From: an uncultured Eggerthellaceae bacterium
Lineage (GTDB): Bacteria > Actinomycetota > Coriobacteriia > Coriobacteriales > Eggerthellaceae
Assembly: GCA_944320405.1 (NCBI GenBank)
Contig: CALUHI010000001.1
Coordinates: 1-64,000, forward strand
Reading direction: 5' to 3'
DNA: 64,000 bases
The position numbers were made by a program, and so were the translations under genes. The notes beneath the pieces were generated by a model. The model had not been told where the DNA came from and searched no databases. It worked only from the letters and a program-made list of their open reading frames with translations. Each line of letters begins with the position of its first letter. Within the stretch, counting starts at the first letter, position 1. Shown piece after piece: positions 1 through 64,000 of this stretch.

Positions 1-135
1 TCGCGTAAACGAATCTTTCCGATAACGCATCGAAAAATCCGATTTGTCTCTCTCGCAGTATCCGGTTTTCAAGGTCCCGCCGTCTCCCCCGGAGGGGCTC
101 CGGCCGCTCCGCACTCCCGTGCGGCGCGAGGTAGT
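1..135 (-). other. rRNA operon leader (5' part, structural genes outside the window)
   Basis: Read on the minus strand, this stretch follows a near-consensus promoter and carries a GC-rich hairpin region and then the motif ACCTTGAAAACCGGATA. A TTGAAAAC motif of this kind is common in actinobacterial rRNA leaders and spacers. No open frame of interest is present. I infer that it is the transcribed leader of a 16S-23S-5S operon that leaves the window to the left; the 16S gene itself is not visible, so the identity is not proven. Confidence 0.6.
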
Positions 136-200
136 ATATTACGCACTTCCCCAACGACCGTCAAGCGTTTTTTGCAACTTTTTTTGAAAAAATTTTCCCT
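136..200 (-). promoter_or_regulatory. Strong stable-RNA promoter with UP-like A/T tracts
   Basis: On the minus strand a -35 TTGACG (159-164) and a -10 TAATAT (136-141) are separated by exactly 17 bp. Directly upstream (165-200) are phased A and T tracts resembling an UP element. The same hexamer pair with the same spacing drives the tRNA unit at 2271-2299, which supports a stable-RNA promoter. Confidence 0.75.
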
Positions 201-396
201 CTCCTGCCACCTCACTCATCCAAACAGATGTATTCCCAGGTCACACCCTGTTTCAATGTTGCTGCGTCTGCCTTCCCTTTTCTCATATATATAGATTCGA
301 GATCCACATCGGCCTATCTCAACTCTTTTTTCTTTCGAAACTTTTTCTTCTCATCTTGCTGTGGTACAACCTTTTTATAGTGAAAGGAGCCGTTTC

Positions 397-1806
397 ATGG
401 GCACTACCACCGATACCGCCACTTCTGCTTGTGCCATGGCGGGTTCACGCTGCGCCGTCCCCAGCTCTGCAATGCGCGTGATTTCCACGCTCGAGCAAGC
501 TGGGCATGAAGCATGGTGCGTCGGTGGATTCGTACGCGACTCCCTTTTGGGCAGACCTATTTCCGATGTGGACATAGCTACAAGCGCTCTTTGGGAACAG
601 ACAGAATCCGTTTGCCTGGCAGCCGGCATGCGCGTGCATCGTACGGGAACCAAACACGGAACCGTCACGGTCGTATGCGACGATGATGCGTTCGAAGTAA
701 CCACATTCCGGGTCGATGGCGTTTATTCTGACGCTCGCCATCCAGACAGCGTTCAGTTCGTCCGATCTCTCGATGAGGACCTTGCGCGTCGCGATTTCAC
801 CATCAACGCGATGGCGTATCACCCCATGCGGGGGCTTCGCGATCCGTTTAACGGCTTTGGCGACGCTTCGCGTCACACCATTAGAACAGTTGGCGATCCT
901 TCACAGCGCTTTCAGGAAGATGCTTTGCGTATCTTGCGCGCTGCGCGTTTCTCGTCTCAATTGGGATTCTCCATTGAGCTGGAAACGTATTCGGCCATGA
1001 TGGCTGGCAAATCGCTACTGTCTAAAGTTTCATCAGAGCGCATCACTGCCGAACTGCAAAAGTTGATCCTTGGAAAAGACGTCTGCCGCGCTCTGCTGTC
1101 CACTGTTGATGTGCTGTCCGCCGTGCTGCCCGAACTTGTTTCAATGAAGGGATTCGACCAGTGCACCCCCTACCATTCATACGACGTGCTCGAGCACACG
1201 GCGCGCGCCGTCGCAGGAACACCCCCGTACCCCTTGGTCCGATGGGCGGCGCTTTTCCACGACATGGGAAAGCCGGGTGCTTTCTTCAAAGAAGAAACGG
1301 GGCGCGGGCATTTCTATGGCCATGCGAAGATAAGCGTTGCACTCACGCGCGGCATCATGGAAAGGCTTTCCTTCTCGCCCGCTTTCAAAGAACGCGTGCT
1401 CATTCTTGTGGAGCGGCATGATGAGGTGTACGAGCCGACCCCCAAAGCAGTGAAACGCGCGCTTGCCCGCGTCGGCGGAGATGTCGAGCTGTTCCGCGCA
1501 CTCTGCGACTTGAAAAAAGGCGATGCCAGCGCGCAGGCGCCCGCCTATGCTGCCGAGAGGATGGAGCGGGCAGATCAGCTGCGTCGCGTGCTTGAAGAGA
1601 TCCTCGCTGCAGACGAAGCATTCTCCCTGAAACATCTGGCAATTAACGGCAAGGACGCCATGAAAGCGGGAATCCCCCAGGGGCCCGCCATCGGTGACGC
1701 CCTGAACGCAGCGCTCGACGACGTCATCGACGAGCGCATTCCCAACGACCGAGAAGCCCTCCTCGCCTTCCTGGAGAACTTCGCATCCAGCATCAACAAG
1801 GAATAG
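397..1806 (+). CDS. cca: CCA-adding tRNA nucleotidyltransferase with HD domain
   Basis: This enzyme adds or repairs the 3' CCA end of tRNAs in the cytoplasm. The poly(A)-polymerase head shows GGFVRD (residues 43-48) and the catalytic DVD pair (57-59), followed by the RNA-binding region and a C-terminal HD phosphohydrolase domain with HD at about residue 288. The start at 397 is chosen because AAGGAG lies 7 bases upstream; a GTG at 361 in the same frame has no ribosome site. The product is 469 aa, usual for the HD-containing class. It stands alone on the plus strand and ends just before the 165-bp repeat at 1838. The two tRNAs downstream encode CCA already, so here the enzyme would mainly repair ends. 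Family assignment is secure; whether it adds CC, A or CCA cannot be told from sequence. Confidence 0.93.
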   Translation: MGTTTDTATSACAMAGSRCAVPSSAMRVISTLEQAGHEAWCVGGFVRDSLLGRPISDVDIATSALWEQTESVCLAAGMRVHRTGTKHGTVTVVCDDDAFEVTTFRVDGVYSDARHPDSVQFVRSLDEDLARRDFTINAMAYHPMRGLRDPFNGFGDASRHTIRTVGDPSQRFQEDALRILRAARFSSQLGFSIELETYSAMMAGKSLLSKVSSERITAELQKLILGKDVCRALLSTVDVLSAVLPELVSMKGFDQCTPYHSYDVLEHTARAVAGTPPYPLVRWAALFHDMGKPGAFFKEETGRGHFYGHAKISVALTRGIMERLSFSPAFKERVLILVERHDEVYEPTPKAVKRALARVGGDVELFRALCDLKKGDASAQAPAYAAERMERADQLRRVLEEILAADEAFSLKHLAINGKDAMKAGIPQGPAIGDALNAALDDVIDERIPNDREALLAFLENFASSINKE

Positions 1807-1837
1807 TCTTGCGGACGAGCAAACCCCTTTTGTAAAA

Positions 1838-2002
1838 CAGGTTGAGCATAAGCAGCTGAGGGTTTCCGTGGTGTCGGAGATTCGTGGGATCGCCGGGGCG
1901 AAGCGTACTACGGTACGCAAGTCCCGGGGATCGCGCGAAGATCCGGTGCCACGGGAAGCCTCAGCGGGCGAGTTGTTCCGTCGGCCGGCAGGCCGACGGA
2001 AC
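1838..2002. repeat. 165-bp structured repeat, copy A
   Basis: This is the first of two 165-bp copies that align without gaps (second at 5709-5873). It begins CAGGTTGAGCATAAGCAGC and ends in a perfect 12-bp hairpin with loop GGCA (1975-2002). Inside, 1855-1878 can pair with 1942-1965 over 23 of 24 positions including four G-U pairs. Two small hairpins are nested in it: GCGTAC-TACG-GTACGC and GGATC-N7-GATCC. It lies between the 3' end of cca and the 3' end of the tRNA unit. It has no convincing reading frame of its own, although a long minus-strand frame crosses it. Confidence 0.85.
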
Positions 2003-2030
2003 AAAAAAAGACGCCGCTTCTGCGGCGTCT
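2003..2030 (-). terminator. Intrinsic terminator of the tRNA Gln-Glu unit
   Basis: On the minus strand a 9-bp stem (AGACGCCGC / GCGGCGTCT, 2009-2030) with a 4-base loop is followed at once by seven T residues (2009-2003). It sits 8 bases after the encoded CCA of tRNA-Glu. It may also stop plus-strand transcripts leaving cca. Confidence 0.85.
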
Positions 2031-2038
2031 GCTTTGTT

Positions 2039-2115
2039 TGGTAGCTCCGACCGGATTCGAACCGGCGACCTTCGCCTTGAGAGGGCGACGTCCTAAACCG
2101 CTAGACGACGGAGCC
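2039..2115 (-). tRNA. tRNA-Glu (anticodon CTC)
   Basis: The minus strand folds as a full cloverleaf. The acceptor stem is GGCTCCG with CGGAGCT (first pair a G-U wobble), the anticodon stem is TCGCC/GGCGA around loop CTCTCAA, and the T arm carries GGTTCGAATCC. The CCA end is encoded. Anticodon CTC reads GAG. It is the second gene of a two-tRNA transcript. Confidence 0.95.
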
Positions 2116-2142
2116 ATGTATGTTGTGCGCTGATCGTAAAAA

Positions 2143-2216
2143 TGGCTGGGGTGGAAGGAGTCGAACCCTCACAGACGGAACCAGAATCCGTTGTACTGCC
2201 ATTATACGACACCCCA
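2143..2216 (-). tRNA. tRNA-Gln (anticodon CTG)
   Basis: The minus strand gives a cloverleaf with acceptor TGGGGTG, anticodon stem ACGGA/TCCGT around loop TTCTGGT, T arm GGGTTCGACTCC, discriminator G and an encoded CCA. Anticodon CTG reads CAG. It is the first gene after the promoter at 2271-2299, and 27 bases separate it from tRNA-Glu. Confidence 0.95.
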
Positions 2217-2270
2217 TCGGCCACATCCGATGCTCGCGTGCGTTTCCGCAACGCTTGAGCGCGAGTGAAT

Positions 2271-2299
2271 ATATTAGAGATGCCCTTCCCGTCCGTCAA
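2271..2299 (-). promoter_or_regulatory. Promoter of the tRNA Gln-Glu unit
   Basis: On the minus strand TTGACG (2294-2299) and TAATAT (2271-2276) are separated by 17 bp, a near-ideal housekeeping sigma promoter, with its start point about 50 bases before tRNA-Gln. The same hexamers occur in the presumed rRNA promoter at 136-164. Confidence 0.85.
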
Positions 2300-2344
2300 C
2301 CCCTTTTCCGGTACTTTTTGAAAAAAGTTGGGAATAGGCGCGTA

Positions 2345-3145
2345 TCAGCGAAAACGCCACATGTGGTCGAGGGGACCAGAGCCCTTGCCGAGATCCAGAC
2401 CGGTCGACAGCGCGCCTCGCACATACTCCTTCGCCTCCGACACCGCACAGGCAAGGTCTTTCCCTTGGGCTAGGCCGCTTGCGATTGCAGAGGACAGCGT
2501 GCAGCCGGTTCCGTGGGTGTTCGACGTGAGCACCCGCTTGCCGCGGAACCACGTTTCAGACCCCGAAGCATCAACAAGCACGTCGTCGGCGGCGTCGGCG
2601 GCGTGGCCGCCTTTCACCAAAACCGCTGGCTTTGCACCGCGCGCGACAGCAGCATCCGAAATGGCATGGGCAGCGCGCACCATGGAAGCGTCATCTTCAA
2701 CCGAAAAGCCGGCAAGCACCGCGGCTTCCGGCATGTTGGGCGTGACCACCGTGGCAAGCGGAATGAGGGTTCCTGCTAGCGCTGCGATGGCATCGTCGTC
2801 GATCAGATTGGCGCCGCTCGTCGCCACCATCACCGGATCAACCACAATATTGCGCGCGCCATGATACGCAAGGCGCTCCGCGATCGTCTCGATGATTGCC
2901 GCCGACGACACCATGCCCACCTTCACGGCTGCAGGAGGAATATCTTCAAACACCGCGTCGATCTGCTCGGCCACAAACGAAGGCGACGCCTCCATCACGC
3001 CTCTCACGCCACAAGTGTTCTGCGCCGTGAGCGCCGTGATGGCGGTTTCAGCAAACAGCCCGTAGGCGGAAACAGTCTTGATGTCGGCTTGGATTCCCGC
3101 ACCGCCGCTCGAATCCGATCCAGCGATGCTCAGTACAGCGTTCAT
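2345..3145 (-). CDS. thiD: Hydroxymethylpyrimidine (phosphate) kinase ThiD
   Basis: ThiD phosphorylates HMP-P, the product of ThiC, to HMP-PP for thiamine phosphate synthesis. The ribokinase-fold signature [13 protein letters not shown] is at residues 7-19, and the anion-hole motif GTGCTLSSA lies near residue 210. The start at 3145 is set by a 4-bp ATGA overlap with the thiC stop, a sign of translational coupling; the frame stays open further upstream but that part is thiC in another frame. The 266-aa length is usual. No thiE or thiM is in the window, so the rest of the pathway must lie elsewhere or be missing. The gene should share the thiC riboswitch. Confidence 0.92.
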
Positions 3146-4473
3146 CGCGTGCCGCCTTGGTCTTCCAGGTTCACTACAAGGCCGTCCATGATCTGGTTGA
3201 CCGTCCTCATGGCGCACATCTGGCCGCACATGGTGCACGTCCCTTCGTTCGAAGGCGGAGCGCTTTCGAAGTAGCGGCGCGCTTTCACTGGGTCGAGCGC
3301 CTCGGCGAACATGCCGTCCCAATCCACACGGCGACGCGCATCGCTCATGCGGTTGTCGCGATCGCGCGCACCCGGAATCCCCTTCGCAATGTCGGCGGCA
3401 TGAGCGGCAATCTTCGTTGCCACAAGCCCCTCGCGCACGTCGTCGGCATCGGGGAGGCGCAAATGCTCTGCAGGCGTGACGTAGCAGAGAAAGTCGGCAC
3501 CCGAGGAAGCGGCAATCGCTCCGCCAATAGCGGCGGTGATATGGTCATAGCCCGGCGCTATGTCGGTCACCAGAGGACCGAGAACATAGAACGGAGCCCC
3601 ATGGCACAAACGTTTCTCCATTTTCATGTTCGCCGCGATCTCGTCGAGGGCCATGTGTCCAGGCCCTTCGACCATCACCTGAACGCCAGCGTCCCATGCA
3701 CGCTTGGTAAGCTTGCCGATTTCAATGAGCTCAGATATCTGGCCAGCGTCGGAAGCATCATAGGTGCTGCCCGGACGCATAGCGTCACCGATGCTGATGG
3801 TCACATCGTGCTCATGCAGGATCTCGAGCACTTCGTCGTAATGCTCGTAGAAGGGGTTTTCGTTTCCCGTCGCTTCCATCCACGCAAAGATAAGCGATCC
3901 GCCGCGGCTAACGATGTTGGTAAGGCGGCCGGTTTCCTTGAACGACTCGATCACGCGACGGTTCATACCGGCATGGATGGTGACGAAGTCGACGCCGTCC
4001 TCGGCATGGCGGCGAACAACGTCAAGAAAGTCTTCGGCCGTGATGCTGATGAGCGCTTTCTCCAGATACCCGATGGCATCGTACATAGGCACCGTGCCGA
4101 TCATGGCAGGCGACCGGTCGATGAGCCGTGTGCGAAAGCTTTGGGTCTTGCCACTGTTCGACAGATCCATGATTGCCTCGGCACCCAGCTCAAGCGCAAC
4201 CTCGACCTTGCGCCACTCTTCGGCCTCATCGGCAAGGTCTCCAGAAATACCCAGGTTGACGTTCACCTTGGTGCGCAAGCCCTCGCCCACCCCTTCGGGC
4301 GAAAGCGACGCGTGATGAATGTTCGCCGGAATGGCGATGGTGCCCGCGGCAACTCGCTCCCTGATGTATTCAGGGTCGCGGCCTTCTTTGCGAGCGACCT
4401 CTTCCATCTGCGGGGTCACGATCCCCGCGCGAGCATGATCGATCTGCGTGATCGGGCGAGTGGATTTGCCCAT
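3142..4473 (-). CDS. thiC: Phosphomethylpyrimidine synthase ThiC
   Basis: ThiC is a radical-SAM enzyme that turns aminoimidazole ribotide into HMP-P. The C-terminal cluster-binding cysteines are visible as C413-x2-C416-x3-C420, the spacing I associate with the short ThiC form rather than the CX2CX4C of long forms. The 443-aa product fits the short class. I chose the ATG at 4473, not 4494, because GGGAG sits 5 bases before it and is the last conserved element of the TPP riboswitch. It overlaps thiD by 4 bp. Expression is expected to fall when thiamine diphosphate is high. Confidence 0.94.
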
Positions 4474-4477
4474 GATT

Positions 4478-4577
4478 GCTCCCTTCGTTGGCATTACCCA
4501 TGTCAGGTCGACGGGTCAGGGCGTGCGCGCCCCCTCTCAGCCTGCCGTGCGCGTGCGCAAACGCAAGCTCCCCGGTG
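4478..4577 (-). promoter_or_regulatory. TPP riboswitch (THI element)
   Basis: On the minus strand the conserved blocks appear in order: GGGGAGC, GGCTGAGAGGG, TGACCC, GACCTGA, GGGTAATGCCAACGAAGGGAG. These are the aptamer landmarks of the thiamine diphosphate riboswitch. The final AAGGGAG is also the Shine-Dalgarno sequence of thiC, 5 bases before its ATG, and no terminator hairpin lies between aptamer and start. Control is therefore probably at translation initiation (inference). Confidence 0.92.
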
Positions 4578-4598
4578 CCGCGTGTGCGGCATGCGCCC

Positions 4599-4626
4599 AG
4601 TATAAGCCCCCACACGAAGAGGGCAA
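4599..4626 (-). promoter_or_regulatory. Promoter for the riboswitch-thiC-thiD transcript
   Basis: TTGCCC (4621-4626) and TATACT (4599-4604) on the minus strand are 16 bp apart, just upstream of the aptamer. This is the only good hexamer pair in the gap between thiN and thiC. Confidence 0.6.
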
Positions 4627-4640
4627 GCTTTCGTGAGCGC

Positions 4641-5270
4641 CTACGGCAGCGGATGGAAGATAAGCAGCGTGCCCTTGGCCACGCCAATAGAGGCGGGCTC
4701 GCCGATGAATTCATTGGAAATGCCGCGCGACACGCGGCTGGTAAGAGGCTCGTCGTCAAGCGTGTAGAGCAAACCGGTCTCGAACACGCCCTCAGCACGG
4801 TCGTTTGCCGCAATGACCGATACGATGCCCTCGTCGATCGGAGGAAGATCGTAGACGTCAGGGCCGGTGAGCGCGCGGACGCAGAAGTCGTCCCCTATGC
4901 CGGTAACGTAGGCACCGCGCTCAGAGAACTTCGCGAACAGCTGCAGATTGGCCAGCGTATGGTCCAAACGCCCGGACAGGCCGCCGTAGATGTAAAGGTC
5001 GTCCTGTTTCCAGTACAGAGCCTTTTCCATGGCCAGTTCCATGTCGGTTTTATCCTTCTTGACAGGATGGCGAGAAACACGACGGCATTTGGGAACGTAC
5101 CCCAATGAATCGAAATCGCCCACCGCCATGTCAGGCGCGACGCCAAGCTTCTCAAGATGGGCAAATCCTCCATCAACAGCGATGATAAAGTCGAAGAACC
5201 CGCCATCCATCTGAAACTTGAAGTGCTCAGCATTAAAGTCAGCCGCACCCACCAACGCGCAATGAGCCAT
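4641..5270 (-). CDS. thiN: Thiamine diphosphokinase
   Basis: This enzyme transfers pyrophosphate from ATP to thiamine to give thiamine diphosphate, the ligand of the neighbouring riboswitch. Family motifs are DGGFAHL, GDFDSLG, the KDKTDMELA segment and GLSGRLDHTLANL, which build the ATP and thiamine sites of the TPK fold. The 209-aa length is usual. The start at 5270 has AAGGGG 8 bases upstream. It lies 14 bp upstream of the thiC promoter region and has no riboswitch of its own, which suits an enzyme also needed for salvaged thiamine. Confidence 0.92.
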   Translation of the reverse strand: MAHCALVGAADFNAEHFKFQMDGGFFDFIIAVDGGFAHLEKLGVAPDMAVGDFDSLGYVPKCRRVSRHPVKKDKTDMELAMEKALYWKQDDLYIYGGLSGRLDHTLANLQLFAKFSERGAYVTGIGDDFCVRALTGPDVYDLPPIDEGIVSVIAANDRAEGVFETGLLYTLDDEPLTSRVSRGISNEFIGEPASIGVAKGTLLIFHPLP

Positions 5271-5308
5271 GAGTCATCCCCTTTCATCGATCTGCTAGAA
5301 TAGCACAT

Positions 5309-5648
5309 GCGAGTGAGCCAGACGGCCGCGTGCCTTTCGGCGCGAGGAAAGTCCGGGCTCCTAAGGGCAGGGTGCCAGCTAACGGCTGGGCGGGGCGACC
5401 CGACGGAAAGTGCCACAGAAAAGAAGACTCCCCCGCGTTGCGGGAGAAAAGCTGAAACGGTGCGGTAAGAGCGCACCAGCGCATCGGCAACGATGCGGCT
5501 TGGTAAACCCCATCCGGAGCAAACGCAAATAGGAACGCTATACGGCTGCCCTCCCGTGCGTTCGGGTTGCGCGCTAGAGATGCGCGGCGACGCGTATTCG
5601 AGATAAATGGCCGTCCGCGACAGAACCCGGCTTACCGGCCCACTCGCC
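5309..5648 (+). ncRNA. rnpB: RNase P RNA, type A
   Basis: This is the catalytic RNA that trims tRNA 5' leaders. The helix P1 arms GCGAGTGAGCC and GGCCCACTCGC mark the ends. The universal blocks GAGGAAAGTCCGGGCTC, CACAGAAA, TAAACCCCATCCGGAGCAA and ACAGAACCCGGCTTAC occur in the right order. A likely -10 box TAGAAT (5296-5301) precedes it, and no clear -35 is seen. Ends are set from the P1 pairing and may be off by a few bases. Confidence 0.95.
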
Positions 5649-5658
5649 TCCCACAAAC

Positions 5659-5692
5659 ACGAAGAAGGCGGCCCACAGGCCGCCTTCTTCGT
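5659..5692 (+). terminator. Hairpin terminating rnpB
   Basis: A perfect 15-bp stem ACGAAGAAGGCGGCC / GGCCGCCTTCTTCGT with loop CACA starts 11 bases after the P1 end of RNase P RNA. The T run is short (CTTCTTCGT), so it may act as a terminator or as a 3' stabiliser. Confidence 0.7.
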
Positions 5693-5708
5693 ATACGGAC
5701 CCATATAC

Positions 5709-5873
5709 CAGGTTGAGCATAAGCAGCTGAAAAGGGCTGAGGCACTCCGCATTCGTGGGATCGTCGGGGCGAAACGTACTTTGGTACGCGAGTCTTCAGG
5801 ATCGCGCGAAGATTCGGCACCTCGAACCCTCTCAGCGGACGAGCAGTTCCGACGGCCGGCAGGCCGTCGGAAC
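5709..5873. repeat. 165-bp structured repeat, copy B
   Basis: This copy has the same length and block order as copy A at 1838-2002 and lies between the 3' end of rnpB and the divIVA stop, again at a convergent junction. The first 22 bases are identical. The terminal hairpin (5846-5873) is again a perfect 12-bp stem with loop GGCA, but with one T-A pair flipped to A-T. The long arms (5726-5749 with 5813-5836) differ from copy A and still pair over most positions. The hairpin ends 3 bases from the divIVA stop and could terminate that operon. Confidence 0.85.
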
Positions 5874-5876
5874 TGA

Positions 5877-6749
5877 TTAGTCGATTTCTTCGAACTCGAA
5901 GTCGTCGTCGACGTCGCCGAAGCCGGAGAAGTCCTTCTCGACCACAGACGGCGTGGGCGTCGCGGCAGCAACGACAGGCGCACCGGGCGTGGCGGGAGTC
6001 GCATATGCTGCAGAACCATCGATGTTGATGGGTGTCTGCGCAGTGGTCGTACCCGGCAGCGGCTCCTCGTCCTCGTAGGCAGCCGAGGAATCGAGCAGAC
6101 GGGCATGGTTGCTCGACGAATAGGAAGAAGTGGAGCCTCCCAGCTCATTCAGACGACGAGACGCATCGTCGATGAAGTCGGACAGCAGGTCGCGGTATTC
6201 CTCGCGCGCATCCTCGCGATCCTCTTCCAGCTTCTTGATGGCGTCAAGGACCTTCTGACGGTCCGCCTCGGCTTTGTCGAGAATGCGCTTGGCTTCATCC
6301 TCGGCATCCTGAATGGTGTCGGCAGCCTGCGCCTTGGCGTTGGAGACGACATCGTCGGCGGAGCGCTGCGCGATGATCAGCGCCTGGGCGATGGCGTTGT
6401 CGTTTGCCTTCTTTTCCTCGAGCTCTTTCTCCATGTCGGCAAGCTGCTGCTCGAGCTCGGCGCAGCGAGCTTCAAGCTCGGCGACAACCGCATCGTCGGC
6501 GGAATTGTCATCCGCATGAGCGCCAGGACGCATGGTGATGTCATCGTCGTCCTCAACGATGCGCGCGGGCGTGTCGAAACCGTCGAACTTCGAATCATCG
6601 AGCTGTGCCTCCAGCTGGGCGATCTGCTCGTTCAGGCCGTCGATCTCGTCGGCGACATGCTCCAGGAACACATCGACTTCGTCGACGTCGTAGCCCTTGC
6701 GATCGATGGAGAAGCTCTGGTTGTGGATTTCAGTCGAAGTGATAGCCAT
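5877..6749 (-). CDS. divIVA: DivIVA / Wag31-type polar growth protein
   Basis: DivIVA binds curved membrane at poles and septa and, in actinobacteria, organises cell-wall growth. The N-terminal lipid-binding domain is clear: residues 1-40 contain the FSIDRKGYDVDEVDVFLEH signature. A long coiled coil rich in E, A, K and D follows (about 45-205), and then a low-complexity Ser/Pro/Thr/Ala tail ending in an acidic stretch. At 290 aa it is mid-sized for the family. It is the last gene of the minus-strand division cluster, with yggT 67 bp upstream. The 165-bp repeat starts 3 bases after its stop and may provide the terminator. Confidence 0.93.
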   Translation of the reverse strand: MAITSTEIHNQSFSIDRKGYDVDEVDVFLEHVADEIDGLNEQIAQLEAQLDDSKFDGFDTPARIVEDDDDITMRPGAHADDNSADDAVVAELEARCAELEQQLADMEKELEEKKANDNAIAQALIIAQRSADDVVSNAKAQAADTIQDAEDEAKRILDKAEADRQKVLDAIKKLEEDREDAREEYRDLLSDFIDDASRRLNELGGSTSSYSSSNHARLLDSSAAYEDEEPLPGTTTAQTPINIDGSAAYATPATPGAPVVAAATPTPSVVEKDFSGFGDVDDDFEFEEID

Positions 6750-6816
6750 GTGCGTTTCCCTTCACGCTTGCCGCGAACGGCGAAGCATCCTTCACGTCTG
6801 CCAGAAGGCGGACGCT

Positions 6817-7083
6817 TTATAACAATATGCCTACTATCAGGCGCACACCGAATTGTAATACAAGCAGCGCCACGATGGGGCTGATGTCCACCATACCTCC
6901 AATAGGGGGAATGAAGCGCCTGAACAGGTCGAGGAACGGATCGCATACCTTCCCGAGCACACGGTAGATGTCGCCGATGACTCCCGTGGTGTTGGGGATC
7001 CACGACATGAGCACGTACACGAAGATGATCATGGTGTACACGTCCGCCAACGAGTAGATCAGATAAGCCACGCTGGTCAGCAC
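6817..7083 (-). CDS. YggT family membrane protein
   Basis: This 88-aa protein has two hydrophobic segments (about residues 5-27 and 66-86) joined by a loop with WIPNTTG and FLDLFRRFIPPIGG, the YggT signature. Its role is not settled; the family is linked by gene order to division (sepF, divIVA) and in some bacteria to osmotic or photosystem assembly functions. The start overlaps the proC end by 7 bp, so the two genes are probably translated together. Here it sits in the classical sepF-yggT-divIVA order, broken only by proC. Confidence 0.88.
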   Translation of the reverse strand: MLTSVAYLIYSLADVYTMIIFVYVLMSWIPNTTGVIGDIYRVLGKVCDPFLDLFRRFIPPIGGMVDISPIVALLVLQFGVRLIVGILL

Positions 7084-7925
7084 TGCGCCAACTCCTTCGA
7101 ACGGACGACGGCTGCCGCGACCCCCTTCTCAAGCGAAGAAGAGAAGCCGCCTTCTTCCATAGCGGCAAGCGCCGCGAGCGTGGTGCCGCCAGGACTGCAC
7201 ACCGCAATGCGCGTCTCTTCGGCACTGTGCCCCGTGCGCACCATGAGCTCCGCAGTGCCAAGCACCGTCTGAAGTGCAAGTTTTTCTGCAAGAACCGGAT
7301 CGAGGCCTTCTTTTTCGCCACCGTCACGCAGCGCCTCGATAAGCGCGGCAACGTACGCAGGACCAGACCCGCTTACCGCACCGACGGCATCCATGTCGGA
7401 CTCGTCGCACACGAACGCGTATCCCAAGCACGCGAACAGATCCCGCACGTAGGCGAGGTCCTCCTCGTCGGCCTGAGAACCACGCGTAACCGCAGTGGCA
7501 CCCTGAGACACCATCAGCGGCGTATTGGGCATCACGCGAACCAGACGGCTGCCCGCTGCGAGAGCTGCCTCCAATGCCGTAGTGGGAAGTCCGGCTGCGA
7601 TAGATACGAACAGAGGGCCTTCCTTGCCTCCCGCATAGACGGGAAGCGACGCAATCCCAGAAAGCATCCCCATCATCACCTGGGGTTTTACCGCAAGGAT
7701 GACCACATCTGCCCCCGCCGCCTCCGACGCATCGGCAATGCAGGAAACTCCATAACGCTCGGCAAGATACGCCCTGCGTTCCTCGCCCGGATCGGCAACC
7801 GTGAAGTCAGAGGCAGCAAGCGCAGCAGCTGCACCTTGATCGGCTGCAATAAGGCCGCCAACGATGGCCTCCCCCATCTTCCCGCCGCCAATGACGACGA
7901 AACGGGGCTGCTCGGACGCCGTCAT
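7077..7925 (-). CDS. proC: Pyrroline-5-carboxylate reductase
   Basis: ProC catalyses the last step of proline synthesis, NAD(P)H-dependent reduction of pyrroline-5-carboxylate. The nucleotide-binding motif VIGGGKMGEAI is at residues 11-21. The catalytic C-terminal domain shows SGSGPAYVAALIEAL and SPGGTTLAAL. The 282-aa length is usual. It is wedged between sepF and yggT with no gaps: its ATG directly follows the sepF TAG, and its end overlaps yggT by 7 bp. Proline synthesis thus rides on the division operon. Confidence 0.93.
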   Translation of the reverse strand: MTASEQPRFVVIGGGKMGEAIVGGLIAADQGAAAALAASDFTVADPGEERRAYLAERYGVSCIADASEAAGADVVILAVKPQVMMGMLSGIASLPVYAGGKEGPLFVSIAAGLPTTALEAALAAGSRLVRVMPNTPLMVSQGATAVTRGSQADEEDLAYVRDLFACLGYAFVCDESDMDAVGAVSGSGPAYVAALIEALRDGGEKEGLDPVLAEKLALQTVLGTAELMVRTGHSAEETRIAVCSPGGTTLAALAAMEEGGFSSSLEKGVAAAVVRSKELAQC

Positions 7926-8810
7926 CTACAGCACGCCCTTATTGCGAAGCGCCGTGCGCTCAGCATCGCTCAGCGCGCTTCCTCGGGTGATGGAAAACAC
8001 CTTATCGGCGACGCATTCAACACGAGCATCCAATGCGCTTGCCACGCCGAAGGAGAAATCGAGCACGCGCTTGGAAAGCTGATCGGGCGTTTCGCGAAGG
8101 GAAAGCACCACGGCGTCTCCCGCCTTGAGGATTTTCGCCACGCGCTCCACATCGCCATATGCGGTGGGCTGGAGAACGGAAAGAGAACGGGACGGATCAT
8201 GCGAGACCGTTCCCGAACCGGAGTACGCCTCGTAGGGGTCGAACGACGACCGCTGACCCGACGCTGCAGTCGACGTGTGCGACGTACGCGCGGGGGTCGT
8301 GGACGAGAACAGGGAATCGAGCCCCTCGGAACGGGACTGCTCCGCTTCGCGGGCGGCAGCCGCTGCAACATATGCCGGCGATGAGGGTGCCGGAGACGAC
8401 GCGCTTACAACCTCGCGATCAAGACGACGGGGCGAAGCCGACGTCACATGACGAGCGGGCAGCGGGTCGCGGTTCAAGCTGTCGGGCACACGCGTATGCG
8501 CGCGAACATCGTCGATAGAAACTAAACGCGGGAAACCGTCAGAACGGGAAGACGAACGCGCCGGGCGCGTGGTCACCGCGTCATCGGAATCGTAACGAGT
8601 TCCCGTGTAGGTGCGATCGTAATCGGAGCCCGAGCCGTAATCGGAGTAATCGTCGTATCCGTCTTCGTAATCGTCGTACTCGTCGTCATATCCATCGTAG
8701 CCGTCATCGTAGTAGCCGTCGTCGGCTTTGCCACCCTGGCCGGAAAAACCCAGCTTCGACTTAAGGTCGCTGAAAACGCCTCTGTCGGATCCGAACTTGG
8801 GAAGCTCCAT
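7926..8810 (-). CDS. sepF: SepF cell-division protein, with Tyr/Asp-rich linker
   Basis: SepF tethers FtsZ to the membrane, the main anchor where FtsA is absent, as here. Residues 1-20 form the amphipathic membrane helix region, and the last 90 residues form the SepF domain (VLQPTAYGDVERVAK, VLSLRET, RVLDFSFGVA, ITRG). Between them is a long disordered linker. Its first part (about 30-60) is an unusual repeat of Y and D, and it is followed by a Ser/Arg/Pro stretch. With 294 aa it is longer than typical SepF (150-250 aa). I prefer the ATG at 8810 because AGGTGG lies 5 bases upstream; an in-frame GTG at 8819 overlaps that site. It is followed directly by proC. Confidence 0.9.
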   Translation of the reverse strand: MELPKFGSDRGVFSDLKSKLGFSGQGGKADDGYYDDGYDGYDDEYDDYEDGYDDYSDYGSGSDYDRTYTGTRYDSDDAVTTRPARSSSRSDGFPRLVSIDDVRAHTRVPDSLNRDPLPARHVTSASPRRLDREVVSASSPAPSSPAYVAAAAAREAEQSRSEGLDSLFSSTTPARTSHTSTAASGQRSSFDPYEAYSGSGTVSHDPSRSLSVLQPTAYGDVERVAKILKAGDAVVLSLRETPDQLSKRVLDFSFGVASALDARVECVADKVFSITRGSALSDAERTALRNKGVL

Positions 8811-8904
8811 GCTAACCACCTGCTCCGTGTCGTGCCGGCGGCAACGCCGCCTTTGCGTCGAACAAACCTATCCGGGCGATTCCGCCCCTGCGCCTTGCAG
8901 CGCC

Positions 8905-9597
8905 TTAATCCGTGAATGCGTCTGAGAACACAGCGCGTCCAATGCGAACCATGGTAGCGCCAGCCGCCACCGCTTCACGCCAGTCCTCGCTCATGCCCAT
9001 AGAAAGCCCATCGAATGCCGCGGCGGCCTGGGGTTCAAGCGTTTCGCGCAGCTGCGCTTTAAGAGCGGCAAGCCCCTCGAAAACCTCGCGCGCAACGTTC
9101 AAATCACCCTGGGGAGCCATCGTCATCAAGCCGCGAACCCTCACGTTGGGAAGCGCAACGCACAGCGAGAGAAGCTCGGGCGCATCCTGCAGCGCGACGC
9201 CGCCTTTGCTCTGTTCGCCTGAAACGTTTACTTCCAAAAGAACGTCTTGCACCTTGCCTTCAAGACGCGCGACTTCATCGATTTTGCGGGCGTGGTTCTC
9301 GTGAAACAAAGAGTGGATGAGCGCGGCATGCGGCACGATGTCATGAATGCGGCGGGACTGGATGTTGCCAATGAAGTGCCACGTTGCCTGCGGATGAACT
9401 GCCGCCTTGCACATCAGCTCATCGGGGCGGTTCTCGCCGAAATCACGCGCGCCCGCCTGCATCGCCAGACCAACCTCTTCGGGTCCCACCGTTTTCGAGA
9501 CCGCGATGAGCGTGACCTCCGAAGGATTGCGACCTGCGCGAACGCATTCCTGCGCAAGCTCTTCTTGAATCCCCCGATAACGTTCCTGGATCCCCAT
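8905..9597 (-). CDS. YggS / PLPBP family PLP homeostasis protein
   Basis: This is a single-domain alanine-racemase-fold protein that carries pyridoxal phosphate on Lys in LIAVSKTVG (about residue 35) but has no known catalytic partner domain. The family is thought to buffer PLP and amino-acid pools. Motifs HFIGNIQSRR, VNVSGEQSKGG, LMTMAP and LSMGMSEDW..A...GATMVRIGRAVF are all present. The 230-aa length is usual. Its place between pgeF and sepF is the common Gram-positive arrangement (yggS next to sepF and yggT). Confidence 0.92.
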   Translation of the reverse strand: MGIQERYRGIQEELAQECVRAGRNPSEVTLIAVSKTVGPEEVGLAMQAGARDFGENRPDELMCKAAVHPQATWHFIGNIQSRRIHDIVPHAALIHSLFHENHARKIDEVARLEGKVQDVLLEVNVSGEQSKGGVALQDAPELLSLCVALPNVRVRGLMTMAPQGDLNVAREVFEGLAALKAQLRETLEPQAAAAFDGLSMGMSEDWREAVAAGATMVRIGRAVFSDAFTD

Positions 9598-9617
9598 GAT
9601 CCCACTGCCCTTCTCTA

Positions 9618-10505
9618 TTAAACCCGGTAATTCACGGGCGCGTCATCCATCTCGCATGCGCGGGAGGCGCGCACCGCCACAGCGGCATGCCTGCCGCACG
9701 TTCCGCCCGATGCGCGATACGAATAGAATTCTTCCGAGCGGCATCGTGTGCAAATGCCCGCATCGGCAATGCGATCCAACTGTACGCCCGCACTCAGCAA
9801 GTCGGCAGACACTGCTGCCGCCAAATCCACATGGCAGGCATCGGCAATCGCAACATCCCCGAACTCTTGGCGAAACGCCTGGACAACCTCCGCCCCGCAC
9901 TCAAAGCATTCCGATCGGATGTGCGGACCGATGTAAGCGTTGTACCATTGCGCCGCGCCTGCGCCCAGCTCTCGCCGATCAAGCCGGGCCAGCGAAGCAA
10001 CCGCCTTCGACGCGATGCGCGCAACGGCTCCGCGCCATCCTGCATGAGTCACCGCAAAACGGCCCGTCGGAGAAACAACAATGACAGGTACGCAGTCTGC
10101 GAAGCAGAGCATTGCAGCCACATCGGCAACCTCTACAGCCAGGTAATCGGCGCCCTCGGCAGCTTGAGCCGCCGCGCGGGAAAGCGATTCTTGGTCACAA
10201 GCAACAACCTGCACGCCATTTGTCCCATGAACTTGGTTTGGGACTATGAGCTTCGCCGCTGGAACGCCCAAAGCCTCGAGTACCCGAGCGCGGTTCGCAT
10301 CAACAGCAGCGCGGTCATCGCCCACATGGGAACCCAGATTGAGCTCGTCGTAGGGAGGCGCACTCACGCCGCCTGCGCGCCCAGTGAACGCGATGCGCAC
10401 ACCCGTCGCCCGCGCAAGGCCGTCATCAATGAGCGCAGGAATGCGACGCGCGCCCAGTTGGCGCGCGTCGAGTTGAGGTTTGGGAATGTTGCGAAGCTCG
10501 GTCAC
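9618..10505 (-). CDS. pgeF: PgeF/YfiH multicopper-oxidase-like (peptidoglycan editing factor)
   Basis: Proteins of this family bind a metal through two histidines and a cysteine. In E. coli PgeF limits misincorporation of serine into the cell-wall stem peptide; laccase-like and purine-nucleoside activities are also reported for the family. The metal motifs are NQVHGTNG, CFADCVPV and VTHAGWRG. The 295-aa product is slightly long because of about 35 extra N-terminal residues. It lies 12 bp after ftsZ and 20 bp before yggS, in the wall and division operon, which fits the editing role. Confidence 0.88.
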   Translation of the reverse strand: MTELRNIPKPQLDARQLGARRIPALIDDGLARATGVRIAFTGRAGGVSAPPYDELNLGSHVGDDRAAVDANRARVLEALGVPAAKLIVPNQVHGTNGVQVVACDQESLSRAAAQAAEGADYLAVEVADVAAMLCFADCVPVIVVSPTGRFAVTHAGWRGAVARIASKAVASLARLDRRELGAGAAQWYNAYIGPHIRSECFECGAEVVQAFRQEFGDVAIADACHVDLAAAVSADLLSAGVQLDRIADAGICTRCRSEEFYSYRASGGTCGRHAAVAVRASRACEMDDAPVNYRV

Positions 10506-10517
10506 GAGCCCGATAGC

Positions 10518-11648
10518 CTAGCGCTGGCGCTTCAGGAAGTCGGGGATGTAATCCTCGTCGGCGAAGCGGCCACTGCTCGACGTGGTCGAGAACGACACCG
10601 AAGGAGTCGTCGTCGTTGCAGGCTGCTGCTGGGGCTGCTCGGTGGAAGCGAACAGATCCTTCGCGGCAAAGTCCAAGGAGGACTGGCGCGGCTCGACCGC
10701 CTTGAAGCCCGTGGCGATGACGGTGATGCGCACCTGGTCGCCCATGTTCTCGTCGATGATCTGGCCGTAGATGATGTTGGCATTCTCGTCGGCGCAAGCC
10801 TCAACCGTACGCGCCGCCGCATCAACTTCGGACAGCGTGAGGTCGGCGCCGCCGGCGATGGAGAACAGCACGCGAGAAGCGCCGGCGATGGAAGCCTCCA
10901 ACAGGCTGGAATTGGTGGCCTGCTGCGCGGCGTCGAGGGCGCGGTTCTCGCCAGAAGCGATGCCGATGCCCATCATGGCGGTGCCAGCGTCCTTCATGAC
11001 CGTGCGGATGTCCGCAAAGTCAAGGTTGATGAGACCAGGGATGGTGATGAGGTCGGTAACGCCCTGGATGCCCTGACGAAGCGTATCGTCGGCGATGCGG
11101 AACGCATCAAGCATGCTGGTCTTCTTGTCAACGATTTCCAGCAGACGATCGTTGGGGATGACGATGAGGGTGTCGACCTTCTGGGAGAGCAGATCGATGC
11201 CCTGCTCTGCCTGGTTGCGACGCGTGCGACCCTCGAACGAGAACGGCTTGGTGACCACGCCCACCGTAAGGGCGCCGATCTCTTCGCGGGCGATCTCGGC
11301 GATGATGGGAGCCGCACCCGTGCCCGTGCCGCCGCCTTCGCCGGCGGTCACGAAGACCATGTCTGCCTCGGCCAGCGCCTCGCGGATCTCCGCGCGGCTT
11401 TCCTCGGCCGCCTGGCAACCGACCTCGGGATTGGCACCAGCGCCAAGACCACGAGTGATTTCTTCACCGATGTGGATCGTCTTGTCGGCATCCGACATAA
11501 GCAGAGCCTGACGATCGGTGTTGACGGCGATGAACTCGACGCCCCTGACGCCGGCTTCAACCATACGGTTGACGGCGTTCGTGCCGCCGCCGCCGACTCC
11601 GACGACCTTGATGACCGCCAGATGCTCCGAGCCGATATTGTTTGGCAT
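10518..11648 (-). CDS. ftsZ: Cell division GTPase FtsZ
   Basis: FtsZ is the tubulin-like ring-forming GTPase of division. The GTP-binding loop GGGTGTG is at residues 105-111, the catalytic T7 loop NLDFAD at 208-213, and the conserved C-terminal tail [13 protein letters not shown] binds anchors such as SepF. I chose the ATG at 11648 because GGAGG lies 5 bases upstream; the GTG four codons earlier is part of that ribosome site. The product is 376 aa. A promoter at 11721-11748 suggests extra transcription besides the upstream cluster. Confidence 0.97.
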
Positions 11649-11697
11649 TGTTTCCTCCACACCTGCTGCGATTACGATGCTGCGTAAAAAACTGCGT

Positions 11698-11748
11698 GTG
11701 AGCAGCGCTCACGTCCGATCATTTTACATCATGGAAGCCCTTTTGCAA
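11698..11748 (-). promoter_or_regulatory. ftsZ promoter and 5'UTR hairpin
   Basis: On the minus strand TTGCAA (11743-11748) and TAAAAT (11721-11726) are 16 bp apart in the 122-bp gap between ftsQ and ftsZ. The leader then contains a perfect 6-bp hairpin GTGAGC-GCT-GCTCAC (11698-11712) about 50 bases before the ATG. Confidence 0.65.
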
Positions 11749-11783
11749 ACGAATGCACATGGCACCTCCGCAAGCGCTGCGCA

Positions 11784-12821
11784 TCACAGCGCCCGATACG
11801 TGGGGCTGGCTGGGTCGCGCACGTTGATGTATGCAACGGAATCGGGGTGCTGTTCCATGATCCCCAGCGCAACGCGTTCCTTGTCGCGAATGTTGTCTGC
11901 CGACCCGAATGCTATCTCAACGTTGTTGTCGAGAACCAGGCGCGTTTCCTCCACGCCATCTGCGTACACTGTCTTCACTCGCCCGGCGAGCTCGGTGGTC
12001 ATCCCCGATACGATGTCCAACGCATTCAAGACACTGTCGTCAGTGCAATAGGCCCCGACCTGCGGATTAGTGCCGAAGGGCACTTCTTTGATATGCAGTG
12101 CGGCGTCGGCATCCTCATATACCTTCGCGCTTGTGCGCTGACCAGCCTCCGATTCCCGATCGGGAATGGGCATAAGCCACATATGGTCTGACGCGATGGC
12201 CCACGGCTGGATGCTTTTTCCATCGGAGGTGGGAACTTCCACTACCGCGGCAATCTGCCGCTCGGTCACCGCTATCTCAAGCGTGTCGGGGAAAATGCGG
12301 TTGACCTGAACATCTTGCACCCATGCATCCTGCTTGAGTCGATTTTCGATGGCGGCTGCGTCTACCCGCAAAAGCGTGGTGTCGGACGGAACGCCGGCAA
12401 GGGCAGACATCTCCTCAGACGTAAGGTGCTCAACACCTGTCACGTTCACGTTCTTGATGGAGAACAGGCTGGAGTTGTACACAACAACCGCGCCGATGAC
12501 CAACGCTGCCGCGATCCCCACGATTATGGCAAGACGCACGAGGTAGCGGCGATACCGCGCCTGAGCGCGGCCCTGGCGCTCCAGGCGGTCAAGGTCGCCC
12601 ACGCGCACCGAGCTGAGGCGCTGTCTTCCCGACGAAGTCGGCGCATCGTAGCGTCCGCCCGGCACTGCGCGCCACTCTCCCTGAGAGCTTCGACGCGTCC
12701 CTTGGCGAGAAGGGGTTCCTGAACGCATCCCGCGCGCATTGCGCCCTGAGGCGGAACCGCGTGCGGGAGGGCGCCTATTCGAATCCGAGGAAGCGGACTT
12801 CCGGCGTGAGTTCGATGCCAT
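11784..12821 (-). CDS. ftsQ: FtsQ/DivIB divisome protein
   Basis: FtsQ is a bitopic protein that links the septal synthase to the divisome. It has a basic Arg/Ser-rich cytoplasmic tail of about 95 residues, one membrane helix (about 97-118), a POTRA domain beginning FSIKNVNVTGVEHL, and a beta domain. The gene overlaps the murB end by 47 bp if the ATG at 12821 is used (GAAGGTGA upstream). A later ATG at 12728 would remove the overlap but has no ribosome site. The length is then 345 aa. The murC-murB-ftsQ-ftsZ order is conserved in many Gram-positives. Confidence 0.9.
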   Translation of the reverse strand: MASNSRRKSASSDSNRRPPARGSASGRNARGMRSGTPSRQGTRRSSQGEWRAVPGGRYDAPTSSGRQRLSSVRVGDLDRLERQGRAQARYRRYLVRLAIIVGIAAALVIGAVVVYNSSLFSIKNVNVTGVEHLTSEEMSALAGVPSDTTLLRVDAAAIENRLKQDAWVQDVQVNRIFPDTLEIAVTERQIAAVVEVPTSDGKSIQPWAIASDHMWLMPIPDRESEAGQRTSAKVYEDADAALHIKEVPFGTNPQVGAYCTDDSVLNALDIVSGMTTELAGRVKTVYADGVEETRLVLDNNVEIAFGSADNIRDKERVALGIMEQHPDSVAYINVRDPASPTYRAL

Positions 12822-13698
12822 ATGCCTGCTTCACCTTCGCTTGGATCGTCTCTATCAGCTCCTTCACGTCGTGAGCCGTGGCATCGCCTTCGTTCACGAT
12901 GAAGTTTGCGTGCACTTCCGAAACCTGCGCGCCGCCTACGCGCGCGCCCTTCATGCCTATCTCTTCGATGAGCCGTCCGGCCGAGTCGCCTTCGGGATTT
13001 TTGAAGACGCTTCCGCATGACGGCTTGCCCAGCGGCTGCGTCTTCTTGCGTCGCGCAAGCGACGCTTCCATCTTTCCTCGGATGAAAAAGGGGTCAGCGG
13101 GCTCGACCGCCAGCTCGCATTCGACGATGACCTCGTTCGGCGCAAAGGAGGTGCTGCGATAACCCCACGAGATCTCAGACCCCGGTCGGCGTCGCAGGCC
13201 TTCCTTGGGACTGTAGGTGGTGACAGCAACAACGCGAGAACCCAGCCACTCGCTGCGGGATCCGGCGTTCATCCTCAAAGCGCCCCCGATGGTTCCCGGG
13301 GTTCCTACTGCGAATTCCAGGCCTGCAAGAGAGCGCTTGAACGCCTCTTGCACCACGCTGGAAAGAGGCACGCCCGCCCCCACGAAGAAGCGCGAAGCCT
13401 CTTCGTCGTAGCGCATGGTGCGAAAATCGCGGCCGAGGGTGATGATCACCCCTTGATAGCCCTCATCGGCAACAAGAAGATTGCTTCCACGGCCGACGCA
13501 CATCCAAGGAACGCCGCATTCCTCGGCGCGCTCCACCACATGGCGCAACGCGCCGACGGAATCTGCGCGCACCAGATAGCGGGCGGGTCCGCCAATGCGG
13601 TAGGTGGTGTGTCGGGACATGGGTTCGTTAGGGTACACCTCTCCGTCGAAGCGGTCGTCGAGCAGCAGCGCACCCAGTGCAGAGGCATGGCGAGCCAT
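12775..13698 (-). CDS. murB: UDP-N-acetylenolpyruvoylglucosamine reductase
   Basis: MurB reduces UDP-GlcNAc-enolpyruvate to UDP-MurNAc with NADPH and FAD, the second committed step of peptidoglycan synthesis. The FAD domain shows the YRIGGPA and VGRGSNLLVADEG motifs and GTPGTIGGALRMNAG. The C-terminal domain has CGSVFKNPEG, including the usual serine proton donor. At 307 aa it is a type II MurB. MurA, the preceding enzyme, is not in the window. The start lies 3 bp after the murC stop. Confidence 0.94.
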   Translation of the reverse strand: MARHASALGALLLDDRFDGEVYPNEPMSRHTTYRIGGPARYLVRADSVGALRHVVERAEECGVPWMCVGRGSNLLVADEGYQGVIITLGRDFRTMRYDEEASRFFVGAGVPLSSVVQEAFKRSLAGLEFAVGTPGTIGGALRMNAGSRSEWLGSRVVAVTTYSPKEGLRRRPGSEISWGYRSTSFAPNEVIVECELAVEPADPFFIRGKMEASLARRKKTQPLGKPSCGSVFKNPEGDSAGRLIEEIGMKGARVGGAQVSEVHANFIVNEGDATAHDVKELIETIQAKVKQAYGIELTPEVRFLGFE

Positions 13699-13701
13699 GG
13701 A

Positions 13702-15150
13702 CTACCTGCCCTCGCCCTGGCCGGCACGACGATGAAGCTCTTCGAGAAGCTGGGGGCCGATGGCGGTCACGTCTCCCGCGCCCATCGTGATAAGGAGGTC
13801 CCCCACGCGCAGATTGTCCGCCAGATACGGAACGACCTCGACGCGGCGGGGGACATACGCTGCTTCAGGGTGGCCATCATGCTCGAGAATCACATTCAAA
13901 AACGTCTTGCCGCTCACACCCGGAACCGGCGCCTCGCCGGCAGGATACACATCCATGAACACGATGGAATCGGCGGAATCGAACGCCCCGCCAAACTCAT
14001 CGCGCAAAACCTCCGTGAACAGAGGAGCGCGCGAATAGCGATGAGGCTGGAACAAAACCACAACGCGCCCGTACCCCAACTGAGATGCGGCAGAAATCGT
14101 CGCCGAGATCTCGGTGGGATGATGCGCGTAGTCATCAACAACGGTGATGCCCGACTCTTTTCCCACCAGGTCGAAACGGCGCTTGACGCCTGCAAAGCCG
14201 GCAAGCGCGTCGGCAACCGCCTGTGCGGAATAGCCCATCTCGGTAAGAAGCGCAACCACGCCTGCGGCGTCGGAGACGTTGTGCTTGCCAGGGTTTTGCT
14301 TCAGCGAGCCTTCTACCTTGGAGCCGTCCGCCATGCGGAGCGTGTACGCGCTGCTCACGCCCTGAGGCTCGTAGGATTCCACGACCACGTCGTTTTCCGG
14401 ACCGAAGCCATACGATACGACCTTGCGGCCCGTTCCACGAGCCAGGTCCAGCAACGCAGCATCGTCGCCACACACCACCGCGACGCCGTCCTCGGGCACT
14501 GAGGCGATAAACGCCTCGAACTTCTCGTAGATCTCGGAAAGATCGCGATAATGGTCGAGGTGATCGGCTTCGATGTTGGTAACGAGCACGGCTTTGGGAG
14601 ACAGAAACCTGAACGACTTGTCGCTCTCATCCGCTTCCACCACGTAATGAGGGCCCGATCCGGATCGAGCGTTGGTGCCATACGCGCGCACGATGCCGCC
14701 GATAAGAAACGTCGGGTCATCCCCCAACGCGTCCAAGGCGCTTGCAAGCATCGAAGAGGTCGTCGTCTTGCCATGCGTTCCTGCAACGGCAAGCGTCGAA
14801 AGCCCATCGCCCAAACGGGCAAGCATCTGGGCACGATGCCAGATGGTCAGCCCGCGCTCACGCGCACTTTCCAATTCGGGATTGTTGTCGAGGATGGCGG
14901 TGGACACCACAACAATGTCGGGGCCGTCTTCGGCACCTTCTCCGAAAATATTGGAAGGGCTGTGCCCAATATGGACCTCCACACCCGCATCGCGCAGCTG
15001 TTTGGTATAGCGGCTTTCCTTCAGATCCGATCCGCTCACGCGCATGCCCTGGTCATGGGCAACACGGGCAATGCCGCTCATCCCAACGCCGCCCACGCCG
15101 ATGAAATGAACCGAGCGGATGCGTTCGGGCGTATTGTGTTCGAGTTCCAT
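13702..15150 (-). CDS. murC: UDP-N-acetylmuramate-L-alanine ligase
   Basis: MurC adds L-alanine to UDP-MurNAc using ATP. The Rossmann-like motif FIGVGGVGMSGIA (residues 16-28), the ATP loop GTHGKTTTSSM and the DDYAHHPTEI motif identify MurC among Mur ligases. The 482-aa length is usual. It follows murG with 57 bp between and is followed by murB after 3 bp. Confidence 0.95.
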   Translation of the reverse strand: MELEHNTPERIRSVHFIGVGGVGMSGIARVAHDQGMRVSGSDLKESRYTKQLRDAGVEVHIGHSPSNIFGEGAEDGPDIVVVSTAILDNNPELESARERGLTIWHRAQMLARLGDGLSTLAVAGTHGKTTTSSMLASALDALGDDPTFLIGGIVRAYGTNARSGSGPHYVVEADESDKSFRFLSPKAVLVTNIEADHLDHYRDLSEIYEKFEAFIASVPEDGVAVVCGDDAALLDLARGTGRKVVSYGFGPENDVVVESYEPQGVSSAYTLRMADGSKVEGSLKQNPGKHNVSDAAGVVALLTEMGYSAQAVADALAGFAGVKRRFDLVGKESGITVVDDYAHHPTEISATISAASQLGYGRVVVLFQPHRYSRAPLFTEVLRDEFGGAFDSADSIVFMDVYPAGEAPVPGVSGKTFLNVILEHDGHPEAAYVPRRVEVVPYLADNLRVGDLLITMGAGDVTAIGPQLLEELHRRAGQGEGR

Positions 15151-15207
15151 AGCGTCGTGCTCGCTTTCGGTATCGTTTCTTTATTGCATCCGATCTATGA
15201 TAGCCGG

Positions 15208-16314
15208 CTAGCGACCATTTGCGGCGGCAATCACAGCATCTGCCAATTTCCCCGCTGCGTCAGTAGCGTTCTGGGCGCGCGCCGCCGTGCGCATGCGCTC
15301 GCGCTCTGAAGGATCATCAAGCAGCTTGAGCAGTTTTTCCGAGAATTCCGGCGTTTGCACCTGGTCGTCTGCAACAAGGTAGGCGCATCCCGCTTCCACA
15401 TAGGAACGCGCATTCATAGTCTGGTGATCTTCGGTTGCCGCAGGGAACGGAACAAGGATCGCCGGCACCGCAAGCGCCGAAATCTCCGCAAGAGAAGACG
15501 CTCCCGCACGCGAAACGATCACGTCGCACGCCGCCATGCAATCGCCCATCCGGTCTTGGTAGTCGATGATGCGCCAACGGCGCGCTTCATCTTCGGTAAG
15601 CGCCATCTGCTCTACAACCGATTCGTACTCACGACGGCCTGTAAGATGGGCGATATGCAAATCCGGACGCGAGAGCAGCTCGTCTTTGAGATCGATTACC
15701 GCCTGGTTCAGATGCCGCGCGCCCAGACTTCCCCCCGTCACCAGCAAAAGTCGCGCATCCTCAGGAACGTCAAGAAGAGCGCGTCCTGCAGCGCGGGTCG
15801 CTTTGAGCACCGAAGAGCGGACCGGGTTGCCCGTAAGCACAACGCGCTTGCGCGCCGCATCGTCAAGCGCTTCCGCCGCATGCTCATAGGTCAAGCAGAT
15901 TGCGGCGGCGCGGCGCGCGAGATAACGGTTCGCCATACCCATTACAGAATTCTGCTCGTGCACTGCCACGGGAATGCCCAGCGATTCAGCCGCGCGCCCT
16001 ACCGGAACGCATACGTAACCACCGAAACCAACCACCACATCAGGTTTGATTTCTTTGAACCAACGCTTCGCTTCCCCCGTGCTCTTTTGAATGGCAGCAA
16101 CACCTTTGACAAGCGACAAAGGCTTGCGGCGATTGAAACCCGATGCCTTGAAACCCTTGAACGGGATGCCGGCATCCGCCACCAGCTTCGCCTCGACGCC
16201 GGTCGGCGTTCCCGCGAACAAGACCTCCCATCCGCGGTTGCGCAGCTCCTCGGCCAAAGCGAGGGCTGGGTTGATGTGGCCGGCGGTGCCACCGCCAGAA
16301 AGAACCGCACGCAT
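15208..16314 (-). CDS. murG: UDP-GlcNAc:lipid I N-acetylglucosaminyltransferase
   Basis: MurG converts lipid I to lipid II at the inner membrane face. The N-terminal GGGTAGHINPALA loop (residues 7-19) and the C-terminal nucleotide-sugar motif SRAGASSLAEI are clear, as is HEQNSVMG. The 368-aa length is usual for the GT28 family. The ATG lies 3 bp after the ftsW stop, so the flippase or polymerase and lipid II synthesis genes are coupled. Confidence 0.95.
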   Translation of the reverse strand: MRAVLSGGGTAGHINPALALAEELRNRGWEVLFAGTPTGVEAKLVADAGIPFKGFKASGFNRRKPLSLVKGVAAIQKSTGEAKRWFKEIKPDVVVGFGGYVCVPVGRAAESLGIPVAVHEQNSVMGMANRYLARRAAAICLTYEHAAEALDDAARKRVVLTGNPVRSSVLKATRAAGRALLDVPEDARLLLVTGGSLGARHLNQAVIDLKDELLSRPDLHIAHLTGRREYESVVEQMALTEDEARRWRIIDYQDRMGDCMAACDVIVSRAGASSLAEISALAVPAILVPFPAATEDHQTMNARSYVEAGCAYLVADDQVQTPEFSEKLLKLLDDPSERERMRTAARAQNATDAAGKLADAVIAAANGR

Positions 16315-16317
16315 GAG

Positions 16318-17559
16318 CTACCTCCTTCCGAGCAACCCCGGTTTCGCAGCACGTGAAGGCTCGTCGGGGTCCGCCGCGCGCACAACGCGCAGGTTGGCAC
16401 GGCGCTGCTCGTAAATGCTTGGACCGCCCGCCTCCTTAGAGACGGAAAGGATCAGGCCCACCATGATGAACGTCGCGATAAGCGAAGAGCCACCCGACGA
16501 GATGAACGGAAGCGGTTTGCCCGTCGTGGGCAAAAGACCCACCACGCAGCCGATGTTCAAAAACGCCTGGAACACAAGCATGATGGTGCAGCTGCCTGCA
16601 ACCATGGTGCCGAATGCCGTGGATGCAGCGTTGGCAATGCGCATGCCCGAGTACAACAGCGCTATGAACAGCGCCACCACCACGAGCGCGCCCACCATGC
16701 CAAGCTCTTCGCCGATGATTGCGAAGATGAAGTCCGTCTCGGCCTCGGGCAGGTAGAATTTCTCGCGCGAGTTGCCCAAGCCAACACCGAACAGCCCGCC
16801 TTGCGAGAACGCATAGTAAGAGTGAATGAGCTGGAATCCGCCCGCTTGCCCCCCTTCGCCATCGTTCCAGGGGTTCAGGAACAGCATGCGGTCGGAGCGG
16901 TAGCCCGTTCCCACAATGGCGAACACGACAAAGATAGCGCCAAGCAAAAGGATGCCGGCAATAAACCTCAAGGGAACCTCTCCCAGCCACATAACGGCAA
17001 GCACGCCCACGGCGATGATGACGGTGGTGCCCAAGTCAGACTGCGTCACGTAGAGGAACGCCACGGGGATGCCGATGAACAAAAACGCCTTGACCAGCAT
17101 CTGCGCAACGGTGCTGGATCCTTCGCGGTATTCGCAGAACAGGCGCGCAGCCATAAGGATGAACACGATCTTGGCGAATTCAGATGGCTGGAGACTGATG
17201 GGACCAAGGCTCAGCCATCGCTTCGCACCAAGACCCACCAAACCCATAAGCGCCACGAGAAGAAGAAGCGCAACCGCAACAAGCCAGATGATCCACAAAA
17301 AAGGGCCACGCCATATCTGGCAAGGAAGCCATTTCCACACCACAAACGCCGCCACAGCGCCCACGACCACGAAGAGGAGCTGGTCGGTGAGGTAGCTGAG
17401 TGCGGTGGTTTCCGCTTCGACCGCCTGAGCGATGGAAGAGGAGTAGATCATGACGCAGCCGATTGCCGTCAGAATGATGACCGACAGCAAAAACACGAGC
17501 CGCGGCACCATGACGTCGGCAGAAACAGTACGTGTGCTATGTGAGGAACGCGAAGCCAC
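16318..17559 (-). CDS. ftsW: FtsW SEDS-family septal glycan polymerase
   Basis: FtsW polymerises lipid II at the septum together with its class B penicillin-binding partner (FtsI here). About ten membrane helices are predicted by hydrophobicity. The SEDS signatures LGAKRWLSLGPISLQPSEFAK (split here as LGAKRW and LQPSEFAK) and PLPFISSGGSS are present. The product is 413 aa with a short basic C-terminal tail. It sits between murD and murG, the usual dcw position, which favours FtsW over RodA. Confidence 0.93.
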   Translation of the reverse strand: MASRSSHSTRTVSADVMVPRLVFLLSVIILTAIGCVMIYSSSIAQAVEAETTALSYLTDQLLFVVVGAVAAFVVWKWLPCQIWRGPFLWIIWLVAVALLLLVALMGLVGLGAKRWLSLGPISLQPSEFAKIVFILMAARLFCEYREGSSTVAQMLVKAFLFIGIPVAFLYVTQSDLGTTVIIAVGVLAVMWLGEVPLRFIAGILLLGAIFVVFAIVGTGYRSDRMLFLNPWNDGEGGQAGGFQLIHSYYAFSQGGLFGVGLGNSREKFYLPEAETDFIFAIIGEELGMVGALVVVALFIALLYSGMRIANAASTAFGTMVAGSCTIMLVFQAFLNIGCVVGLLPTTGKPLPFISSGGSSLIATFIMVGLILSVSKEAGGPSIYEQRRANLRVVRAADPDEPSRAAKPGLLGRR

Positions 17560-17571
17560 GAGAACCGCTTT

Positions 17572-19065
17572 CTAGGCACCCAGACGCGAGGCGCGATCGG
17601 CAACGAGCTGCTTGAACACGCTGCCGCGCTCCTCAAAGCAGGTGAACTCGTCGAACGAGGCGCATGCAGGCGAAAGGAGAATGACGTCGCCCTCGCCAGC
17701 GATATCGCACGCTGCGTCGAACGCGTCAGCAAGTTTCTCGGCGCGCAGCACCTGGAACCCCTCGGGAGCAGCAGGAGCAGCGGTGCTGAACGCATCCTCG
17801 AAGCGCCCGCCCGCAGCACCAAAGCAGATGACGGCACGGGCATGGCGATGCGCAGCTTCCACCAGTGAAGTGAGGTCGGTGCCCTTGTCGTCGCCCCCAA
17901 GGAGAATGATGGGGCGCGCCTCGGGAAACGCCGCGATGGCCTTCAGCGACGCGTCGACGTTGGTCGCCTTGGAGTCGTTGTAGCAGGCAGCGCCCTTCAC
18001 AGAGCCACACGGCTCGATGCGATGCTCCAACGGCGCAAACGAACGCAGGCCTTGCGCCACTGCATCGTCAGACGCCCCCAATGCGATGGCAACAGCAGCT
18101 GCCGCAAGAGCATTGCCTACATTGTGCGAGCCCTTGATGAGAAGCTCAGACGCTTTCGCCAAACGATGCTCGACCCCTTCAAAAGCAACCACAAGCGAGC
18201 CATCCGCATCGACGAAGGCGGCGTTGTCGGCTCCGCAAGCGGCGCGCATATCGCCCGCATACCCCGCCTTGGTTCCCACAGGAATGTAAGGAAAACCGCG
18301 ATCAGCAGTGGAAAGCGCCTTGTACTCACGCACCTTGGCGCGCACAACGTCGTCGGTAGCGTCCAAAACCGCCACCGCGTCAGGCGATGCCGACAGGTTT
18401 GCAAACGCCTTGAGCTTGGCGTCGCGATACGCTTCGAACGTCCCGTGCCATTTGAGATGGTCGGGAGTCACATTAAGAAGAACGGCAGCATCGGGAGCGA
18501 AATCGACGGTCGAATACAGCTGATAGGAGGACGTCTCGGCAACGAAAACGCGAGACGGATTCTGCGCAACGGCGGAAAGGCACACATCGCCGATGTTTCC
18601 CACCGCAACCGCGTCCATCCCTGCCGCGCGCAGCAGGTGCGCCGTGAGGGAGGTGGCGGTCGTTTTGCCGTTGGTGCCAGTGATGGCAATCCACTTCGAC
18701 GCGGGCGAGCTTTCCAGCCAGGCAAGCTCGACCTCGCCGATCACCGTGTCGGACAGGCGCGCGCCTTCAGCATAAAGCGGCTGTGACGGAGAGATGCCCG
18801 GACTGGGAACGCACAGGTCGAAACGGCCCTGCGGGGCTTTTGCGGCGAGCTCGGCAACCGCGTCGTCGCCGAACGCCACTGCTGCACCTCGCGCCTGCGC
18901 GCGCTCTGCGAGCGCATCGGACGATTCGCCATGCGCGCCAGCAGCAATGAACAGACCGCTCACCCGGTTGCCCAGGTTATCGAGGCAGTAGTCCACCACG
19001 GCGGAAGCGCTTTTCCCCAAGCCAAGCACAAGCACGCAGCCCAACTGCTCGGTTCCTCTACGCAT
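17572..19065 (-). CDS. murD: UDP-N-acetylmuramoylalanine-D-glutamate ligase
   Basis: MurD adds D-glutamate to UDP-MurNAc-L-Ala. The ATP loop GTNGKTTATSL and the motifs NVTPDHLKWHGTFEAY and YNDSKATN are typical of MurD. The 497-aa product is somewhat longer than E. coli MurD (438 aa), with extra residues mainly in the N-terminal UDP-binding domain. It lies 12 bp before ftsW and 25 bp after mraY. Confidence 0.94.
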   Translation of the reverse strand: MRRGTEQLGCVLVLGLGKSASAVVDYCLDNLGNRVSGLFIAAGAHGESSDALAERAQARGAAVAFGDDAVAELAAKAPQGRFDLCVPSPGISPSQPLYAEGARLSDTVIGEVELAWLESSPASKWIAITGTNGKTTATSLTAHLLRAAGMDAVAVGNIGDVCLSAVAQNPSRVFVAETSSYQLYSTVDFAPDAAVLLNVTPDHLKWHGTFEAYRDAKLKAFANLSASPDAVAVLDATDDVVRAKVREYKALSTADRGFPYIPVGTKAGYAGDMRAACGADNAAFVDADGSLVVAFEGVEHRLAKASELLIKGSHNVGNALAAAAVAIALGASDDAVAQGLRSFAPLEHRIEPCGSVKGAACYNDSKATNVDASLKAIAAFPEARPIILLGGDDKGTDLTSLVEAAHRHARAVICFGAAGGRFEDAFSTAAPAAPEGFQVLRAEKLADAFDAACDIAGEGDVILLSPACASFDEFTCFEERGSVFKQLVADRASRLGA

Positions 19066-19090
19066 GGCGCAATCCCTTTCCTTCCCGACT

Positions 19091-20146
19091 TTAGAGAACG
19101 CCAGCCGACATCATCGACTCAGCGAAATAAATGAAGAAGCCGATAGCGGCAAGCAAGCCCGAGACAATCCAGAAACGCACGACGACCTTCGTCTCGCTCC
19201 ACCCCTTCTTCTCGAAGTGATGATGGAGGGGCGCCATGAGGAACAGGCGCTTTTGGGTGCGCTTGAAGTAGAACACCTGCAGCATGACCGAGATTGCCTC
19301 GACCACGAACAAACCGCCGATGACCAGCACGAGCGCTTCGGTCTTGGTGAGGATGGACAAACAGCCCAGCGCCATGCCAAGTGCAAGCGAGCCCGTGTCG
19401 CCCATGAAGATGTCGGCAGGATAGGAGTTGAACCAGAGGAAGCCGATGCACACGCCCGCCAACGCTGCGGCGAAGATGCCCGGATCCAGCAGATTGGAGT
19501 GGTACGAGATGGCCGCCATGACGATCATGACGATCATAACCGTGCCCGAAGCCAAGCCGTCCAAGCCGTCGGTGAGGTTGACGGCATTGCACATGCCCAC
19601 AAGCAGGATGTCACAGAAGATGAGATAGATCCAGGGAACGGTCACAGTCGCATCGCCAAGCGTGAATGTGCTGGTCAAAATGCCCATATCAATGGTGAAC
19701 AGGAAGGGGATCTCCACCGTAGGAGCAATGCCCACCAAATTGACCGCCAACAGGCAAAACACCGTGGCAACCAGGAACTGCCCAACAAGCTTCGCCTTGG
19801 GGGTCAGGCCCAAGGAGCGCTCGTGGATAACCTTGGAGGCATCGTCGATGAGGCCGAGCGCACCCGCAATGAGCGTGGCACCGGTGAGCAAGAACGTCTC
19901 AGGCGACGGCCCCGCCAGCAGGATGATGGTGACCGCGACCGCGATGAGCATGACGACGCCGCCCATGGTGGGCGTGCCCTGCTTCACCAGATGGCTTTGC
20001 GGACCATCGGCACGCACTTGCTGGCCGATGTGGCTGGAGCGAAGCATGCGAATCCACAGCGGCATAAGCGCCATGGTGAGCGCGGCGGAAATGACCACCG
20101 CAAGGAACACCAGAAACGTTGGGTAATCAGAAAAGACGGAGAACAT
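19091..20146 (-). CDS. mraY: Phospho-MurNAc-pentapeptide transferase
   Basis: MraY attaches phospho-MurNAc-pentapeptide to undecaprenyl phosphate, giving lipid I. It is a polytopic membrane protein with about ten helices; GTPTMGG, the aspartate-rich NLTDGLDGLA and HHHFEKKGW motifs mark the active site. I set the start at 20146, one base after the murF stop; an upstream ATG at 20179 would run 33 bp into murF. That gives 351 aa, the family length. Confidence 0.95.
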   Translation of the reverse strand: MFSVFSDYPTFLVFLAVVISAALTMALMPLWIRMLRSSHIGQQVRADGPQSHLVKQGTPTMGGVVMLIAVAVTIILLAGPSPETFLLTGATLIAGALGLIDDASKVIHERSLGLTPKAKLVGQFLVATVFCLLAVNLVGIAPTVEIPFLFTIDMGILTSTFTLGDATVTVPWIYLIFCDILLVGMCNAVNLTDGLDGLASGTVMIVMIVMAAISYHSNLLDPGIFAAALAGVCIGFLWFNSYPADIFMGDTGSLALGMALGCLSILTKTEALVLVIGGLFVVEAISVMLQVFYFKRTQKRLFLMAPLHHHFEKKGWSETKVVVRFWIVSGLLAAIGFFIYFAESMMSAGVL

Positions 20147-20147
20147 G

Positions 20148-21626
20148 CTAGTCGACCAACCCTTCAACGACTCGTTCAAGGCCGACGGAATGCGAAGCCT
20201 TCACCAGCACAGCGTCGCCTTTCTCGACCAGGGGGCGCGCATATGCCAACGCTGCAGCGGCATCGTCTACGCAGACGACCCGGTCGGCAGACAGCCCCGC
20301 CTGGGTCGCCGCCTGTGCGATTCCTCGCGCGAGCGGACCCACGCACACGAGTAGATCCACGCCAGCGGCAGCGGCGTCGGCGCCAACTCGGGCATGGCCT
20401 TCTTCCGAAACCGGCCCAAGCTCGCCCATGTCACCCAAAATGGCGATTTTGCGTCCGTCCACTTTGAGCGCAGCAAACGTGTTCAGCGAAGCGCGCATCG
20501 AATCGGGGTTCGCATTGTACGAATCGTCAACAACAGTCACCCCAGCGGCAGTGCGCAGCACCTGAGCACGGCCGCTTTCCGGCTGTGCAGCGGAAAGCGC
20601 ACGGGCAATGACAGAAAGCGACATGCCCATCGTGCGCCCGACCGCAGCCGCAGCGCACGCGTTGCCTACGTTGTGAAGTCCGCGCAACGACAGCGTGCAC
20701 GTCGCGCACTCGATGCCCGGTTCGGAATCAGACGCCGTCGGGAACCCGACAGCGAACAGCGTGAACGTCGCACGGCCTTCTTCGTCAAGGCTGATATCTT
20801 CCGCCCAAAGGCGCGCATCGCTCTGGAGGTTCGAATGCGCACCCGCGTCAGGCGACCCGTCGAACACGGCGATGTTCACGCCGCGCTTGCGAAGCTGCGC
20901 ATGATCGCACATGAAGGACGCATAGTCGTCAGCGCCATTGATGAAGGCCCAGCCTCCTGCTGGCAGCGCTTCGAGGAGCTCGGCTTTGGCGCGCGCAATG
21001 TTCTCGCGCGAACCGAGAAGCTCCATATGGCTCGTGCCGATGTTGACGACGATGCCCCAATCAGGACGCGCATACTCGCACAGCTGCTCGATCTGCCCCA
21101 TGCCGCGCATGCCCATCTCGACAACAACCGCGCCATCATTAGCCGAAGCGTTCAGAATGGTCTTCGGAACACCAAGCTCGTTGTTCTGGTTGCCCGACGT
21201 GGCCGTCACGGAAAAGCCGGCGGAAAGAACGTCGCGCACCAGGTTCTTCGTCGTCGTTTTGCCGCTGGAGCCCGTCAATCCGATGACGCGTCCGGCAAGA
21301 CGCCCGCGCCAGAAGCGCGCAAGGTCAATCAGCGCTTGCTGGGCGTCTGAGACCAAAACGATAGCGGCACCAGCCGTGCGGGCGGCATCAATCGCAGCGG
21401 CGTCGGGCTCCTGCGTCACAAGCGCGCAAGCTGCGCCCGCTTCAATGGCGCCGGTAACAAACGTATGGCCGTCCACGCGCTCACCGGGAAGCGCAACGTA
21501 CAGGCAGCCCGCAGAGACGTTGCGGGAATCCCACGTAAGCCCAACAACCAGGGCATCGGCGCTCGCCGGCGCAACAATGGCCTCGCCGGACGTCGCTTCA
21601 ATTATCTCGGAGATGGCAAGGCGCAT
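20148..21626 (-). CDS. murF: UDP-MurNAc-tripeptide-D-Ala-D-Ala ligase
   Basis: MurF adds D-Ala-D-Ala to complete the UDP-MurNAc pentapeptide. The ATP loop GSSGKTTTKNL, the motif NIGTSHMELLGS and DDSYNANPDSM are diagnostic. The 492-aa length is usual. Its ATG directly follows the murE TAG, with no gap. The D-Ala-D-Ala ligase is not in this window. Confidence 0.95.
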   Translation of the reverse strand: MRLAISEIIEATSGEAIVAPASADALVVGLTWDSRNVSAGCLYVALPGERVDGHTFVTGAIEAGAACALVTQEPDAAAIDAARTAGAAIVLVSDAQQALIDLARFWRGRLAGRVIGLTGSSGKTTTKNLVRDVLSAGFSVTATSGNQNNELGVPKTILNASANDGAVVVEMGMRGMGQIEQLCEYARPDWGIVVNIGTSHMELLGSRENIARAKAELLEALPAGGWAFINGADDYASFMCDHAQLRKRGVNIAVFDGSPDAGAHSNLQSDARLWAEDISLDEEGRATFTLFAVGFPTASDSEPGIECATCTLSLRGLHNVGNACAAAAVGRTMGMSLSVIARALSAAQPESGRAQVLRTAAGVTVVDDSYNANPDSMRASLNTFAALKVDGRKIAILGDMGELGPVSEEGHARVGADAAAAGVDLLVCVGPLARGIAQAATQAGLSADRVVCVDDAAAALAYARPLVEKGDAVLVKASHSVGLERVVEGLVD

Positions 21627-23132
21627 CTATTCGACCTCCTTGCCCGCAGCAGAACCGCCAAAGCGGCGCTCGAGCTCTTCAGCCGCCACGGCGCGATCGT
21701 CAAAGTGGCGCACTTCGTCGCCCACGATCTGGTAATCTTCATGACCCTTGCCAGCAATCAGAACGGAATCGCCCGCTTGGGCAAGCTCGAGCGCTCGCGC
21801 GATGGCATCCCGTCGGTCAGGGACAACTTCGTAGCGATCCTTGCCAGCGCTCATGCCGCTTTCGATGTCGGCGATGATGGCCAGCGGATCCTCGCTGCGG
21901 GGGTTGTCCGAAGTCACAATGGCAAAATCAGCGGAAAGGGCCTCGCGTCCCATGATGGAGCGCTTGCCGGAATCGCGGTCGCCGCCGCAGCCGAACACGC
22001 AGAACGTTCGGCCAGGCGTGAGCGCGATGATGGAACCGAGCGCCTTCTTGAGCGCATCGGGGGTGTGGGCGTAGTCGACGAACACCGACACGCCGCCATC
22101 ATGCGCGGTGCGAACGCGCTCGAGGCGACCGGGAACCTGCGGCGCATCTTCGAGCGCCTGGATGATGATCTGGGCGGGAATGCCCAGCTGGAGCGCAATT
22201 CCGAACGCGTTCATGATGTTGGAAACATTGAAACGGCCCACCAGCGGGTAGTCGAAGCGATAGCGGTCGCCGCGAACGTGGAGTTCGACCGTGGTATGGG
22301 TGGGAGCGTACACCACTTCCCCAGGATGAATCTGCGCCGAGGGGTCAAACCCGGTGGTGACCACGTTGTCGCCTGCCGCCGAGCAACGGCGCAGCAATTC
22401 GCGCCCCCATTTGTCATCGACGCAGATAACGCGCTTGGCGGGATAATCAGCCGAGAACAGCAACGCCTTTGCCTCGAAGTACGCCTCGAATGTATGGTGG
22501 TAGTCCAGGTGGTCTTGGGTGAGGTTGGTGAACGCCGTCACCGAAAAACGCGTGCCCCAGGTGCGCAGCAGGTCGAGCGCGTGAGAGCTCACCTCCATGG
22601 CGACCACGTCGACCTGCGCATCACGCATACGGGCGAACAGGCCCTGCAAGTCGGGAGATTCCGGCGTGGTGTGAGCGGACTTCTCATGAACATCCCCCAC
22701 GTTCACGCCCACCGTTCCGATGACCCCGGTTCGACGACCCGCAACGCGGGCGATGTGCTCTACGAGAAACGTTGTGGTGGTCTTGCCGTTGGTTCCCGTC
22801 ACGCCAACCAGCGAGATGTCCTGCGAGGGATGATCGTAGAAGACGGCGGCGGCATGCGCCATCGCTTTGCGCGTGTCGGAAACAACGACCTCCGTCACAT
22901 CGGTCGCATCCGCCAGGTAGACCTTGCGCTGAACGACCAATATCTTAGCGCCACGGTCGATCGCATCCTGCGCAAAAGAATGCCCGTCGACCTTCATGCC
23001 CACGATGCAGAAAAAAACATCGCCAGGCTTGACCGCATCGCTGCGATAAGCGATGCCGGAAACCTCTTCCTCAGGATTGCCCAAAATAGTGCAATCCAAA
23101 CCCTCGAACAACTGGGCGCATGTCTTCGCCAT
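21627..23132 (-). CDS. murE: UDP-MurNAc-tripeptide ligase, DAP type
   Basis: MurE adds the third amino acid to the stem peptide. The ATP loop GTNGKTTTTF is clear, and the specificity motif reads DNPR (in TSDNPRSEDP), which in characterised enzymes recognises meso-diaminopimelate rather than lysine. The cell wall should therefore be of the mDAP type (inference from the motif). The 501-aa length is usual. It is joined without a gap to murF and lies 45 bp after ftsI. Confidence 0.95.
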   Translation of the reverse strand: MAKTCAQLFEGLDCTILGNPEEEVSGIAYRSDAVKPGDVFFCIVGMKVDGHSFAQDAIDRGAKILVVQRKVYLADATDVTEVVVSDTRKAMAHAAAVFYDHPSQDISLVGVTGTNGKTTTTFLVEHIARVAGRRTGVIGTVGVNVGDVHEKSAHTTPESPDLQGLFARMRDAQVDVVAMEVSSHALDLLRTWGTRFSVTAFTNLTQDHLDYHHTFEAYFEAKALLFSADYPAKRVICVDDKWGRELLRRCSAAGDNVVTTGFDPSAQIHPGEVVYAPTHTTVELHVRGDRYRFDYPLVGRFNVSNIMNAFGIALQLGIPAQIIIQALEDAPQVPGRLERVRTAHDGGVSVFVDYAHTPDALKKALGSIIALTPGRTFCVFGCGGDRDSGKRSIMGREALSADFAIVTSDNPRSEDPLAIIADIESGMSAGKDRYEVVPDRRDAIARALELAQAGDSVLIAGKGHEDYQIVGDEVRHFDDRAVAAEELERRFGGSAAGKEVE

Positions 23133-23177
23133 TCTGCCCCCTTGCGTGAAATCAACGTGTCATCAGGCATTATCGCC

Positions 23178-25001
23178 TTACGGCGTGATCTTGAAGCGAT
23201 CGATTGCCATAGTCATTATATCTTTAAACATGATGGTGGCGGTTCCAGCGCCCGGAACCTCGGTGGCGCCCACAAAACATACCAATTGACTTGACGAATC
23301 CGCCAGAAAGCCTGTGAAGCACAGGTTGTACACGCCATCCAAATAGCCGCCGTTTACCTCGTCGTAGATCTCTGCGGTTGAGGTCTTGCCTGCCACTTGG
23401 AACCCATCGATGGCGGCGCGTTTGCCTGTTCCCTCTTCCACCACCGTTTTGAGCATGTCGATCATGGTGGGGATCGCTTCGGTGTTCTGGATGATCTGCT
23501 CGGTCTCGTATTCGGGGGTCTCACCCGACTGAGGCTTGCTGATGAGGAAATGGGGAGTGCACGCCACGCCGTTGTTGTTGATGGCGCCGTAGAAACGGAC
23601 CATCTGCATCGGCGTCACGGAGATGCCCTGGCCGAAGCTGACGTTGTACGCCGTTACCTTCGACCAATTCTCGAAGGGAACCATGTAGCCCAGCACGTCG
23701 GTGTTCGGCTCTCCCTCTCCGGGGTAGTCGACTCCGGTATCTTCATGCAGACCATACGCGATGATGTGATTGTAAAGCTCCTGGAAGCCCATTTTCTCCA
23801 CCGCGAGCGAAATGCCCACGTTCGACGATTGGTCGAGGATCTCTCTGAGCGTCATGGTTTCATCGTCACGGTCATGCGCGTCAGAGATGGTGTACCCATC
23901 GGCAGTGATGTAGGCGGGGCAGAACAGCTCGTCGTCAGGGCCCATCGAACCCGTTTCGAGCAGCGCCATGGCGGAAACCGACTTGAAAATGGAGCCAGGC
24001 TCGAACAGGTCGGTCACGCTCTTCAACTGGGTGGCGCCCTCTTCCACGACCGAACGGTCGGCGGGGTTGAAGTAAGGAAGCGAGCAGGCAGCGTAGATTT
24101 CGCCGGTGGCAGCATCCATGATCACGCTGTTGCCGCCGCCGGATCCCATTTGCTCGCAACCCGCCTGCAGGGTTTGCTCAACGTGTTCCTGCAGCGTGAT
24201 GTCAATGGAGATCACGATGTCTTCGCCATCCACCGCCGGCGTGTCCTCGTGAACGCCGCCAGGAATGGGGATGTTCCCCTTGCCGCGCTCGGCAACGTAG
24301 CGGCCAGGCGTGCCGGAAAGGGTTTCGTTGTAGTACGCTTCGAGTCCGGAAATTCCCGAGTAGTATTCGGCACCGGTCTCTTCGTCAACCTTCACTTCGC
24401 ATGCGCCGACGATCTGTCCGCCAATTTGGCCGTACGGATAATCTCGACGCGTGTCGTCAAGGAAGTAGATGCCTTTGATCCCGCGTTCTTTCACCAAAGT
24501 TTTCAGCTGGTCGGCGACCTCAACGTCGATCTTTTGGGCAAGGTAGGCGAACTGTCGATCCGATTGACTGAGAGTCTGCAGATAACTGGACAGTTTTCCG
24601 TCCAAAACCTCGCTCACCGTCTGGGCGGCATAGGCCGGATCGGTCACTTCAGACGGATTGCAATACACCGTGGTGGCATCCACGCTGATGGCAAGCACGT
24701 TTCCGTTTCGGTCGTAGATTGTGCCCCGTCGCGCTTCCACGTTTACTGCGATCGTGCGCGATGCCTCGGCGTTTTCCGAATACTCATTGGCAACGATCAC
24801 CTGAAGGTAGAACAAGCGGATGAACACGATAGCCGCCAGCGCCACGAAAACCAGCACCGGCAGGAACACACGGTTGGAGTCGATGTTTTCAGACGCGCCC
24901 CCGCTGCGGCGGGATGCGCGTCCCGCATTCGATCTGTTGGATGAACGAGTTTCAGCGTCGCGATGACGCGTGCGCCGATTGCCGGATCGCCAAGAGGCCA
25001 T
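23178..25001 (-). CDS. ftsI: FtsI/PBP2-type septal transpeptidase
   Basis: This class B penicillin-binding protein cross-links septal peptidoglycan with FtsW. A basic cytoplasmic tail (1-47), one membrane helix (about 48-68), a dimerisation domain and the transpeptidase domain follow. The catalytic serine is in EPGSIFKS (SxxK) and the second motif is SSN. The third motif reads KTS (AGKTSTAEI) where KTG is most common; KTS is an accepted variant. No PASTA domain is seen. The 607-aa length is usual. It lies 4 bp after ftsL. Confidence 0.93.
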   Translation of the reverse strand: MASWRSGNRRTRHRDAETRSSNRSNAGRASRRSGGASENIDSNRVFLPVLVFVALAAIVFIRLFYLQVIVANEYSENAEASRTIAVNVEARRGTIYDRNGNVLAISVDATTVYCNPSEVTDPAYAAQTVSEVLDGKLSSYLQTLSQSDRQFAYLAQKIDVEVADQLKTLVKERGIKGIYFLDDTRRDYPYGQIGGQIVGACEVKVDEETGAEYYSGISGLEAYYNETLSGTPGRYVAERGKGNIPIPGGVHEDTPAVDGEDIVISIDITLQEHVEQTLQAGCEQMGSGGGNSVIMDAATGEIYAACSLPYFNPADRSVVEEGATQLKSVTDLFEPGSIFKSVSAMALLETGSMGPDDELFCPAYITADGYTISDAHDRDDETMTLREILDQSSNVGISLAVEKMGFQELYNHIIAYGLHEDTGVDYPGEGEPNTDVLGYMVPFENWSKVTAYNVSFGQGISVTPMQMVRFYGAINNNGVACTPHFLISKPQSGETPEYETEQIIQNTEAIPTMIDMLKTVVEEGTGKRAAIDGFQVAGKTSTAEIYDEVNGGYLDGVYNLCFTGFLADSSSQLVCFVGATEVPGAGTATIMFKDIMTMAIDRFKITP

Positions 25002-25005
25002 GGGC

Positions 25006-25473
25006 TTAACCCTCCAGGCCGCCGGCGCGCTCCAGGCTTTGCGTCAAAGACAGGTTGCCTGCATCGTCGGTGGCGACGACGTCGACTCCCAGATCCAAAA
25101 ACTCCGTAGTGACAGGCGCGCCCATCTTGAGCTGAGACGCCGCCGCCTTGACATTGGCGGAATTGGAGAGCGTGCTCTGCGAGACCTCCAGCACGTTGCT
25201 CTGCTCACGGATGGCAGAGATGTCGCTGTTGAGCTGCTGGGTCTCGATCGCCGCCGAAACGGTGGCAGCTGAAAGCGCCACGCGCACAAAGCACACGGCG
25301 GTGAAGACGAGCAGGGCCGCGATGGCAACCTTGACCAGAGTGAACGCCTGAGGGGCGACGCCCTGCTGCTGGGTGCGGCGACCGCCGCCGGGGATGGCGC
25401 GAACGTCAGGGCGCGAGGTGCGCTGGGGTCTGCGTTGAGGTTGGGGGTAAGCGTATGCGGGTGCGGCGCTCAT
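25006..25473 (-). CDS. ftsL: FtsL-like bitopic divisome protein
   Basis: Between rsmH and ftsI a short bitopic protein is expected, and this one fits FtsL. It has a Pro/Arg/Gln-rich cytoplasmic tail (1-45), one membrane helix (about 46-70) and an extracytoplasmic coiled coil with Ser/Asn/Gln heptads (75-115). Sequence similarity in this family is weak, so position carries much of the call. The start at 25473 has AAAGGAGG 9 bases upstream; a TTG at 25482 is less likely. The length is 155 aa. The partner DivIC/FtsB is not in the window. Confidence 0.75.
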   Translation of the reverse strand: MSAAPAYAYPQPQRRPQRTSRPDVRAIPGGGRRTQQQGVAPQAFTLVKVAIAALLVFTAVCFVRVALSAATVSAAIETQQLNSDISAIREQSNVLEVSQSTLSNSANVKAAASQLKMGAPVTTEFLDLGVDVVATDDAGNLSLTQSLERAGGLEG

Positions 25474-25570
25474 TCCGACCAACCTCCTTTCTGCAGTCCC
25501 ACTGCGAACCGTAGGCCCGACGGGCCTTCATGAGCAGACGACCGGGTGACCCCGGCCGGCTGCGATCTTC

Positions 25571-26536
25571 CTATAATCGTTCCGCCACGCGCAGCTTTGC
25601 GCTGCGGGCGCGCGGGTTGCCTTCGATCTCCCCTTCAGTGGGGAGCACGGGCTTTCGCGTGACGATCTTCAATATCGGCTTTTTCCCGCACACGCACAGA
25701 GGCAGGTCGGGAGGGCACGTGCAACGATCCGCAAACCGCGCGAACGTGTCTTTGACGATGCGATCCTCCAGCGAGTGGTAGCTGATCACCGCAATGCGCC
25801 CGCCGGGGTTGAGCCAGCGGATGGCCGCGTCCAAACCGCGGCGCAAAACGTCAAGCTCGCCATTGACCTCGATGCGCAGCGCCTGGAACGTGCGCTTGGC
25901 AGGATGCCCCCCAGCGCGACGCGCGGATGCGGGGATGGCCGCTTTGATGATCTCGACCAGCTGGTCGGTTTGGGTGATCGGCTCCTTCTGCCGTTCCCGA
26001 ACGATGAACTCCGCGATGCGGCTGGCCCACTTCTCGTCCGAATTAGCACGGATGATCCGAGAGAGATCTGCTGCGTTAAAGGTGTTGACGATCTCTTCTG
26101 CGGTTAGGGTTTGTTTTCCCGGATCCATCCGCATATCAAGGGGGCCGTTCTCCTTGAAGGAGAAGCCACGCGAGGGCACGTCCAGTTGCGGGGACGAAAC
26201 GCCGAGGTCGAAAAGGAATGCATCGACCCCGGGAATCTCCGCTGACAGGAGCAGCTCGTCCATATCCCCGAAGTTGCCATGCAGAAGCTCGATGTTGGGT
26301 CGGTCCGCTTCGGGCATCGTCCCGAGTTTAAGGCCGGCGGCCTCAAGGGCCATGTCGTCCTGATCGATGCCGATAAGCGTCCCTTCCCTGCCGAGCAGCT
26401 TGGCTGCTTCGAGGGAATGGCCTGCGCCGCCGAGCGTTGCATCCACGAATGTGTGCTTCGTTTCTAGTTTCAGGTATTCGAGGCACTCGGCGAGCAGAAC
26501 CGGTATATGCCGATATTGGTTTGTCACTACGCTCAC
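25571..26536 (-). CDS. rsmH: 16S rRNA m4C1402 methyltransferase
   Basis: RsmH (MraW) methylates N4 of C1402 in the 16S decoding centre. The SAM-binding motif VDATLGGAGHSLEA is at about residues 31-44, and the family motifs DLGVSSPQLD, RGFSFKENGPLDMRMD and FQALRIEVNGEL follow. The 321-aa length is usual. It lies 9 bp after mraZ, in the standard first position of the dcw cluster. Confidence 0.96.
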   Translation of the reverse strand: MSVVTNQYRHIPVLLAECLEYLKLETKHTFVDATLGGAGHSLEAAKLLGREGTLIGIDQDDMALEAAGLKLGTMPEADRPNIELLHGNFGDMDELLLSAEIPGVDAFLFDLGVSSPQLDVPSRGFSFKENGPLDMRMDPGKQTLTAEEIVNTFNAADLSRIIRANSDEKWASRIAEFIVRERQKEPITQTDQLVEIIKAAIPASARRAGGHPAKRTFQALRIEVNGELDVLRRGLDAAIRWLNPGGRIAVISYHSLEDRIVKDTFARFADRCTCPPDLPLCVCGKKPILKIVTRKPVLPTEGEIEGNPRARSAKLRVAERL

Positions 26537-26545
26537 GTCCTACGA

Positions 26546-27049
26546 CTAGTGGAACAGAAGGCTGAGGTCGACTTCTGCGAACTTCTTGTCGTAACGCTTC
26601 GCGTCCCAGACCTCGAAGTAACCCTTGTTGCCCACGATGACGACATCCTTGTCGATGTCGACCCGTCCGCGCAGTTCAGCGGGAAGCATGATTCGACCGG
26701 CGGCGTCGATGCTTGCATCGTCAGACTGCGCCTTGAGCGCGCTGCGGAAATCCATGTGCTGCAAGTTCGAGGTGTCGAACCCGCCGAAGCGGTCCTCGAA
26801 CAGCTTGTCGATCCACTGGTCGAACCCGTCGGGCTCGAACACCCACAAGCATTCGCTGCGGGGGTTCAGCGTTACCACGAGCTCTTTCGAAATAACCTTG
26901 CGAAACTTGGCGGGAAGGGAAACGCGGCCCTTGTCATCAACCTTGAAACGGTACTTGCCGTGGAGGTTGAACGTCGGCTTTTCAGCCGCAGCAGCACCAG
27001 CGGTCTCCGCCGCCTGTGCGCCTTCGTTCTTGTCGACGACCTTCGCCAT
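26546..27049 (-). CDS. mraZ: MraZ transcriptional regulator
   Basis: MraZ is an AbrB-like DNA-binding protein that represses its own dcw operon. Two SpoVT-AbrB repeats are visible, each with the DxxGRxxLP core: DDKGRVSLPAKFR near residue 38 and DAAGRIMLPAELR near residue 114. An extra Ala/Glu-rich N-terminal segment of about 25 residues precedes them, giving 167 aa against the usual 143-150. Its promoter contains the expected TGGGA boxes (27092-27120). Confidence 0.95.
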   Translation of the reverse strand: MAKVVDKNEGAQAAETAGAAAAEKPTFNLHGKYRFKVDDKGRVSLPAKFRKVISKELVVTLNPRSECLWVFEPDGFDQWIDKLFEDRFGGFDTSNLQHMDFRSALKAQSDDASIDAAGRIMLPAELRGRVDIDKDVVIVGNKGYFEVWDAKRYDKKFAEVDLSLLFH

Positions 27050-27091
27050 TCCTTCCTTCCGCCATATCGCATGGCTCTTCCGATGGGTGAA

Positions 27092-27120
27092 ATTCTATCC
27101 CACTTCATCCCACCGCGCAA
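27092..27120 (-). promoter_or_regulatory. mraZ promoter with two MraZ boxes in the spacer
   Basis: On the minus strand TTGCGC (27115-27120) and TAGAAT (27092-27097) are 17 bp apart. The spacer contains TGGGA-TGAAG-TGGGA, two boxes with the 5-base spacing known for MraZ operators. Binding there would block the polymerase and gives autoregulation of the division cluster. Confidence 0.8.
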
Positions 27121-27259
27121 GGATATTCGTGCTTCAGTTGATGCTCGACGTGGGAAAACGCGGATATTGAGCCGTTTTCGCATACAGGGAGAGCTTCTTG
27201 CCGCATTTGGTTTTCTATATATGGAATCGCCTGATCAAAATGGCACAAGATATAGGGCG

Positions 27260-27284
27260 TGGGAGCTCGTGGGTCAAAATGGGA
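27260..27284 (+). promoter_or_regulatory. Second array of MraZ-like boxes, opposite orientation
   Basis: The plus strand reads TGGGA-N5-TGGGT-N5-TGGGA with exact 10-bp periodicity (T at 27260, 27270, 27280). The arrangement matches a three-box MraZ operator but points away from mraZ and lies about 140 bp upstream of its promoter. No plus-strand gene follows, so the function is open and chance cannot be excluded. Confidence 0.4.
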
Positions 27285-27408
27285 AGATAATTTGAAGATG
27301 TGGGGGCAAAAGGGGGGCAGAACCGTCATCGTGGCGGTTTGTTGCCGTGCATTCAGATGGATGCGGCGCGACTGGTGGGCCAAATCCAGAAACGATGCGG
27401 ATCTTCGA

Positions 27409-28302
27409 TTACGCTCGCGGATGGGCGTGGAGGTATTCCTCGCGGATGTGGGAGCGGTCCACGTGGGTGTAGATCTGCGTGGTAGAGATATCGGAGTGGC
27501 CGAGCATTTCCTGGATGGCGCGCAAGTCGGCCCCGCCCTCAAGCAGGTGGGTGGCGAAGGAGTGCCGCAGCGTATGGGGGTGAAGATCCTTGATGCCGAT
27601 GGCTAGCCCCGCGCGCGTCACGATGGCGTGGACGCTCTGCCGCGTGAGGCGGCCGCCGCGCGCATTCAGAAACACCGCCGCGTTGGGACGCTTTGGGTTC
27701 GCAAGTTCGCGGCGCCCTTCGTCCAGATAATCCGAAAGCGCTCCGAGCGCCGTGCCCGCGATGGGCGCAATACGTTCCTTGCCGCCTTTGCCGCGAATGC
27801 GCAGGTAGCCTTCGTCGAGCAGACAGTCGTCGCGGTTGAGGCCGCAGCATTCGCTCACGCGCAGACCGCTGCCGTACAGCACCTCGAGAATCGCTTTGTC
27901 GCGCAGACCTGCCGCAGTAAGCGGAAACGCCTGGCCCAAAAGCGCGTTGATCTGGCCAATTGAAAGCACGTCGGGCAGACGTTGGGGCGATTTGGGCATG
28001 GGCACGTTCGCAGCAGGGTTCGCGTCGCAGATGCCCTCGCGCGCGAGGAAGCGATGCAGTCCCTTCACCGCAGACAAGCGATGCTTCACCGTAGAAGGAG
28101 CGAACCCCCGCTTGACGAGGTCGGTCTCGTAGGCGGAGATGTCGGCGCGGGAGATGTCGTCAATCGAATCGATGCCGCGCTCAGCGAGGAAGGCGCGGTA
28201 GGCAGACAGCTCGCGCGTGTACGAATCAAGCGTGAGCTGCGCGCGGCCCCGTTCGATGCGCAGATAAGAAAGGAAGTCTTCTATGGCGTCGGCAAGGCGC
28301 AC
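27409..28302 (-). CDS. xerD: XerC/XerD-type tyrosine recombinase
   Basis: This site-specific recombinase resolves chromosome dimers at dif during division. An N-terminal SAM-like core-binding domain (1-90) precedes the catalytic domain with Arg in YGSGLRVSE, Lys in GKGGKER, HPHTLRHSFATHLLEGG, LGHSDISTTQIYTH and the nucleophilic Tyr. The 297-aa length fits Xer proteins. Many actinobacteria have both XerC and XerD and I cannot decide between them here, though XerD-like is my preference. Its place upstream of the division cluster, without flanking mobile-element signs, supports a housekeeping role. Confidence 0.88.
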   Translation of the reverse strand: MRLADAIEDFLSYLRIERGRAQLTLDSYTRELSAYRAFLAERGIDSIDDISRADISAYETDLVKRGFAPSTVKHRLSAVKGLHRFLAREGICDANPAANVPMPKSPQRLPDVLSIGQINALLGQAFPLTAAGLRDKAILEVLYGSGLRVSECCGLNRDDCLLDEGYLRIRGKGGKERIAPIAGTALGALSDYLDEGRRELANPKRPNAAVFLNARGGRLTRQSVHAIVTRAGLAIGIKDLHPHTLRHSFATHLLEGGADLRAIQEMLGHSDISTTQIYTHVDRSHIREEYLHAHPRA

Positions 28303-28368
28303 GGCTTCCTCCTTTTTCCCTTGTTCGTCGACCGCTTCTCACGAAGGAGCGGCTCCCTTGTTCAGGAC

Positions 28369-28393
28369 GGAAGGGAAAGAACAATTCCCTTCC
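28369..28393 (-). terminator. Hairpin after pyrG
   Basis: A perfect 9-bp inverted repeat GGAAGGGAA / TTCCCTTCC with a 7-base loop lies 21 bp beyond the pyrG stop, before xerD. It lacks a strong T tract, so the terminator role is tentative. Confidence 0.45.
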
Positions 28394-28413
28394 CCTTCTT
28401 GCTTGGGAACAGT

Positions 28414-30120
<1,707 letters not shown>

Positions 30121-30182
30121 CTATCGAATTGAAACAAAGGCAAATGGATGGGGCTTCGGCAGATCAACACCCGCATGCAAAG

Positions 30183-30485
30183 CTATTTTGCCGCGCCTTT
30201 CGACCAGTACGGCGTGGTCTTGTACCATGCCTCACCCGCATCGATGAGGGCAATGAGCTCCGCCTTTTGATCGTCGGTAAAATCGGCACGGTCGCGCACC
30301 AGCTGGCGCTGCGCCTCAACCTGCTTGGCGGCAAGCTCGCCAGCCGGCGGCGGGCAGCACGGCCGCACGAAGAAAGACACCCAGAACTTGCGATCTCCGT
30401 ACCTTTCGCGCGCCTGCTCAAACGTAACGTCAGCCATCGTGGTGTCGACGATTTTGCACAGATCGTTCTCGAACAGCTCGGCCAT
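30183..30485 (-). CDS. Hypothetical 100-aa protein
   Basis: I do not recognise this protein. The ATG at 30485 has GGGAGGAACC directly upstream, which supports translation. It is small and soluble by composition, with a Cys-Cys-Pro-Pro-Pro patch (FFVRPCCPPPAGE) near the middle and a charged helical second half. It is divergent from the membrane protein at 30626, with a 140-bp gap holding TGGAGAA boxes. No function is proposed. Confidence 0.6.
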   Translation of the reverse strand: MAELFENDLCKIVDTTMADVTFEQARERYGDRKFWVSFFVRPCCPPPAGELAAKQVEAQRQLVRDRADFTDDQKAELIALIDAGEAWYKTTPYWSKGAAK

Positions 30486-30534
30486 GGTTCCTCCCCTCGC
30501 ATGCATTCGTTACGGAAAGGATAGCACGGCAGGA

Positions 30535-30591
30535 TGGAGAACTTCCGGATGGCGCGATCGATTCTCCATTTGTCCCGGTGGAGAATATAAT
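30535..30591 (+). promoter_or_regulatory. Promoter with three TGGAGAA boxes
   Basis: On the plus strand a -10 TATAAT (30586-30591) and a weak -35 TTCTCC (30562-30567) are 18 bp apart. The heptamer TGGAGAA occurs at 30535-30541 and 30579-30585 and inverted at 30562-30568. The last two boxes form an inverted repeat that fills the -35 to -10 region, as an operator would. The binding protein is unknown. Confidence 0.45.
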
Positions 30592-30625
30592 GCACAATGG
30601 CTTCGCCCAGATTGAAAGGAACCTC

Positions 30626-32212
30626 ATGTCGCCCCGCAGAAAAGCGCTTTCTATCCTGTCATGGATCACGATCATATTCGGCGTCGCGGTGTTCGCGTTC
30701 GCCTGCGTGATGATCGGGATATCCGCAAGCTTCATTTCCTCGACGCCCACCGGCGCCGACCTTTCTCTTTTGCCCGATCTGACAGCCATCGGATCATCCG
30801 AAACGGAGTTCGACGGCTCCATGCTCGGCGCCCTCGTGGCGGTGACGCTGCTGTTCGGCATATTCATCGCCCTCGTTGGCATCGTCTATATCGTGATCGG
30901 CATCTTGGGAAGACGCGGCGCGAAGGACCCGCGCAAGATCGTGCCGTTCATGGCGGTGGCCACCGTGGGCCTGCTGCTTGCCACCTGCGACTTGTTCGCA
31001 CTTGCCTCGACGACCGGACTCGACGCCACTACCATCGCAGTGAGCCTTCTTTCGTTCTTCTTCCCCGCCCTTGGCGTCTATCTGGCCTACAGCATCCGCC
31101 TGCGCCGCGAGGACGTTGCGCAAGGTGCGCCGCTTGGCCCCGACAGCGACGAGTTCGAAAATGGATTCAATCCGCGCAAGCTCGGCTTCATGCGTGTGCT
31201 GCAGGTGATGTTCGCGCTTAACATCGTCATATCGGTGCTCTACCTCACCACGCTCATCAAGGGCAACTACGAGCTGGACTTCAACGAGCTGCTCAACCTG
31301 TTCAACGTGATCGCCGACGGCGTGCTGTTCTGGTTCTTGTGGCAGCGCTACCGCACCACGCGCTGGGTGGCCATGGGGCTTTCGACGTTCAACATCGTGG
31401 TCGGCTCAGGATACCACCTGGCAACCGGCGTGTTCGACCCCACCGTCCAGCTGTTCCTGTGCATGGGCGACATCATCGTTTTGATCTACTTCGCCACCTC
31501 GCGCCGCGTGCAGACGGTCCTTACCGTTCCGTTCTCGGCCGAGCGCGTGGAGAAGCGTCTGGACGCCGCAAAGGAGTCGTTCTACAACCCGCGCACCTGG
31601 GCGTTTTGGCGCAGCCTCATCATGTATTTCTGCCTGTTCAGCATCGTAGGCCACTGGATGGAAGCAGCGTTCTGCCTGCTGATCAAATACGGCATCGTGC
31701 CCGGCATTTACGATCCGAATTCGCAGATTTGGAGTGACTGGCTCTACCCGTTCCCCGTCTACGGCTTTGGCACGGTTGCCTGCGCGCTCATCCTCTACCC
31801 CATCAAAAACTGGCTGCAGCGCCGCATCCATAACGGTTGGGGCCCGGTGATAGTAAGCTTCATCGTGAACACGCTGGTGTGCTCGGCAATCGAGTTGGCA
31901 CTGGGCCTGCTTCAGAACCAGCCCGTCAACGGCGTGTACCCGCTGTGGGACTACAGCAACATGTTCTGCAACTTCATGGGCCAGATCTGCCTGCAGAACT
32001 CGCTTGCGTTCGGCGCCGTGGCAACGCTTATGACCTGGATCGTTTACCCGGGTTTGGAAAAGCTCATGGGCAAGCTGCCCAACAACGTGGCGAACGTGGT
32101 GTTCATCGTGGTGATCGTGTTCTTCGCCATCGTGTTCTCGCTGTACTGCGTCAACGTGGTGGTTCCCGACTTTATCGGGGAAGCGGCAATGGACGCTGCA
32201 ACGGCAGCGTAG
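30626..32212 (+). CDS. Polytopic membrane protein with CmpB-like C-terminal domain
   Basis: This 528-aa protein has about twelve hydrophobic segments. The last 200 residues match the putative ABC-transporter permease CmpB family, for example HWMEAAFCLLIKYG, YPFPVYGFG and PLWDYSNMFCNFMGQICL. The family name suggests transport, but no ATPase is nearby and function is unproven. The N-terminal third contains GILGRRGAKDPRKI, nearly the same as GILGLRGAKDPKKI in the small membrane protein at 47233-47712, so that part is a recurring module. The start at 30626 has GAAAGGAACC upstream; earlier ATG codons lack a site. A palindromic repeat follows its stop. Confidence 0.7.
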   Translation: MSPRRKALSILSWITIIFGVAVFAFACVMIGISASFISSTPTGADLSLLPDLTAIGSSETEFDGSMLGALVAVTLLFGIFIALVGIVYIVIGILGRRGAKDPRKIVPFMAVATVGLLLATCDLFALASTTGLDATTIAVSLLSFFFPALGVYLAYSIRLRREDVAQGAPLGPDSDEFENGFNPRKLGFMRVLQVMFALNIVISVLYLTTLIKGNYELDFNELLNLFNVIADGVLFWFLWQRYRTTRWVAMGLSTFNIVVGSGYHLATGVFDPTVQLFLCMGDIIVLIYFATSRRVQTVLTVPFSAERVEKRLDAAKESFYNPRTWAFWRSLIMYFCLFSIVGHWMEAAFCLLIKYGIVPGIYDPNSQIWSDWLYPFPVYGFGTVACALILYPIKNWLQRRIHNGWGPVIVSFIVNTLVCSAIELALGLLQNQPVNGVYPLWDYSNMFCNFMGQICLQNSLAFGAVATLMTWIVYPGLEKLMGKLPNNVANVVFIVVIVFFAIVFSLYCVNVVVPDFIGEAAMDAATAA

Positions 32213-32268
32213 CGGCATAGACAAGGAAACGCAGCGCTACGGAATCGGCCTTCCAACGACAAGTGAGA

Positions 32269-32329
32269 CGGCCCTCGACCGAAATGCGGAATAACTAGAC
32301 TGTGAATTCCGCATTTCGGTCGAGGGCCG
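32269..32329. repeat. Long palindrome, copy C (24-bp arms, 13-nt loop)
   Basis: A perfect 24-bp inverted repeat (32269-32292 with 32306-32329) surrounds a 13-base loop. Its inner 19 bases CTCGACCGAAATGCGGAAT are identical to those in copy D (37846-37910), while outer bases differ in a paired way. It lies between two converging genes, the CmpB-like gene and kdpE, and could end both transcripts. Confidence 0.85.
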
Positions 32330-32400
32330 CTCAGTTTTCCGATCCAAAACCCAAAAAAGGAGCATTCCGCATCCCAGCAGATTTGCGACGGCGCGCGCAC

Positions 32401-33093
32401 CTATTCCCCAATGAAACGATATCCAACACCTACCTCGGTCGCAATGAAGCGAGGGTTGGCGGGTCTGTCTCCCAGTTTGCGGCGCAGCGAGGCCATGATC
32501 ACACGCAGCGTCCGGTAACCATCCGAAGCATCATGCCCCCACACCTCGCGCTGGATGAAACGGTGCGTGAGCGCTTTCCCGCGGTAGCGGACCATCACCA
32601 TCAGCATGCCGTATTCGTAAGGCGTAAGGTGAACCGGCTCTCCATCAAGACTTACCGTCCTCGTGTCGTTGTCGATCGTCAATCCGCCAATTGAATAGAC
32701 GTGAGTTTCGTCGTTGGATCGCAAAATGTGCGCGCGATGACGAAGCGCCACGCGGATGCGCGCGAACAGCTCCGCCATACTGAAAGGCTTTACCACGTAA
32801 TCGTCGGCGCCGGCGTCAAGGGCGCTCACTTTCTGATCATCCTGAGTACGCGCGGTCACCACGATCACCGGAGTCGACCCGCATTCGCGAATGTGCGAGA
32901 GCACCTCCATCCCATCGCAATCAGGAAGTCCCAAATCAAGCAGAACGAGAGATGGCGCATTCGCATCGAACAGCGACAACGCGACCGTTGCGGACTTCGC
33001 CTCGCTCACGCGATACCCTTCCGTCTTCAAGGAGATGCGCAGAAGGCGTCGAATGCTGTCGTCATCTTCGACGACGAGGATCTCGTCAGACAT
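32401..33093 (-). CDS. kdpE: KdpE-type response regulator
   Basis: This is an OmpR-family regulator with a receiver domain (acidic pocket EDDD near residue 9, phospho-acceptor Asp in LVLLDLGLPDCDG, Lys in VVKPFS) and a winged-helix DNA-binding domain ending GVGYRF. The closest recognisable family is KdpE, partner of KdpD. The ATG at 33093 overlaps the kdpD end by 8 bp. The operon holds TrkH and TrkA-like genes instead of the Kdp ATPase, so it probably controls Trk-type potassium uptake (inference). Confidence 0.88.
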   Translation of the reverse strand: MSDEILVVEDDDSIRRLLRISLKTEGYRVSEAKSATVALSLFDANAPSLVLLDLGLPDCDGMEVLSHIRECGSTPVIVVTARTQDDQKVSALDAGADDYVVKPFSMAELFARIRVALRHRAHILRSNDETHVYSIGGLTIDNDTRTVSLDGEPVHLTPYEYGMLMVMVRYRGKALTHRFIQREVWGHDASDGYRTLRVIMASLRRKLGDRPANPRFIATEVGVGYRFIGE

Positions 33094-34651
33094 CGTCATC
33101 CCCTTTGCCTTCCGCCATCTCTGTCAACGCTTCCTCTGCTTCACGTTCCGCATGCTCCAAGGGAAGCCAGAGCTCGAACGTGGCACCGCCTTCTGGATTG
33201 TTGCGCGCGCTGATGCTGCCTCCGTGAGCTTCGACAATCGCCTGACAGATACTCAGACCCAACCCGATGCCGCTTTTCTTGCCGGGAGCCGCGCCTTCCG
33301 AGACAAACCGCCCGAATATCTTCCCCAGCATGTCCGGCGCTATGCCTCCAGCATCGTCTGACACCCTGAACACGGCCCTGTCGCCTTCCACTTCCGACGA
33401 CACCGTAATGCGCGCCGTCGGATCGGAATGCTTGATGGCGTTGTCAATCAGATTGATGAGCACCTGACGGATAAGCTTGCCATCCATGGGAACCAATACC
33501 ACATCGTCGGGAGGCAGCACGGAGATTTCGTGCCTGCCGCGGTAGGGCATTTCATGCATCACCGCGTCGCCGATGACGTCGTCGACGACCTCTGGCTGGA
33601 AATCGAGCGGAACATCTTCGTCCTGAACGCGCGTCATACCCAAAAGATTGTCGATCATCTCGGCGAGCCATCGCGCATCCGCTGCCATAGACGATAGCAG
33701 TGACCGACGCTCGGATTCACCTACTTGATCGCAGTTGTCCTTCAAGAATTCGGCGTTTCCCTGGATACTCGCAAGCGGCGTGCGAAGGTCATGCGAGACG
33801 CTGCGCAAAAGCGTTGTCTTGAAGCGTTCGCGCTCGATTTTCAGTTCGTCTGCGCGCGCATGCTCCTCAAGGTTGTTGCGCTCCACGGCAATCACGGTCT
33901 GTTTGATGGCGGAATCTAAAAACGACCGCCCCGCTTTATCAAGGCCGCCGCCGCTGCAATCGATGGACACCACGCCGTACACATGCGCCTTTGCCGCCAA
34001 AGGAACATAGAGCCAGGTGCAATCGGCGGACCCTCCCGCCCCGGCACCGGTTTGATAGCCCTGCTCGAAGCACTCTACTGCTGCGGCGTCGTCCGATGGA
34101 CGCCCTAGCGTAATCGAGACCTCGCGTCCCAGCACGCGGCAGAGCGCATCCGCAGCAAACGAGCAGGCGCCCTCCGCCGAAGTGCTGTCGATCAAGCCCG
34201 CGCTGATCTTGTTCAGCCGACGCAGGACCAGCGCATTCCGCTCGGCGATTTCAACCTGCTGTTTCATGCGGTTGGTGAGTGCGCCGGTGATGAGTGCTAC
34301 GACTGCGAAGATGACCAGCGTCACCGCGTCAGTCCAGTTGAAAATCAGAAGCGAGAGATGAGGCATTGCGAAAAACAGGTCATACACCAGCAGGTACATG
34401 ACGCCAAGCGCAATTCCCCACAACCCAGAGTCGGTTTCCAGTGAGGCGATAAGGATTCCCACAATGAACAGCAAAAAGCTCGCCTCGGGTTCGAGCCCCA
34501 CCTGCGAAAAGCCGAATGACATAGCGATGCCCGCGACAAACAGCAAGACAACGACGCCCGCATTCCGCAAAGCGCGCGGCGTTCGACGCGGCACGGAAGC
34601 ACCATCGCCAGGTTGCCTGTCAAGCCTCATCGCATCAACGTTGGGAGACAT
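33086..34651 (-). CDS. KdpD-like sensor kinase lacking the cytoplasmic N-terminal domains
   Basis: The protein starts with a short tail and then four membrane helices of the DUF4118 type (about residues 28-125), a GAF-like domain (about 145-260), HisKA with SHDLRTP (His near 287) and a HATPase domain with N box NLIDNAIKHS and G boxes DDAGGIAPD and GIGLGLS. Full KdpD (about 890 aa) has in addition N-terminal KdpD and universal-stress domains; those are absent here, leaving 521 aa. GAGGAGG precedes the ATG, so the short form is a real gene and not a fragment. It overlaps trkH by 17 bp and kdpE by 8 bp. Confidence 0.88.
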   Translation of the reverse strand: MSPNVDAMRLDRQPGDGASVPRRTPRALRNAGVVVLLFVAGIAMSFGFSQVGLEPEASFLLFIVGILIASLETDSGLWGIALGVMYLLVYDLFFAMPHLSLLIFNWTDAVTLVIFAVVALITGALTNRMKQQVEIAERNALVLRRLNKISAGLIDSTSAEGACSFAADALCRVLGREVSITLGRPSDDAAAVECFEQGYQTGAGAGGSADCTWLYVPLAAKAHVYGVVSIDCSGGGLDKAGRSFLDSAIKQTVIAVERNNLEEHARADELKIERERFKTTLLRSVSHDLRTPLASIQGNAEFLKDNCDQVGESERRSLLSSMAADARWLAEMIDNLLGMTRVQDEDVPLDFQPEVVDDVIGDAVMHEMPYRGRHEISVLPPDDVVLVPMDGKLIRQVLINLIDNAIKHSDPTARITVSSEVEGDRAVFRVSDDAGGIAPDMLGKIFGRFVSEGAAPGKKSGIGLGLSICQAIVEAHGGSISARNNPEGGATFELWLPLEHAEREAEEALTEMAEGKGDDDV

Positions 34652-36140
34652 AGTGCACCTCCTCTTTGACCGCTTGGAACATCCATCTCAATCCAAAGAT
34701 GAGCGGGAATATCTCAAGACGCCCGAACAGCATAGCAGCAGAAGCCACGACAAGCACCACGGAGGGCGATTCTGCGTGCAGGAACCCCACGCCGATACCG
34801 GTATTGCCCAAACATGACGCCGCTTCGAAGACGGCGTCTCCCACCGAGGCACCGAACAGCGCGAATATGAATCCGCAGATCACAAGCAACCCCACATACA
34901 CTCCGACGAACGTCTGCACGGAGGACACCTCTTCCGGACGGCATTCGATGCGTTTGCCGAAGCGATTGATCTTGTTGCTGTACACCCGTCGACGGTGCCC
35001 GAATCGATCGCGGAGCGACCACAAAAGACCTTTCGAGTACACGACGAACCGGTACACCTTGATACCACCAGATGTCGAACCCGCTTCTCCTCCAACGATC
35101 ATGAGGAACACCAGCACATACAGAATGCTGGGAATAAGAGTTCCGAAATCGGGAATGGTTTGCAGCCCCGTCGACGTCATGATCGATACGGTTTGGAACA
35201 GGCTCACACGCAGCGCTTCCAGCACGGTCTGCTCCATGCCGCCAGCGAACAGCAGCGCTGCCACCACCGCCGTTGCGGCGATTATGATGCCCAGGAACGC
35301 CCCTGTTTCTGCATGGCGCACGAACGCACGAAACCGTCCCTGCAGCAACATGAAGTTCAGCAGGAAGTTGGTTGCGCCAGCCATCATCAGGATGATGGTA
35401 ATGAGCTCGATGGCAAAGCTGCCATAGGATGCTAGAGAATCGGGACGAACGGCAAACCCGCCTGTCGACACCGCAGAAATCGAGATGTTGATGGCGTCGA
35501 AGATAGGCATTCCTGCGATGACGTAAGCGATGGCGCCAATGAGGATGATGCCCGTGTAAAGAACAAGCACCATGCGCGCCGACCCCGCCGTACTGGAAAG
35601 AAGTCGCTCGGTATGGCCTTCGGCGTTGTACATCTTCAGCCCATGAGAGTCGCTGACGATGCATGTGAGCACCAGGATCAAGCCTACGCCGCCCATGTAG
35701 TGCATCATGCCGCGATGCATGAGGACGATCTTGGGGCATGAGGCAACATCCACCACGGAAAGCCCCGTGGTAGTGATGCCGCTGGTTGCCTCGAAGATCG
35801 CCTGAGGAACCGTCAGCTCGCCTGAAAGAACCAAAGGGGTGGCAAACACGACGATACCCGAAGCCCAGATGATCACGGTAACGCCCGCTGCTTCCGCGCG
35901 AGAAAGCGTAAACGCTGCCGCATCACGTGCCCCAAAAAAATAGACCAGGTAGCCAATGAGCATCGCGCAAACGCCGGGAAAGATGAAAGCGGGAGCGAGT
36001 CTTGTCTCATGTGGGTAGAAAGGAAGGACCGCAAGGGGGACGAGCAGCGCAGCCCCCAATGCGATCACCGCAAGCCCGGCATACCCCGCAACCGCATGGG
36101 CGCTGTTCCGATGAACGCTAGGCAGGGACGTGCGTGCCAT
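34635..36140 (-). CDS. trkH: TrkH/KtrB-type potassium transporter
   Basis: TrkH is the membrane pore of a potassium uptake system gated by RCK proteins. Repeated M1-P-M2 units are seen with selectivity-loop glycines in EATSGITTTGLS, ISAVSTGGF, GGEAGSTSGGIK and AASCLGNTGIG. The 501-aa length is usual. The gene overlaps the upstream TrkA-like gene by 23 bp and kdpD by 17 bp, so the five genes form one tight operon. Confidence 0.93.
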   Translation of the reverse strand: MARTSLPSVHRNSAHAVAGYAGLAVIALGAALLVPLAVLPFYPHETRLAPAFIFPGVCAMLIGYLVYFFGARDAAAFTLSRAEAAGVTVIIWASGIVVFATPLVLSGELTVPQAIFEATSGITTTGLSVVDVASCPKIVLMHRGMMHYMGGVGLILVLTCIVSDSHGLKMYNAEGHTERLLSSTAGSARMVLVLYTGIILIGAIAYVIAGMPIFDAINISISAVSTGGFAVRPDSLASYGSFAIELITIILMMAGATNFLLNFMLLQGRFRAFVRHAETGAFLGIIIAATAVVAALLFAGGMEQTVLEALRVSLFQTVSIMTSTGLQTIPDFGTLIPSILYVLVFLMIVGGEAGSTSGGIKVYRFVVYSKGLLWSLRDRFGHRRRVYSNKINRFGKRIECRPEEVSSVQTFVGVYVGLLVICGFIFALFGASVGDAVFEAASCLGNTGIGVGFLHAESPSVVLVVASAAMLFGRLEIFPLIFGLRWMFQAVKEEVHYVSQR

Positions 36141-36549
36141 TTCCCATCACCCCGAACGAGGCTTCCTCGATCAAACGCGCCACCGTGTACGTCGCGCTGA
36201 TCACCGAGGAGATTCCCAGCTTTTTGAAAACGACAACGTTGCGCGGATCGCTCACCGTACACACCTGCCGGTCGATGTCGAAATAGCGTTGCGCCATTTG
36301 GCAAATGACAAGATTGTCGGCATCGCTGTCGGACAGCGCAATAACGAGGTCGAACCCCTCCACATCGGCATCGTCAAACACATATCGCTTGGTCGCATCG
36401 CCGCATACCACCGGCACGCCATGCCGTGAAGACATGTGCTCGCACCAGGTGCGGTCGCCATTGATCACAACTACTTCGTTACCTCTCCTAACGAGGGATT
36501 CAGCAAGAAAATCGGTACGGGATCGCCCACCCGCAATCACCACGCGCAT
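36118..36549 (-). CDS. TrkA-like single RCK-N domain protein (second)
   Basis: This 143-aa protein is one Rossmann-type TrkA-N domain with VVIAGGRSRTD near the start and DDADVEGFDLVIALSDSDADN in the middle. The TrkA-C domain is missing. The first glycine motif deviates from GxGxxG (AGGRSR), so nucleotide binding may be weak. The neighbouring gene encodes another single TrkA-N domain, and together they may replace a two-domain TrkA. It overlaps trkH by 23 bp. Confidence 0.82.
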   Translation of the reverse strand: MRVVIAGGRSRTDFLAESLVRRGNEVVVINGDRTWCEHMSSRHGVPVVCGDATKRYVFDDADVEGFDLVIALSDSDADNLVICQMAQRYFDIDRQVCTVSDPRNVVVFKKLGISSVISATYTVARLIEEASFGVMGNGTHVPA

Positions 36550-36558
36550 GAATCCTCC

Positions 36559-36978
36559 TTACGCTATTCGGGATAAGCGACAGAATTCGTCCAGGCACAA
36601 CGCATGTGGACAAATGGGCTCGATGGGACTGTCTTCCAGCATGCCGATGAGATCCTCATCCTCAATGCGGGCAAACACGCGCTCCACGCCGTAGATTTCG
36701 CTGGCAACACGAGCGATGAAGTAGTTCACGGAGTCGCGCTCAGTACATGCAACAAGAAGAGACGATTTCGCGACGTCGCATTCTTCCAAAACTGAAACGT
36801 CGGCGCCGTCGGACACAACCGATTCTCCCCCGAATCGTGCAGAAAGCCCTGCAAAGGCGGCGGGATCCGTGTCGACCACGATGACGGAGAAGCCGGCGGC
36901 CGAAAGACTGTCGGCAGCAGCGAGGCCAAACTCACCGCACCCAACCACCAACGCTCGCTTCACCTTCACAAGCGCCAT
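36559..36978 (-). CDS. TrkA-like single RCK-N domain protein (first)
   Basis: This 139-aa protein is also a lone TrkA-N domain with a good nucleotide motif VVGCGEFGLAAADSL at residues 10-24 and the acidic ribose-binding VVDTD. The ATG at 36978 has GGAAAGGGGAC upstream; the frame is open further but without a start signal. It is the first gene of the potassium operon and ends 9 bp before the second TrkA-like gene. It probably binds NAD(H) or ATP and gates TrkH (family knowledge). Confidence 0.86.
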   Translation of the reverse strand: MALVKVKRALVVGCGEFGLAAADSLSAAGFSVIVVDTDPAAFAGLSARFGGESVVSDGADVSVLEECDVAKSSLLVACTERDSVNYFIARVASEIYGVERVFARIEDEDLIGMLEDSPIEPICPHALCLDEFCRLSRIA

Positions 36979-37028
36979 AATGTCCCCTTTCCACGACTGC
37001 CAAACGATGCCCACCCGATGATGCGACG

Positions 37029-37063
37029 AGTATAGGAAACGCGATGTAAAGATGGTCTTAAAG
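37029..37063 (-). promoter_or_regulatory. Candidate promoter and KdpE-like box of the potassium operon
   Basis: On the minus strand a -10 TATACT (37029-37034) lies about 50 bases before the first gene. Upstream, CTTTA occurs twice 12 bases apart (CTTTAAGACCAT-CTTTACATC, 37043-37063), resembling the direct repeats bound by OmpR-family regulators such as KdpE. No good -35 is present, which fits an activated promoter. Confidence 0.4.
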
Positions 37064-37101
37064 TCGGGCAATGTTGCGAACACACAGTGGAACATGCATG
37101 A

Positions 37102-37846
37102 TCGCTCTATCCCTCTTTCAAATGCACACGAAAACCCTACTGGGAAAGTCTCTCGAAACGCGAACGGGCATACCGGACAATTGCGGCGCTTCAGCGCCTC
37201 CATCCCACCTGGACATTCTGCCGAACCTCCGCCGCCATTGCTCTAGGACTTCCCATGACGCTCAACGACCTCGATTCAGTGCATATCGCAGTAGACTCCG
37301 CCAAGCGCAGTCGCGCCACGAAAGGAGTACGCCGGCATGTGGTCGAAGGAGATTCGCCCATCGTCGTAAGAGGGATCAGAACCACGTCGTTTGAGCGAAC
37401 CGTGTTTGACTGCATGAGAACCGTGGATTTCGGAATGGCGGTTGCCGTCTCCGATCATGTCCTTAGACAAAGCAAGCTTGTCAAAGCCCACTGCAGCAAA
37501 ACTGGACAAAGCAAGAGCCGTTATCTCGCTTATTTCAACTCACCCGACATGCGAAAACTGAAGGGATCGCGTCGTGCGGTGATCGCCATGCTCTACGCCG
37601 ATCCGAGAAGTGAAAGCGTCGGAGAATCGCTCTCACGTGCTGCGATGATCGAGATGGGATTCGCTCTGCCCGATCTGCAAACAACGTTGCCCCATCCACT
37701 GAATCCCGACAGAAAATATCGCGTGGATTTTTGCTGGCTGAGAGAAGACGGGGTGCTCGTCATAGACGAATTCGACGGTGCAGTGAAATACGAAGATCCT
37801 GAGATGAGAGGTGGCATTTCGGCATTGATACGGAGCGTCGAACTCG
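37102..37846 (+). pseudogene. Decayed AbiEi/DUF559-like gene
   Basis: An open frame from the TGA at 37099 to the palindrome at 37846 encodes a protein of the kind found in many Coriobacteriia: an AbiEi-like N-terminal region (AALQRLHPTWTFCRTSAAIALGLP) followed by a DUF559-like endonuclease fold with RVDFCWLREDGVLVIDEFDG. No ATG, GTG or TTG occurs in frame before 37255, which is already inside the conserved part, and the C-terminal end is cut where the palindrome starts. After the palindrome the frame runs on to 38007 in unrelated sequence. I read it as a gene damaged at both ends. Whether it was an antitoxin or a nuclease cannot be told. Confidence 0.6.
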
Positions 37847-37910
37847 CCGGTTCTCGACCGAAATGCGGAATAATTCGCCGTTCAATTCCGCATTTCGGTC
37901 GAGAACCGGC
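37846..37910. repeat. Long palindrome, copy D (26-bp arms, 13-nt loop)
   Basis: A perfect 26-bp inverted repeat (37846-37871 with 37885-37910) with a 13-base loop. The inner 19 bases are the same as in copy C, and the outer pairs differ from copy C but still pair. Pairing extends outward as ACTCG/CGAGT after a 2-base bulge. It truncates the pseudogene on its left and faces the 3' end of the VOC gene on its right. Confidence 0.85.
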
Positions 37911-37991
37911 ACGAGTAAGGCATCCATCATCGGATAATGCCAGATACCAGCACGCCTATCCAGGCACAGAGGAAAAGCAAGTCGCGGTCGG

Positions 37992-38315
37992 TTACTTCTC
38001 CTCGTAGAGTTCGATGATGGCGTCGTCTTTGACGACGAATGCCAGGTGCACGTTGTCACCCAGACTCTCGGGGCCGAAGATCACGCGGTCAGCATCGGCA
38101 ATGTAGTGCTCGATGTCGTCGACCGCATAAGCCACATGCGGCTGTTTGGAGAGGATCTCGGGGAAGCGCGTGCCTTCTTCGAACTTGAGGTACTCGATCT
38201 TGTAGTCGTAGGCATCCACGCTCTCGTTCACCCAAAAGCCGCCCCATTCGTTGTAGACCATGCCGGGCTTCTTGTTCAGAACGGGAATGCCGATGTGCAT
38301 ATAGGTTGCGGACAT
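37992..38315 (-). CDS. VOC (glyoxalase-like) family protein
   Basis: A 107-aa protein with one vicinal-oxygen-chelate half-fold: MHIGIPVLNKKPG at the start, HVAYAVDDIEHYI in the middle and HLAFVVKDDAIIELYEE at the end, giving possible metal ligands His and Glu. Such proteins bind or isomerise small carbonyl compounds. The ATG at 38315 has AGAAAGG upstream. It is the last gene of an operon with an aldolase, DhaL and DhaK, so it may act on the same carbohydrate (inference). Confidence 0.75.
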   Translation of the reverse strand: MSATYMHIGIPVLNKKPGMVYNEWGGFWVNESVDAYDYKIEYLKFEEGTRFPEILSKQPHVAYAVDDIEHYIADADRVIFGPESLGDNVHLAFVVKDDAIIELYEEK

Positions 38316-38380
38316 GGGAGACCTTTCTCTCGTCGAGTCGCCGCGCCGCCACAAACGGAGCAGCGCGGCATGCTGGAAAG

Positions 38381-39376
38381 CTATTCCTTGAAGAACACAG
38401 GCGTGTGCGCCGGCGTGTTCCACAGGCGGATGAATTCGTCGTCCCACTTGGCGAAGTTCATCTGGAAACCGCCCGCCTCCTGCACGGTGAGGATCTCTCC
38501 CACCATGTTGGCGACGACCTCGATACCCAGACCGTTCAGGTACTCAACGGCATCTTTGTACAGGATGAGCTGCTCCATCATCGTGGTGGCGCCGCAGCCG
38601 TTGATCATGACGAATGCCTTGTCGCCAGCGGTCAAGCTCAAATGCTCAACCAGCTTCGGAGCAATGAGCGCGACGGTCTCCTTCGACGAGGCCATCGGCA
38701 CGCGCACGCCGCCGCCTTCGCCGTGCTGACCGGCGCCGATCTCCATCTGGTCGGTCTCGCCCAGATCACCGAACGACATGCCGTTTTGGGGATGCGTCGC
38801 GTCGGTGGACTTCACGGTGATGGACGCCATGTTGTCGGCGTAGCGCTGAGCGATATCGGCGACCTCGTCGAGCGACTTGCCCTCGGCAGCGGCCGCAGCA
38901 GCGATGTGGTACAGCGGCACGCAACCCGCCAGGCCGCGCTGGTTGTCCTCGCACTCGTCGTTGTAGCGGATCTCCTCGCCGGTGACCACCTGGCGCACGT
39001 TCATGCCAGCCTTCTTGGCCAGCTTCATGGCCTGCTTGCCGGCCAGCTGGTCGCCCGCATAGTTCAGCGTGAGCAGCAGCACGCCATGACCTTTGTCGGC
39101 AAGCTTCATCGCCTCGAACACCGCAGCGCCGTTGGGAGCAGCGAAGATATCGCCATCAACCTGGATGTCGAGCATGCCCTTGCCCACGAAGCCCTTTTGC
39201 GCGGGCTCATGGCCACTGCCGCCATAAGTGACGACGGTCACGCGGTCGGCGTCGGCAAGCGCCTTGCTGATTACCGTATGGTCGTCCACTGTGAGGATGT
39301 CGCCGTACGCCAAGCCCAGGCCGACGAGCTCTTCCTCGGTAATGGTCTCTTGGCTGTTGATGAACTTCTTCATCAT
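38381..39376 (-). CDS. dhaK: Dihydroxyacetone kinase subunit DhaK
   Basis: DhaK binds dihydroxyacetone or a related ketose through a hemiaminal with a histidine, here in GAGQHGEGG, and receives phosphate from DhaL. YGGSGHEPAQKGFVG and NYAGDQLA are family motifs. The 331-aa length is usual for the PTS-type subunit. AAAGGAG precedes the ATG at 39376. No dhaM gene, the phosphate donor of PTS-type systems, is present in the window. Confidence 0.92.
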   Translation of the reverse strand: MMKKFINSQETITEEELVGLGLAYGDILTVDDHTVISKALADADRVTVVTYGGSGHEPAQKGFVGKGMLDIQVDGDIFAAPNGAAVFEAMKLADKGHGVLLLTLNYAGDQLAGKQAMKLAKKAGMNVRQVVTGEEIRYNDECEDNQRGLAGCVPLYHIAAAAAAEGKSLDEVADIAQRYADNMASITVKSTDATHPQNGMSFGDLGETDQMEIGAGQHGEGGGVRVPMASSKETVALIAPKLVEHLSLTAGDKAFVMINGCGATTMMEQLILYKDAVEYLNGLGIEVVANMVGEILTVQEAGGFQMNFAKWDDEFIRLWNTPAHTPVFFKE

Positions 39377-39489
39377 TTCGTACGCTCCTTTTCTCTGTGA
39401 GCCTGTTATGTTCGCCCGCCCATGCGGGAACGAAGCCTAAACGTTGAGAGAAAGCGGCTGACCCCTTTTCCCCTTTTGGGTGCGCGGCG

Positions 39490-40098
39490 CTACGCTTTTG
39501 CGAAGCCTTTGAAAAACCGTGCCATCGAAACGGCGCCAGCATCGGGCGTGCCGATGGTCTTGTCGCCGTAGCTTTTTGCGCGACCGAACTTCGATGCGAA
39601 GTTTTTCGTGTCGTCAGCGCCCTTCTGCGCGGCAACCGCCGCGGCATCGAGCAACGCCGCCTCGTCGCCCTCGCAAGCGGCGATGGCCTCGCAAGCGGGG
39701 ATGAAGGCGTCCATCATGGTCTTGTCTCCCACCGCAGCGCCGCTCATGTCGGAAAGCTCTTCGAGCGCATGCGCGAACATCTCTTTGAGCTGCGCCACGT
39801 CAACCGCGTCGCCTGCAGGCGCAGCCTCTTGCAGCGCATCGAGCCAGGTGTTCCACAGCGGCACAGCGCTGCCTCCGTTGAGCACCATCACGGCCATCGC
39901 GGCGTCGTCGAGCATCTCTTGGATTCCACCGTCTGCCGCAACGACCGCGCTGTCGATGGCGCCGGCGATCTTGACCATCGTGAGGCCGTGATCGGCATCG
40001 CCGAAACGCGAGTCGATCTCGGTGAGCTCGCCTTCCGCCGCAACGACCTCGGCGCAAGCGTTGCGCAATCGTGCGGCAAGCTCTTCTTTCGTCATCAT
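39490..40098 (-). CDS. dhaL: Dihydroxyacetone kinase subunit DhaL
   Basis: DhaL is the ADP-binding subunit that hands phosphate to the substrate held by DhaK. The Mg-nucleotide aspartates are seen in IDSRFGDADHG (residues 29-39 region), followed by GGSAVPLWNTWL and GDKTMMDAF. The start at 40098 follows GGAGG by 6 bases. With 202 aa the size is right. A 113-bp gap separates it from dhaK. Confidence 0.92.
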   Translation of the reverse strand: MMTKEELAARLRNACAEVVAAEGELTEIDSRFGDADHGLTMVKIAGAIDSAVVAADGGIQEMLDDAAMAVMVLNGGSAVPLWNTWLDALQEAAPAGDAVDVAQLKEMFAHALEELSDMSGAAVGDKTMMDAFIPACEAIAACEGDEAALLDAAAVAAQKGADDTKNFASKFGRAKSYGDKTIGTPDAGAVSMARFFKGFAKA

Positions 40099-40130
40099 GG
40101 GAGTCCTCCTTTGATCCAACAGCAGGCGGG

Positions 40131-40961
40131 CTACTGCGCGCACCCCAGCACGCGGTAGTAGCGCCGCAGCACGTCTTTCATGGCCTCATCTGCGGCGTGG
40201 AGCACCTTGGGCCAGCTGTCGGGATGCTGGTCGTACACGGCATCGCGCGCCGCGACGATGAAGTCGGTGTACAGGTTGACCTTCGCCACGCCCCCTTGGG
40301 CGCAGCGGCGGAGGTTGTCGTCGCCGGAACCGGAGCCGCCGTGCAGCACCAGCGGAATGCCGAGCGCCGCGTTGAGCTCGGCCAAACGCTCGAAGCTGAT
40401 GTGCGGCTCGCCTCTGTACGCACCGTGCTTGGTGCCAATCGACACCGCGAGCGAATCGACGCCCGTCGCCTGCACCAACTCCTGCGCCGCGCCGACCTCG
40501 GTGTAGACGTTGTCGGAAAGCGCGTGGTCGTTGCCTTCCTCCTCGGTGCCCACATGCCCGATCTCGGCTTCGACTGCAACGCCATGCGCGTGCGCAAGCT
40601 CGACTACCTCGCGGGTGCGGCGGATGTTCTCGGAAAGCTCCTCGCCCGACGCGTCGATCATGACGGAGGTAAAGCCACGTGCGATGGCTTCCTCGACGAC
40701 AGAGAACGTGACGCCATGGTCGAGATGCAGCGCAATGGGGGCATCGGCGCGCTCGGCGTAGAACCGGCCGATGAGGACGGCCTCCTCGAGGCTGAGATGG
40801 GTCAGGTGAACTTCGGCGAAGCTCAGAATGAGCGGAGCGCGCAACTCACTTGCCACCTGGCAATATGCGCGTGCCGAGTTGGCGTCGATAAAATCAGGGG
40901 AAGGAACGGCGCAGCACCCCTCCCATGCGCGTCGCAACATGTCCTGCGTAGAAGCGAGCAT
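40131..40961 (-). CDS. Class II fructose-bisphosphate/ketose-bisphosphate aldolase
   Basis: A zinc-dependent aldolase that splits or forms ketose bisphosphates. The family motifs are HLDHG (zinc histidine), VEAEIGHVGTEEEG, the phosphate-binding HGGSGSGDDN, and a second zinc histidine region SIGTKHGAY. At 276 aa it is in the size range of FBA, tagatose (GatY/KbaY) and related aldolases. The operon with DhaK and DhaL suggests a route in which a ketose is phosphorylated and then cleaved to triose phosphates; the sugar is unknown. The start at 40961 follows GAGGAG. Confidence 0.88.
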   Translation of the reverse strand: MLASTQDMLRRAWEGCCAVPSPDFIDANSARAYCQVASELRAPLILSFAEVHLTHLSLEEAVLIGRFYAERADAPIALHLDHGVTFSVVEEAIARGFTSVMIDASGEELSENIRRTREVVELAHAHGVAVEAEIGHVGTEEEGNDHALSDNVYTEVGAAQELVQATGVDSLAVSIGTKHGAYRGEPHISFERLAELNAALGIPLVLHGGSGSGDDNLRRCAQGGVAKVNLYTDFIVAARDAVYDQHPDSWPKVLHAADEAMKDVLRRYYRVLGCAQ

Positions 40962-41345
40962 AAGCAGCTCCTCTCCCCTCGACAGCGCCCCGCTTCGCGC
41001 GGGCGCACAGCAGCACACCGGCGCCGCATCCCGGCACGGGCCGCGACGTCACGCAAAGCCCCTGCCCCATCCGCTGAGATGTCCCTCAGGCCGCCAGTCG
41101 ATAGCCAATCGAAGAAACACGTCGCGCTCATTATATCTCGCGCGAAACAAATCGGAAAATCATCATGCGACAAAGCGGCGACACGGGGTGACGCAGAGCG
41201 TCCTTTCTGGAGACAGGCGATGGACGGGAAAACAAAACGGCACGCTGGACGCCCATTCCGCAGCGGCAACGTCACCGAAAAGGCGCGGAGCACTCCCGTG
41301 GTACACTCCCCCAAACGCTTCTGCACCCCATCGCAAGGAGGCTCC
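40962..41345. promoter_or_regulatory. Divergent intergenic region with aldolase-operon promoter
   Basis: This 384-bp gap separates the minus-strand aldolase operon from the plus-strand GrpB-GNAT gene. A consensus -10 TATAAT (41130-41135, minus) has TTTCCG 17 bp upstream (41153-41158) and leaves a leader of about 160 bases. The leader contains a GC hairpin GCCCGCGCGAAGCGGGGC near 40987-41005, but no known riboswitch signature. On the plus side TACACT at 41302-41307 is a possible -10 without a clear -35. No gene was recognised inside. Confidence 0.5.
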
Positions 41346-42266
41346 ATGAAAGTGCATGTCGTCGACCACTCCCCCGCCTGGGGTAAGCTGTTTCGCGAAG
41401 AGGCGGAGCGCATCTCCCGGGCTCTCGGCGCCTCCCTGACGGAGATGCACCATATCGGCAGCACGGCGGTGCCCCGGCTTGCCGCCAAACCCGTCATCGA
41501 CATCATGCCCGTGGTCCGCAACCTTAAGGAAGCCGACGAGAAAAGGGAGCTGTTCGAGGCGCTGGGCTACGAATGGTGCGGCGAACTGGGCATCCCCGGC
41601 AGGCGCTACTTGCGCAAGGATGATCCGAACGATCCGGAAACCCGCCTGTTCCAGCTGCACGTATTCGACGTGACGAGCACCGCCGACATCCGGCGCCATC
41701 TTGCCGTACGCGACTATCTGCGAGCCCACGGCGACGCCGCGTCCGAATACGGCGCGCTCAAGCGGAAGCTCACCCGCGAGCACCCCGCCGACATCGAGGC
41801 GTACTGCGACGGGAAGGATGCCTTTGTCAAGGCCCTCGAAACCGAAGCGGTCGCCTGGTGGGAGAAGCGCGCAGAGGGCCTTTCCATCGTCCCCGTGCGC
41901 GAACGGCCCGGCATCGCGAAGCGCGCGGCGGCATGGTTTTCCTCCAAATGGGATATCCCCGCAGACGAGTACCGCACGAGAATGGACGCTTGCTGCACCG
42001 CTGGCAAAGGAGACGCCGTCCCGCAATGGTACGTCGCACTAGACGGCAGCAGAATCGTCGCCGGTGCCGGCGTCATCGAAAACGATTTCCACACGCGCCC
42101 AGATCTCACGCCCAACGTCTGCGCCGTGTACGTTGAGCCCGCATGGCGCAGGCTGGGCATCGCCCGCAAACTGCTCGACTTCGTCTGCCGGGATATGGCG
42201 GATCTCGGCATCGCACGGCTGTTCCTGCTGACCGACCACGAGGGCCTCTACGAGCGCATGGGCTGA
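41346..42266 (+). CDS. GrpB-like domain fused to a GNAT acetyltransferase, ended early by TGA
   Basis: Residues 1-165 form a GrpB/nucleotidyltransferase-like domain (HIGSTAVPRLAAKPVIDIM, GYEWCGELGIPGRRYLRKDD). After a linker, residues about 195-306 are a GNAT domain with the CoA-binding NVCAVYVEPAWRRLGIARKLL. The frame stops at TGA 42264-42266 directly after ERMG, exactly where GNAT proteins continue with Trp-x-Phe; the codons after it (CGC TTC CGC GAG ATG) extend the domain plausibly to a TAG at 42369-42371. The stop is most simply a TGG-to-TGA change removing the last strand of the fold. AAGGAG precedes the ATG. The substrate is unknown. Confidence 0.72.
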   Translation: MKVHVVDHSPAWGKLFREEAERISRALGASLTEMHHIGSTAVPRLAAKPVIDIMPVVRNLKEADEKRELFEALGYEWCGELGIPGRRYLRKDDPNDPETRLFQLHVFDVTSTADIRRHLAVRDYLRAHGDAASEYGALKRKLTREHPADIEAYCDGKDAFVKALETEAVAWWEKRAEGLSIVPVRERPGIAKRAAAWFSSKWDIPADEYRTRMDACCTAGKGDAVPQWYVALDGSRIVAGAGVIENDFHTRPDLTPNVCAVYVEPAWRRLGIARKLLDFVCRDMADLGIARLFLLTDHEGLYERMG

Positions 42267-42334
42267 CGCTTCCGCGAGATGATCCCCGACGACGGCGGAG
42301 CGGCAGGCCGCATGTACGAGAAGGAGACGAGCGC

Positions 42335-42595
42335 GATGGCAGCTACACGGAAAACTCCGAAGGCTCGATAGCCCACACCGCCAACCACAACTGGCGCCAC
42401 GACTTCCAAGAGATCCTCAGCAGCCTGCTGGATGCCGGCCTTGCGATCGAGGAATTTCGCGAGCTCCCCTACGCTGAATGGCGCGCGCTCCCTTTCCTTG
42501 AAAGGACGGACGGCGTTTGGACGATGCCGAAGGGCATGCCCCGAATTCCACTCGGCTTCGCCGTGGTGGCCCGCAAGCCGGAGCTGCTGCCGTAG
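42335..42595 (+). pseudogene. C-terminal remnant of a SAM-dependent methyltransferase
   Basis: A frame of about 86 codons encodes DGSYTENSEGSIAHT, then NHNWRHDFQEIL and ERTDGVWTMPKGMPRIPL. These are end-of-protein motifs I know from class I methyltransferases of gut actinobacteria and firmicutes. There is no start codon or SAM-binding glycine loop; the 5' two thirds are missing and the remnant abuts the tail of the GNAT frame in another reading frame. A deletion probably joined the two genes. Confidence 0.55.
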
Positions 42596-42702
42596 ACGCC
42601 AGCAAAGCCGCACAGCGCCCCAACGCCGCAGAAGCTGAATCGGCGAAATCAAGATGCGCCTTATCCGAAGCAGCATTCAGGGAAGCGAAAAAACAGCGCG
42701 CC

Positions 42703-42731
42703 TCGACACGCATGCGGAGGCGGCGTATACT
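42703..42731 (+). promoter_or_regulatory. Promoter of the ABC-F gene
   Basis: TCGACA (42703-42708) and TATACT (42726-42731) are separated by 17 bp, each one mismatch from consensus. The start point would be near 42738, giving a leader of about 200 bases before the ABC-F start codon. Confidence 0.7.
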
Positions 42732-42796
42732 GGGCGAGTCGGCCGAGCGGGGCAGGAAGGCTCCGCAGCGCGTGTGGCGACGCCGTCGGACCGGCA

Positions 42797-42828
42797 AGGA
42801 GGAACGAGGCACTGTGCGCATCTGCTAG
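42797..42828 (+). other. Possible four-codon leader ORF in the ABC-F leader
   Basis: AGGAGG (42797-42802) is followed 11 bases later by GTG CGC ATC TGC TAG (42814-42828), a potential Met-Arg-Ile-Cys peptide. Antibiotic-induced ABC-F genes often have such tiny leader ORFs. A small hairpin GCCGC-N11-GCGGC (42890-42910) lies between it and the ribosome site of the main gene. No terminator is evident, so regulation is speculative. Confidence 0.3.
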
Positions 42829-42939
42829 ACATTTCAACTTCCGTATTCGCCTGCGATCGGCGCGTTGCTGCGCTGGTCGCGCGATTGGTGCCGCAAGCCG
42901 CAACCGCGGCAAGGCACATTCATCCAGGAGAGATGTCTC

Positions 42940-44436
42940 ATGCAGTTCACCCTTTCAGGCGTAAGCTATACCTACCCTTCCGCCATCGAACCCATCTTGA
43001 ACAACGTGTCAGCAACCTTCCCCCGCGGTTGGAGCGGCCTTTTGGGCGACAACGGCTGCGGCAAAACCACCCTCGCAAAGATCGTTTGCGGAATGATCGA
43101 GCCGGACTCCGGCACCGTCACCCGCGGACTATTCGCTCTGATGTGCGCCCAGGAGACAGCGGTAGAGCCCGAGGGGCTGTCCGATTTCGCGCTGGACTAC
43201 GGGCGCGAAGCACGCGAGCTGCGCCGGATCTTTTCCATCGAAGACGACATGGCATGGCGCTACGCCGTGCTCTCGTGCGGCGAGCAGAAGAAGCTGCAGG
43301 TGGCGACAATGCTGTGGCAGCGCCCGGACGTGCTCGTCCTGGACGAGCCGACCAACCACATCGACCGCGATGCGCGCGAGCAGCTCACCTGCGCACTGAG
43401 ACGCTTTGCCGGCATCGGGATCCTGGTGAGCCATGACCGCGAGCTGCTCGACGCCCTGGCGCAGCGCTGCATCTCTTTTGAGGCAGGCAGCTTGGTCGTG
43501 CGTCCCGGCGGCTACACCGCCGCGCACACCCAGGCAGAGCTTGAACGCACGACGGCGCTGCGCGAGAGAAGGGCAGCCAAAGACAGCCTGGCGCGTCTTG
43601 CCGCGGAAAAGGATGCGCGGGCGCATGAGGCCGCGCGAGCGAAAGCCCGCATGAGCAAGCGCCATCTCGACCCGAAAGACCGTTCCGCAAAGGCAAAGAT
43701 CGACCTTGCGCGGTTCACCGGCCAAGACGGCGCCCGCGGCAAGCTGTCGTCACAGATGGACGCCCGGCTGGCGGCAGCGCAAGACCGCGTGGCGAACGCG
43801 CGCGTGGACAAGCGCTACGACGGCGACCTTTGGCTCGACGCACGCCCCAGCCCACGCAAGACGCTCGCGCGCATCGAGCCGGCAACGATCCGGTGCGGCG
43901 AAGGATCGCTTTCCCTTCCCCGTCTGTTTGTCGGAAACACCGACCATATCGGCATCGTCGGGCCCAACGGCGCCGGCAAAACAACGCTGCTCGAGCATAT
44001 GCGATCGCTCTTCGACCAAAACGTCCCCACGCTCGACATCCCACAGGAACTCGATGCCCTGCAGCGGGCCGAAGTGCTCGAGCGCGCCGCAGCGCTGCCC
44101 GATGCAAAGCGCGGGCGCGTCCTGTCCGTCGTGGCTCAGCTCAACTCGAAGCCCGATCGCATCCTGGAAGGCGGAAACGCAAGCCCCGGCGAACTGCGCA
44201 AACTCATGCTGGCGCTCGGCATGCTCGACCGCCCCGAGCTGATCGTCATGGACGAGCCGACCAACCACTTGGATCTGCATTCTGTCGAAGCGCTGGAGCG
44301 GGCGCTGGCGTCGTATCCCGGCGCGCTTCTTTTGGTCAGCCACGACCGTGCGTTTCTCACCGCGTGCATAAACCGCATCTGGGAAGTGCGCGACGAAGTC
44401 GTGCGGGAAGTCCAAGATGGGACCGCCTTCCCTTAA
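42940..44436 (+). CDS. ABC-F family ATPase (ribosome-associated type)
   Basis: Two ABC domains occur on one chain with no membrane segment, the ABC-F layout. Walker A motifs are GDNGCGKT (36-43) and GPNGAGKT (near 341); the signatures are LSCGEQKK and ASPGELRK; both Walker B motifs read DEPTNH. The linker (about 195-300) is rich in Arg, Ala and Lys as in ribosome-binding ABC-F proteins. At 498 aa it is in the range of antibiotic-protection factors (Lsa, Vga, Sal) as well as housekeeping members, and sequence alone does not tell them apart. The start at 42940 has CAGGAGAG upstream. Its stop is 3 bp from that of the converging ogt gene. Confidence 0.88.
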   Translation: MQFTLSGVSYTYPSAIEPILNNVSATFPRGWSGLLGDNGCGKTTLAKIVCGMIEPDSGTVTRGLFALMCAQETAVEPEGLSDFALDYGREARELRRIFSIEDDMAWRYAVLSCGEQKKLQVATMLWQRPDVLVLDEPTNHIDRDAREQLTCALRRFAGIGILVSHDRELLDALAQRCISFEAGSLVVRPGGYTAAHTQAELERTTALRERRAAKDSLARLAAEKDARAHEAARAKARMSKRHLDPKDRSAKAKIDLARFTGQDGARGKLSSQMDARLAAAQDRVANARVDKRYDGDLWLDARPSPRKTLARIEPATIRCGEGSLSLPRLFVGNTDHIGIVGPNGAGKTTLLEHMRSLFDQNVPTLDIPQELDALQRAEVLERAAALPDAKRGRVLSVVAQLNSKPDRILEGGNASPGELRKLMLALGMLDRPELIVMDEPTNHLDLHSVEALERALASYPGALLLVSHDRAFLTACINRIWEVRDEVVREVQDGTAFP

Positions 44437-44439
44437 GGG

Positions 44440-45024
44440 CTACAGCGCCGTGCCGCGCCTGGGAACGGTCAGCCTGCCGACGTCTACACCCTCGTGGCGC
44501 AGCAGCCAGAGCTTGCGCTCGATGCCGCCAGCGTATCCGGTCAGGCTGCCGTGCGCACCCACCACCCGATGGCACGGCAGAATGATGCTGAGGGGGTTTT
44601 TGCCGTTGGCGGCTCCGACCGCGCGAGCGCTGCATCGCGTGCCATCTTCGCGAGCAATCTGGTCGGCGATGTCGGCATACGTGCGCAGACTGCCGTACGG
44701 TATCTGCGCGAGGATCCCCCGCACCCGCCGCTGGAACGCGGTGCCGCGCGGCGCAAGGGGCAGCTCAAGAGGATCCGATTGGACGCCTGCGAAGTAGCGG
44801 TCGAGCCACGAGCGCGCCTGCACGAGCGCAGGCAGACTGTCGTTGCGCGCAAACGGCTGGGGCAACCGCGACGCGAAGTACTTCTGCCCTTCCATCCACA
44901 GACCGACGATCGCCTCGCCATCGCTTGCCACCGTAAGCTCGCCCAGCGCATCGTGGCGATACGTCGTCGCGAAGATCGCCCCGCGGCCGCCCTCGCGCAA
45001 GGCACGTGCCGACCCGGCGCTCAC
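44440..45024 (-). CDS. O6-alkylguanine-DNA alkyltransferase (Ogt), paralogue 1
   Basis: A suicide repair protein that moves alkyl groups from O6-guanine to a cysteine in LPCHRVVG. The helix-turn-helix segment IPYGSLRTYADIA and the GYAGG motif after the cysteine are present. The GTG at 45024 overlaps the stop of paralogue 2 as GTGA, so the two are translationally coupled. At 194 aa it is usual. It shares length, domain order and the ending GTAL with paralogue 2, suggesting a tandem duplication. Confidence 0.88.
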   Translation of the reverse strand: MSAGSARALREGGRGAIFATTYRHDALGELTVASDGEAIVGLWMEGQKYFASRLPQPFARNDSLPALVQARSWLDRYFAGVQSDPLELPLAPRGTAFQRRVRGILAQIPYGSLRTYADIADQIAREDGTRCSARAVGAANGKNPLSIILPCHRVVGAHGSLTGYAGGIERKLWLLRHEGVDVGRLTVPRRGTAL

Positions 45025-45566
45025 AGCGCCGTGCCCTTCTTGGGAACGTAGAAGCCCTCCATGTCGGTCTTCTCGTGCTCGAGCAGCTTCACCTTGGTGG
45101 CAATGCCGCCGCCGAAGCCCGTCAGGTTGCCCTTGGCTCCCATCACGCGATGGCACGGGATGATGACGCCGATGGGGTTGTGCCCCACCGCGCCCCCTAC
45201 CGCCTGGGCGGACATCTTTCCGCCCGACTCAGCAGCCAAGCGCTGGGCGATGTCGCCGTACGTCACGGTCTGGCCGTAGGGGATCTCCAGCAGGATCCTC
45301 CACACGCGTTGGCGGAACACGCTCCCCTGCGGCGCAAGCGGAAGCTCGCCGGGGTCGGGACGCTCGCCGGCGAAGTAGCGATCGAGCCACGCGCGCGCCT
45401 GCGCAAGCACGGGCAGATCGTCGTCGCGCTCCATTTCGGCGGTGCGCGGGCCGTTGTAGAAGCGGTCGTTTTCAAACCAGCAGCCGATGAGCGCAGATCC
45501 GTCCTCGGACGCGGTGAGCGTGAGCATGCCGATAAGACCGGTTTCGTATTCGGAGTAGCGAACCAT
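45021..45566 (-). CDS. O6-alkylguanine-DNA alkyltransferase (Ogt), paralogue 2
   Basis: Same fold as paralogue 1, with the acceptor cysteine in IIPCHRVMG, the helix-turn-helix region IPYGQTVTYGDIA and LTGFGGG. GAAAGGAAG precedes the ATG at 45566. The 181-aa protein lies 25 bp after the Ada-AlkA gene and overlaps paralogue 1 by 4 bp. Two Ogt copies behind an adaptive regulator imply a strong alkylation response. Confidence 0.9.
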   Translation of the reverse strand: MVRYSEYETGLIGMLTLTASEDGSALIGCWFENDRFYNGPRTAEMERDDDLPVLAQARAWLDRYFAGERPDPGELPLAPQGSVFRQRVWRILLEIPYGQTVTYGDIAQRLAAESGGKMSAQAVGGAVGHNPIGVIIPCHRVMGAKGNLTGFGGGIATKVKLLEHEKTDMEGFYVPKKGTAL

Positions 45567-45591
45567 GAGAGCTTCCTTTCTTGCAGGCGTT

Positions 45592-47106
45592 CTATGAAAG
45601 CGAATTCCACAAACACAGATTGGCGTACGAGCGCCATGGCCGCCATCGCTCTGCCACCGCCAGACGCTCATCGGGCGTCAAATCGGGCAGCGCGTGTTTG
45701 ATCCCCGCATCTTTTTCGAGGAACGCATCGGTGTAACCGAGCGCACGCATGGCGATGTAGTTGGCAGACCACGGCCCTATGCCGCGCACCGCCAGCAATG
45801 TCTCCATCTGGCGCGCGACATCGGCGCCCGGCCCCAAGTCGAGTTCGCCCTCGACGACCAGGCGTGCCACCTCTCGGATGGTGCGCGATCGCGTTTTGAT
45901 CACGCCCAGCGCACCCAGCGCATCCTCAATGGGATCGAGAGCCAGAAAATCACGTGCGGTCGGAAAGAGAAAACGCAACCCCTCAACACCCATGCTGACC
46001 GGCGTCCCGTACGCCGCGGCGATGCGTGCCGCCAGCTTATTCGCCGCCCTCACCGAAATCTGCTGCCCCAGCACCGCGCGCACGGCGATCTCGAACGGAT
46101 CGAATGCCCCCGGCACGCGCGTCCCCATAACGGCGGCGCCGGGAATCAGCTCACCCAGCGAGCAGATTCCTTCATGCACGGCAGCGGGGTCGCAATCGGT
46201 GTCAAACTGCCGCCTCACACGCGCAGCAACCTGCGAAACAACGGGCAGAAGCGTCTCACTCATGCGAACCGAAAGCCTGCCCTTCGCCGGTTCGTCGGCC
46301 ACGCGAACCCAGCCGACGATATCGCCACCATCTGCTGCTGCATTCTCGAACCGCACTGCGCGCGTGTACGAATTGCCATCGACGACTTCCACCCCATCGA
46401 GCTGGCGTGCACGAAAAAACGCGAGCAGCTTGCCAAAGCCGTACGGCGGACGGTACGCCAGGTGCAACACGATGCCTCGACTGCTGCCTGCCGGTTTTTT
46501 CTTGCGCAACTGCGTAGGGGTGAGACGGTAACGTTCTTTGAACAAGTGATTGAACCGCCGCACACTGCCAAAGCCCGCCGCCATCGCCACATCCCCAATC
46601 GGAAGGCACGTGTCGGTGAGCAGCGATTTCGCCAGCAGCAACCGGCACGTTTGCAAATACTGCACGGGAGTCACGCCAAATTCGCCCTGGAACGCCCGCC
46701 GCAAATGGCGGTCGGTGTAGCCAAGCTTGCCAGCAAGCTGCTCGACAGACTCGCCGCCCGAGCACCGCTCTCGCAAAAGCTCCGCAGCACGGCGCGCCAG
46801 GCTCGCGCGCGCATCGACGCTCGACATGCCAGGCGCCAATTCAGGGCGGCACAACAAGCAAGGCCTGAATCCTGCCGCCTCCGCTTCGGCGGCCGAATGG
46901 TAGAACGTGCAGTTTTCGAACTTGGGCATGCGCGCGCGGCAGACGGGTCGACAGTACACGCCCGTAGAAGACACACCCACGAACACGCGCCCATCGAAGC
47001 GCGCATCGGATGCTTTGAACAGCGCATACACCGTGCGCCGATGCTCTTCGGAGTCGTTCAGGTCATCCGCGAGGACGCCCGCCGTCGATCCTCCATCCAT
47101 CACCAT
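45592..47106 (-). CDS. Ada-AlkA fusion: methyl-responsive regulator and 3-methyladenine glycosylase
   Basis: The N-terminal Ada domain has its zinc cysteines at C52, C56, C83 and C86, exactly the 4-27-3 spacing of E. coli Ada. An AraC-type helix-turn-helix follows (about 105-210), and then an AlkA N domain and HhH-GPD glycosylase (VLGQQISVRAANKLA, VRGIGPWSANYIAM, Asp in FLEKDAGIK). The protein thus senses methyl phosphotriesters, activates transcription and excises alkylated bases. At 504 aa all three parts are complete. GGGGAGG precedes the ATG at 47106. It leads an operon with two ogt genes, replacing the methyltransferase half of classical Ada. Confidence 0.92.
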   Translation of the reverse strand: MVMDGGSTAGVLADDLNDSEEHRRTVYALFKASDARFDGRVFVGVSSTGVYCRPVCRARMPKFENCTFYHSAAEAEAAGFRPCLLCRPELAPGMSSVDARASLARRAAELLRERCSGGESVEQLAGKLGYTDRHLRRAFQGEFGVTPVQYLQTCRLLLAKSLLTDTCLPIGDVAMAAGFGSVRRFNHLFKERYRLTPTQLRKKKPAGSSRGIVLHLAYRPPYGFGKLLAFFRARQLDGVEVVDGNSYTRAVRFENAAADGGDIVGWVRVADEPAKGRLSVRMSETLLPVVSQVAARVRRQFDTDCDPAAVHEGICSLGELIPGAAVMGTRVPGAFDPFEIAVRAVLGQQISVRAANKLAARIAAAYGTPVSMGVEGLRFLFPTARDFLALDPIEDALGALGVIKTRSRTIREVARLVVEGELDLGPGADVARQMETLLAVRGIGPWSANYIAMRALGYTDAFLEKDAGIKHALPDLTPDERLAVAERWRPWRSYANLCLWNSLS

Positions 47107-47232
47107 GAAAAAGACCTCCCCGCTAACTTGCATCCCAAGTCTAACAGGAAGGTTTTGAATAGCTAGCCGTTTTCGGACACGAAGACGGCCAAACGCCCTT
47201 CTTCCGAAGCAGCAAGCAACGCTGCTGCGCCA

Positions 47233-47712
47233 CTACTGCTGCTGGCGGAAGCCCTGATCGTAAATGCGGTTGCGCAGGTTGCGAACGTTGTTCGCCAGGA
47301 TTACGCAAATGAGCATCACGACAATCTGGGCAATGGAGGCGGAGAGCGCAGCAAAGTCCAGCTGCTGGCCAGAGAACAGGGTGATGGCCAAATTGATGGC
47401 GGCAAGGATGAGCCCGATGACGGCGATGGCGAAGAAGCCGCCAATTTTCTTGGGATCCTTCGCGCCACGCAAGCCCAGAATACCAACGATGAGGTCGATT
47501 ACGCCACTCACCAAGATGAACGTGCCAATCAGCAAAACGAAGGCTGTGCCGGCCGCGACCGTCAGCTGATCAGCGCCCTCAACGTTGGGGAAGCCAGCTT
47601 CCACATAGGCAAGATTGGGGATCAAAAGCAGCGCACCTGCGATGATGCAAAGCACTGCCAGAATGATAACGATGATAGAAATGACTTTAAGTGCTTTCTG
47701 AGAACCGGTCAT
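47233..47712 (-). CDS. Small four-helix membrane protein
   Basis: A 159-aa protein with four hydrophobic segments (about 10-32, 52-80, 88-112, 120-143) and the motif GILGLRGAKDPKKI after the second. A near-identical motif occurs in the N-terminal third of the protein at 30626-32212, so the two share a module. A helix-rich stress or housekeeping role is possible, but no function is known to me. It lies upstream of the Ada-AlkA gene with a 126-bp gap, so it is probably separate. Confidence 0.7.
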   Translation of the reverse strand: MTGSQKALKVISIIVIILAVLCIIAGALLLIPNLAYVEAGFPNVEGADQLTVAAGTAFVLLIGTFILVSGVIDLIVGILGLRGAKDPKKIGGFFAIAVIGLILAAINLAITLFSGQQLDFAALSASIAQIVVMLICVILANNVRNLRNRIYDQGFRQQQ

Positions 47713-47955
47713 TGTTTTCCTTTCAAACGAAAGCCGTCGCGCTTCTTTGTCGCCAAAGCCGAATAATTATATTCTGTAGCGCGGAAAGCATTCTCTCCGT
47801 CGTCGACGCTAAAGGAGAAGTTGAGCTTCACCTGATGGCGCGACCAGCCAACATCAACGAAAGCGAAACGGATTTTGCGGCAAAGGCCGTCTCCGGCATC
47901 GGTTTCGCAAAGAGGGGTATGCTTGTGGAAAGCACGCCAAGCAGGAGGGAAGCCC

Positions 47956-48378
47956 ATGAGCCTACGCAAGGACACCGCCACCCGCAAGTTCACCGACATG
48001 GATGCCGCCGCGCTGCGCGCTTCAATGGGGCGTTTCGAAGGCGTGTGCGTCGTGGCCACTGTCAACCCTGACGGCACGCCCGACGGGTCCATCTTCATGC
48101 CTTCGATGCCCGACGACGAGCACGTCATCTTGATGCTTGCCAACAACAACACCCGCGCGAACATCGAGCGGACCGGAGTTGCGCGCATGGTTTACGATGT
48201 GGCGAACCCCACCGCCGCGGACAAAGCGGCGCGCCACGCCGGCGCCAGGCTCGACCTTGCCCTGGTGCGGCCCGAAGGGGAAACGGCCGCGGAGCATCAG
48301 CGCGTGGCCGAAAGTCTTCCGCATATGAACCCTGCCGTCATGATCCTGCGCATCGAGCGCATCCTGCCGGTGGGCTAG
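47956..48378 (+). CDS. Pyridoxamine-phosphate-oxidase-like flavin-binding protein
   Basis: A 140-aa split-barrel protein: VCVVATVNPDGTPDGSIF and ARMVYDVANP follow the pattern of the PNPOx-like family that binds FMN, F420 or haem. It lacks the full PNPOx C-terminal part, so it is not PdxH. GGAGGG lies 6 bases before the ATG at 47956. It is a single gene converging on the DUF262 pair. Confidence 0.8.
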   Translation: MSLRKDTATRKFTDMDAAALRASMGRFEGVCVVATVNPDGTPDGSIFMPSMPDDEHVILMLANNNTRANIERTGVARMVYDVANPTAADKAARHAGARLDLALVRPEGETAAEHQRVAESLPHMNPAVMILRIERILPVG

Positions 48379-48386
48379 CGAACTGA

Positions 48387-48418
48387 GGGCGGGCGGCGGT
48401 CAACGCGCCAACCCGCCC
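48387..48418. terminator. GC-rich hairpin between converging genes
   Basis: GGGCGGG and CCCGCCC (48387-48393, 48412-48418) form a 7-bp stem with an 18-base loop between the PNPOx-like stop and the DUF262 stop. No T tract follows on either strand, so activity as a terminator is uncertain. Confidence 0.35.
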
Positions 48419-48435
48419 CACACACAGCGAAAACC

Positions 48436-49482
48436 CTAGCCGCCGAACCCTTCTGGCTTGCCCATGACCCACTCGATGTGCGTGGTCGCATAGGTGGAAT
48501 CGATCCGCCCCGCGAAGTCGAGGCAGGTGGTGCTGATGCTTTCGAGCGTCCGCTCCAGCGGCACGTCTTTGCTGGTCAGGTACTTCTTGAACGCGCCGTA
48601 CATGTCGGTGCGCGTGCGCATGTTCGCGCGCGGGATGTGGCGCGTCGCCCACGCATGGAGCGCAGCGTCGAACACCACGCCTTCCACCTTGGCGCGGCGG
48701 CGCTGCGGCGGAACGCCGATGGGCGTTTTGCGCTTCTCCATCACGCGCTCCTCCAGCTCGTCGAAGGCGTTCTCAAGCGGCTCCCAGTAAAGCTCGAACA
48801 GGCGCCGCTGCTCGTCTTTGCCCACGCGGGTCAGCAGCAGGTTGCGCACCAAGTCGGAAACACGCAGCGGGGAGCCCTTCGCGTTGAGGCTCTCATAGAC
48901 GAGCTGCGGCTTGTCCTCGCCCTCCAGCTGCGCCATGACGATCGTGAACAAGCTGAGCCCGCGCAGCACTTCCCGCGGCTCTGCTCCCCCGCGCTTCAGT
49001 TTGTTGATGTAGCGGTCGTACGTCTGATGGACAAGTGCAGAGGCACGATCGCCCTCAGGCTTCTGACCGCCAAGAACCACCGCGTCCATTGACGGCCGGT
49101 CGAAGCGAGACAGAACAATCTTAGGGGCCGATGCTCCTTCCCGTTCCACCGTGAGATAACGGGCGTTCAATTCGTCAGCGAGCGCGGGATCCTTTTCGCG
49201 CGCGAAATCCCTCATAGCCGCCAGAAGCAGCGTCGCTGTTGCCAGGCGCTGCTGGCCGTCGACAAGGATAAGATTGCGCCCCGCTCCGTCGCTTTTCCCC
49301 AGGCGGTACAGCGACACGCCGGTGTAATGGGGCCGGTCGTCGCGCGCCGTCTGGACCGCATCGTCCCAAAACGCATCGCACTGGCTTTCGGTCCAGGAGT
49401 ACGCCCTTTGATACACGGGAATGACGTATTGGACGTCCGAATCGCCCAGCATCTCGAGAAGCGTCGTCTTCGTGATCTTCAT
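48436..49482 (-). CDS. DUF262 (GmrS/ParB-like) protein, second of a pair
   Basis: The N-terminal half matches DUF262: IPVYQRAYSWTESQCDAFWDD, the signature VDGQQRLATATLL (near residue 77) and LVYESLNAKGSPLRVSDLVRNLLL. DUF262 is the ParB/Srx-like NTPase-type domain of GmrSD and other DNA-modification-dependent defence nucleases. The C-terminal DUF1524 HNH domain of those enzymes is not visible; the last 120 residues are helical and unassigned. It starts 6 bp after the stop of a paralogue, so both form one operon. A role in defence is plausible but unproven. Confidence 0.85.
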   Translation of the reverse strand: MKITKTTLLEMLGDSDVQYVIPVYQRAYSWTESQCDAFWDDAVQTARDDRPHYTGVSLYRLGKSDGAGRNLILVDGQQRLATATLLLAAMRDFAREKDPALADELNARYLTVEREGASAPKIVLSRFDRPSMDAVVLGGQKPEGDRASALVHQTYDRYINKLKRGGAEPREVLRGLSLFTIVMAQLEGEDKPQLVYESLNAKGSPLRVSDLVRNLLLTRVGKDEQRRLFELYWEPLENAFDELEERVMEKRKTPIGVPPQRRRAKVEGVVFDAALHAWATRHIPRANMRTRTDMYGAFKKYLTSKDVPLERTLESISTTCLDFAGRIDSTYATTHIEWVMGKPEGFGG

Positions 49483-49488
49483 CGCCGT

Positions 49489-50598
49489 CTACCACCTCTC
49501 GTCGACTTCCCGAACACCACGCTGGATGCGCGTCGCGTATTCCTCGTGGTTCGCCGCCTTGCGCACGTACGCACCGGTTCGGGTGTGCTGGCCGTCTTCG
49601 GCCCAGTTGCGGGCGTAGAACTTGTTGACTGCGTGATAGCGGTACTGCTCGCGCCACATGAAGCAGAACGAGCGCAGCTCTTTGAGAACGCTCTCACGCG
49701 TGCCTTTGAATTCGTCTTCCACATAGCGTTTGAACGAGTGGTACACCAGCTCAGGGCTTCCAATGCGCGCCTGGCGGAAGCGGATGCTCAGCCACGCCTT
49801 GATGGCGCTGTTCAGCTTGAGCGAGGCAGGGTCGGGGTAGAAAAGGCTTTCCGCTTCGAACCAGTATTCGCGGTAGAGGCGCTCCTGCTCTTCGAGGTCT
49901 TCTTCCAAAAGCAGGTAGTTGCGCACCATGTCGGCAAGCGATAGCGGCAGGCCCTTGGAGTTGACGCTTTCAAACACTTCCTGGGCGTCGAGCGCGCTGT
50001 CGGCATGCACGACCAGGACGAACAGCTTCTCAACCCCGCTCCAAAAGCTCGCGGCGTCAAAGGAAGAGTCGGCCATGCGCTCCTCGAAATACGACAGGTT
50101 GCCCATGACGCGTTGGGAGGGGTGCAGGGGCAGGTCGCTTCCGGACAGCTCAGCGCGCAGCGTGGCGTCATCCTCGCGCGAAAGCAACAGGCGCGGCTCG
50201 GGGCCGTCTGCACCAGGGACTAAAAGGAAGCGGTTCGCGAGGTCGTCGGGTTGTGGCAGGATGCCGGCGCCTTCGACGGAATCATGGAGCTGCGGCATTT
50301 GGTTCAGGTGCCGCGTGAACGCGATGAGAAGAAGCGTGAGCGTCGTCAGACGCTGCTGGCCGTCGATGACGTCGGTGCGGCCGACAGCTTCCCCATCGGG
50401 GCTGCCAGCGTCTTCGCCCTCGAACAGCATCACGCCCGTGAAATGCGGACGGCTGTCGCGGCCGGCGCGCAGCACATCAAGCCACAGCTCCTCGCACTGG
50501 CGCGTGGTCCATGAGTACACGCGTTGATACGAGGGGATGGAAAGCCCTTTTTCGGAATTGGAGAGCAGATCGAGAATCGTGGTCTGGGTGACTTCCAT
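49489..50598 (-). CDS. DUF262 (GmrS/ParB-like) protein, first of a pair
   Basis: A 369-aa paralogue of the next gene with the same order of motifs: IPSYQRVYSWTTRQCEELW, VIDGQQRLTTLTLLL (near residue 80) and VFESVNSKGLPLSLADMVRNYLLL. Again no HNH or DUF1524 motif is seen at the C-terminal end. The two proteins are clearly similar in the first 60 residues and diverge later, as expected for partners of a hetero-oligomer. The gene has no other neighbour in its operon; the aldo/keto reductase gene upstream is 162 bp away. Confidence 0.85.
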   Translation of the reverse strand: MEVTQTTILDLLSNSEKGLSIPSYQRVYSWTTRQCEELWLDVLRAGRDSRPHFTGVMLFEGEDAGSPDGEAVGRTDVIDGQQRLTTLTLLLIAFTRHLNQMPQLHDSVEGAGILPQPDDLANRFLLVPGADGPEPRLLLSREDDATLRAELSGSDLPLHPSQRVMGNLSYFEERMADSSFDAASFWSGVEKLFVLVVHADSALDAQEVFESVNSKGLPLSLADMVRNYLLLEEDLEEQERLYREYWFEAESLFYPDPASLKLNSAIKAWLSIRFRQARIGSPELVYHSFKRYVEDEFKGTRESVLKELRSFCFMWREQYRYHAVNKFYARNWAEDGQHTRTGAYVRKAANHEEYATRIQRGVREVDERW

Positions 50599-50760
50599 AG
50601 GTCGTCCCTTCTCGGCACGCTGTGCCTACAGGAGACCTCGCGGGGTCCCCCGCACGGCATGAGCGATATTGACGCATTGCGCCTTTTCACTTCTCTATTT
50701 TACTTCCAAACCATCCTTTTCCGCGAGCGGTCTTCCCATCCCGAAGGCAACCTGAATTGT

Positions 50761-51639
50761 CTAATAGAGCGCTGCTCCGCCAAGCTGTTGTTTCTTCACC
50801 AGATCGCCTAGCATCCACTTGATGGTAGGCAAGTCGTGATGATCGAAGATCCGCTTGAACGAGAGATCGTCCAACGCCCTGAACGCCGCCATGTCATCCG
50901 CATTGAGCGCGAAGTCGAACACGGCGAAGTTCTCCTCCATGCGCACGCGATGGACGGTCTTGGGGATGACGACGATGCCCTCCTGCAAAAGCGCACGCAG
51001 CGCCACCTGGCCGGCGGTCTTGCCGTGCTTGGCGCCGATTTCGGAAAGCACTGGATGCGCGAACAGATTGTTGCGCCCCTCGGCAAACGGCGCCCACGCC
51101 TCGTGGACCACGCCAAGTTCCTCCATGTTTGCGTGCGCGACATTTTCTTGCAGGAATGGATGCGTCTCAATCTGGTTGACTGCCGGCGGGATTTCCGCCA
51201 GCATGCACAGGTCCAGCAGGCGCTCGGGATAGCAGTTCGACACGCCGATCGCGCGAATCTTGCCCGCCTTGCACGCGTCCTCCATCGCACGATAGGCACC
51301 AGTGTAGTCACCCATCATCTGGTGAAGCAGCATAAGGTCGACATAATCGGTGCCCAGCTTGCGCAGCGTCTCGTCGATCGAAGCTGCGGCGCGCTCGTAA
51401 TTCATGTTCGACACCCAGATTTTGCTGGTGATGAACACCTCTTCGCGAGGTACGTCGCTCTTGCGCATGGCGGCCCCCACGCCCTCTTCGTTGTCATACG
51501 CCTGTGCGGTGTCGATGAGGCGATAGCCCACCTCCAGCGCTTGGGAGACGCAGCTTTCAGTCTCCTCGGGCGGCGTCTGGTACACGCCGTAGCCGAGCAT
51601 GGGCATCTTCACACCGTTGTTGAGTGTTTTGAACTCCAT
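50761..51639 (-). CDS. Aldo/keto reductase
   Basis: A 292-aa NADPH-dependent aldo/keto reductase. The catalytic tetrad is visible: Asp in LIDTAQAY, Tyr in the same motif, Lys in FITSKIW and His in LMLLHQ. VIPKTVHRVRMEEN forms part of the cofactor site. GAGGAGGAC precedes the ATG at 51639. It follows a paralogue by 22 bp and may be controlled by the divergent LysR regulator. The substrate is unknown. Confidence 0.9.
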   Translation of the reverse strand: MEFKTLNNGVKMPMLGYGVYQTPPEETESCVSQALEVGYRLIDTAQAYDNEEGVGAAMRKSDVPREEVFITSKIWVSNMNYERAAASIDETLRKLGTDYVDLMLLHQMMGDYTGAYRAMEDACKAGKIRAIGVSNCYPERLLDLCMLAEIPPAVNQIETHPFLQENVAHANMEELGVVHEAWAPFAEGRNNLFAHPVLSEIGAKHGKTAGQVALRALLQEGIVVIPKTVHRVRMEENFAVFDFALNADDMAAFRALDDLSFKRIFDHHDLPTIKWMLGDLVKKQQLGGAALY

Positions 51640-51661
51640 TTCGTCCTCCTCGCGATCCCCG

Positions 51662-52519
51662 TTACGCCTGCTTGCTGTAGTCGTTATGCGCAAGCACGAA
51701 AGCGGGAGGCTCCTCGGGCACGTCGTAGTAGGCCTTCTGCGGAAGCGCGTTGATCCGCGCCATCTCATCAGCAGACAGTTCGAAGTCGAACACATCGATG
51801 TTGTCGAGGATGTGCTGCGGATTGGTAGTCTTCGGGAATGTCACGACGCCCTCCTGCAGCATCCAGCGCAAGATGACCTGGGCGATCGTTTTGCCGTGCG
51901 CCGCGGCGATCTTTGCAAGCAAGGGCTCGGAGAGAAGCTTTGCATCGCCGTGACCGAACGGGTACCAACCCTCATAGACGATATCGCCTAGGCCGATTTT
52001 CGCAAGCTCATCTTTAAGCGCATGCTGATTCCAGTAAGGGTTGAGCTCCACCTGCAGCGCGGCGGGCTTGATCTGGGCGACTTCCATAATCTGCTTGATC
52101 TTGTGCACCGGGAAGTTCGACAGACCAATCGAGCGCACCTTGCCTTCGCGCACCGCTTCCTCCATGGCGCGCCAGCCGTCAACATAATCACCGTAGGGCT
52201 GGTGAAACAGCAGCAAGTCGACGTAGTCCGTGCCCAAACGCTTGAGCGTCGCGTCGATGTCTGCCTTGCACTGCTCGTAGGGATAACTTTGCGGAAACAG
52301 CTTAGTGGTGATGAAGAAGTCCTCGCGCGGGGTGCCGCTCTCGCGCACGACCTTGCCCACAGCACCCTCGTTGAAGTACGCGTTGGCGGTGTCGATGTGG
52401 CGATATCCCGCTTCGATGGCCTTCGGAAGGAACTCCTCCACTTCGGCAGAAGTCATCAGGTACACGCCGAAACCCAGAGCGGGGATTTCTTGCCCGTTGT
52501 TCATCTTGAAGTTGATCAT
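51662..52519 (-). CDS. Aldo/keto reductase
   Basis: A 285-aa paralogue of the downstream reductase with the tetrad Asp and Tyr in HIDTANAYFNE, Lys in FITTKLF and His in LLLFHQPYGD. FPKTTNPQHI takes the place of the cofactor motif. It is the first gene of a two-gene unit and divergent from a LysR regulator, the usual layout for regulator-controlled oxidoreductases. Confidence 0.9.
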   Translation of the reverse strand: MINFKMNNGQEIPALGFGVYLMTSAEVEEFLPKAIEAGYRHIDTANAYFNEGAVGKVVRESGTPREDFFITTKLFPQSYPYEQCKADIDATLKRLGTDYVDLLLFHQPYGDYVDGWRAMEEAVREGKVRSIGLSNFPVHKIKQIMEVAQIKPAALQVELNPYWNQHALKDELAKIGLGDIVYEGWYPFGHGDAKLLSEPLLAKIAAAHGKTIAQVILRWMLQEGVVTFPKTTNPQHILDNIDVFDFELSADEMARINALPQKAYYDVPEEPPAFVLAHNDYSKQA

Positions 52520-52539
52520 GGCAGCGTCCTTTCACTTCA

Positions 52540-52589
52540 GAATTAATCTTCTAATGCTATTTTGGCAAGTGCATTCTTTGAAGTACAAT
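52540..52589. promoter_or_regulatory. Overlapping divergent promoters of reductase operon and lysR
   Basis: On the plus strand TTGGCA (52562-52567) and TACAAT (52584-52589) are 16 bp apart and lead to the LysR gene. On the minus strand TTGCCA (52568-52563) and TAATTC (52545-52540) are 17 bp apart and lead to the reductases. The -35 boxes overlap, so a regulator bound here would affect both. Confidence 0.55.
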
Positions 52590-52634
52590 GCCATTCGAAG
52601 CGTTTTGTATGCATGCTGCGCATAAGGAGAAAGC

Positions 52635-53483
52635 ATGAACATCGACCAGCTAAGGCAATTAGACGCTGTGGCCGAGCTTGGCACCGTGAGCGCAGCAGCA
52701 GAGCGGCTGCGCATCTCTCAACCCGCGCTCAGCCGCTCGCTTGCACGTTTGGAATCGGAGCTTGGTTGCACATTGCTTGACCGCAACGGTCGGAACGTGG
52801 CGCTCAATCATGCGGGAAGAACGGCGCTAGAGTATGCACGTTCGATTCTTCACGAGGAGCGCCTCATGCGCATCGCGCTCGACGAGCTGGCCCATCGCGC
52901 CACGTCGCTTCTGGTGGGAACGGTTGCGCCAGCACCGCTTTGGCGCCTTACCGCGCTGTCGGTGGAGCGCTTTCCCGAACGCTTGCTGTCGTCGCGCACT
53001 ATGAAGCAGCAAGACGTGGAGCGCGGCATCCTCGACCGCGATCTCGATTTGGGCATTTCGCTCAAGCCGTTGCACTACCCCGCCGTTCGCTGCTGTCACC
53101 TGATGGACGAGGCGCTAGCAATCACAACCCCAAACGGCCACCCGCTATCACAACGAAGTTCGCTGACATTCGCGGATGTCGATGGAGAGGATTTCCTTCT
53201 TATGGGCGGCATCGGATTCTGGCGCGGACTGGTTGACGAGAAACTGCCGCATTCCACGTTTTTGGTCCAAGAGGATCGCGTCGTGTTCGAGAGCCTGTCC
53301 GCCACCTCGCCTTTGCTGGGATTCGTGACCGACGCCGCCTACCTCTCGGGCGAGATGCCCGGCAGAACCGTCGTGCCGCTCGACGAGCCCGAAGCGCATG
53401 CAAGCTTCTATCTGCTCGTCAACACCGACGGTCCCGAGCAAGCAAACGAATTGTTCGAATGGATTGCCGGCAAGGAGAAGTAG
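52635..53483 (+). CDS. LysR-family transcriptional regulator
   Basis: The N-terminal winged helix-turn-helix is typical: LRQLDAVAELGTVSAAAERLRISQPALSRSLARLE (given here in outline, residues 5-39). A periplasmic-binding-like effector domain fills the rest. The 282-aa length is slightly short. AAGGAGAAAGC precedes the ATG. It is divergent from two aldo/keto reductases, which it probably controls, and 2 bp upstream of the AlkD-like gene. Confidence 0.9.
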   Translation: MNIDQLRQLDAVAELGTVSAAAERLRISQPALSRSLARLESELGCTLLDRNGRNVALNHAGRTALEYARSILHEERLMRIALDELAHRATSLLVGTVAPAPLWRLTALSVERFPERLLSSRTMKQQDVERGILDRDLDLGISLKPLHYPAVRCCHLMDEALAITTPNGHPLSQRSSLTFADVDGEDFLLMGGIGFWRGLVDEKLPHSTFLVQEDRVVFESLSATSPLLGFVTDAAYLSGEMPGRTVVPLDEPEAHASFYLLVNTDGPEQANELFEWIAGKEK

Positions 53484-53485
53484 CC

Positions 53486-54187
53486 ATGTCCCACACACTC
53501 ATCGCCTGCGAGCTTGCCGAACTCGCCGACCCTGCGTATCAGAAGTTCCAGTCCAAGCTCATTCCCAACATCGACGCATCAACGGTGTTGGGCGTGCGCG
53601 CACCGGCGCTACGCCGTTTCGCGCGCGAGATGGCTCGCATGCGTGAAGACGAGGCGCGTGCGTTCATGTCGCAGCTTCCCCATGCACTCTATGAAGAGAA
53701 CAACCTCCATGGCGAGCTCATCGGGCTTTTGGCGAAAACGCCCGATGAAGCGTTTGAGATGCTAGATGCGTTCTTGCCGCATGTCGACAACTGGGCAACG
53801 TGCGATCTCATCCGCGTTCCGGCGTTCAAGAAGGACCTTCCAGCGGTACTGGAGCGCATCCGCGGGTGGATAGCTGCAGGGCCCGAGTACATGGTGCGCT
53901 TCGGTGTGGTGCAGCTGATGACGCTGTTTTTGGACGACGCGTTCGAGCCAGAGCATCTTCAACTGGTGGCACAGATCGAACGACCCGAGTACTACATCAA
54001 CATGGCCCGCGCCTGGTACTACTCGTTCGCGCTGATCAAGCAACCGGAGGCGACGCTTCCGCTGTTTGAGGCGCGCCCCATCATCCTGGATGCGTGGACC
54101 CACAACAAGTCGTTGCAGAAAGCCCGCGAGAGCCGTCGCATCGGTGCGAAGACGAAAGACTACCTGCAGTCGCTGAAAGTGAAGTAG
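53486..54187 (+). CDS. AlkD-like DNA alkylation repair protein
   Basis: A 233-aa helical HEAT-like-repeat protein of the AlkD/AlkC group that removes bulky or positively charged alkylated bases. Motifs are GVRAPALRRFAREM, DNWATCDLI (with the Trp-Asp region that matters in AlkD) and ARAWYYSFALIK. AAGGAG precedes the ATG at 53486, 2 bp after the lysR stop. It is the fourth alkylation-repair gene in the window, 6 kb from the Ada-AlkA operon. Confidence 0.85.
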   Translation: MSHTLIACELAELADPAYQKFQSKLIPNIDASTVLGVRAPALRRFAREMARMREDEARAFMSQLPHALYEENNLHGELIGLLAKTPDEAFEMLDAFLPHVDNWATCDLIRVPAFKKDLPAVLERIRGWIAAGPEYMVRFGVVQLMTLFLDDAFEPEHLQLVAQIERPEYYINMARAWYYSFALIKQPEATLPLFEARPIILDAWTHNKSLQKARESRRIGAKTKDYLQSLKVK

Positions 54188-54678
54188 GCGCTCGCATCGC
54201 CCGCCGCAGCGCGCTCGCGGTAGCGGCGAACGCGTTCCAGGCGCTCGACAGTCGAGGGCTGGATCGGCTCGGGCAAATCGTCAGGCGAAAACCACCCGAC
54301 TGCCAGGCTCTCGTCGTCGTTGACGCACGGCTCGGACGCACCGCCATCCGCAAGCCGACAGATGAACAGGACGTCCAGGTATTGCGTCTGATCGCCGTTG
54401 ACGTAGGTAACCATGCGATCGTCCGCCTTCACCGACACCAGCGTCGTCGGCACGACATCCACGCCCGCTTCCTCGCGCGCTTCGCGAATAACGGTGTCGG
54501 CGGGCTCCTCCCCCGGTTCGTTGATGCCTGATATCAGCGCCCAATTGCCGTTATCGGCACGACGCCCCAGCAAGATGCGCCCGTCGCCGTCCTCGATATA
54601 GGCGGTCACGCCCACCAGCCACAACGGGTCATGCCCGATCTTATCGCGCAGCTTCAAGATGAACTCAGGCGTCGGCAT
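54160..54678 (-). CDS. Nudix hydrolase
   Basis: A 172-aa protein with the Nudix box GINEPGEEPADTVIREAREE followed by AGV, matching GX5EX7REUXEEXGU. The first part (VGVTAYIEDGDGRILLGRRADNG) and NQ/Q-type end suggest a general NUDT-like or NADH-pyrophosphatase-related hydrolase; the substrate cannot be told. The end overlaps the end of the convergent AlkD gene by 28 bp. Confidence 0.9.
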   Translation of the reverse strand: MPTPEFILKLRDKIGHDPLWLVGVTAYIEDGDGRILLGRRADNGNWALISGINEPGEEPADTVIREAREEAGVDVVPTTLVSVKADDRMVTYVNGDQTQYLDVLFICRLADGGASEPCVNDDESLAVGWFSPDDLPEPIQPSTVERLERVRRYRERAAAGDASAYFTFSDCR

Positions 54679-55041
54679 GGGGCGCTCCTCTCGTATTGTC
54701 GGGCGAAACTGTGTTCAATGCAGGTTTTTCCACGTTGGACGACGCGACCGTCGCGATCGAGACTCCAGAACAGACCGCCGCTGCGTGCATGTCTCGACCC
54801 ATACGCTCCTCACCTGGAGTTTTGTCTGGGCGTTCCGCAAATCGTACAGCATCGCGCTGCGGCAAGCAGCACCTCGCCGTGCGTATACGTCGACCATCGG
54901 CGAAAAAACTGCATTCAACCCAACTGACACGTGCATGATACACTTCCCAAGCAGAAGAATTGCACATCCGCCCCTTTAGACGCAAGGGAATACGATAGGC
55001 TGCATAGAGAGAAAAGAAGCGGAACGAGGCGCAGCACAGCG
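54679..55041. other. Non-coding gap containing a hairpin-forming element
   Basis: This 363-bp gap between the divergent Nudix and TsaC genes holds the inverted-repeat element at 54709-54923. Several short frames exist on both strands, but none has a ribosome site and a recognisable product. No clear promoter was found for tsaC. Confidence 0.5.
54709..54923. repeat. 215-bp element with 36-bp imperfect inverted ends
   Basis: The left end (54709-54744) and the reverse complement of the right end (54888-54923) agree at roughly 70% of 36 positions, with a near-identical core AATGCAG. About 140 bp separate the arms. The form resembles a miniature inverted-repeat element or a long hairpin, but there is no target duplication that I can see and no second copy in the window. 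Confidence 0.4.
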
Positions 55042-55710
55042 ATGGCCGGCAAGACGTACAACATCCAGAAGATCGACGAGAAGTCGATCGCGCTTGCCGC
55101 GGCGCTGATCAGGCGAGGCGAGCTCGTTGTCATCCCCACCGACACGGTGTATGGAGTGGCCGCCGACCCGACGAACCCTGAAGCGGTCGCGAGAATCTTC
55201 GCAGCGAAGCACCGTCCCGCGCAAAAGGCGGTGCAGGTGCTGTTGCCTTCGCTCGATGACTTGCCGCGCTTCGGGCTCTCGCTTCCCGCCCCGCTCGACA
55301 AGCTTGCACGTGCATTCTGTCCGGGAGGTTTCTCCCCCATTTGCATCGCAGAGCCCGGCTGCCCCTTCGTCACCGTGCGTATCGCTGAAGACGAGCATTT
55401 CACGCACACGCAGGGCATCCGCATCCCTGACTCAGCCGCGGCACTGGCAATCCTTGAGGCTGCGGGGCCGCTCGCGACGTCGAGCGCCAACCGCTCCGGC
55501 GACGCTTCGGCGCAAACCGTCGAGGAAGCCGCCGAAGAGCTGGGCGACGCAGTTGCGCTTTACCTGGATGGCGGCCCCACGCCCGGCCCCGTCTCGAGCA
55601 CCGTGGTCGCTGCCGAGCCCGATGCGGAAGGCGGCGTAGCCATCCTCCGTGAGGGAGTCATTTCCCACGAGAAACTAAAAAGTGTTCTTCAAAACCCGAC
55701 GAAGCGATAA
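55042..55710 (+). CDS. L-threonylcarbamoyladenylate synthase (TsaC/Sua5/YciO family)
   Basis: This family makes threonylcarbamoyl-AMP for the t6A37 modification of tRNAs. Key features are IPTDTVYGVAADP near residue 32, KHRPAQKAVQVLLPS and SSANRSGDASAQT. The 222-aa length matches the single-domain TsaC or YciO form without the Sua5 C-terminal domain. The start at 55042 has only a weak ribosome site (GAGG), but upstream in-frame ATG codons are worse. YciO paralogues are hard to exclude. Confidence 0.85.
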   Translation: MAGKTYNIQKIDEKSIALAAALIRRGELVVIPTDTVYGVAADPTNPEAVARIFAAKHRPAQKAVQVLLPSLDDLPRFGLSLPAPLDKLARAFCPGGFSPICIAEPGCPFVTVRIAEDEHFTHTQGIRIPDSAAALAILEAAGPLATSSANRSGDASAQTVEEAAEELGDAVALYLDGGPTPGPVSSTVVAAEPDAEGGVAILREGVISHEKLKSVLQNPTKR

Positions 55711-55735
55711 GGTACGGCTGCGCCGAACGTTCAGA

Positions 55736-56155
55736 TCATCCGAGGGTTTTCGCCATAAGATCGGCCGCGACGGCAGGATAGTCCCGCAGCACACGTAAAA
55801 GCGTATCCGCTGTCTTGTTTTGAAACACGGAGTCATTCTCCCAGCGAACCACTGTTTTGGGTCCCGCTCCGATAAGGCACTCGAACGCTGCCTGCGAAAG
55901 CCCGAGCGATTCCCGCAACGCTTTTATCTCGCAGCCGGGAAGAAGCCCCCTCGCCCTTTTCAGTTTGGCGACCGCGGACCGATGGAGCCGATCGGCGACT
56001 TCGGGATCAAAAAACGACTCGCCGCACACCGCGCACATTCCATGCTCCACGTCATCAACAACGACAAGCTCGCCTCTCACATCCCACTCCACAGGACCAA
56101 CGAGGCGCGCTACCTCCCCTCCGCAGAGAGGGCAAATCGACGGAATGCCCACCAT
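55736..56155 (-). CDS. mqsA: MqsA-family antitoxin
   Basis: A zinc-binding antitoxin and repressor. The zinc cysteines C8, C11, C41 and C44 (ICPLCGG, GMCAVCGES) have E. coli MqsA-like 3-30-3 spacing, and the C-terminal Xre-type helix-turn-helix reads LGLSQAAFECLIGAGPKTVVRWE. The start could be 56155 (used here, 139 aa) or 56167. In either case the gene overlaps mqsR by more than 40 bp. The order toxin then antitoxin is as in E. coli mqsRA. Confidence 0.88.
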   Translation of the reverse strand: MVGIPSICPLCGGEVARLVGPVEWDVRGELVVVDDVEHGMCAVCGESFFDPEVADRLHRSAVAKLKRARGLLPGCEIKALRESLGLSQAAFECLIGAGPKTVVRWENDSVFQNKTADTLLRVLRDYPAVAADLMAKTLG

Positions 56156-56484
56156 CCATACCCCCATTCCTTACTTGAAAGGACGACCACCACAAGGGAT
56201 CGGGACTCGATGAGGAACTTCACATAGAACTCGCCATCGATCTCATCATCGCTATATCGGCAACGATAGACATCCGCGAGCAACCCTCCCTCACGGTCGG
56301 GAAGAAGCGTTTCCACGTATTCGTTCTCATCCAGCGACAAGACGAATTCAATCGCCTTTCTCGGCGAATACCCGTGATTCCTCAGCCAGCTGGTTCCTTT
56401 CTTCGTAAGGGAAACCCTGCCGGAAGACACGAGCGATTTGACTAGGCCGAGATCGTATTCAAGGGAAGTCCTCTTCTCTGTCAT
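56110..56484 (-). CDS. mqsR: MqsR-like RNA interferase toxin
   Basis: A 124-aa protein similar to MqsR, a RelE-fold mRNA interferase. The call rests on size, the LVKSLVSSGRVSLTKKG and EFYVKFLIESRSLVVVVLSSKEW segments and the tight pairing with MqsA. The start ATG abuts a 17-bp palindrome, with no Shine-Dalgarno sequence between them, suggesting weak or leaderless translation. The mqsA start lies inside this gene. Confidence 0.8.
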   Translation of the reverse strand: MTEKRTSLEYDLGLVKSLVSSGRVSLTKKGTSWLRNHGYSPRKAIEFVLSLDENEYVETLLPDREGGLLADVYRCRYSDDEIDGEFYVKFLIESRSLVVVVLSSKEWGYGWWAFRRFALSAEGR

Positions 56485-56501
56485 GGTAGCATCATGCTAC
56501 C
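56485..56501. promoter_or_regulatory. Operator palindrome of mqsRA
   Basis: GGTAGCAT-C-ATGCTACC is a perfect 8-bp inverted repeat with one central base that ends exactly at the mqsR start codon. By analogy with MqsA autoregulation it is the likely antitoxin binding site. It also occupies the place of the ribosome site. Confidence 0.6.
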
Positions 56502-56699
56502 TAAATCGCAACATGAGGAAAGAAAACCGCAGCGCATGGAAGCCTCCTTCTCTCGAAGCGGCTGTCCTTGCATCTGACAAGTTAGGCGAACCAACCAAAG
56601 AACATTTGTTCGTATTATATCACGAAAACACAGAACCCATTACACGCGCTCTAAAAGCGACCTACGGATCTCGATTCCTTATCTATCGGATTCGTCGCA
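56502..56699 (+). other. AT-richer gap, possible small ORF
   Basis: This 198-bp stretch is richer in A and T than its surroundings. A plus-strand frame from ATG 56513 to a stop at 56720-56722 could encode about 69 aa (starting MRKENRSAW), but the product is unknown, its ribosome site is poor and it overlaps the end of the next gene. A GAACATTTGTTC hairpin occurs near 56602. It may be the relic of a former gene. Confidence 0.3.
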
Positions 56700-57386
56700 C
56701 TAGCGGCCCTTGCGGCGGTTGACAACGAATCCGACGCCGGCCTTGGCGGCTTTCACAGCAGCACCTGCAACCTTCGGTGCCGCTTTGGCAGTGGCAACCA
56801 CCGTCTTTCCCGCCACCTCGGGCGCCTTCCGCGCCACGGTGCGCGCGGCATTGCCGGCGACTTCCGGAGCCTTCTGCGCCACGGCTCGCACGGCGTTGCC
56901 GGCAACTTCAGGAGCCTTCTCGACGGCATTGCGCGCCGTCCTCGACGCCTGCTCTTTGGCGGCAGCGCCCAGTTTGGCAGCAGCTTCGTCGAGCTTGGCC
57001 TCGATCGGCGTCGCCTCGCGTCCAGTGAAGTTGCGATGCCCCTTGCTCGCCAGCGCCGCGCCGCCCGCGATGGATGCAACGCCAGGTCCGGGAAGCACGC
57101 ACATTGGAACGCCAGCCGCCATCAGCGCAGCACCGCCCGCCATCTGCGCGGCTCCCTTGACTTTTTGAGCGACAGGGACCTCGCGCGCTGATCCTGCGGC
57201 ACCGCGAGGCGTCTCGACCCTCACTTGGTCCGCGGAAACATGAGGAATCGAAGCGCCACCATCGGCGGGAGCGTCATCCACCGTCACGTTTTGCGCCGAA
57301 ACCACATGAGGGCCCGACCCGCCTTCAGCGTCCATCGGCATATGGAAATAATCGTCATGGGAAGCGTTTCGGGAAGCGTCAGCCAT
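56700..57386 (-). CDS. Alanine/lysine-rich repeat protein of unknown function
   Basis: A 228-aa protein with no recognised domain. The middle (about 75-105) is a short hydrophobic Gly/Ala segment (GGAALMAAGVPMCVLPG). The C-terminal third is a run of near-repeats built on KAPEVAGNA.RAVAQ with a period of 14-15 residues, rich in Ala, Val and Lys, similar in texture to histone-H1-like or phasin-like tails. The DNA repeats too (about 56790-56930), so the repeat number may vary between strains. It is a single gene. Confidence 0.55.
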   Translation of the reverse strand: MADASRNASHDDYFHMPMDAEGGSGPHVVSAQNVTVDDAPADGGASIPHVSADQVRVETPRGAAGSAREVPVAQKVKGAAQMAGGAALMAAGVPMCVLPGPGVASIAGGAALASKGHRNFTGREATPIEAKLDEAAAKLGAAAKEQASRTARNAVEKAPEVAGNAVRAVAQKAPEVAGNAARTVARKAPEVAGKTVVATAKAAPKVAGAAVKAAKAGVGFVVNRRKGR

Positions 57387-57507
57387 GGCTCCATCATCCT
57401 TTCGGAAACCTTTTCCCGATTATACCGGCCTCGTGAAGCGAACGCTTCCCCGCACCGTGACGCCACGGCAACAGGTTGGAATCAAACGCGTGCCGCCGCG
57501 CGTCCTG

Positions 57508-59418
57508 CTACTTTTCGGCGTCCTCCAGCATGGAGGCGATCGCGCGCATGAGGTCGCTGCGGTGCAGCGCGCCGATCAGCTTGCCGTCCTCGACGACGGG
57601 CAGCTCCTTCAGGCGCTTGTCCGCCAACACATGGCACGCTTCCTCGAAAGAGACATTCGGCCCAACGCTCACCACCTGGCGCGTTGCCATCTGACCGACG
57701 TTGATGTCGCTAAGGTGCTTGACGCGCTCGTAAACGTTCTCGTCGTCAAGCTGACGCAGCACCAAAAAACCGGTCGATCCCGTGACCGCCTGCATCTCGT
57801 CGCCGAAGTAGCGCAGCACATCGCCGTTGGACAGGAAGCCCTCCACGGTGCCGTCGGAGCCCACAACAATCGCGCCGCTGGCACCAGACGCCGCCAACGC
57901 GCGCGCCGCCTCACCCATATGGGCGCTAGCAGGAATGGTCAACGGATGGGTGTCCATCACTTCGGCGACGGTGTGCTTCACGCCAGCAGGGTCAACCGTG
58001 GTGGAAGAGCCACGTACGGGATCTTTGTCGCTCTTGCGGTTGCGCACGCACAGCACCACCAGCACCAAAGCGATCAGCGCCAGTACCAGCACCGCCGCGT
58101 AAGACAGATGGTAGCTTGTCGCCAACTGCTCAACCTGCGACGCGCCCGGCATCGCCATCGACAGGCCAACGGCGCTGAACGACATGATGAGCGCGGTGCC
58201 TAGCGAGCCTCCCACCTGATTCATCGTGTTTGAGACAGCGGTAGCATGCTGCACGAGCTCGTTGTCGAGCGAGTTGACGCCCCACGTGTTGACGGGCGTC
58301 GTCAGCATTTGCAAGCCCATGCTTACCGCCACATAAGTGACGATGAAGAAGATGATGGACGAACCCGCCCCAAGGAAGAACATGCCGGCGCTGCCCGCCG
58401 TCAACACGATGGCACCGGCAATCGCGATGCCACGCACGCCCGACTTGTCGAACACACGGCCGGCGAACAGGCCCATCGCCGCACCCAGGACGGCACCCGG
58501 AAGGGTTGCCAAACCGCTGATAGTTGCCGAGAAGCCCAAGACGTTCTGCACGTACAGAGGCATGAGGACGCTCAGGCCGATGAGGACGGCTTGAAGGATG
58601 CCCACCACGATGAAAGCCGTGCGGTAACGGCGGCTCTTCAGCACCTCAAGGCGCAGCATGGGCTCGTCAAGTTTGAACTGGCGCCACGCGAACAGACCCA
58701 CCAACACCAGACCGACAATCATCATCCCCGCGCACAGCACCACGTTGTCGGACGAAGCGAACGAAGACAGCCCGTACAGCAGCGGCACCAGGCCCACTGT
58801 CGAGAGGATCACCGACAGCAGATCCATCGACGTGCGCGGAAAGCCCTCGTGGTTGATGAGCGTGCGCTGCGCAAACACGATGACCAGCACCGATGCGGCA
58901 ACCACCACGCCGAACAGCGCGCGCCATCCCACCACGTCGACCAGCAGACCGCCCGCGGTCGGACCAATGGCAGGAGCGAAGGCAATCACCAAGCCCACCA
59001 GGCCCATGGCCGCGCCGCGGCTCTCACGCGGGAACGTCAGCAGAATCAGCGACATCACCATCACCATCATGACGCCGGTCGACATCGCCTGCATCACACG
59101 GCCGATCAAAAGCACCGCGAACGCAGGCGCAATCGCAGCGACCAAGCTGCCTGCCGCGAACAGCGTCATGCATCCAAGAAACAGACGGCGCGTGGAGAAA
59201 CGCCCCATGAACCACGCCGCCAGCGGGATCACGACCGCTTCAGTAAGCGCGTACGCCGAGGTGAGCCACTGCACCGTGGTCTCGTCGACGCTCATATGCT
59301 GCATGATCGACGGCAGCGCCGGCGAAAGCAGCGTCTGGTTCAAAACCACCAGCACCGCGCCCGCTAGCAGCACGATCACCATGCGCTTCTGTTCTTTCGT
59401 GATACCCAAAGATCCCAT
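57508..59418 (-). CDS. MFS (DHA2, 14-helix) transporter fused to tandem CBS domains
   Basis: Residues 1-480 are an EmrB/QacA-type major facilitator with about 14 helices, opening with LLAGAVLVVLNQTLLSPALPSIM and containing GxxxGPxxGG-like FAPAIGPTAGGLLVD. Residues about 500-636 carry two CBS motifs (VAEVMDTHPLTIPASA, GQMATRQVVSVGPNVSFEEA and VVEDGKLIGALHRSDL). CBS domains bind adenine nucleotides and usually gate channels, so an MFS-CBS chain is uncommon. The start at 59418 follows GCGAGG. An in-frame ATG at 59460 lies in the loop of a leader hairpin. MarR is divergent and is the likely repressor. Confidence 0.85.
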   Translation of the reverse strand: MGSLGITKEQKRMVIVLLAGAVLVVLNQTLLSPALPSIMQHMSVDETTVQWLTSAYALTEAVVIPLAAWFMGRFSTRRLFLGCMTLFAAGSLVAAIAPAFAVLLIGRVMQAMSTGVMMVMVMSLILLTFPRESRGAAMGLVGLVIAFAPAIGPTAGGLLVDVVGWRALFGVVVAASVLVIVFAQRTLINHEGFPRTSMDLLSVILSTVGLVPLLYGLSSFASSDNVVLCAGMMIVGLVLVGLFAWRQFKLDEPMLRLEVLKSRRYRTAFIVVGILQAVLIGLSVLMPLYVQNVLGFSATISGLATLPGAVLGAAMGLFAGRVFDKSGVRGIAIAGAIVLTAGSAGMFFLGAGSSIIFFIVTYVAVSMGLQMLTTPVNTWGVNSLDNELVQHATAVSNTMNQVGGSLGTALIMSFSAVGLSMAMPGASQVEQLATSYHLSYAAVLVLALIALVLVVLCVRNRKSDKDPVRGSSTTVDPAGVKHTVAEVMDTHPLTIPASAHMGEAARALAASGASGAIVVGSDGTVEGFLSNGDVLRYFGDEMQAVTGSTGFLVLRQLDDENVYERVKHLSDINVGQMATRQVVSVGPNVSFEEACHVLADKRLKELPVVEDGKLIGALHRSDLMRAIASMLEDAEK

Positions 59419-59439
59419 ACGGCCTCGCTTTCTGCAGCA

Positions 59440-59471
59440 AAACGCCCCGCTTCCTTGCATGCGGGGCGTTT
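59440..59471 (-). terminator. Leader hairpin in front of the MFS-CBS gene
   Basis: On the minus strand AAACGCCCCGC and GCGGGGCGTTT form an 11-bp stem with a 10-base loop, followed by TTTTGC. It starts about 18 bases into the transcript of the promoter at 59496-59523 and 22 bases before the start codon. It could work as an attenuator; the T run is short. Confidence 0.5.
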
Positions 59472-59482
59472 CAGCTTTATAG

Positions 59483-59523
59483 TTGATAGTCGTCAAGTAT
59501 AACAAATGCTTGACCTTCATCAA
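59483..59523. promoter_or_regulatory. MarR-type operator and MFS promoter
   Basis: TTGATAGTCGTCAAG (59483-59497) and CTTGACCTTCATCAA (59509-59523) are inverted repeats matching at 11 of 15 positions around an 11-bp centre. On the minus strand TTGATG (59518-59523) and TATACT (59496-59501) form a promoter with a 16-bp spacer for the MFS gene, inside the operator. Confidence 0.6.
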
Positions 59524-59546
59524 CAATTTCACCATAAAGAGGAACC

Positions 59547-60068
59547 ATGGAGCGAAACCACGCCATCGAGCCGATCATCCAGGCAACCCTGTACTTCCAC
59601 GAGCTGTTCAAGAAAACCTTGGTGGCAAGCCAGCCAGAGCGCATTTTCACCAAAACGCAGATGGATCTGATGATCACACTGCACGTCGAGGGCAGTATGA
59701 ACATGTCAGCACTCAGCGAGCGCGCGGGAATCGCCCCCGAACAGGCGACACGCGCGCTGAAGAATCTCCGCGAGCGCGGCTTGGCAGACGCCGTGCGCAG
59801 CGACGAGAACCGCCGCATGGTCATCGCTCAGCTGACCGAAGAGGGCGCGCTGATAATGGACGAGCATCTGCGCGCAGTCGAAGAGAACCTACGCGCCAGC
59901 TTGGAGGGCCTCAACGACGACGAGATGGATCAGCTCGCCGAAGCGGCGTCAACTGCGGTCGGTCTCATGGGCAAAACCGGGTTGCGTCATGTTGTCCCCG
60001 CCCCACCGAAACGCCGCACTAGCGCAGCGCAAGCCTTGCCCTCAAAAGCAGACGCCCCACAAGAGTAA
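59547..60068 (+). CDS. MarR-family transcriptional regulator
   Basis: A 173-aa winged-helix regulator. The core IFTKTQMDLMITLHVEG, NMSALSERAGIAPEQATRALKNLRERGLAD and DENRRMVIAQLTEEG follow the MarR pattern of helix-turn-helix plus wing. AGAGGAACC precedes the ATG. It is divergent from the MFS-CBS exporter and most likely represses it until a toxic ligand binds. A Pro/Ala-rich tail of about 25 residues is extra. Confidence 0.9.
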   Translation: MERNHAIEPIIQATLYFHELFKKTLVASQPERIFTKTQMDLMITLHVEGSMNMSALSERAGIAPEQATRALKNLRERGLADAVRSDENRRMVIAQLTEEGALIMDEHLRAVEENLRASLEGLNDDEMDQLAEAASTAVGLMGKTGLRHVVPAPPKRRTSAAQALPSKADAPQE

Positions 60069-60228
60069 AGGCACGCACCTTAGTTCCGCGCCCAAAAGCC
60101 GCACGGCGCGCCGCGTTGCTCAACCGCTTGTTAAATCACGGCAAGATCGCAGCCACCCAGCCCCGCACGCGCCAACCCGCCGTTTATAATGCCGCAAGCA
60201 CGTCCCCGAAGAGAAACGAGGAAACACC

Positions 60229-60495
60229 ATGGATGTGAACCAGATCATCGAGCAGGTCACCAGCCATCTGCAGGATGCCCCCGAGAAGATCAAGGACGTC
60301 ATCGCCGACCCGAAGAGTGCGATCGAGGAGATTACCGGCCAGAATCTGGACGGCGTGGACATGGGCGAAATCGTCGAACAGGTCAAGAACAAGCTGGGCG
60401 AGGCAGGCGTTGATGTCGCTGGCTTTCTGGGCGACCTTGGCGAGAATATCGGTGGTGCTGTGAGCGGCATCCTGGACAGCATCTTCAAGAAGTAG
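60229..60495 (+). CDS. Small acidic protein of unknown function
   Basis: An 88-aa protein with a likely amphipathic helical N-terminal half (IIEQVTSHLQDAPEKIKDVI) and a Gly-rich C-terminal segment (GGAVSGILDSIFKK). GAGGAAACACC precedes the ATG. I know no function; short proteins of this texture are common in this class. It is a single gene with its own terminator. Confidence 0.6.
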   Translation: MDVNQIIEQVTSHLQDAPEKIKDVIADPKSAIEEITGQNLDGVDMGEIVEQVKNKLGEAGVDVAGFLGDLGENIGGAVSGILDSIFKK

Positions 60496-60505
60496 CTCTT
60501 TTCAC

Positions 60506-60535
60506 GGTGCCACCTCCGGGCGGCACCACTTTTAT
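60506..60535 (+). terminator. Intrinsic terminator of the small-protein gene
   Basis: GGTGCC (60506-60511) and GGCACC (60522-60527) form a stem that can be prolonged by CC/GG inside, followed by ACTTTTATA. It lies 11 bases after the stop. Confidence 0.7.
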
Positions 60536-60717
60536 AGGGGTTCCCTCTGCCGAATTATGCGCTTTACTCGGCTAAAGTTTTCCGTATCTGGCCGTGTGAA
60601 AGCAAAAACTATGTTAAAAACTTTCTTGTGAAGCGTTCTCTTCTTCCCGTGTCGCGTGGCTTGTCTACGTCGTGCGGGAAGCTAAAAGAACAGCACCTTC
60701 CCGAGAAAGGAACAACC

Positions 60718-61533
60718 ATGAAGCAGAAAACCGCACGTCCCCTGGCGAAAGCCGCCGCATTCGTGGCCGCTGGCGCCCTGGCCGCGTTCGGCCTGACCGC
60801 TTGCAGCGGCACAGACAACGCCTCCGACAACGGCGGCGACAGCGCCGAAGGCAAGGTCTACGAAATCGTCGCCGACAATGCCTTCGCGCCGTTCGAATTC
60901 CTCCAGGAGGGCTCCGACGGCACCTATGTCGGCGTCGACATGGACATCTTGGCAGCAATCGCTGAAGACCAGGGCTTCGAGTACACGGTGGACAACTGCG
61001 GCTGGGACGCCGCCATCGGCAACCTGAACACCGGTCAGGCTGACGGCATGATCGCCGGCATGTCCATCACCGACGAGCGCAAGGAAACCTACGATTTCTC
61101 CGATCCGTACTACGAGGGCGGTCAGATCATGATCGTCAAGGGCGATAGCGACGTTGCCTCTTATGAGGATCTGCAGGGCAAGACCGTTGCGGTCAAGACC
61201 GGCACCCAGTCTGCCGCCTTCGCCAACAGCATTGCTGAAGAGTACGGCTTCACCGTTGTCACCTACGATGACTCCCCGGCTGTCTATGCAGCGGTGACCG
61301 GCGGCATCGACGCAGCTGGCTTCGAGGACTACGCTGTTATCTCCTACCAGATTGAGAACCAGGACCTCGACCTGAAGATGGTGGGCGACCAGCAGCAGAT
61401 CACCCCGTACGGCTTTGCTGTGCTGAAGGGCAACAACCCCGAGCTCATCGAGATGTTCAACGAGGGTCTGGCGAACATCACCGAGAGCGGCAAGCTCGCC
61501 GAGATCTTCGCCACCTACGGCATCGAGATCTAA
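60718..61533 (+). CDS. Polar amino-acid ABC transporter, substrate-binding lipoprotein
   Basis: The 271-aa product has a lipoprotein signal peptide (1-28) with lipobox LTAC and the lipidated cysteine at residue 29. The mature part is a family 3 solute-binding protein: DNAFAPFEFLQEG, VGVDMDILAAIAE, GMIAGMSITDERKETYDFSDPYYEGGQ. Ligands of the class are polar amino acids such as glutamine, arginine or cystine; the specificity is unknown. AAGGAACAACC precedes the ATG at 60718. It heads a three-gene import operon. Confidence 0.93.
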   Translation: MKQKTARPLAKAAAFVAAGALAAFGLTACSGTDNASDNGGDSAEGKVYEIVADNAFAPFEFLQEGSDGTYVGVDMDILAAIAEDQGFEYTVDNCGWDAAIGNLNTGQADGMIAGMSITDERKETYDFSDPYYEGGQIMIVKGDSDVASYEDLQGKTVAVKTGTQSAAFANSIAEEYGFTVVTYDDSPAVYAAVTGGIDAAGFEDYAVISYQIENQDLDLKMVGDQQQITPYGFAVLKGNNPELIEMFNEGLANITESGKLAEIFATYGIEI

Positions 61534-61543
61534 GCACGCCTTT

Positions 61544-61580
61544 AAGGCGGCCCGCGTCCCTGCGGGCCGCCTTTCTGTTT
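61544..61580 (+). terminator. Intergenic hairpin in the ABC import operon
   Basis: AAGGCGGCCCGC and GCGGGCCGCCTT form a perfect 12-bp stem with a 6-base loop (61544-61573) followed by TCTGTTT. It lies 10 bases after the binding-protein gene and 28 before the permease. It probably stops part of the transcription, so that the binding protein is made in excess. Confidence 0.8.
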
Positions 61581-61608
61581 ATCCGCGCCTCGAAGATAGA
61601 GTAAGCCT

Positions 61609-62280
61609 ATGAACATATTCGATACTTTCCGCGAGTCGCTGCCTTACCTCGTTGACGGCTTCCAAGTCACGCTTTTGGCCTGGATTGTCTCCATCATCAT
61701 CGGCGTGCTTCTGGGCCTGGTAGCATGCCTGATGCGCCTATCCAAGATCGCGCCGCTGCGCGGCATTGGATGGGTGTACATCTGGCTGATCCGCGGCACC
61801 CCTATGATCGTGCAGGCGTTCGTCGTGTACTTTGGCTTCTCGCAAGCCCTCGGCCTGCGCATGTCGCCCCTCACGGCAGGCATCATCACGCTCAGCCTGA
61901 ACTGCGGCGCCTACTTGGCAGAGATCTTCCGCAGCGGCATCCAAGCGGTTCCCAAAGGCCAAGAAGAAGCCGCGCGCAGCTTAGGCATGGGCAAAGCCCG
62001 CACCATGATGCGCATCGTGCTGCCCCAGGCATTCAAGGTGGCTGTGCCGCCTATGGTGAACCAGTTCATCATCACGCTGAAGGACACCTCCATCCTCACC
62101 GTCATCGGCATGCCCGAGATCGTGAACGAGGCGCAGCAATACATCATGATTCACCTGGATTACTTCGAAACCTACATCTGCGTTGCGCTGTTCTACCTGG
62201 TGGTCATCTCGCTTTTGATGCTGCTGTCCAACTACATCGAGAAAAAGATCGGCTACGATCGCAAGGGAAGGCAGGCCTAG
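61609..62280 (+). CDS. Polar amino-acid ABC transporter, permease
   Basis: A 223-aa His/Glu/Gln/Arg-type permease with five helices. The EAA loop is [23 protein letters not shown] (split here as [13 protein letters not shown] and MRIVLPQA). [16 protein letters not shown] is the family start motif. It precedes the ATPase by a 1-bp gap. Usually two copies form the pore. Confidence 0.94.
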
Positions 62281-62281
62281 C

Positions 62282-63160
62282 ATGGCGGAGACGAACGAGA
62301 AGACCTTCGTCGAAGAGCTGCGCTCCGACGACAGCAACACCCCCAAGGCCATGCCCTACGCCACCGGCTACGGTGCCGACGAACCTACGGTAAGCATGCC
62401 CTTGATCGACGAGCAGCTGCCCAAAAGCGACAAGCCCAAGGTGATCGTGGACGGCCTGGTGAAAAGCTTCGGTGACTTGGCCGTGCTCAAAGGCATCGAC
62501 TTGACCGTCACCGAGGGCGAGGTCGTAGTCATCATCGGCCCGTCGGGTGGCGGCAAGTCGTGCTTCCTGCGCTGCCTGAACGGACTGGAAACCGCATCGA
62601 GTGGCTCCATCAAGGTGGACGGCTACGAGATCACCGACAAGAAGACCGACCTCAACAAGGTGCGCCGCAACATCGGCATGGTGTTCCAGAACTTCAACCT
62701 GTTCAGCCACATGACGGTGAAGAAGAACATCATGTTGGCACCGGTGGACTTGAAGGTGTACCCGAAGGCTGAAGCCGAGGAAGTGGCCATGAAGCTGCTG
62801 AGGCGCGTGGGCCTGGAGAGCAAGGCCGACGCCTATCCTCACCAGCTCTCTGGCGGCCAGCAGCAGCGTATCGCCATCGCCCGTGCGCTGGCGATGAACC
62901 CCGACGTCATGCTGTTCGACGAGCCCACAAGCGCCCTTGACCCCGAGATGGTGGGCGAAGTGCTCAACGTCATGAAAGAGCTTGCGCGCGAGGGCATGAC
63001 GATGATCGTGGTCACCCACGAGATGGGTTTTGCACGCGACGTCGCCGACCGCGTGATCTTCCTGTCTGAAGGCTATATCGCCGAGCAGGGCACGCCCGAG
63101 GAGATCTTCGATCACCCGAAGTCCAGCCGTCTGCAAGAGTTTTTGGCGGCGGTTCTGTAG
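62282..63160 (+). CDS. Polar amino-acid ABC transporter, ATP-binding protein
   Basis: The ABC ATPase of the importer. Walker A GPSGGGKS is at residues 86-93; the signature LSGGQQQR, Walker [13 protein letters not shown] and the switch histidine in VVTHEM follow. An N-terminal extension of about 50 residues ([17 protein letters not shown]) precedes the domain and is unusual; typical GlnQ-like proteins have 240-250 aa, this one 292. A start at a later in-frame ATG (near residue 39) is possible but lacks a ribosome site. Confidence 0.93.
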
Positions 63161-63185
63161 CATCCGAAACCAACCGAAGGCACAC

Positions 63186-63223
63186 AAGAAGGCCGGCTCC
63201 TCCGTCGAGAAGCCGGCCTTCTT
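63186..63223 (+). terminator. Terminator of the ABC import operon
   Basis: AAGAAGGCCGGCT and AGCCGGCCTTCTT form a perfect 13-bp stem (63186-63198, 63211-63223) with a 12-base loop and are followed by CATTTCC. It lies 25 bases after the ATPase stop. Confidence 0.8.
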
Positions 63224-63232
63224 CATTTCCAG

Positions 63233-63344
63233 GGCGTGACGGGGGACGGTCCTTCCGTCACATTTGCAATGTGACGGAAGGACCGTCCCCCGTCACGCCT
63301 CAAACGAATTATCCAAAGGTGACAGACGGAACGTCCCCTGTCAC
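63233..63344. repeat. Three 26-bp palindromic units (REP-like)
   Basis: The unit GTGACGGAAGGACCGTCCC-CCGTCAC occurs inverted at 63236-63261 and direct at 63271-63296, making a perfect 32-bp inverted repeat (63233-63264 with 63268-63299). A third, diverged unit is at 63319-63344 (22 of 26 identical); it changes the outer G-C pair to A-T and keeps the pairing. Units of this type are spread widely in related genomes from my memory of them. The stop of the EamA gene (63309-63311) is here. Confidence 0.85.
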
Positions 63345-64000
63345 ATTGGGGATGGCGGGGGTGGGAGACGTCTGGGAGGCGGCGGCATTGCGTGCATCCA
63401 GGTACGTCTCGCCGATGACGCATGCCACGATGATGGCAGAGCCCGCAAGACCGATGAAGGAAAGCGTCTCGCCCAGGATCATCCAGCCAAACAGAGCGGT
63501 GAAGATAGGCTCGCCCGTGAGCAGCATGGACACCGTAGAAGACTCAAGCTTGGTAAGGGCCACATTCTGAAGAGCGAACGTAAGGCACGTGCTCGCCAAC
63601 GCCAGAAACGCAATCACACCCCACGCAACTGGTTCGATGGCCGTCACCTGCAACGGCGGCTCGAACGCAAGCGCACCAATGAGAGAGGCGACAAAGGTGA
63701 GCCCGACCTGCGTGGCAGACACCGTGACGACGCTTAGGTTTGCCAAGCCTTTCTCGCCAAACACAAGAGCGCATGCAATGCCGACCGATCCCATGAGGGC
63801 AAGCGCCTCACCAAGGCCGAACGAGAACGATCCGCCGTTGGAGCACAGCAAGAACAGGCCAACCACCACGGCAATTTGAAACGGCAGGTGATACAGGCGG
63901 TAACGGCGGCGCAGCACCGGGATGGCGATGAACGGTGCGAACACGACAGGCAGCGCCACAAGGAAGCCCACGTTGGTGGCGGTGGTGAGGTCGAGCGCGA
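63309..64000 (-). CDS. EamA/DMT-family transporter, 5' end outside the window
   Basis: A drug/metabolite-type permease with at least eight helices in the visible 230 codons. The frame is open to the window edge, where ALDLTTATNVGFLVALPVVF matches the first EamA repeat. The second repeat contains VAWGVIAFLALASTCLTFALQNVALTKLESSTVSML and GWMILGETLSFIGLAGSAII (given in outline). The last 11 residues (NVTGDVPSVTFG) are encoded by palindromic repeat unit 3, so the C-terminal end has probably been rewritten by the repeat. The substrate is unknown. Confidence 0.85.
   Translation of the reverse strand, partial: ALDLTTATNVGFLVALPVVFAPFIAIPVLRRRYRLYHLPFQIAVVVGLFLLCSNGGSFSFGLGEALALMGSVGIACALVFGEKGLANLSVVTVSATQVGLTFVASLIGALAFEPPLQVTAIEPVAWGVIAFLALASTCLTFALQNVALTKLESSTVSMLLTGEPIFTALFGWMILGETLSFIGLAGSAIIVACVIGETYLDARNAAASQTSPTPAIPNVTGDVPSVTFG

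Follow-up and report, generated by a model that had tools for sequence, protein, structure and literature searches.

Perfect intergenic hairpins of Eggerthellaceae and their association with an AbiEi-nuclease-like gene

Two long palindromes with a common core lie in a 64,000-nt stretch of DNA from an uncultured Eggerthellaceae bacterium (the window), and the question that they raise is what recognises them and how such elements came to be dispersed. Hairpin C (32269-32329, no strand assigned) is a lone copy between two convergent genes, with arms at 32269-32292 and 32306-32329, the core at 32274-32292 and 32306-32324 and the loop at 32293-32305. Hairpin D (37846-37910, likewise without a strand) directly follows a decayed AbiEi-nuclease-like gene; its arms are at 37846-37871 and 37885-37910, its core at 37853-37871 and 37885-37903 and its loop at 37872-37884.

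The hairpin family in the source genome and its relatives

As described in the first-pass annotation, C and D are perfect inverted repeats with 100% complementary arms (24 nt in C, 26 nt in D), the 19-base core is the same 19-mer, CTCGACCGAAATGCGGAAT, in all four arms, and the loops are both 13 nt long and unlike in sequence. Within the window CTCGACCGAAATGCGGAAT occurs in the four C and D arms only, even with three mismatches allowed (chance expectation 0.02). When folded as single strands, C and D are far more stable than shuffled sequences on both strands (z approximately -10 to -11). The exact full hairpin is confined to C and D in the whole source assembly (G000; 2.0 Mb, 43 contigs), and a third, diverged copy, E, is located at C10:152669-152733 near a DNA polymerase IV-like gene, bringing the number of copies in this genome to three. 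An Rfam search with the hairpins returned sub-threshold chance matches to miRNAs only, and nothing among plasmid sequences matched the C region.

To follow the family further we applied covariance models to 138 genomes of the same family as the source. Hairpin copies were present in 18 of these, with per-genome copy counts that are lower bounds: sampled copies in several relatives ranged from roughly at least 8 to at least 27 per genome. By blastn query, G128 and G008 each have more than 20 copies and G053 has nearly 20. The palindrome family postulated from C and D thus has many further members in related genomes, nearly all of them perfectly paired. Pattern-scan matches outside the lineage (Lentzea, Salinarchaeum and others) look like chance.

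The covariation of the outer arms seen in C and D holds family-wide: across 12 aligned copies both sides have changed in 43 stem cells, versus 14 in shuffles, and 96% of the stem cells pair. A consensus of the stem reads approximately ATnnTCGnCCGAAA..., its inner and outer parts being genome-specific, and the whole element is a near-perfect hairpin of 55-65 nt. A fixed loop length had also been suggested; this is true of C and D (13 nt) but not of the family, in which the unpaired loop varies from ~6 to 16 nt. Despite the varying sequence and length of the loop, the distance spanned by the two CGnCCGAAA cores hardly changes across the family (45-47 nt). These data support the view that the C/D family consists of dispersed, mostly intergenic, structure-constrained palindromes, and the family is very probably tied to some cognate protein.

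Among enzymes associated with REP-like hairpin repeats, RAYTs are the best known, and a RAYT/HUH transposase had been the recogniser initially put forward for C and D. Repeats of the REP/REPIN kind, moved by a RAYT (HUH Y1 transposase), would be dispersed much as the hairpins are, and REPINs show compensatory stem changes of the same kind (PMC3116915). The Y1 HUH gene that the first-pass annotation suggested looking for does exist in the source genome, as a RAYT-like gene at C11:35537. However, it is flanked not by C/D hairpins but by a different repeat, GTGACAGGGGACGGTCCTTCTGTCAC, with two copies on each side (locus L185 on C11, 426-460, 1307-1340, 2305-2340 and 2875-2910). Since this real RAYT repeat is present in the same genome and is unlike C/D in sequence, it provides a built-in positive control. 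Y1_Tnp is present in 71 of the 138 genomes and in 11 of the 18 hairpin genomes, without any co-occurrence with the hairpins (Fisher p=0.45), and G128 and G008, each with more than 20 hairpins, have zero Y1_Tnp matches at E<=1e-5. Inspection of the aligned copies likewise revealed no GTAG or CGTC foot beside the hairpins. Given the lack of co-occurrence and the separate repeat at the RAYT-like gene, we rejected the RAYT link, which we regard as very improbable.

Two further palindromes resemble repeats found beside RAYT-like genes. The window contains, at 63233-63299, a perfect 32-bp inverted repeat with a 3-nt loop that includes GGGGACGGTCC; it is closely related to the repeat flanking the RAYT-like gene of the source genome and looks like a genuine REPIN-type pair. 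In G053 another long perfect palindrome, of the GGGACGGGGTCAATGACTCA type (L215, 454-535), resembles one beside the RAYT-like gene of that genome (L190).

A partner gene between matching hairpins

Comparison of the genes located beside hairpins revealed one protein family that lies between two hairpins in different genera. The partner protein has ~350 residues. Its N-terminal half is AbiEi-like: PADLOC AbiEi models match this half in 15 of 15 aligned homologues (best E 1e-12), Pfam AbiEi_4 gives weak matches in 6 of the 15, and none of the NCBIfam AbiEi models scores above cut-off. In the C-terminal half E206, D240, E254, D256, K260 and R282 are invariant in the alignment and sit in GGES, RVDFLW, GEFDG..K and R. 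The order E..D..ExD..K..R is that expected of PD-(D/E)XK/Vsr-type nucleases, and on this motif reading the C-terminal half is predicted to be a PD-(D/E)XK (Vsr/DUF559-like) nuclease; the match to Pfam DUF559 is weak (E 0.047). A PDB sequence search with the protein yielded chance matches only, and an AlphaFold model built from two sequences was poor (pLDDT 39).

By profile search the partner protein is present in 14 of the 138 genomes, usually as a single copy. Hairpins occur in 10 of these 14 genomes versus 18 of 138 overall (p=7e-8). Since the genomes are not independent, the genus-level figure is fairer, with hairpins in 8 of the 10 protein genera versus 10 of 48 (p=5e-6). The overlap is conservative, as the gene of G142 is bracketed on both sides and yet was missed by the covariance model. 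In most genomes at least one end of the gene carries a hairpin: two-sided flanking is seen in G008, G053, G001, G142, G129, G042 and G005, one-sided flanking in other genomes. A search around 32 homologues placed a hairpin no more than 400 nt from 32 of their 64 ends, with 10 genes flanked on both sides, and zero hairpins elsewhere in 64 kb of flank; at the stringent score threshold used (>=15), the imperfect hairpins that G411, G427 and G405 possess go uncounted. Some homologues are without any hairpin, and the gene is absent from the hairpin-bearing genomes G128, G127 and G032. In G005 and G129 the dispersed hairpins are mostly of another subtype than the gene-adjacent ones.

Of 398 Coriobacteriia genomes sampled, 143 contain homologues, and a search of viral contigs found none. 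In G087, G341, G411, G427 and G405, which belong to other families, the hairpins are of quite different sequence and match each other across the gene, and different, mutually matching hairpins likewise accompany the gene of G156, from the same family as the source. In G087 the changes that distinguish the two gene-side hairpins are compensated, and a third, dispersed copy lies 7 kb away. For 11 genes the protein and hairpin distances are correlated (Mantel r=0.63, p=0.0007), with shared ancestry contributing to the correlation. G008 has a second partner-gene copy (C2:89280-90323) whose hairpin subtype, CGATCCAAAAACACG, has a dispersed near-copy (L223, 1890-1951); this one genome holds two partner genes and two hairpin subfamilies.

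In the window a remnant of an AbiEi plus PD-(D/E)XK-like gene occupies 37105-37845 on the plus strand and ends directly at D. The remnant is short of ~50 N-terminal and ~75 C-terminal residues; the profile match to it spans 37036-37830 and includes one TGA, and a mechanically called ORF (37255-38007) starts inside the remnant and reads on through D. Since the decayed gene runs into D, and since G001 has neither gene nor hairpin at this site, D probably marks the right end of a hairpin-gene-hairpin unit that is now dead, with C probably being a lone derivative.

AbiEi and Rv2827c each bind two inverted repeats of 23 bp located in front of the gene that encodes them (PMC7319586), a length close to that of the hairpin arms here, and the upstream hairpin is mostly located ~50-100 nt before the start codon of the partner gene. 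Both observations would suit hairpins that are immobile operators of an AbiEi-type regulator, arm binding serving autoregulation and the dispersed copies representing a regulon or structural sites. However, a matching hairpin is also found 0-80 nt past the stop codon, which sometimes falls inside the hairpin (as in G129 and G005), the dispersed copies tend to lie near the 3′ ends of genes and in convergent rather than divergent gaps, and hairpins persist in genomes that do not have the gene. We therefore consider an operator function of this kind unlikely.

Placement and evolution of the dispersed copies

The positions of 114 copies in 14 genomes comprise 57 tandem gaps, 32 convergent gaps, 17 divergent gaps and 5 sites inside called genes, the individual classes being approximate since genes were called with a home-made program based on codon usage. 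In tandem gaps the hairpin lies closer to the upstream gene (median 74 nt from the upstream stop versus 136 nt to the next start, p=0.001). Such enrichment at 3′ ends and in convergent gaps, together with the very stable stems and the strong conservation of the arms, could indicate bidirectional terminators or mRNA 3′-end stems that spread by descent, with an incidental link to the gene. However, a U-tract is missing (8 of 212 ends have at least five T among the first 8 nt), a separate canonical terminator lies within 150 bp of 20 of the 114 copies, and the hairpin-bearing gaps are not short of canonical terminators. Counts of G-U versus A-C on the sense strand of tandem copies, which left out the misregistered copies L039, L047 and L050, show no clear preference for G-U and carry little information on selection at the RNA level. 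The bracketing and co-occurrence would be left unexplained by a terminator. In view of the absent U-tracts and the other terminators in hairpin gaps, we have mostly rejected the terminator explanation as improbable.

The sister species G008 and G053 share 15 orthologous copies. Their arms differ at 12 of 599 aligned bases (2%), their flanks at 167 of 1056 (16%) and their inner or loop bases at 50 of 292 (17%). Paired substitutions are found between orthologous copies (for example, L138 of G128 versus L125 of G129), and at the L144 site the hairpin is kept in three species with arms that are different and largely paired. Among the 15 G008/G053 pairs, approximately 3 (L148 versus L157, L214 versus L219 and L210 versus L218) have a loop that lies between perfect arms and, with respect to the flanks, is oppositely oriented in the two species, a sign of arm-to-arm exchange in DNA. 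Exchange of this kind is what one would expect of neutral fossils, kept perfect by template switching in replication and served by no partner protein. This scenario appears highly improbable: the arms diverge approximately eight times more slowly than the flanks, the spacing of the cores is near-constant, and it would account for neither bracketing nor co-occurrence.

Most copies are common to the sister species, and any mobility would therefore be old or rare. In the loci compared between relatives we found neither a precise empty site nor a target duplication. At L144, G032 is without the hairpin, but other genes occupy the site, and the C locus in G001 and G002 is too rearranged for an empty-site comparison.

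A putative two-component system and its relation to known systems

We consider it probable that C and D are parts of a two-component repeat system of Coriobacteriia, made up of the hairpin and the AbiEi-nuclease-like gene. Its anatomy, covariation, bracketing, co-occurrence, co-divergence, arm conservation and loop inversion are observed; from these we infer binding, cutting and mobility. The autonomous unit would be hairpin-gene-hairpin, ~1.2-1.4 kb in length, and the lone intergenic hairpins its non-autonomous derivatives. The AbiEi part would bind the inverted arms of 22-26 bp, the nuclease part would nick or cut at the hairpin or at a target, and repair or replication would copy the hairpin into intergenic sites. 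Arm-to-arm template switching or conversion, combined with selection for recognition, would keep the arms identical and occasionally invert the loop. More tentatively, a restriction-fold nuclease with an AbiEi-type DNA-binding half may recognise and copy hairpin DNA as an enzymatic alternative to the HUH enzymes (RAYT), one that is widespread in Coriobacteriia and has lineage-specific hairpins co-evolving with it.

If this is true, a second, unrelated enzyme has hairpins of its own and the REP-like life-style arose twice. It would also account for dozens of palindromes that have so far gone unannotated in Eggerthella relatives, a common human-gut family in which recognition and copying are directly testable, and suggest a possible job for AbiEi-like proteins that have no toxin partner. 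A limited literature search, covering open-licence papers, found no description of a hairpin/AbiEi-nuclease system.

The partner protein shares with the AbiEi antitoxins (AbiEi of S. agalactiae and Rv2827c) the AbiEi-type N-terminal half and the ~23-bp inverted repeat pairs near the gene; unlike these, it has a nuclease-like C-terminal half, and its hairpins lie on both sides of the gene and are dispersed genome-wide. The C-terminal half has the motif order E...VDF..W...E.DG..K...R of the Vsr/DUF559 restriction-fold nucleases; no curated model scores above cut-off. Inverted repeats that flank a gene and give rise to short derivatives are also characteristic of the MITEs of insertion sequences and of TIRtrons, the latter being RAYT-like genes flanked by long TIRs; here, however, the two ends are each a full hairpin in themselves, not one half of a terminal inverted repeat, and there is no known transposase.

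The closest parallel is with REP/REPIN repeats and their RAYTs (REPtrons), which likewise combine dispersed intergenic palindromes with a cognate gene that has these palindromes on either side, and which show compensatory stem changes, orphan repeats and 3′-end placement. For REPINs, an origin from repeats on either side of an ancestral autonomous element has been proposed (PMC3116915). Unlike the case with REPtrons, the cognate protein here combines AbiEi with a predicted PD-(D/E)XK domain instead of HUH Y1, the whole element is a hairpin of 55-65 nt that bears no GTAG/CGTC tag, and the true RAYT repeat of the source genome is separate. By analogy, the hairpin system would work like a REPtron but is not a member of that group, having a different enzyme and no REP tag.
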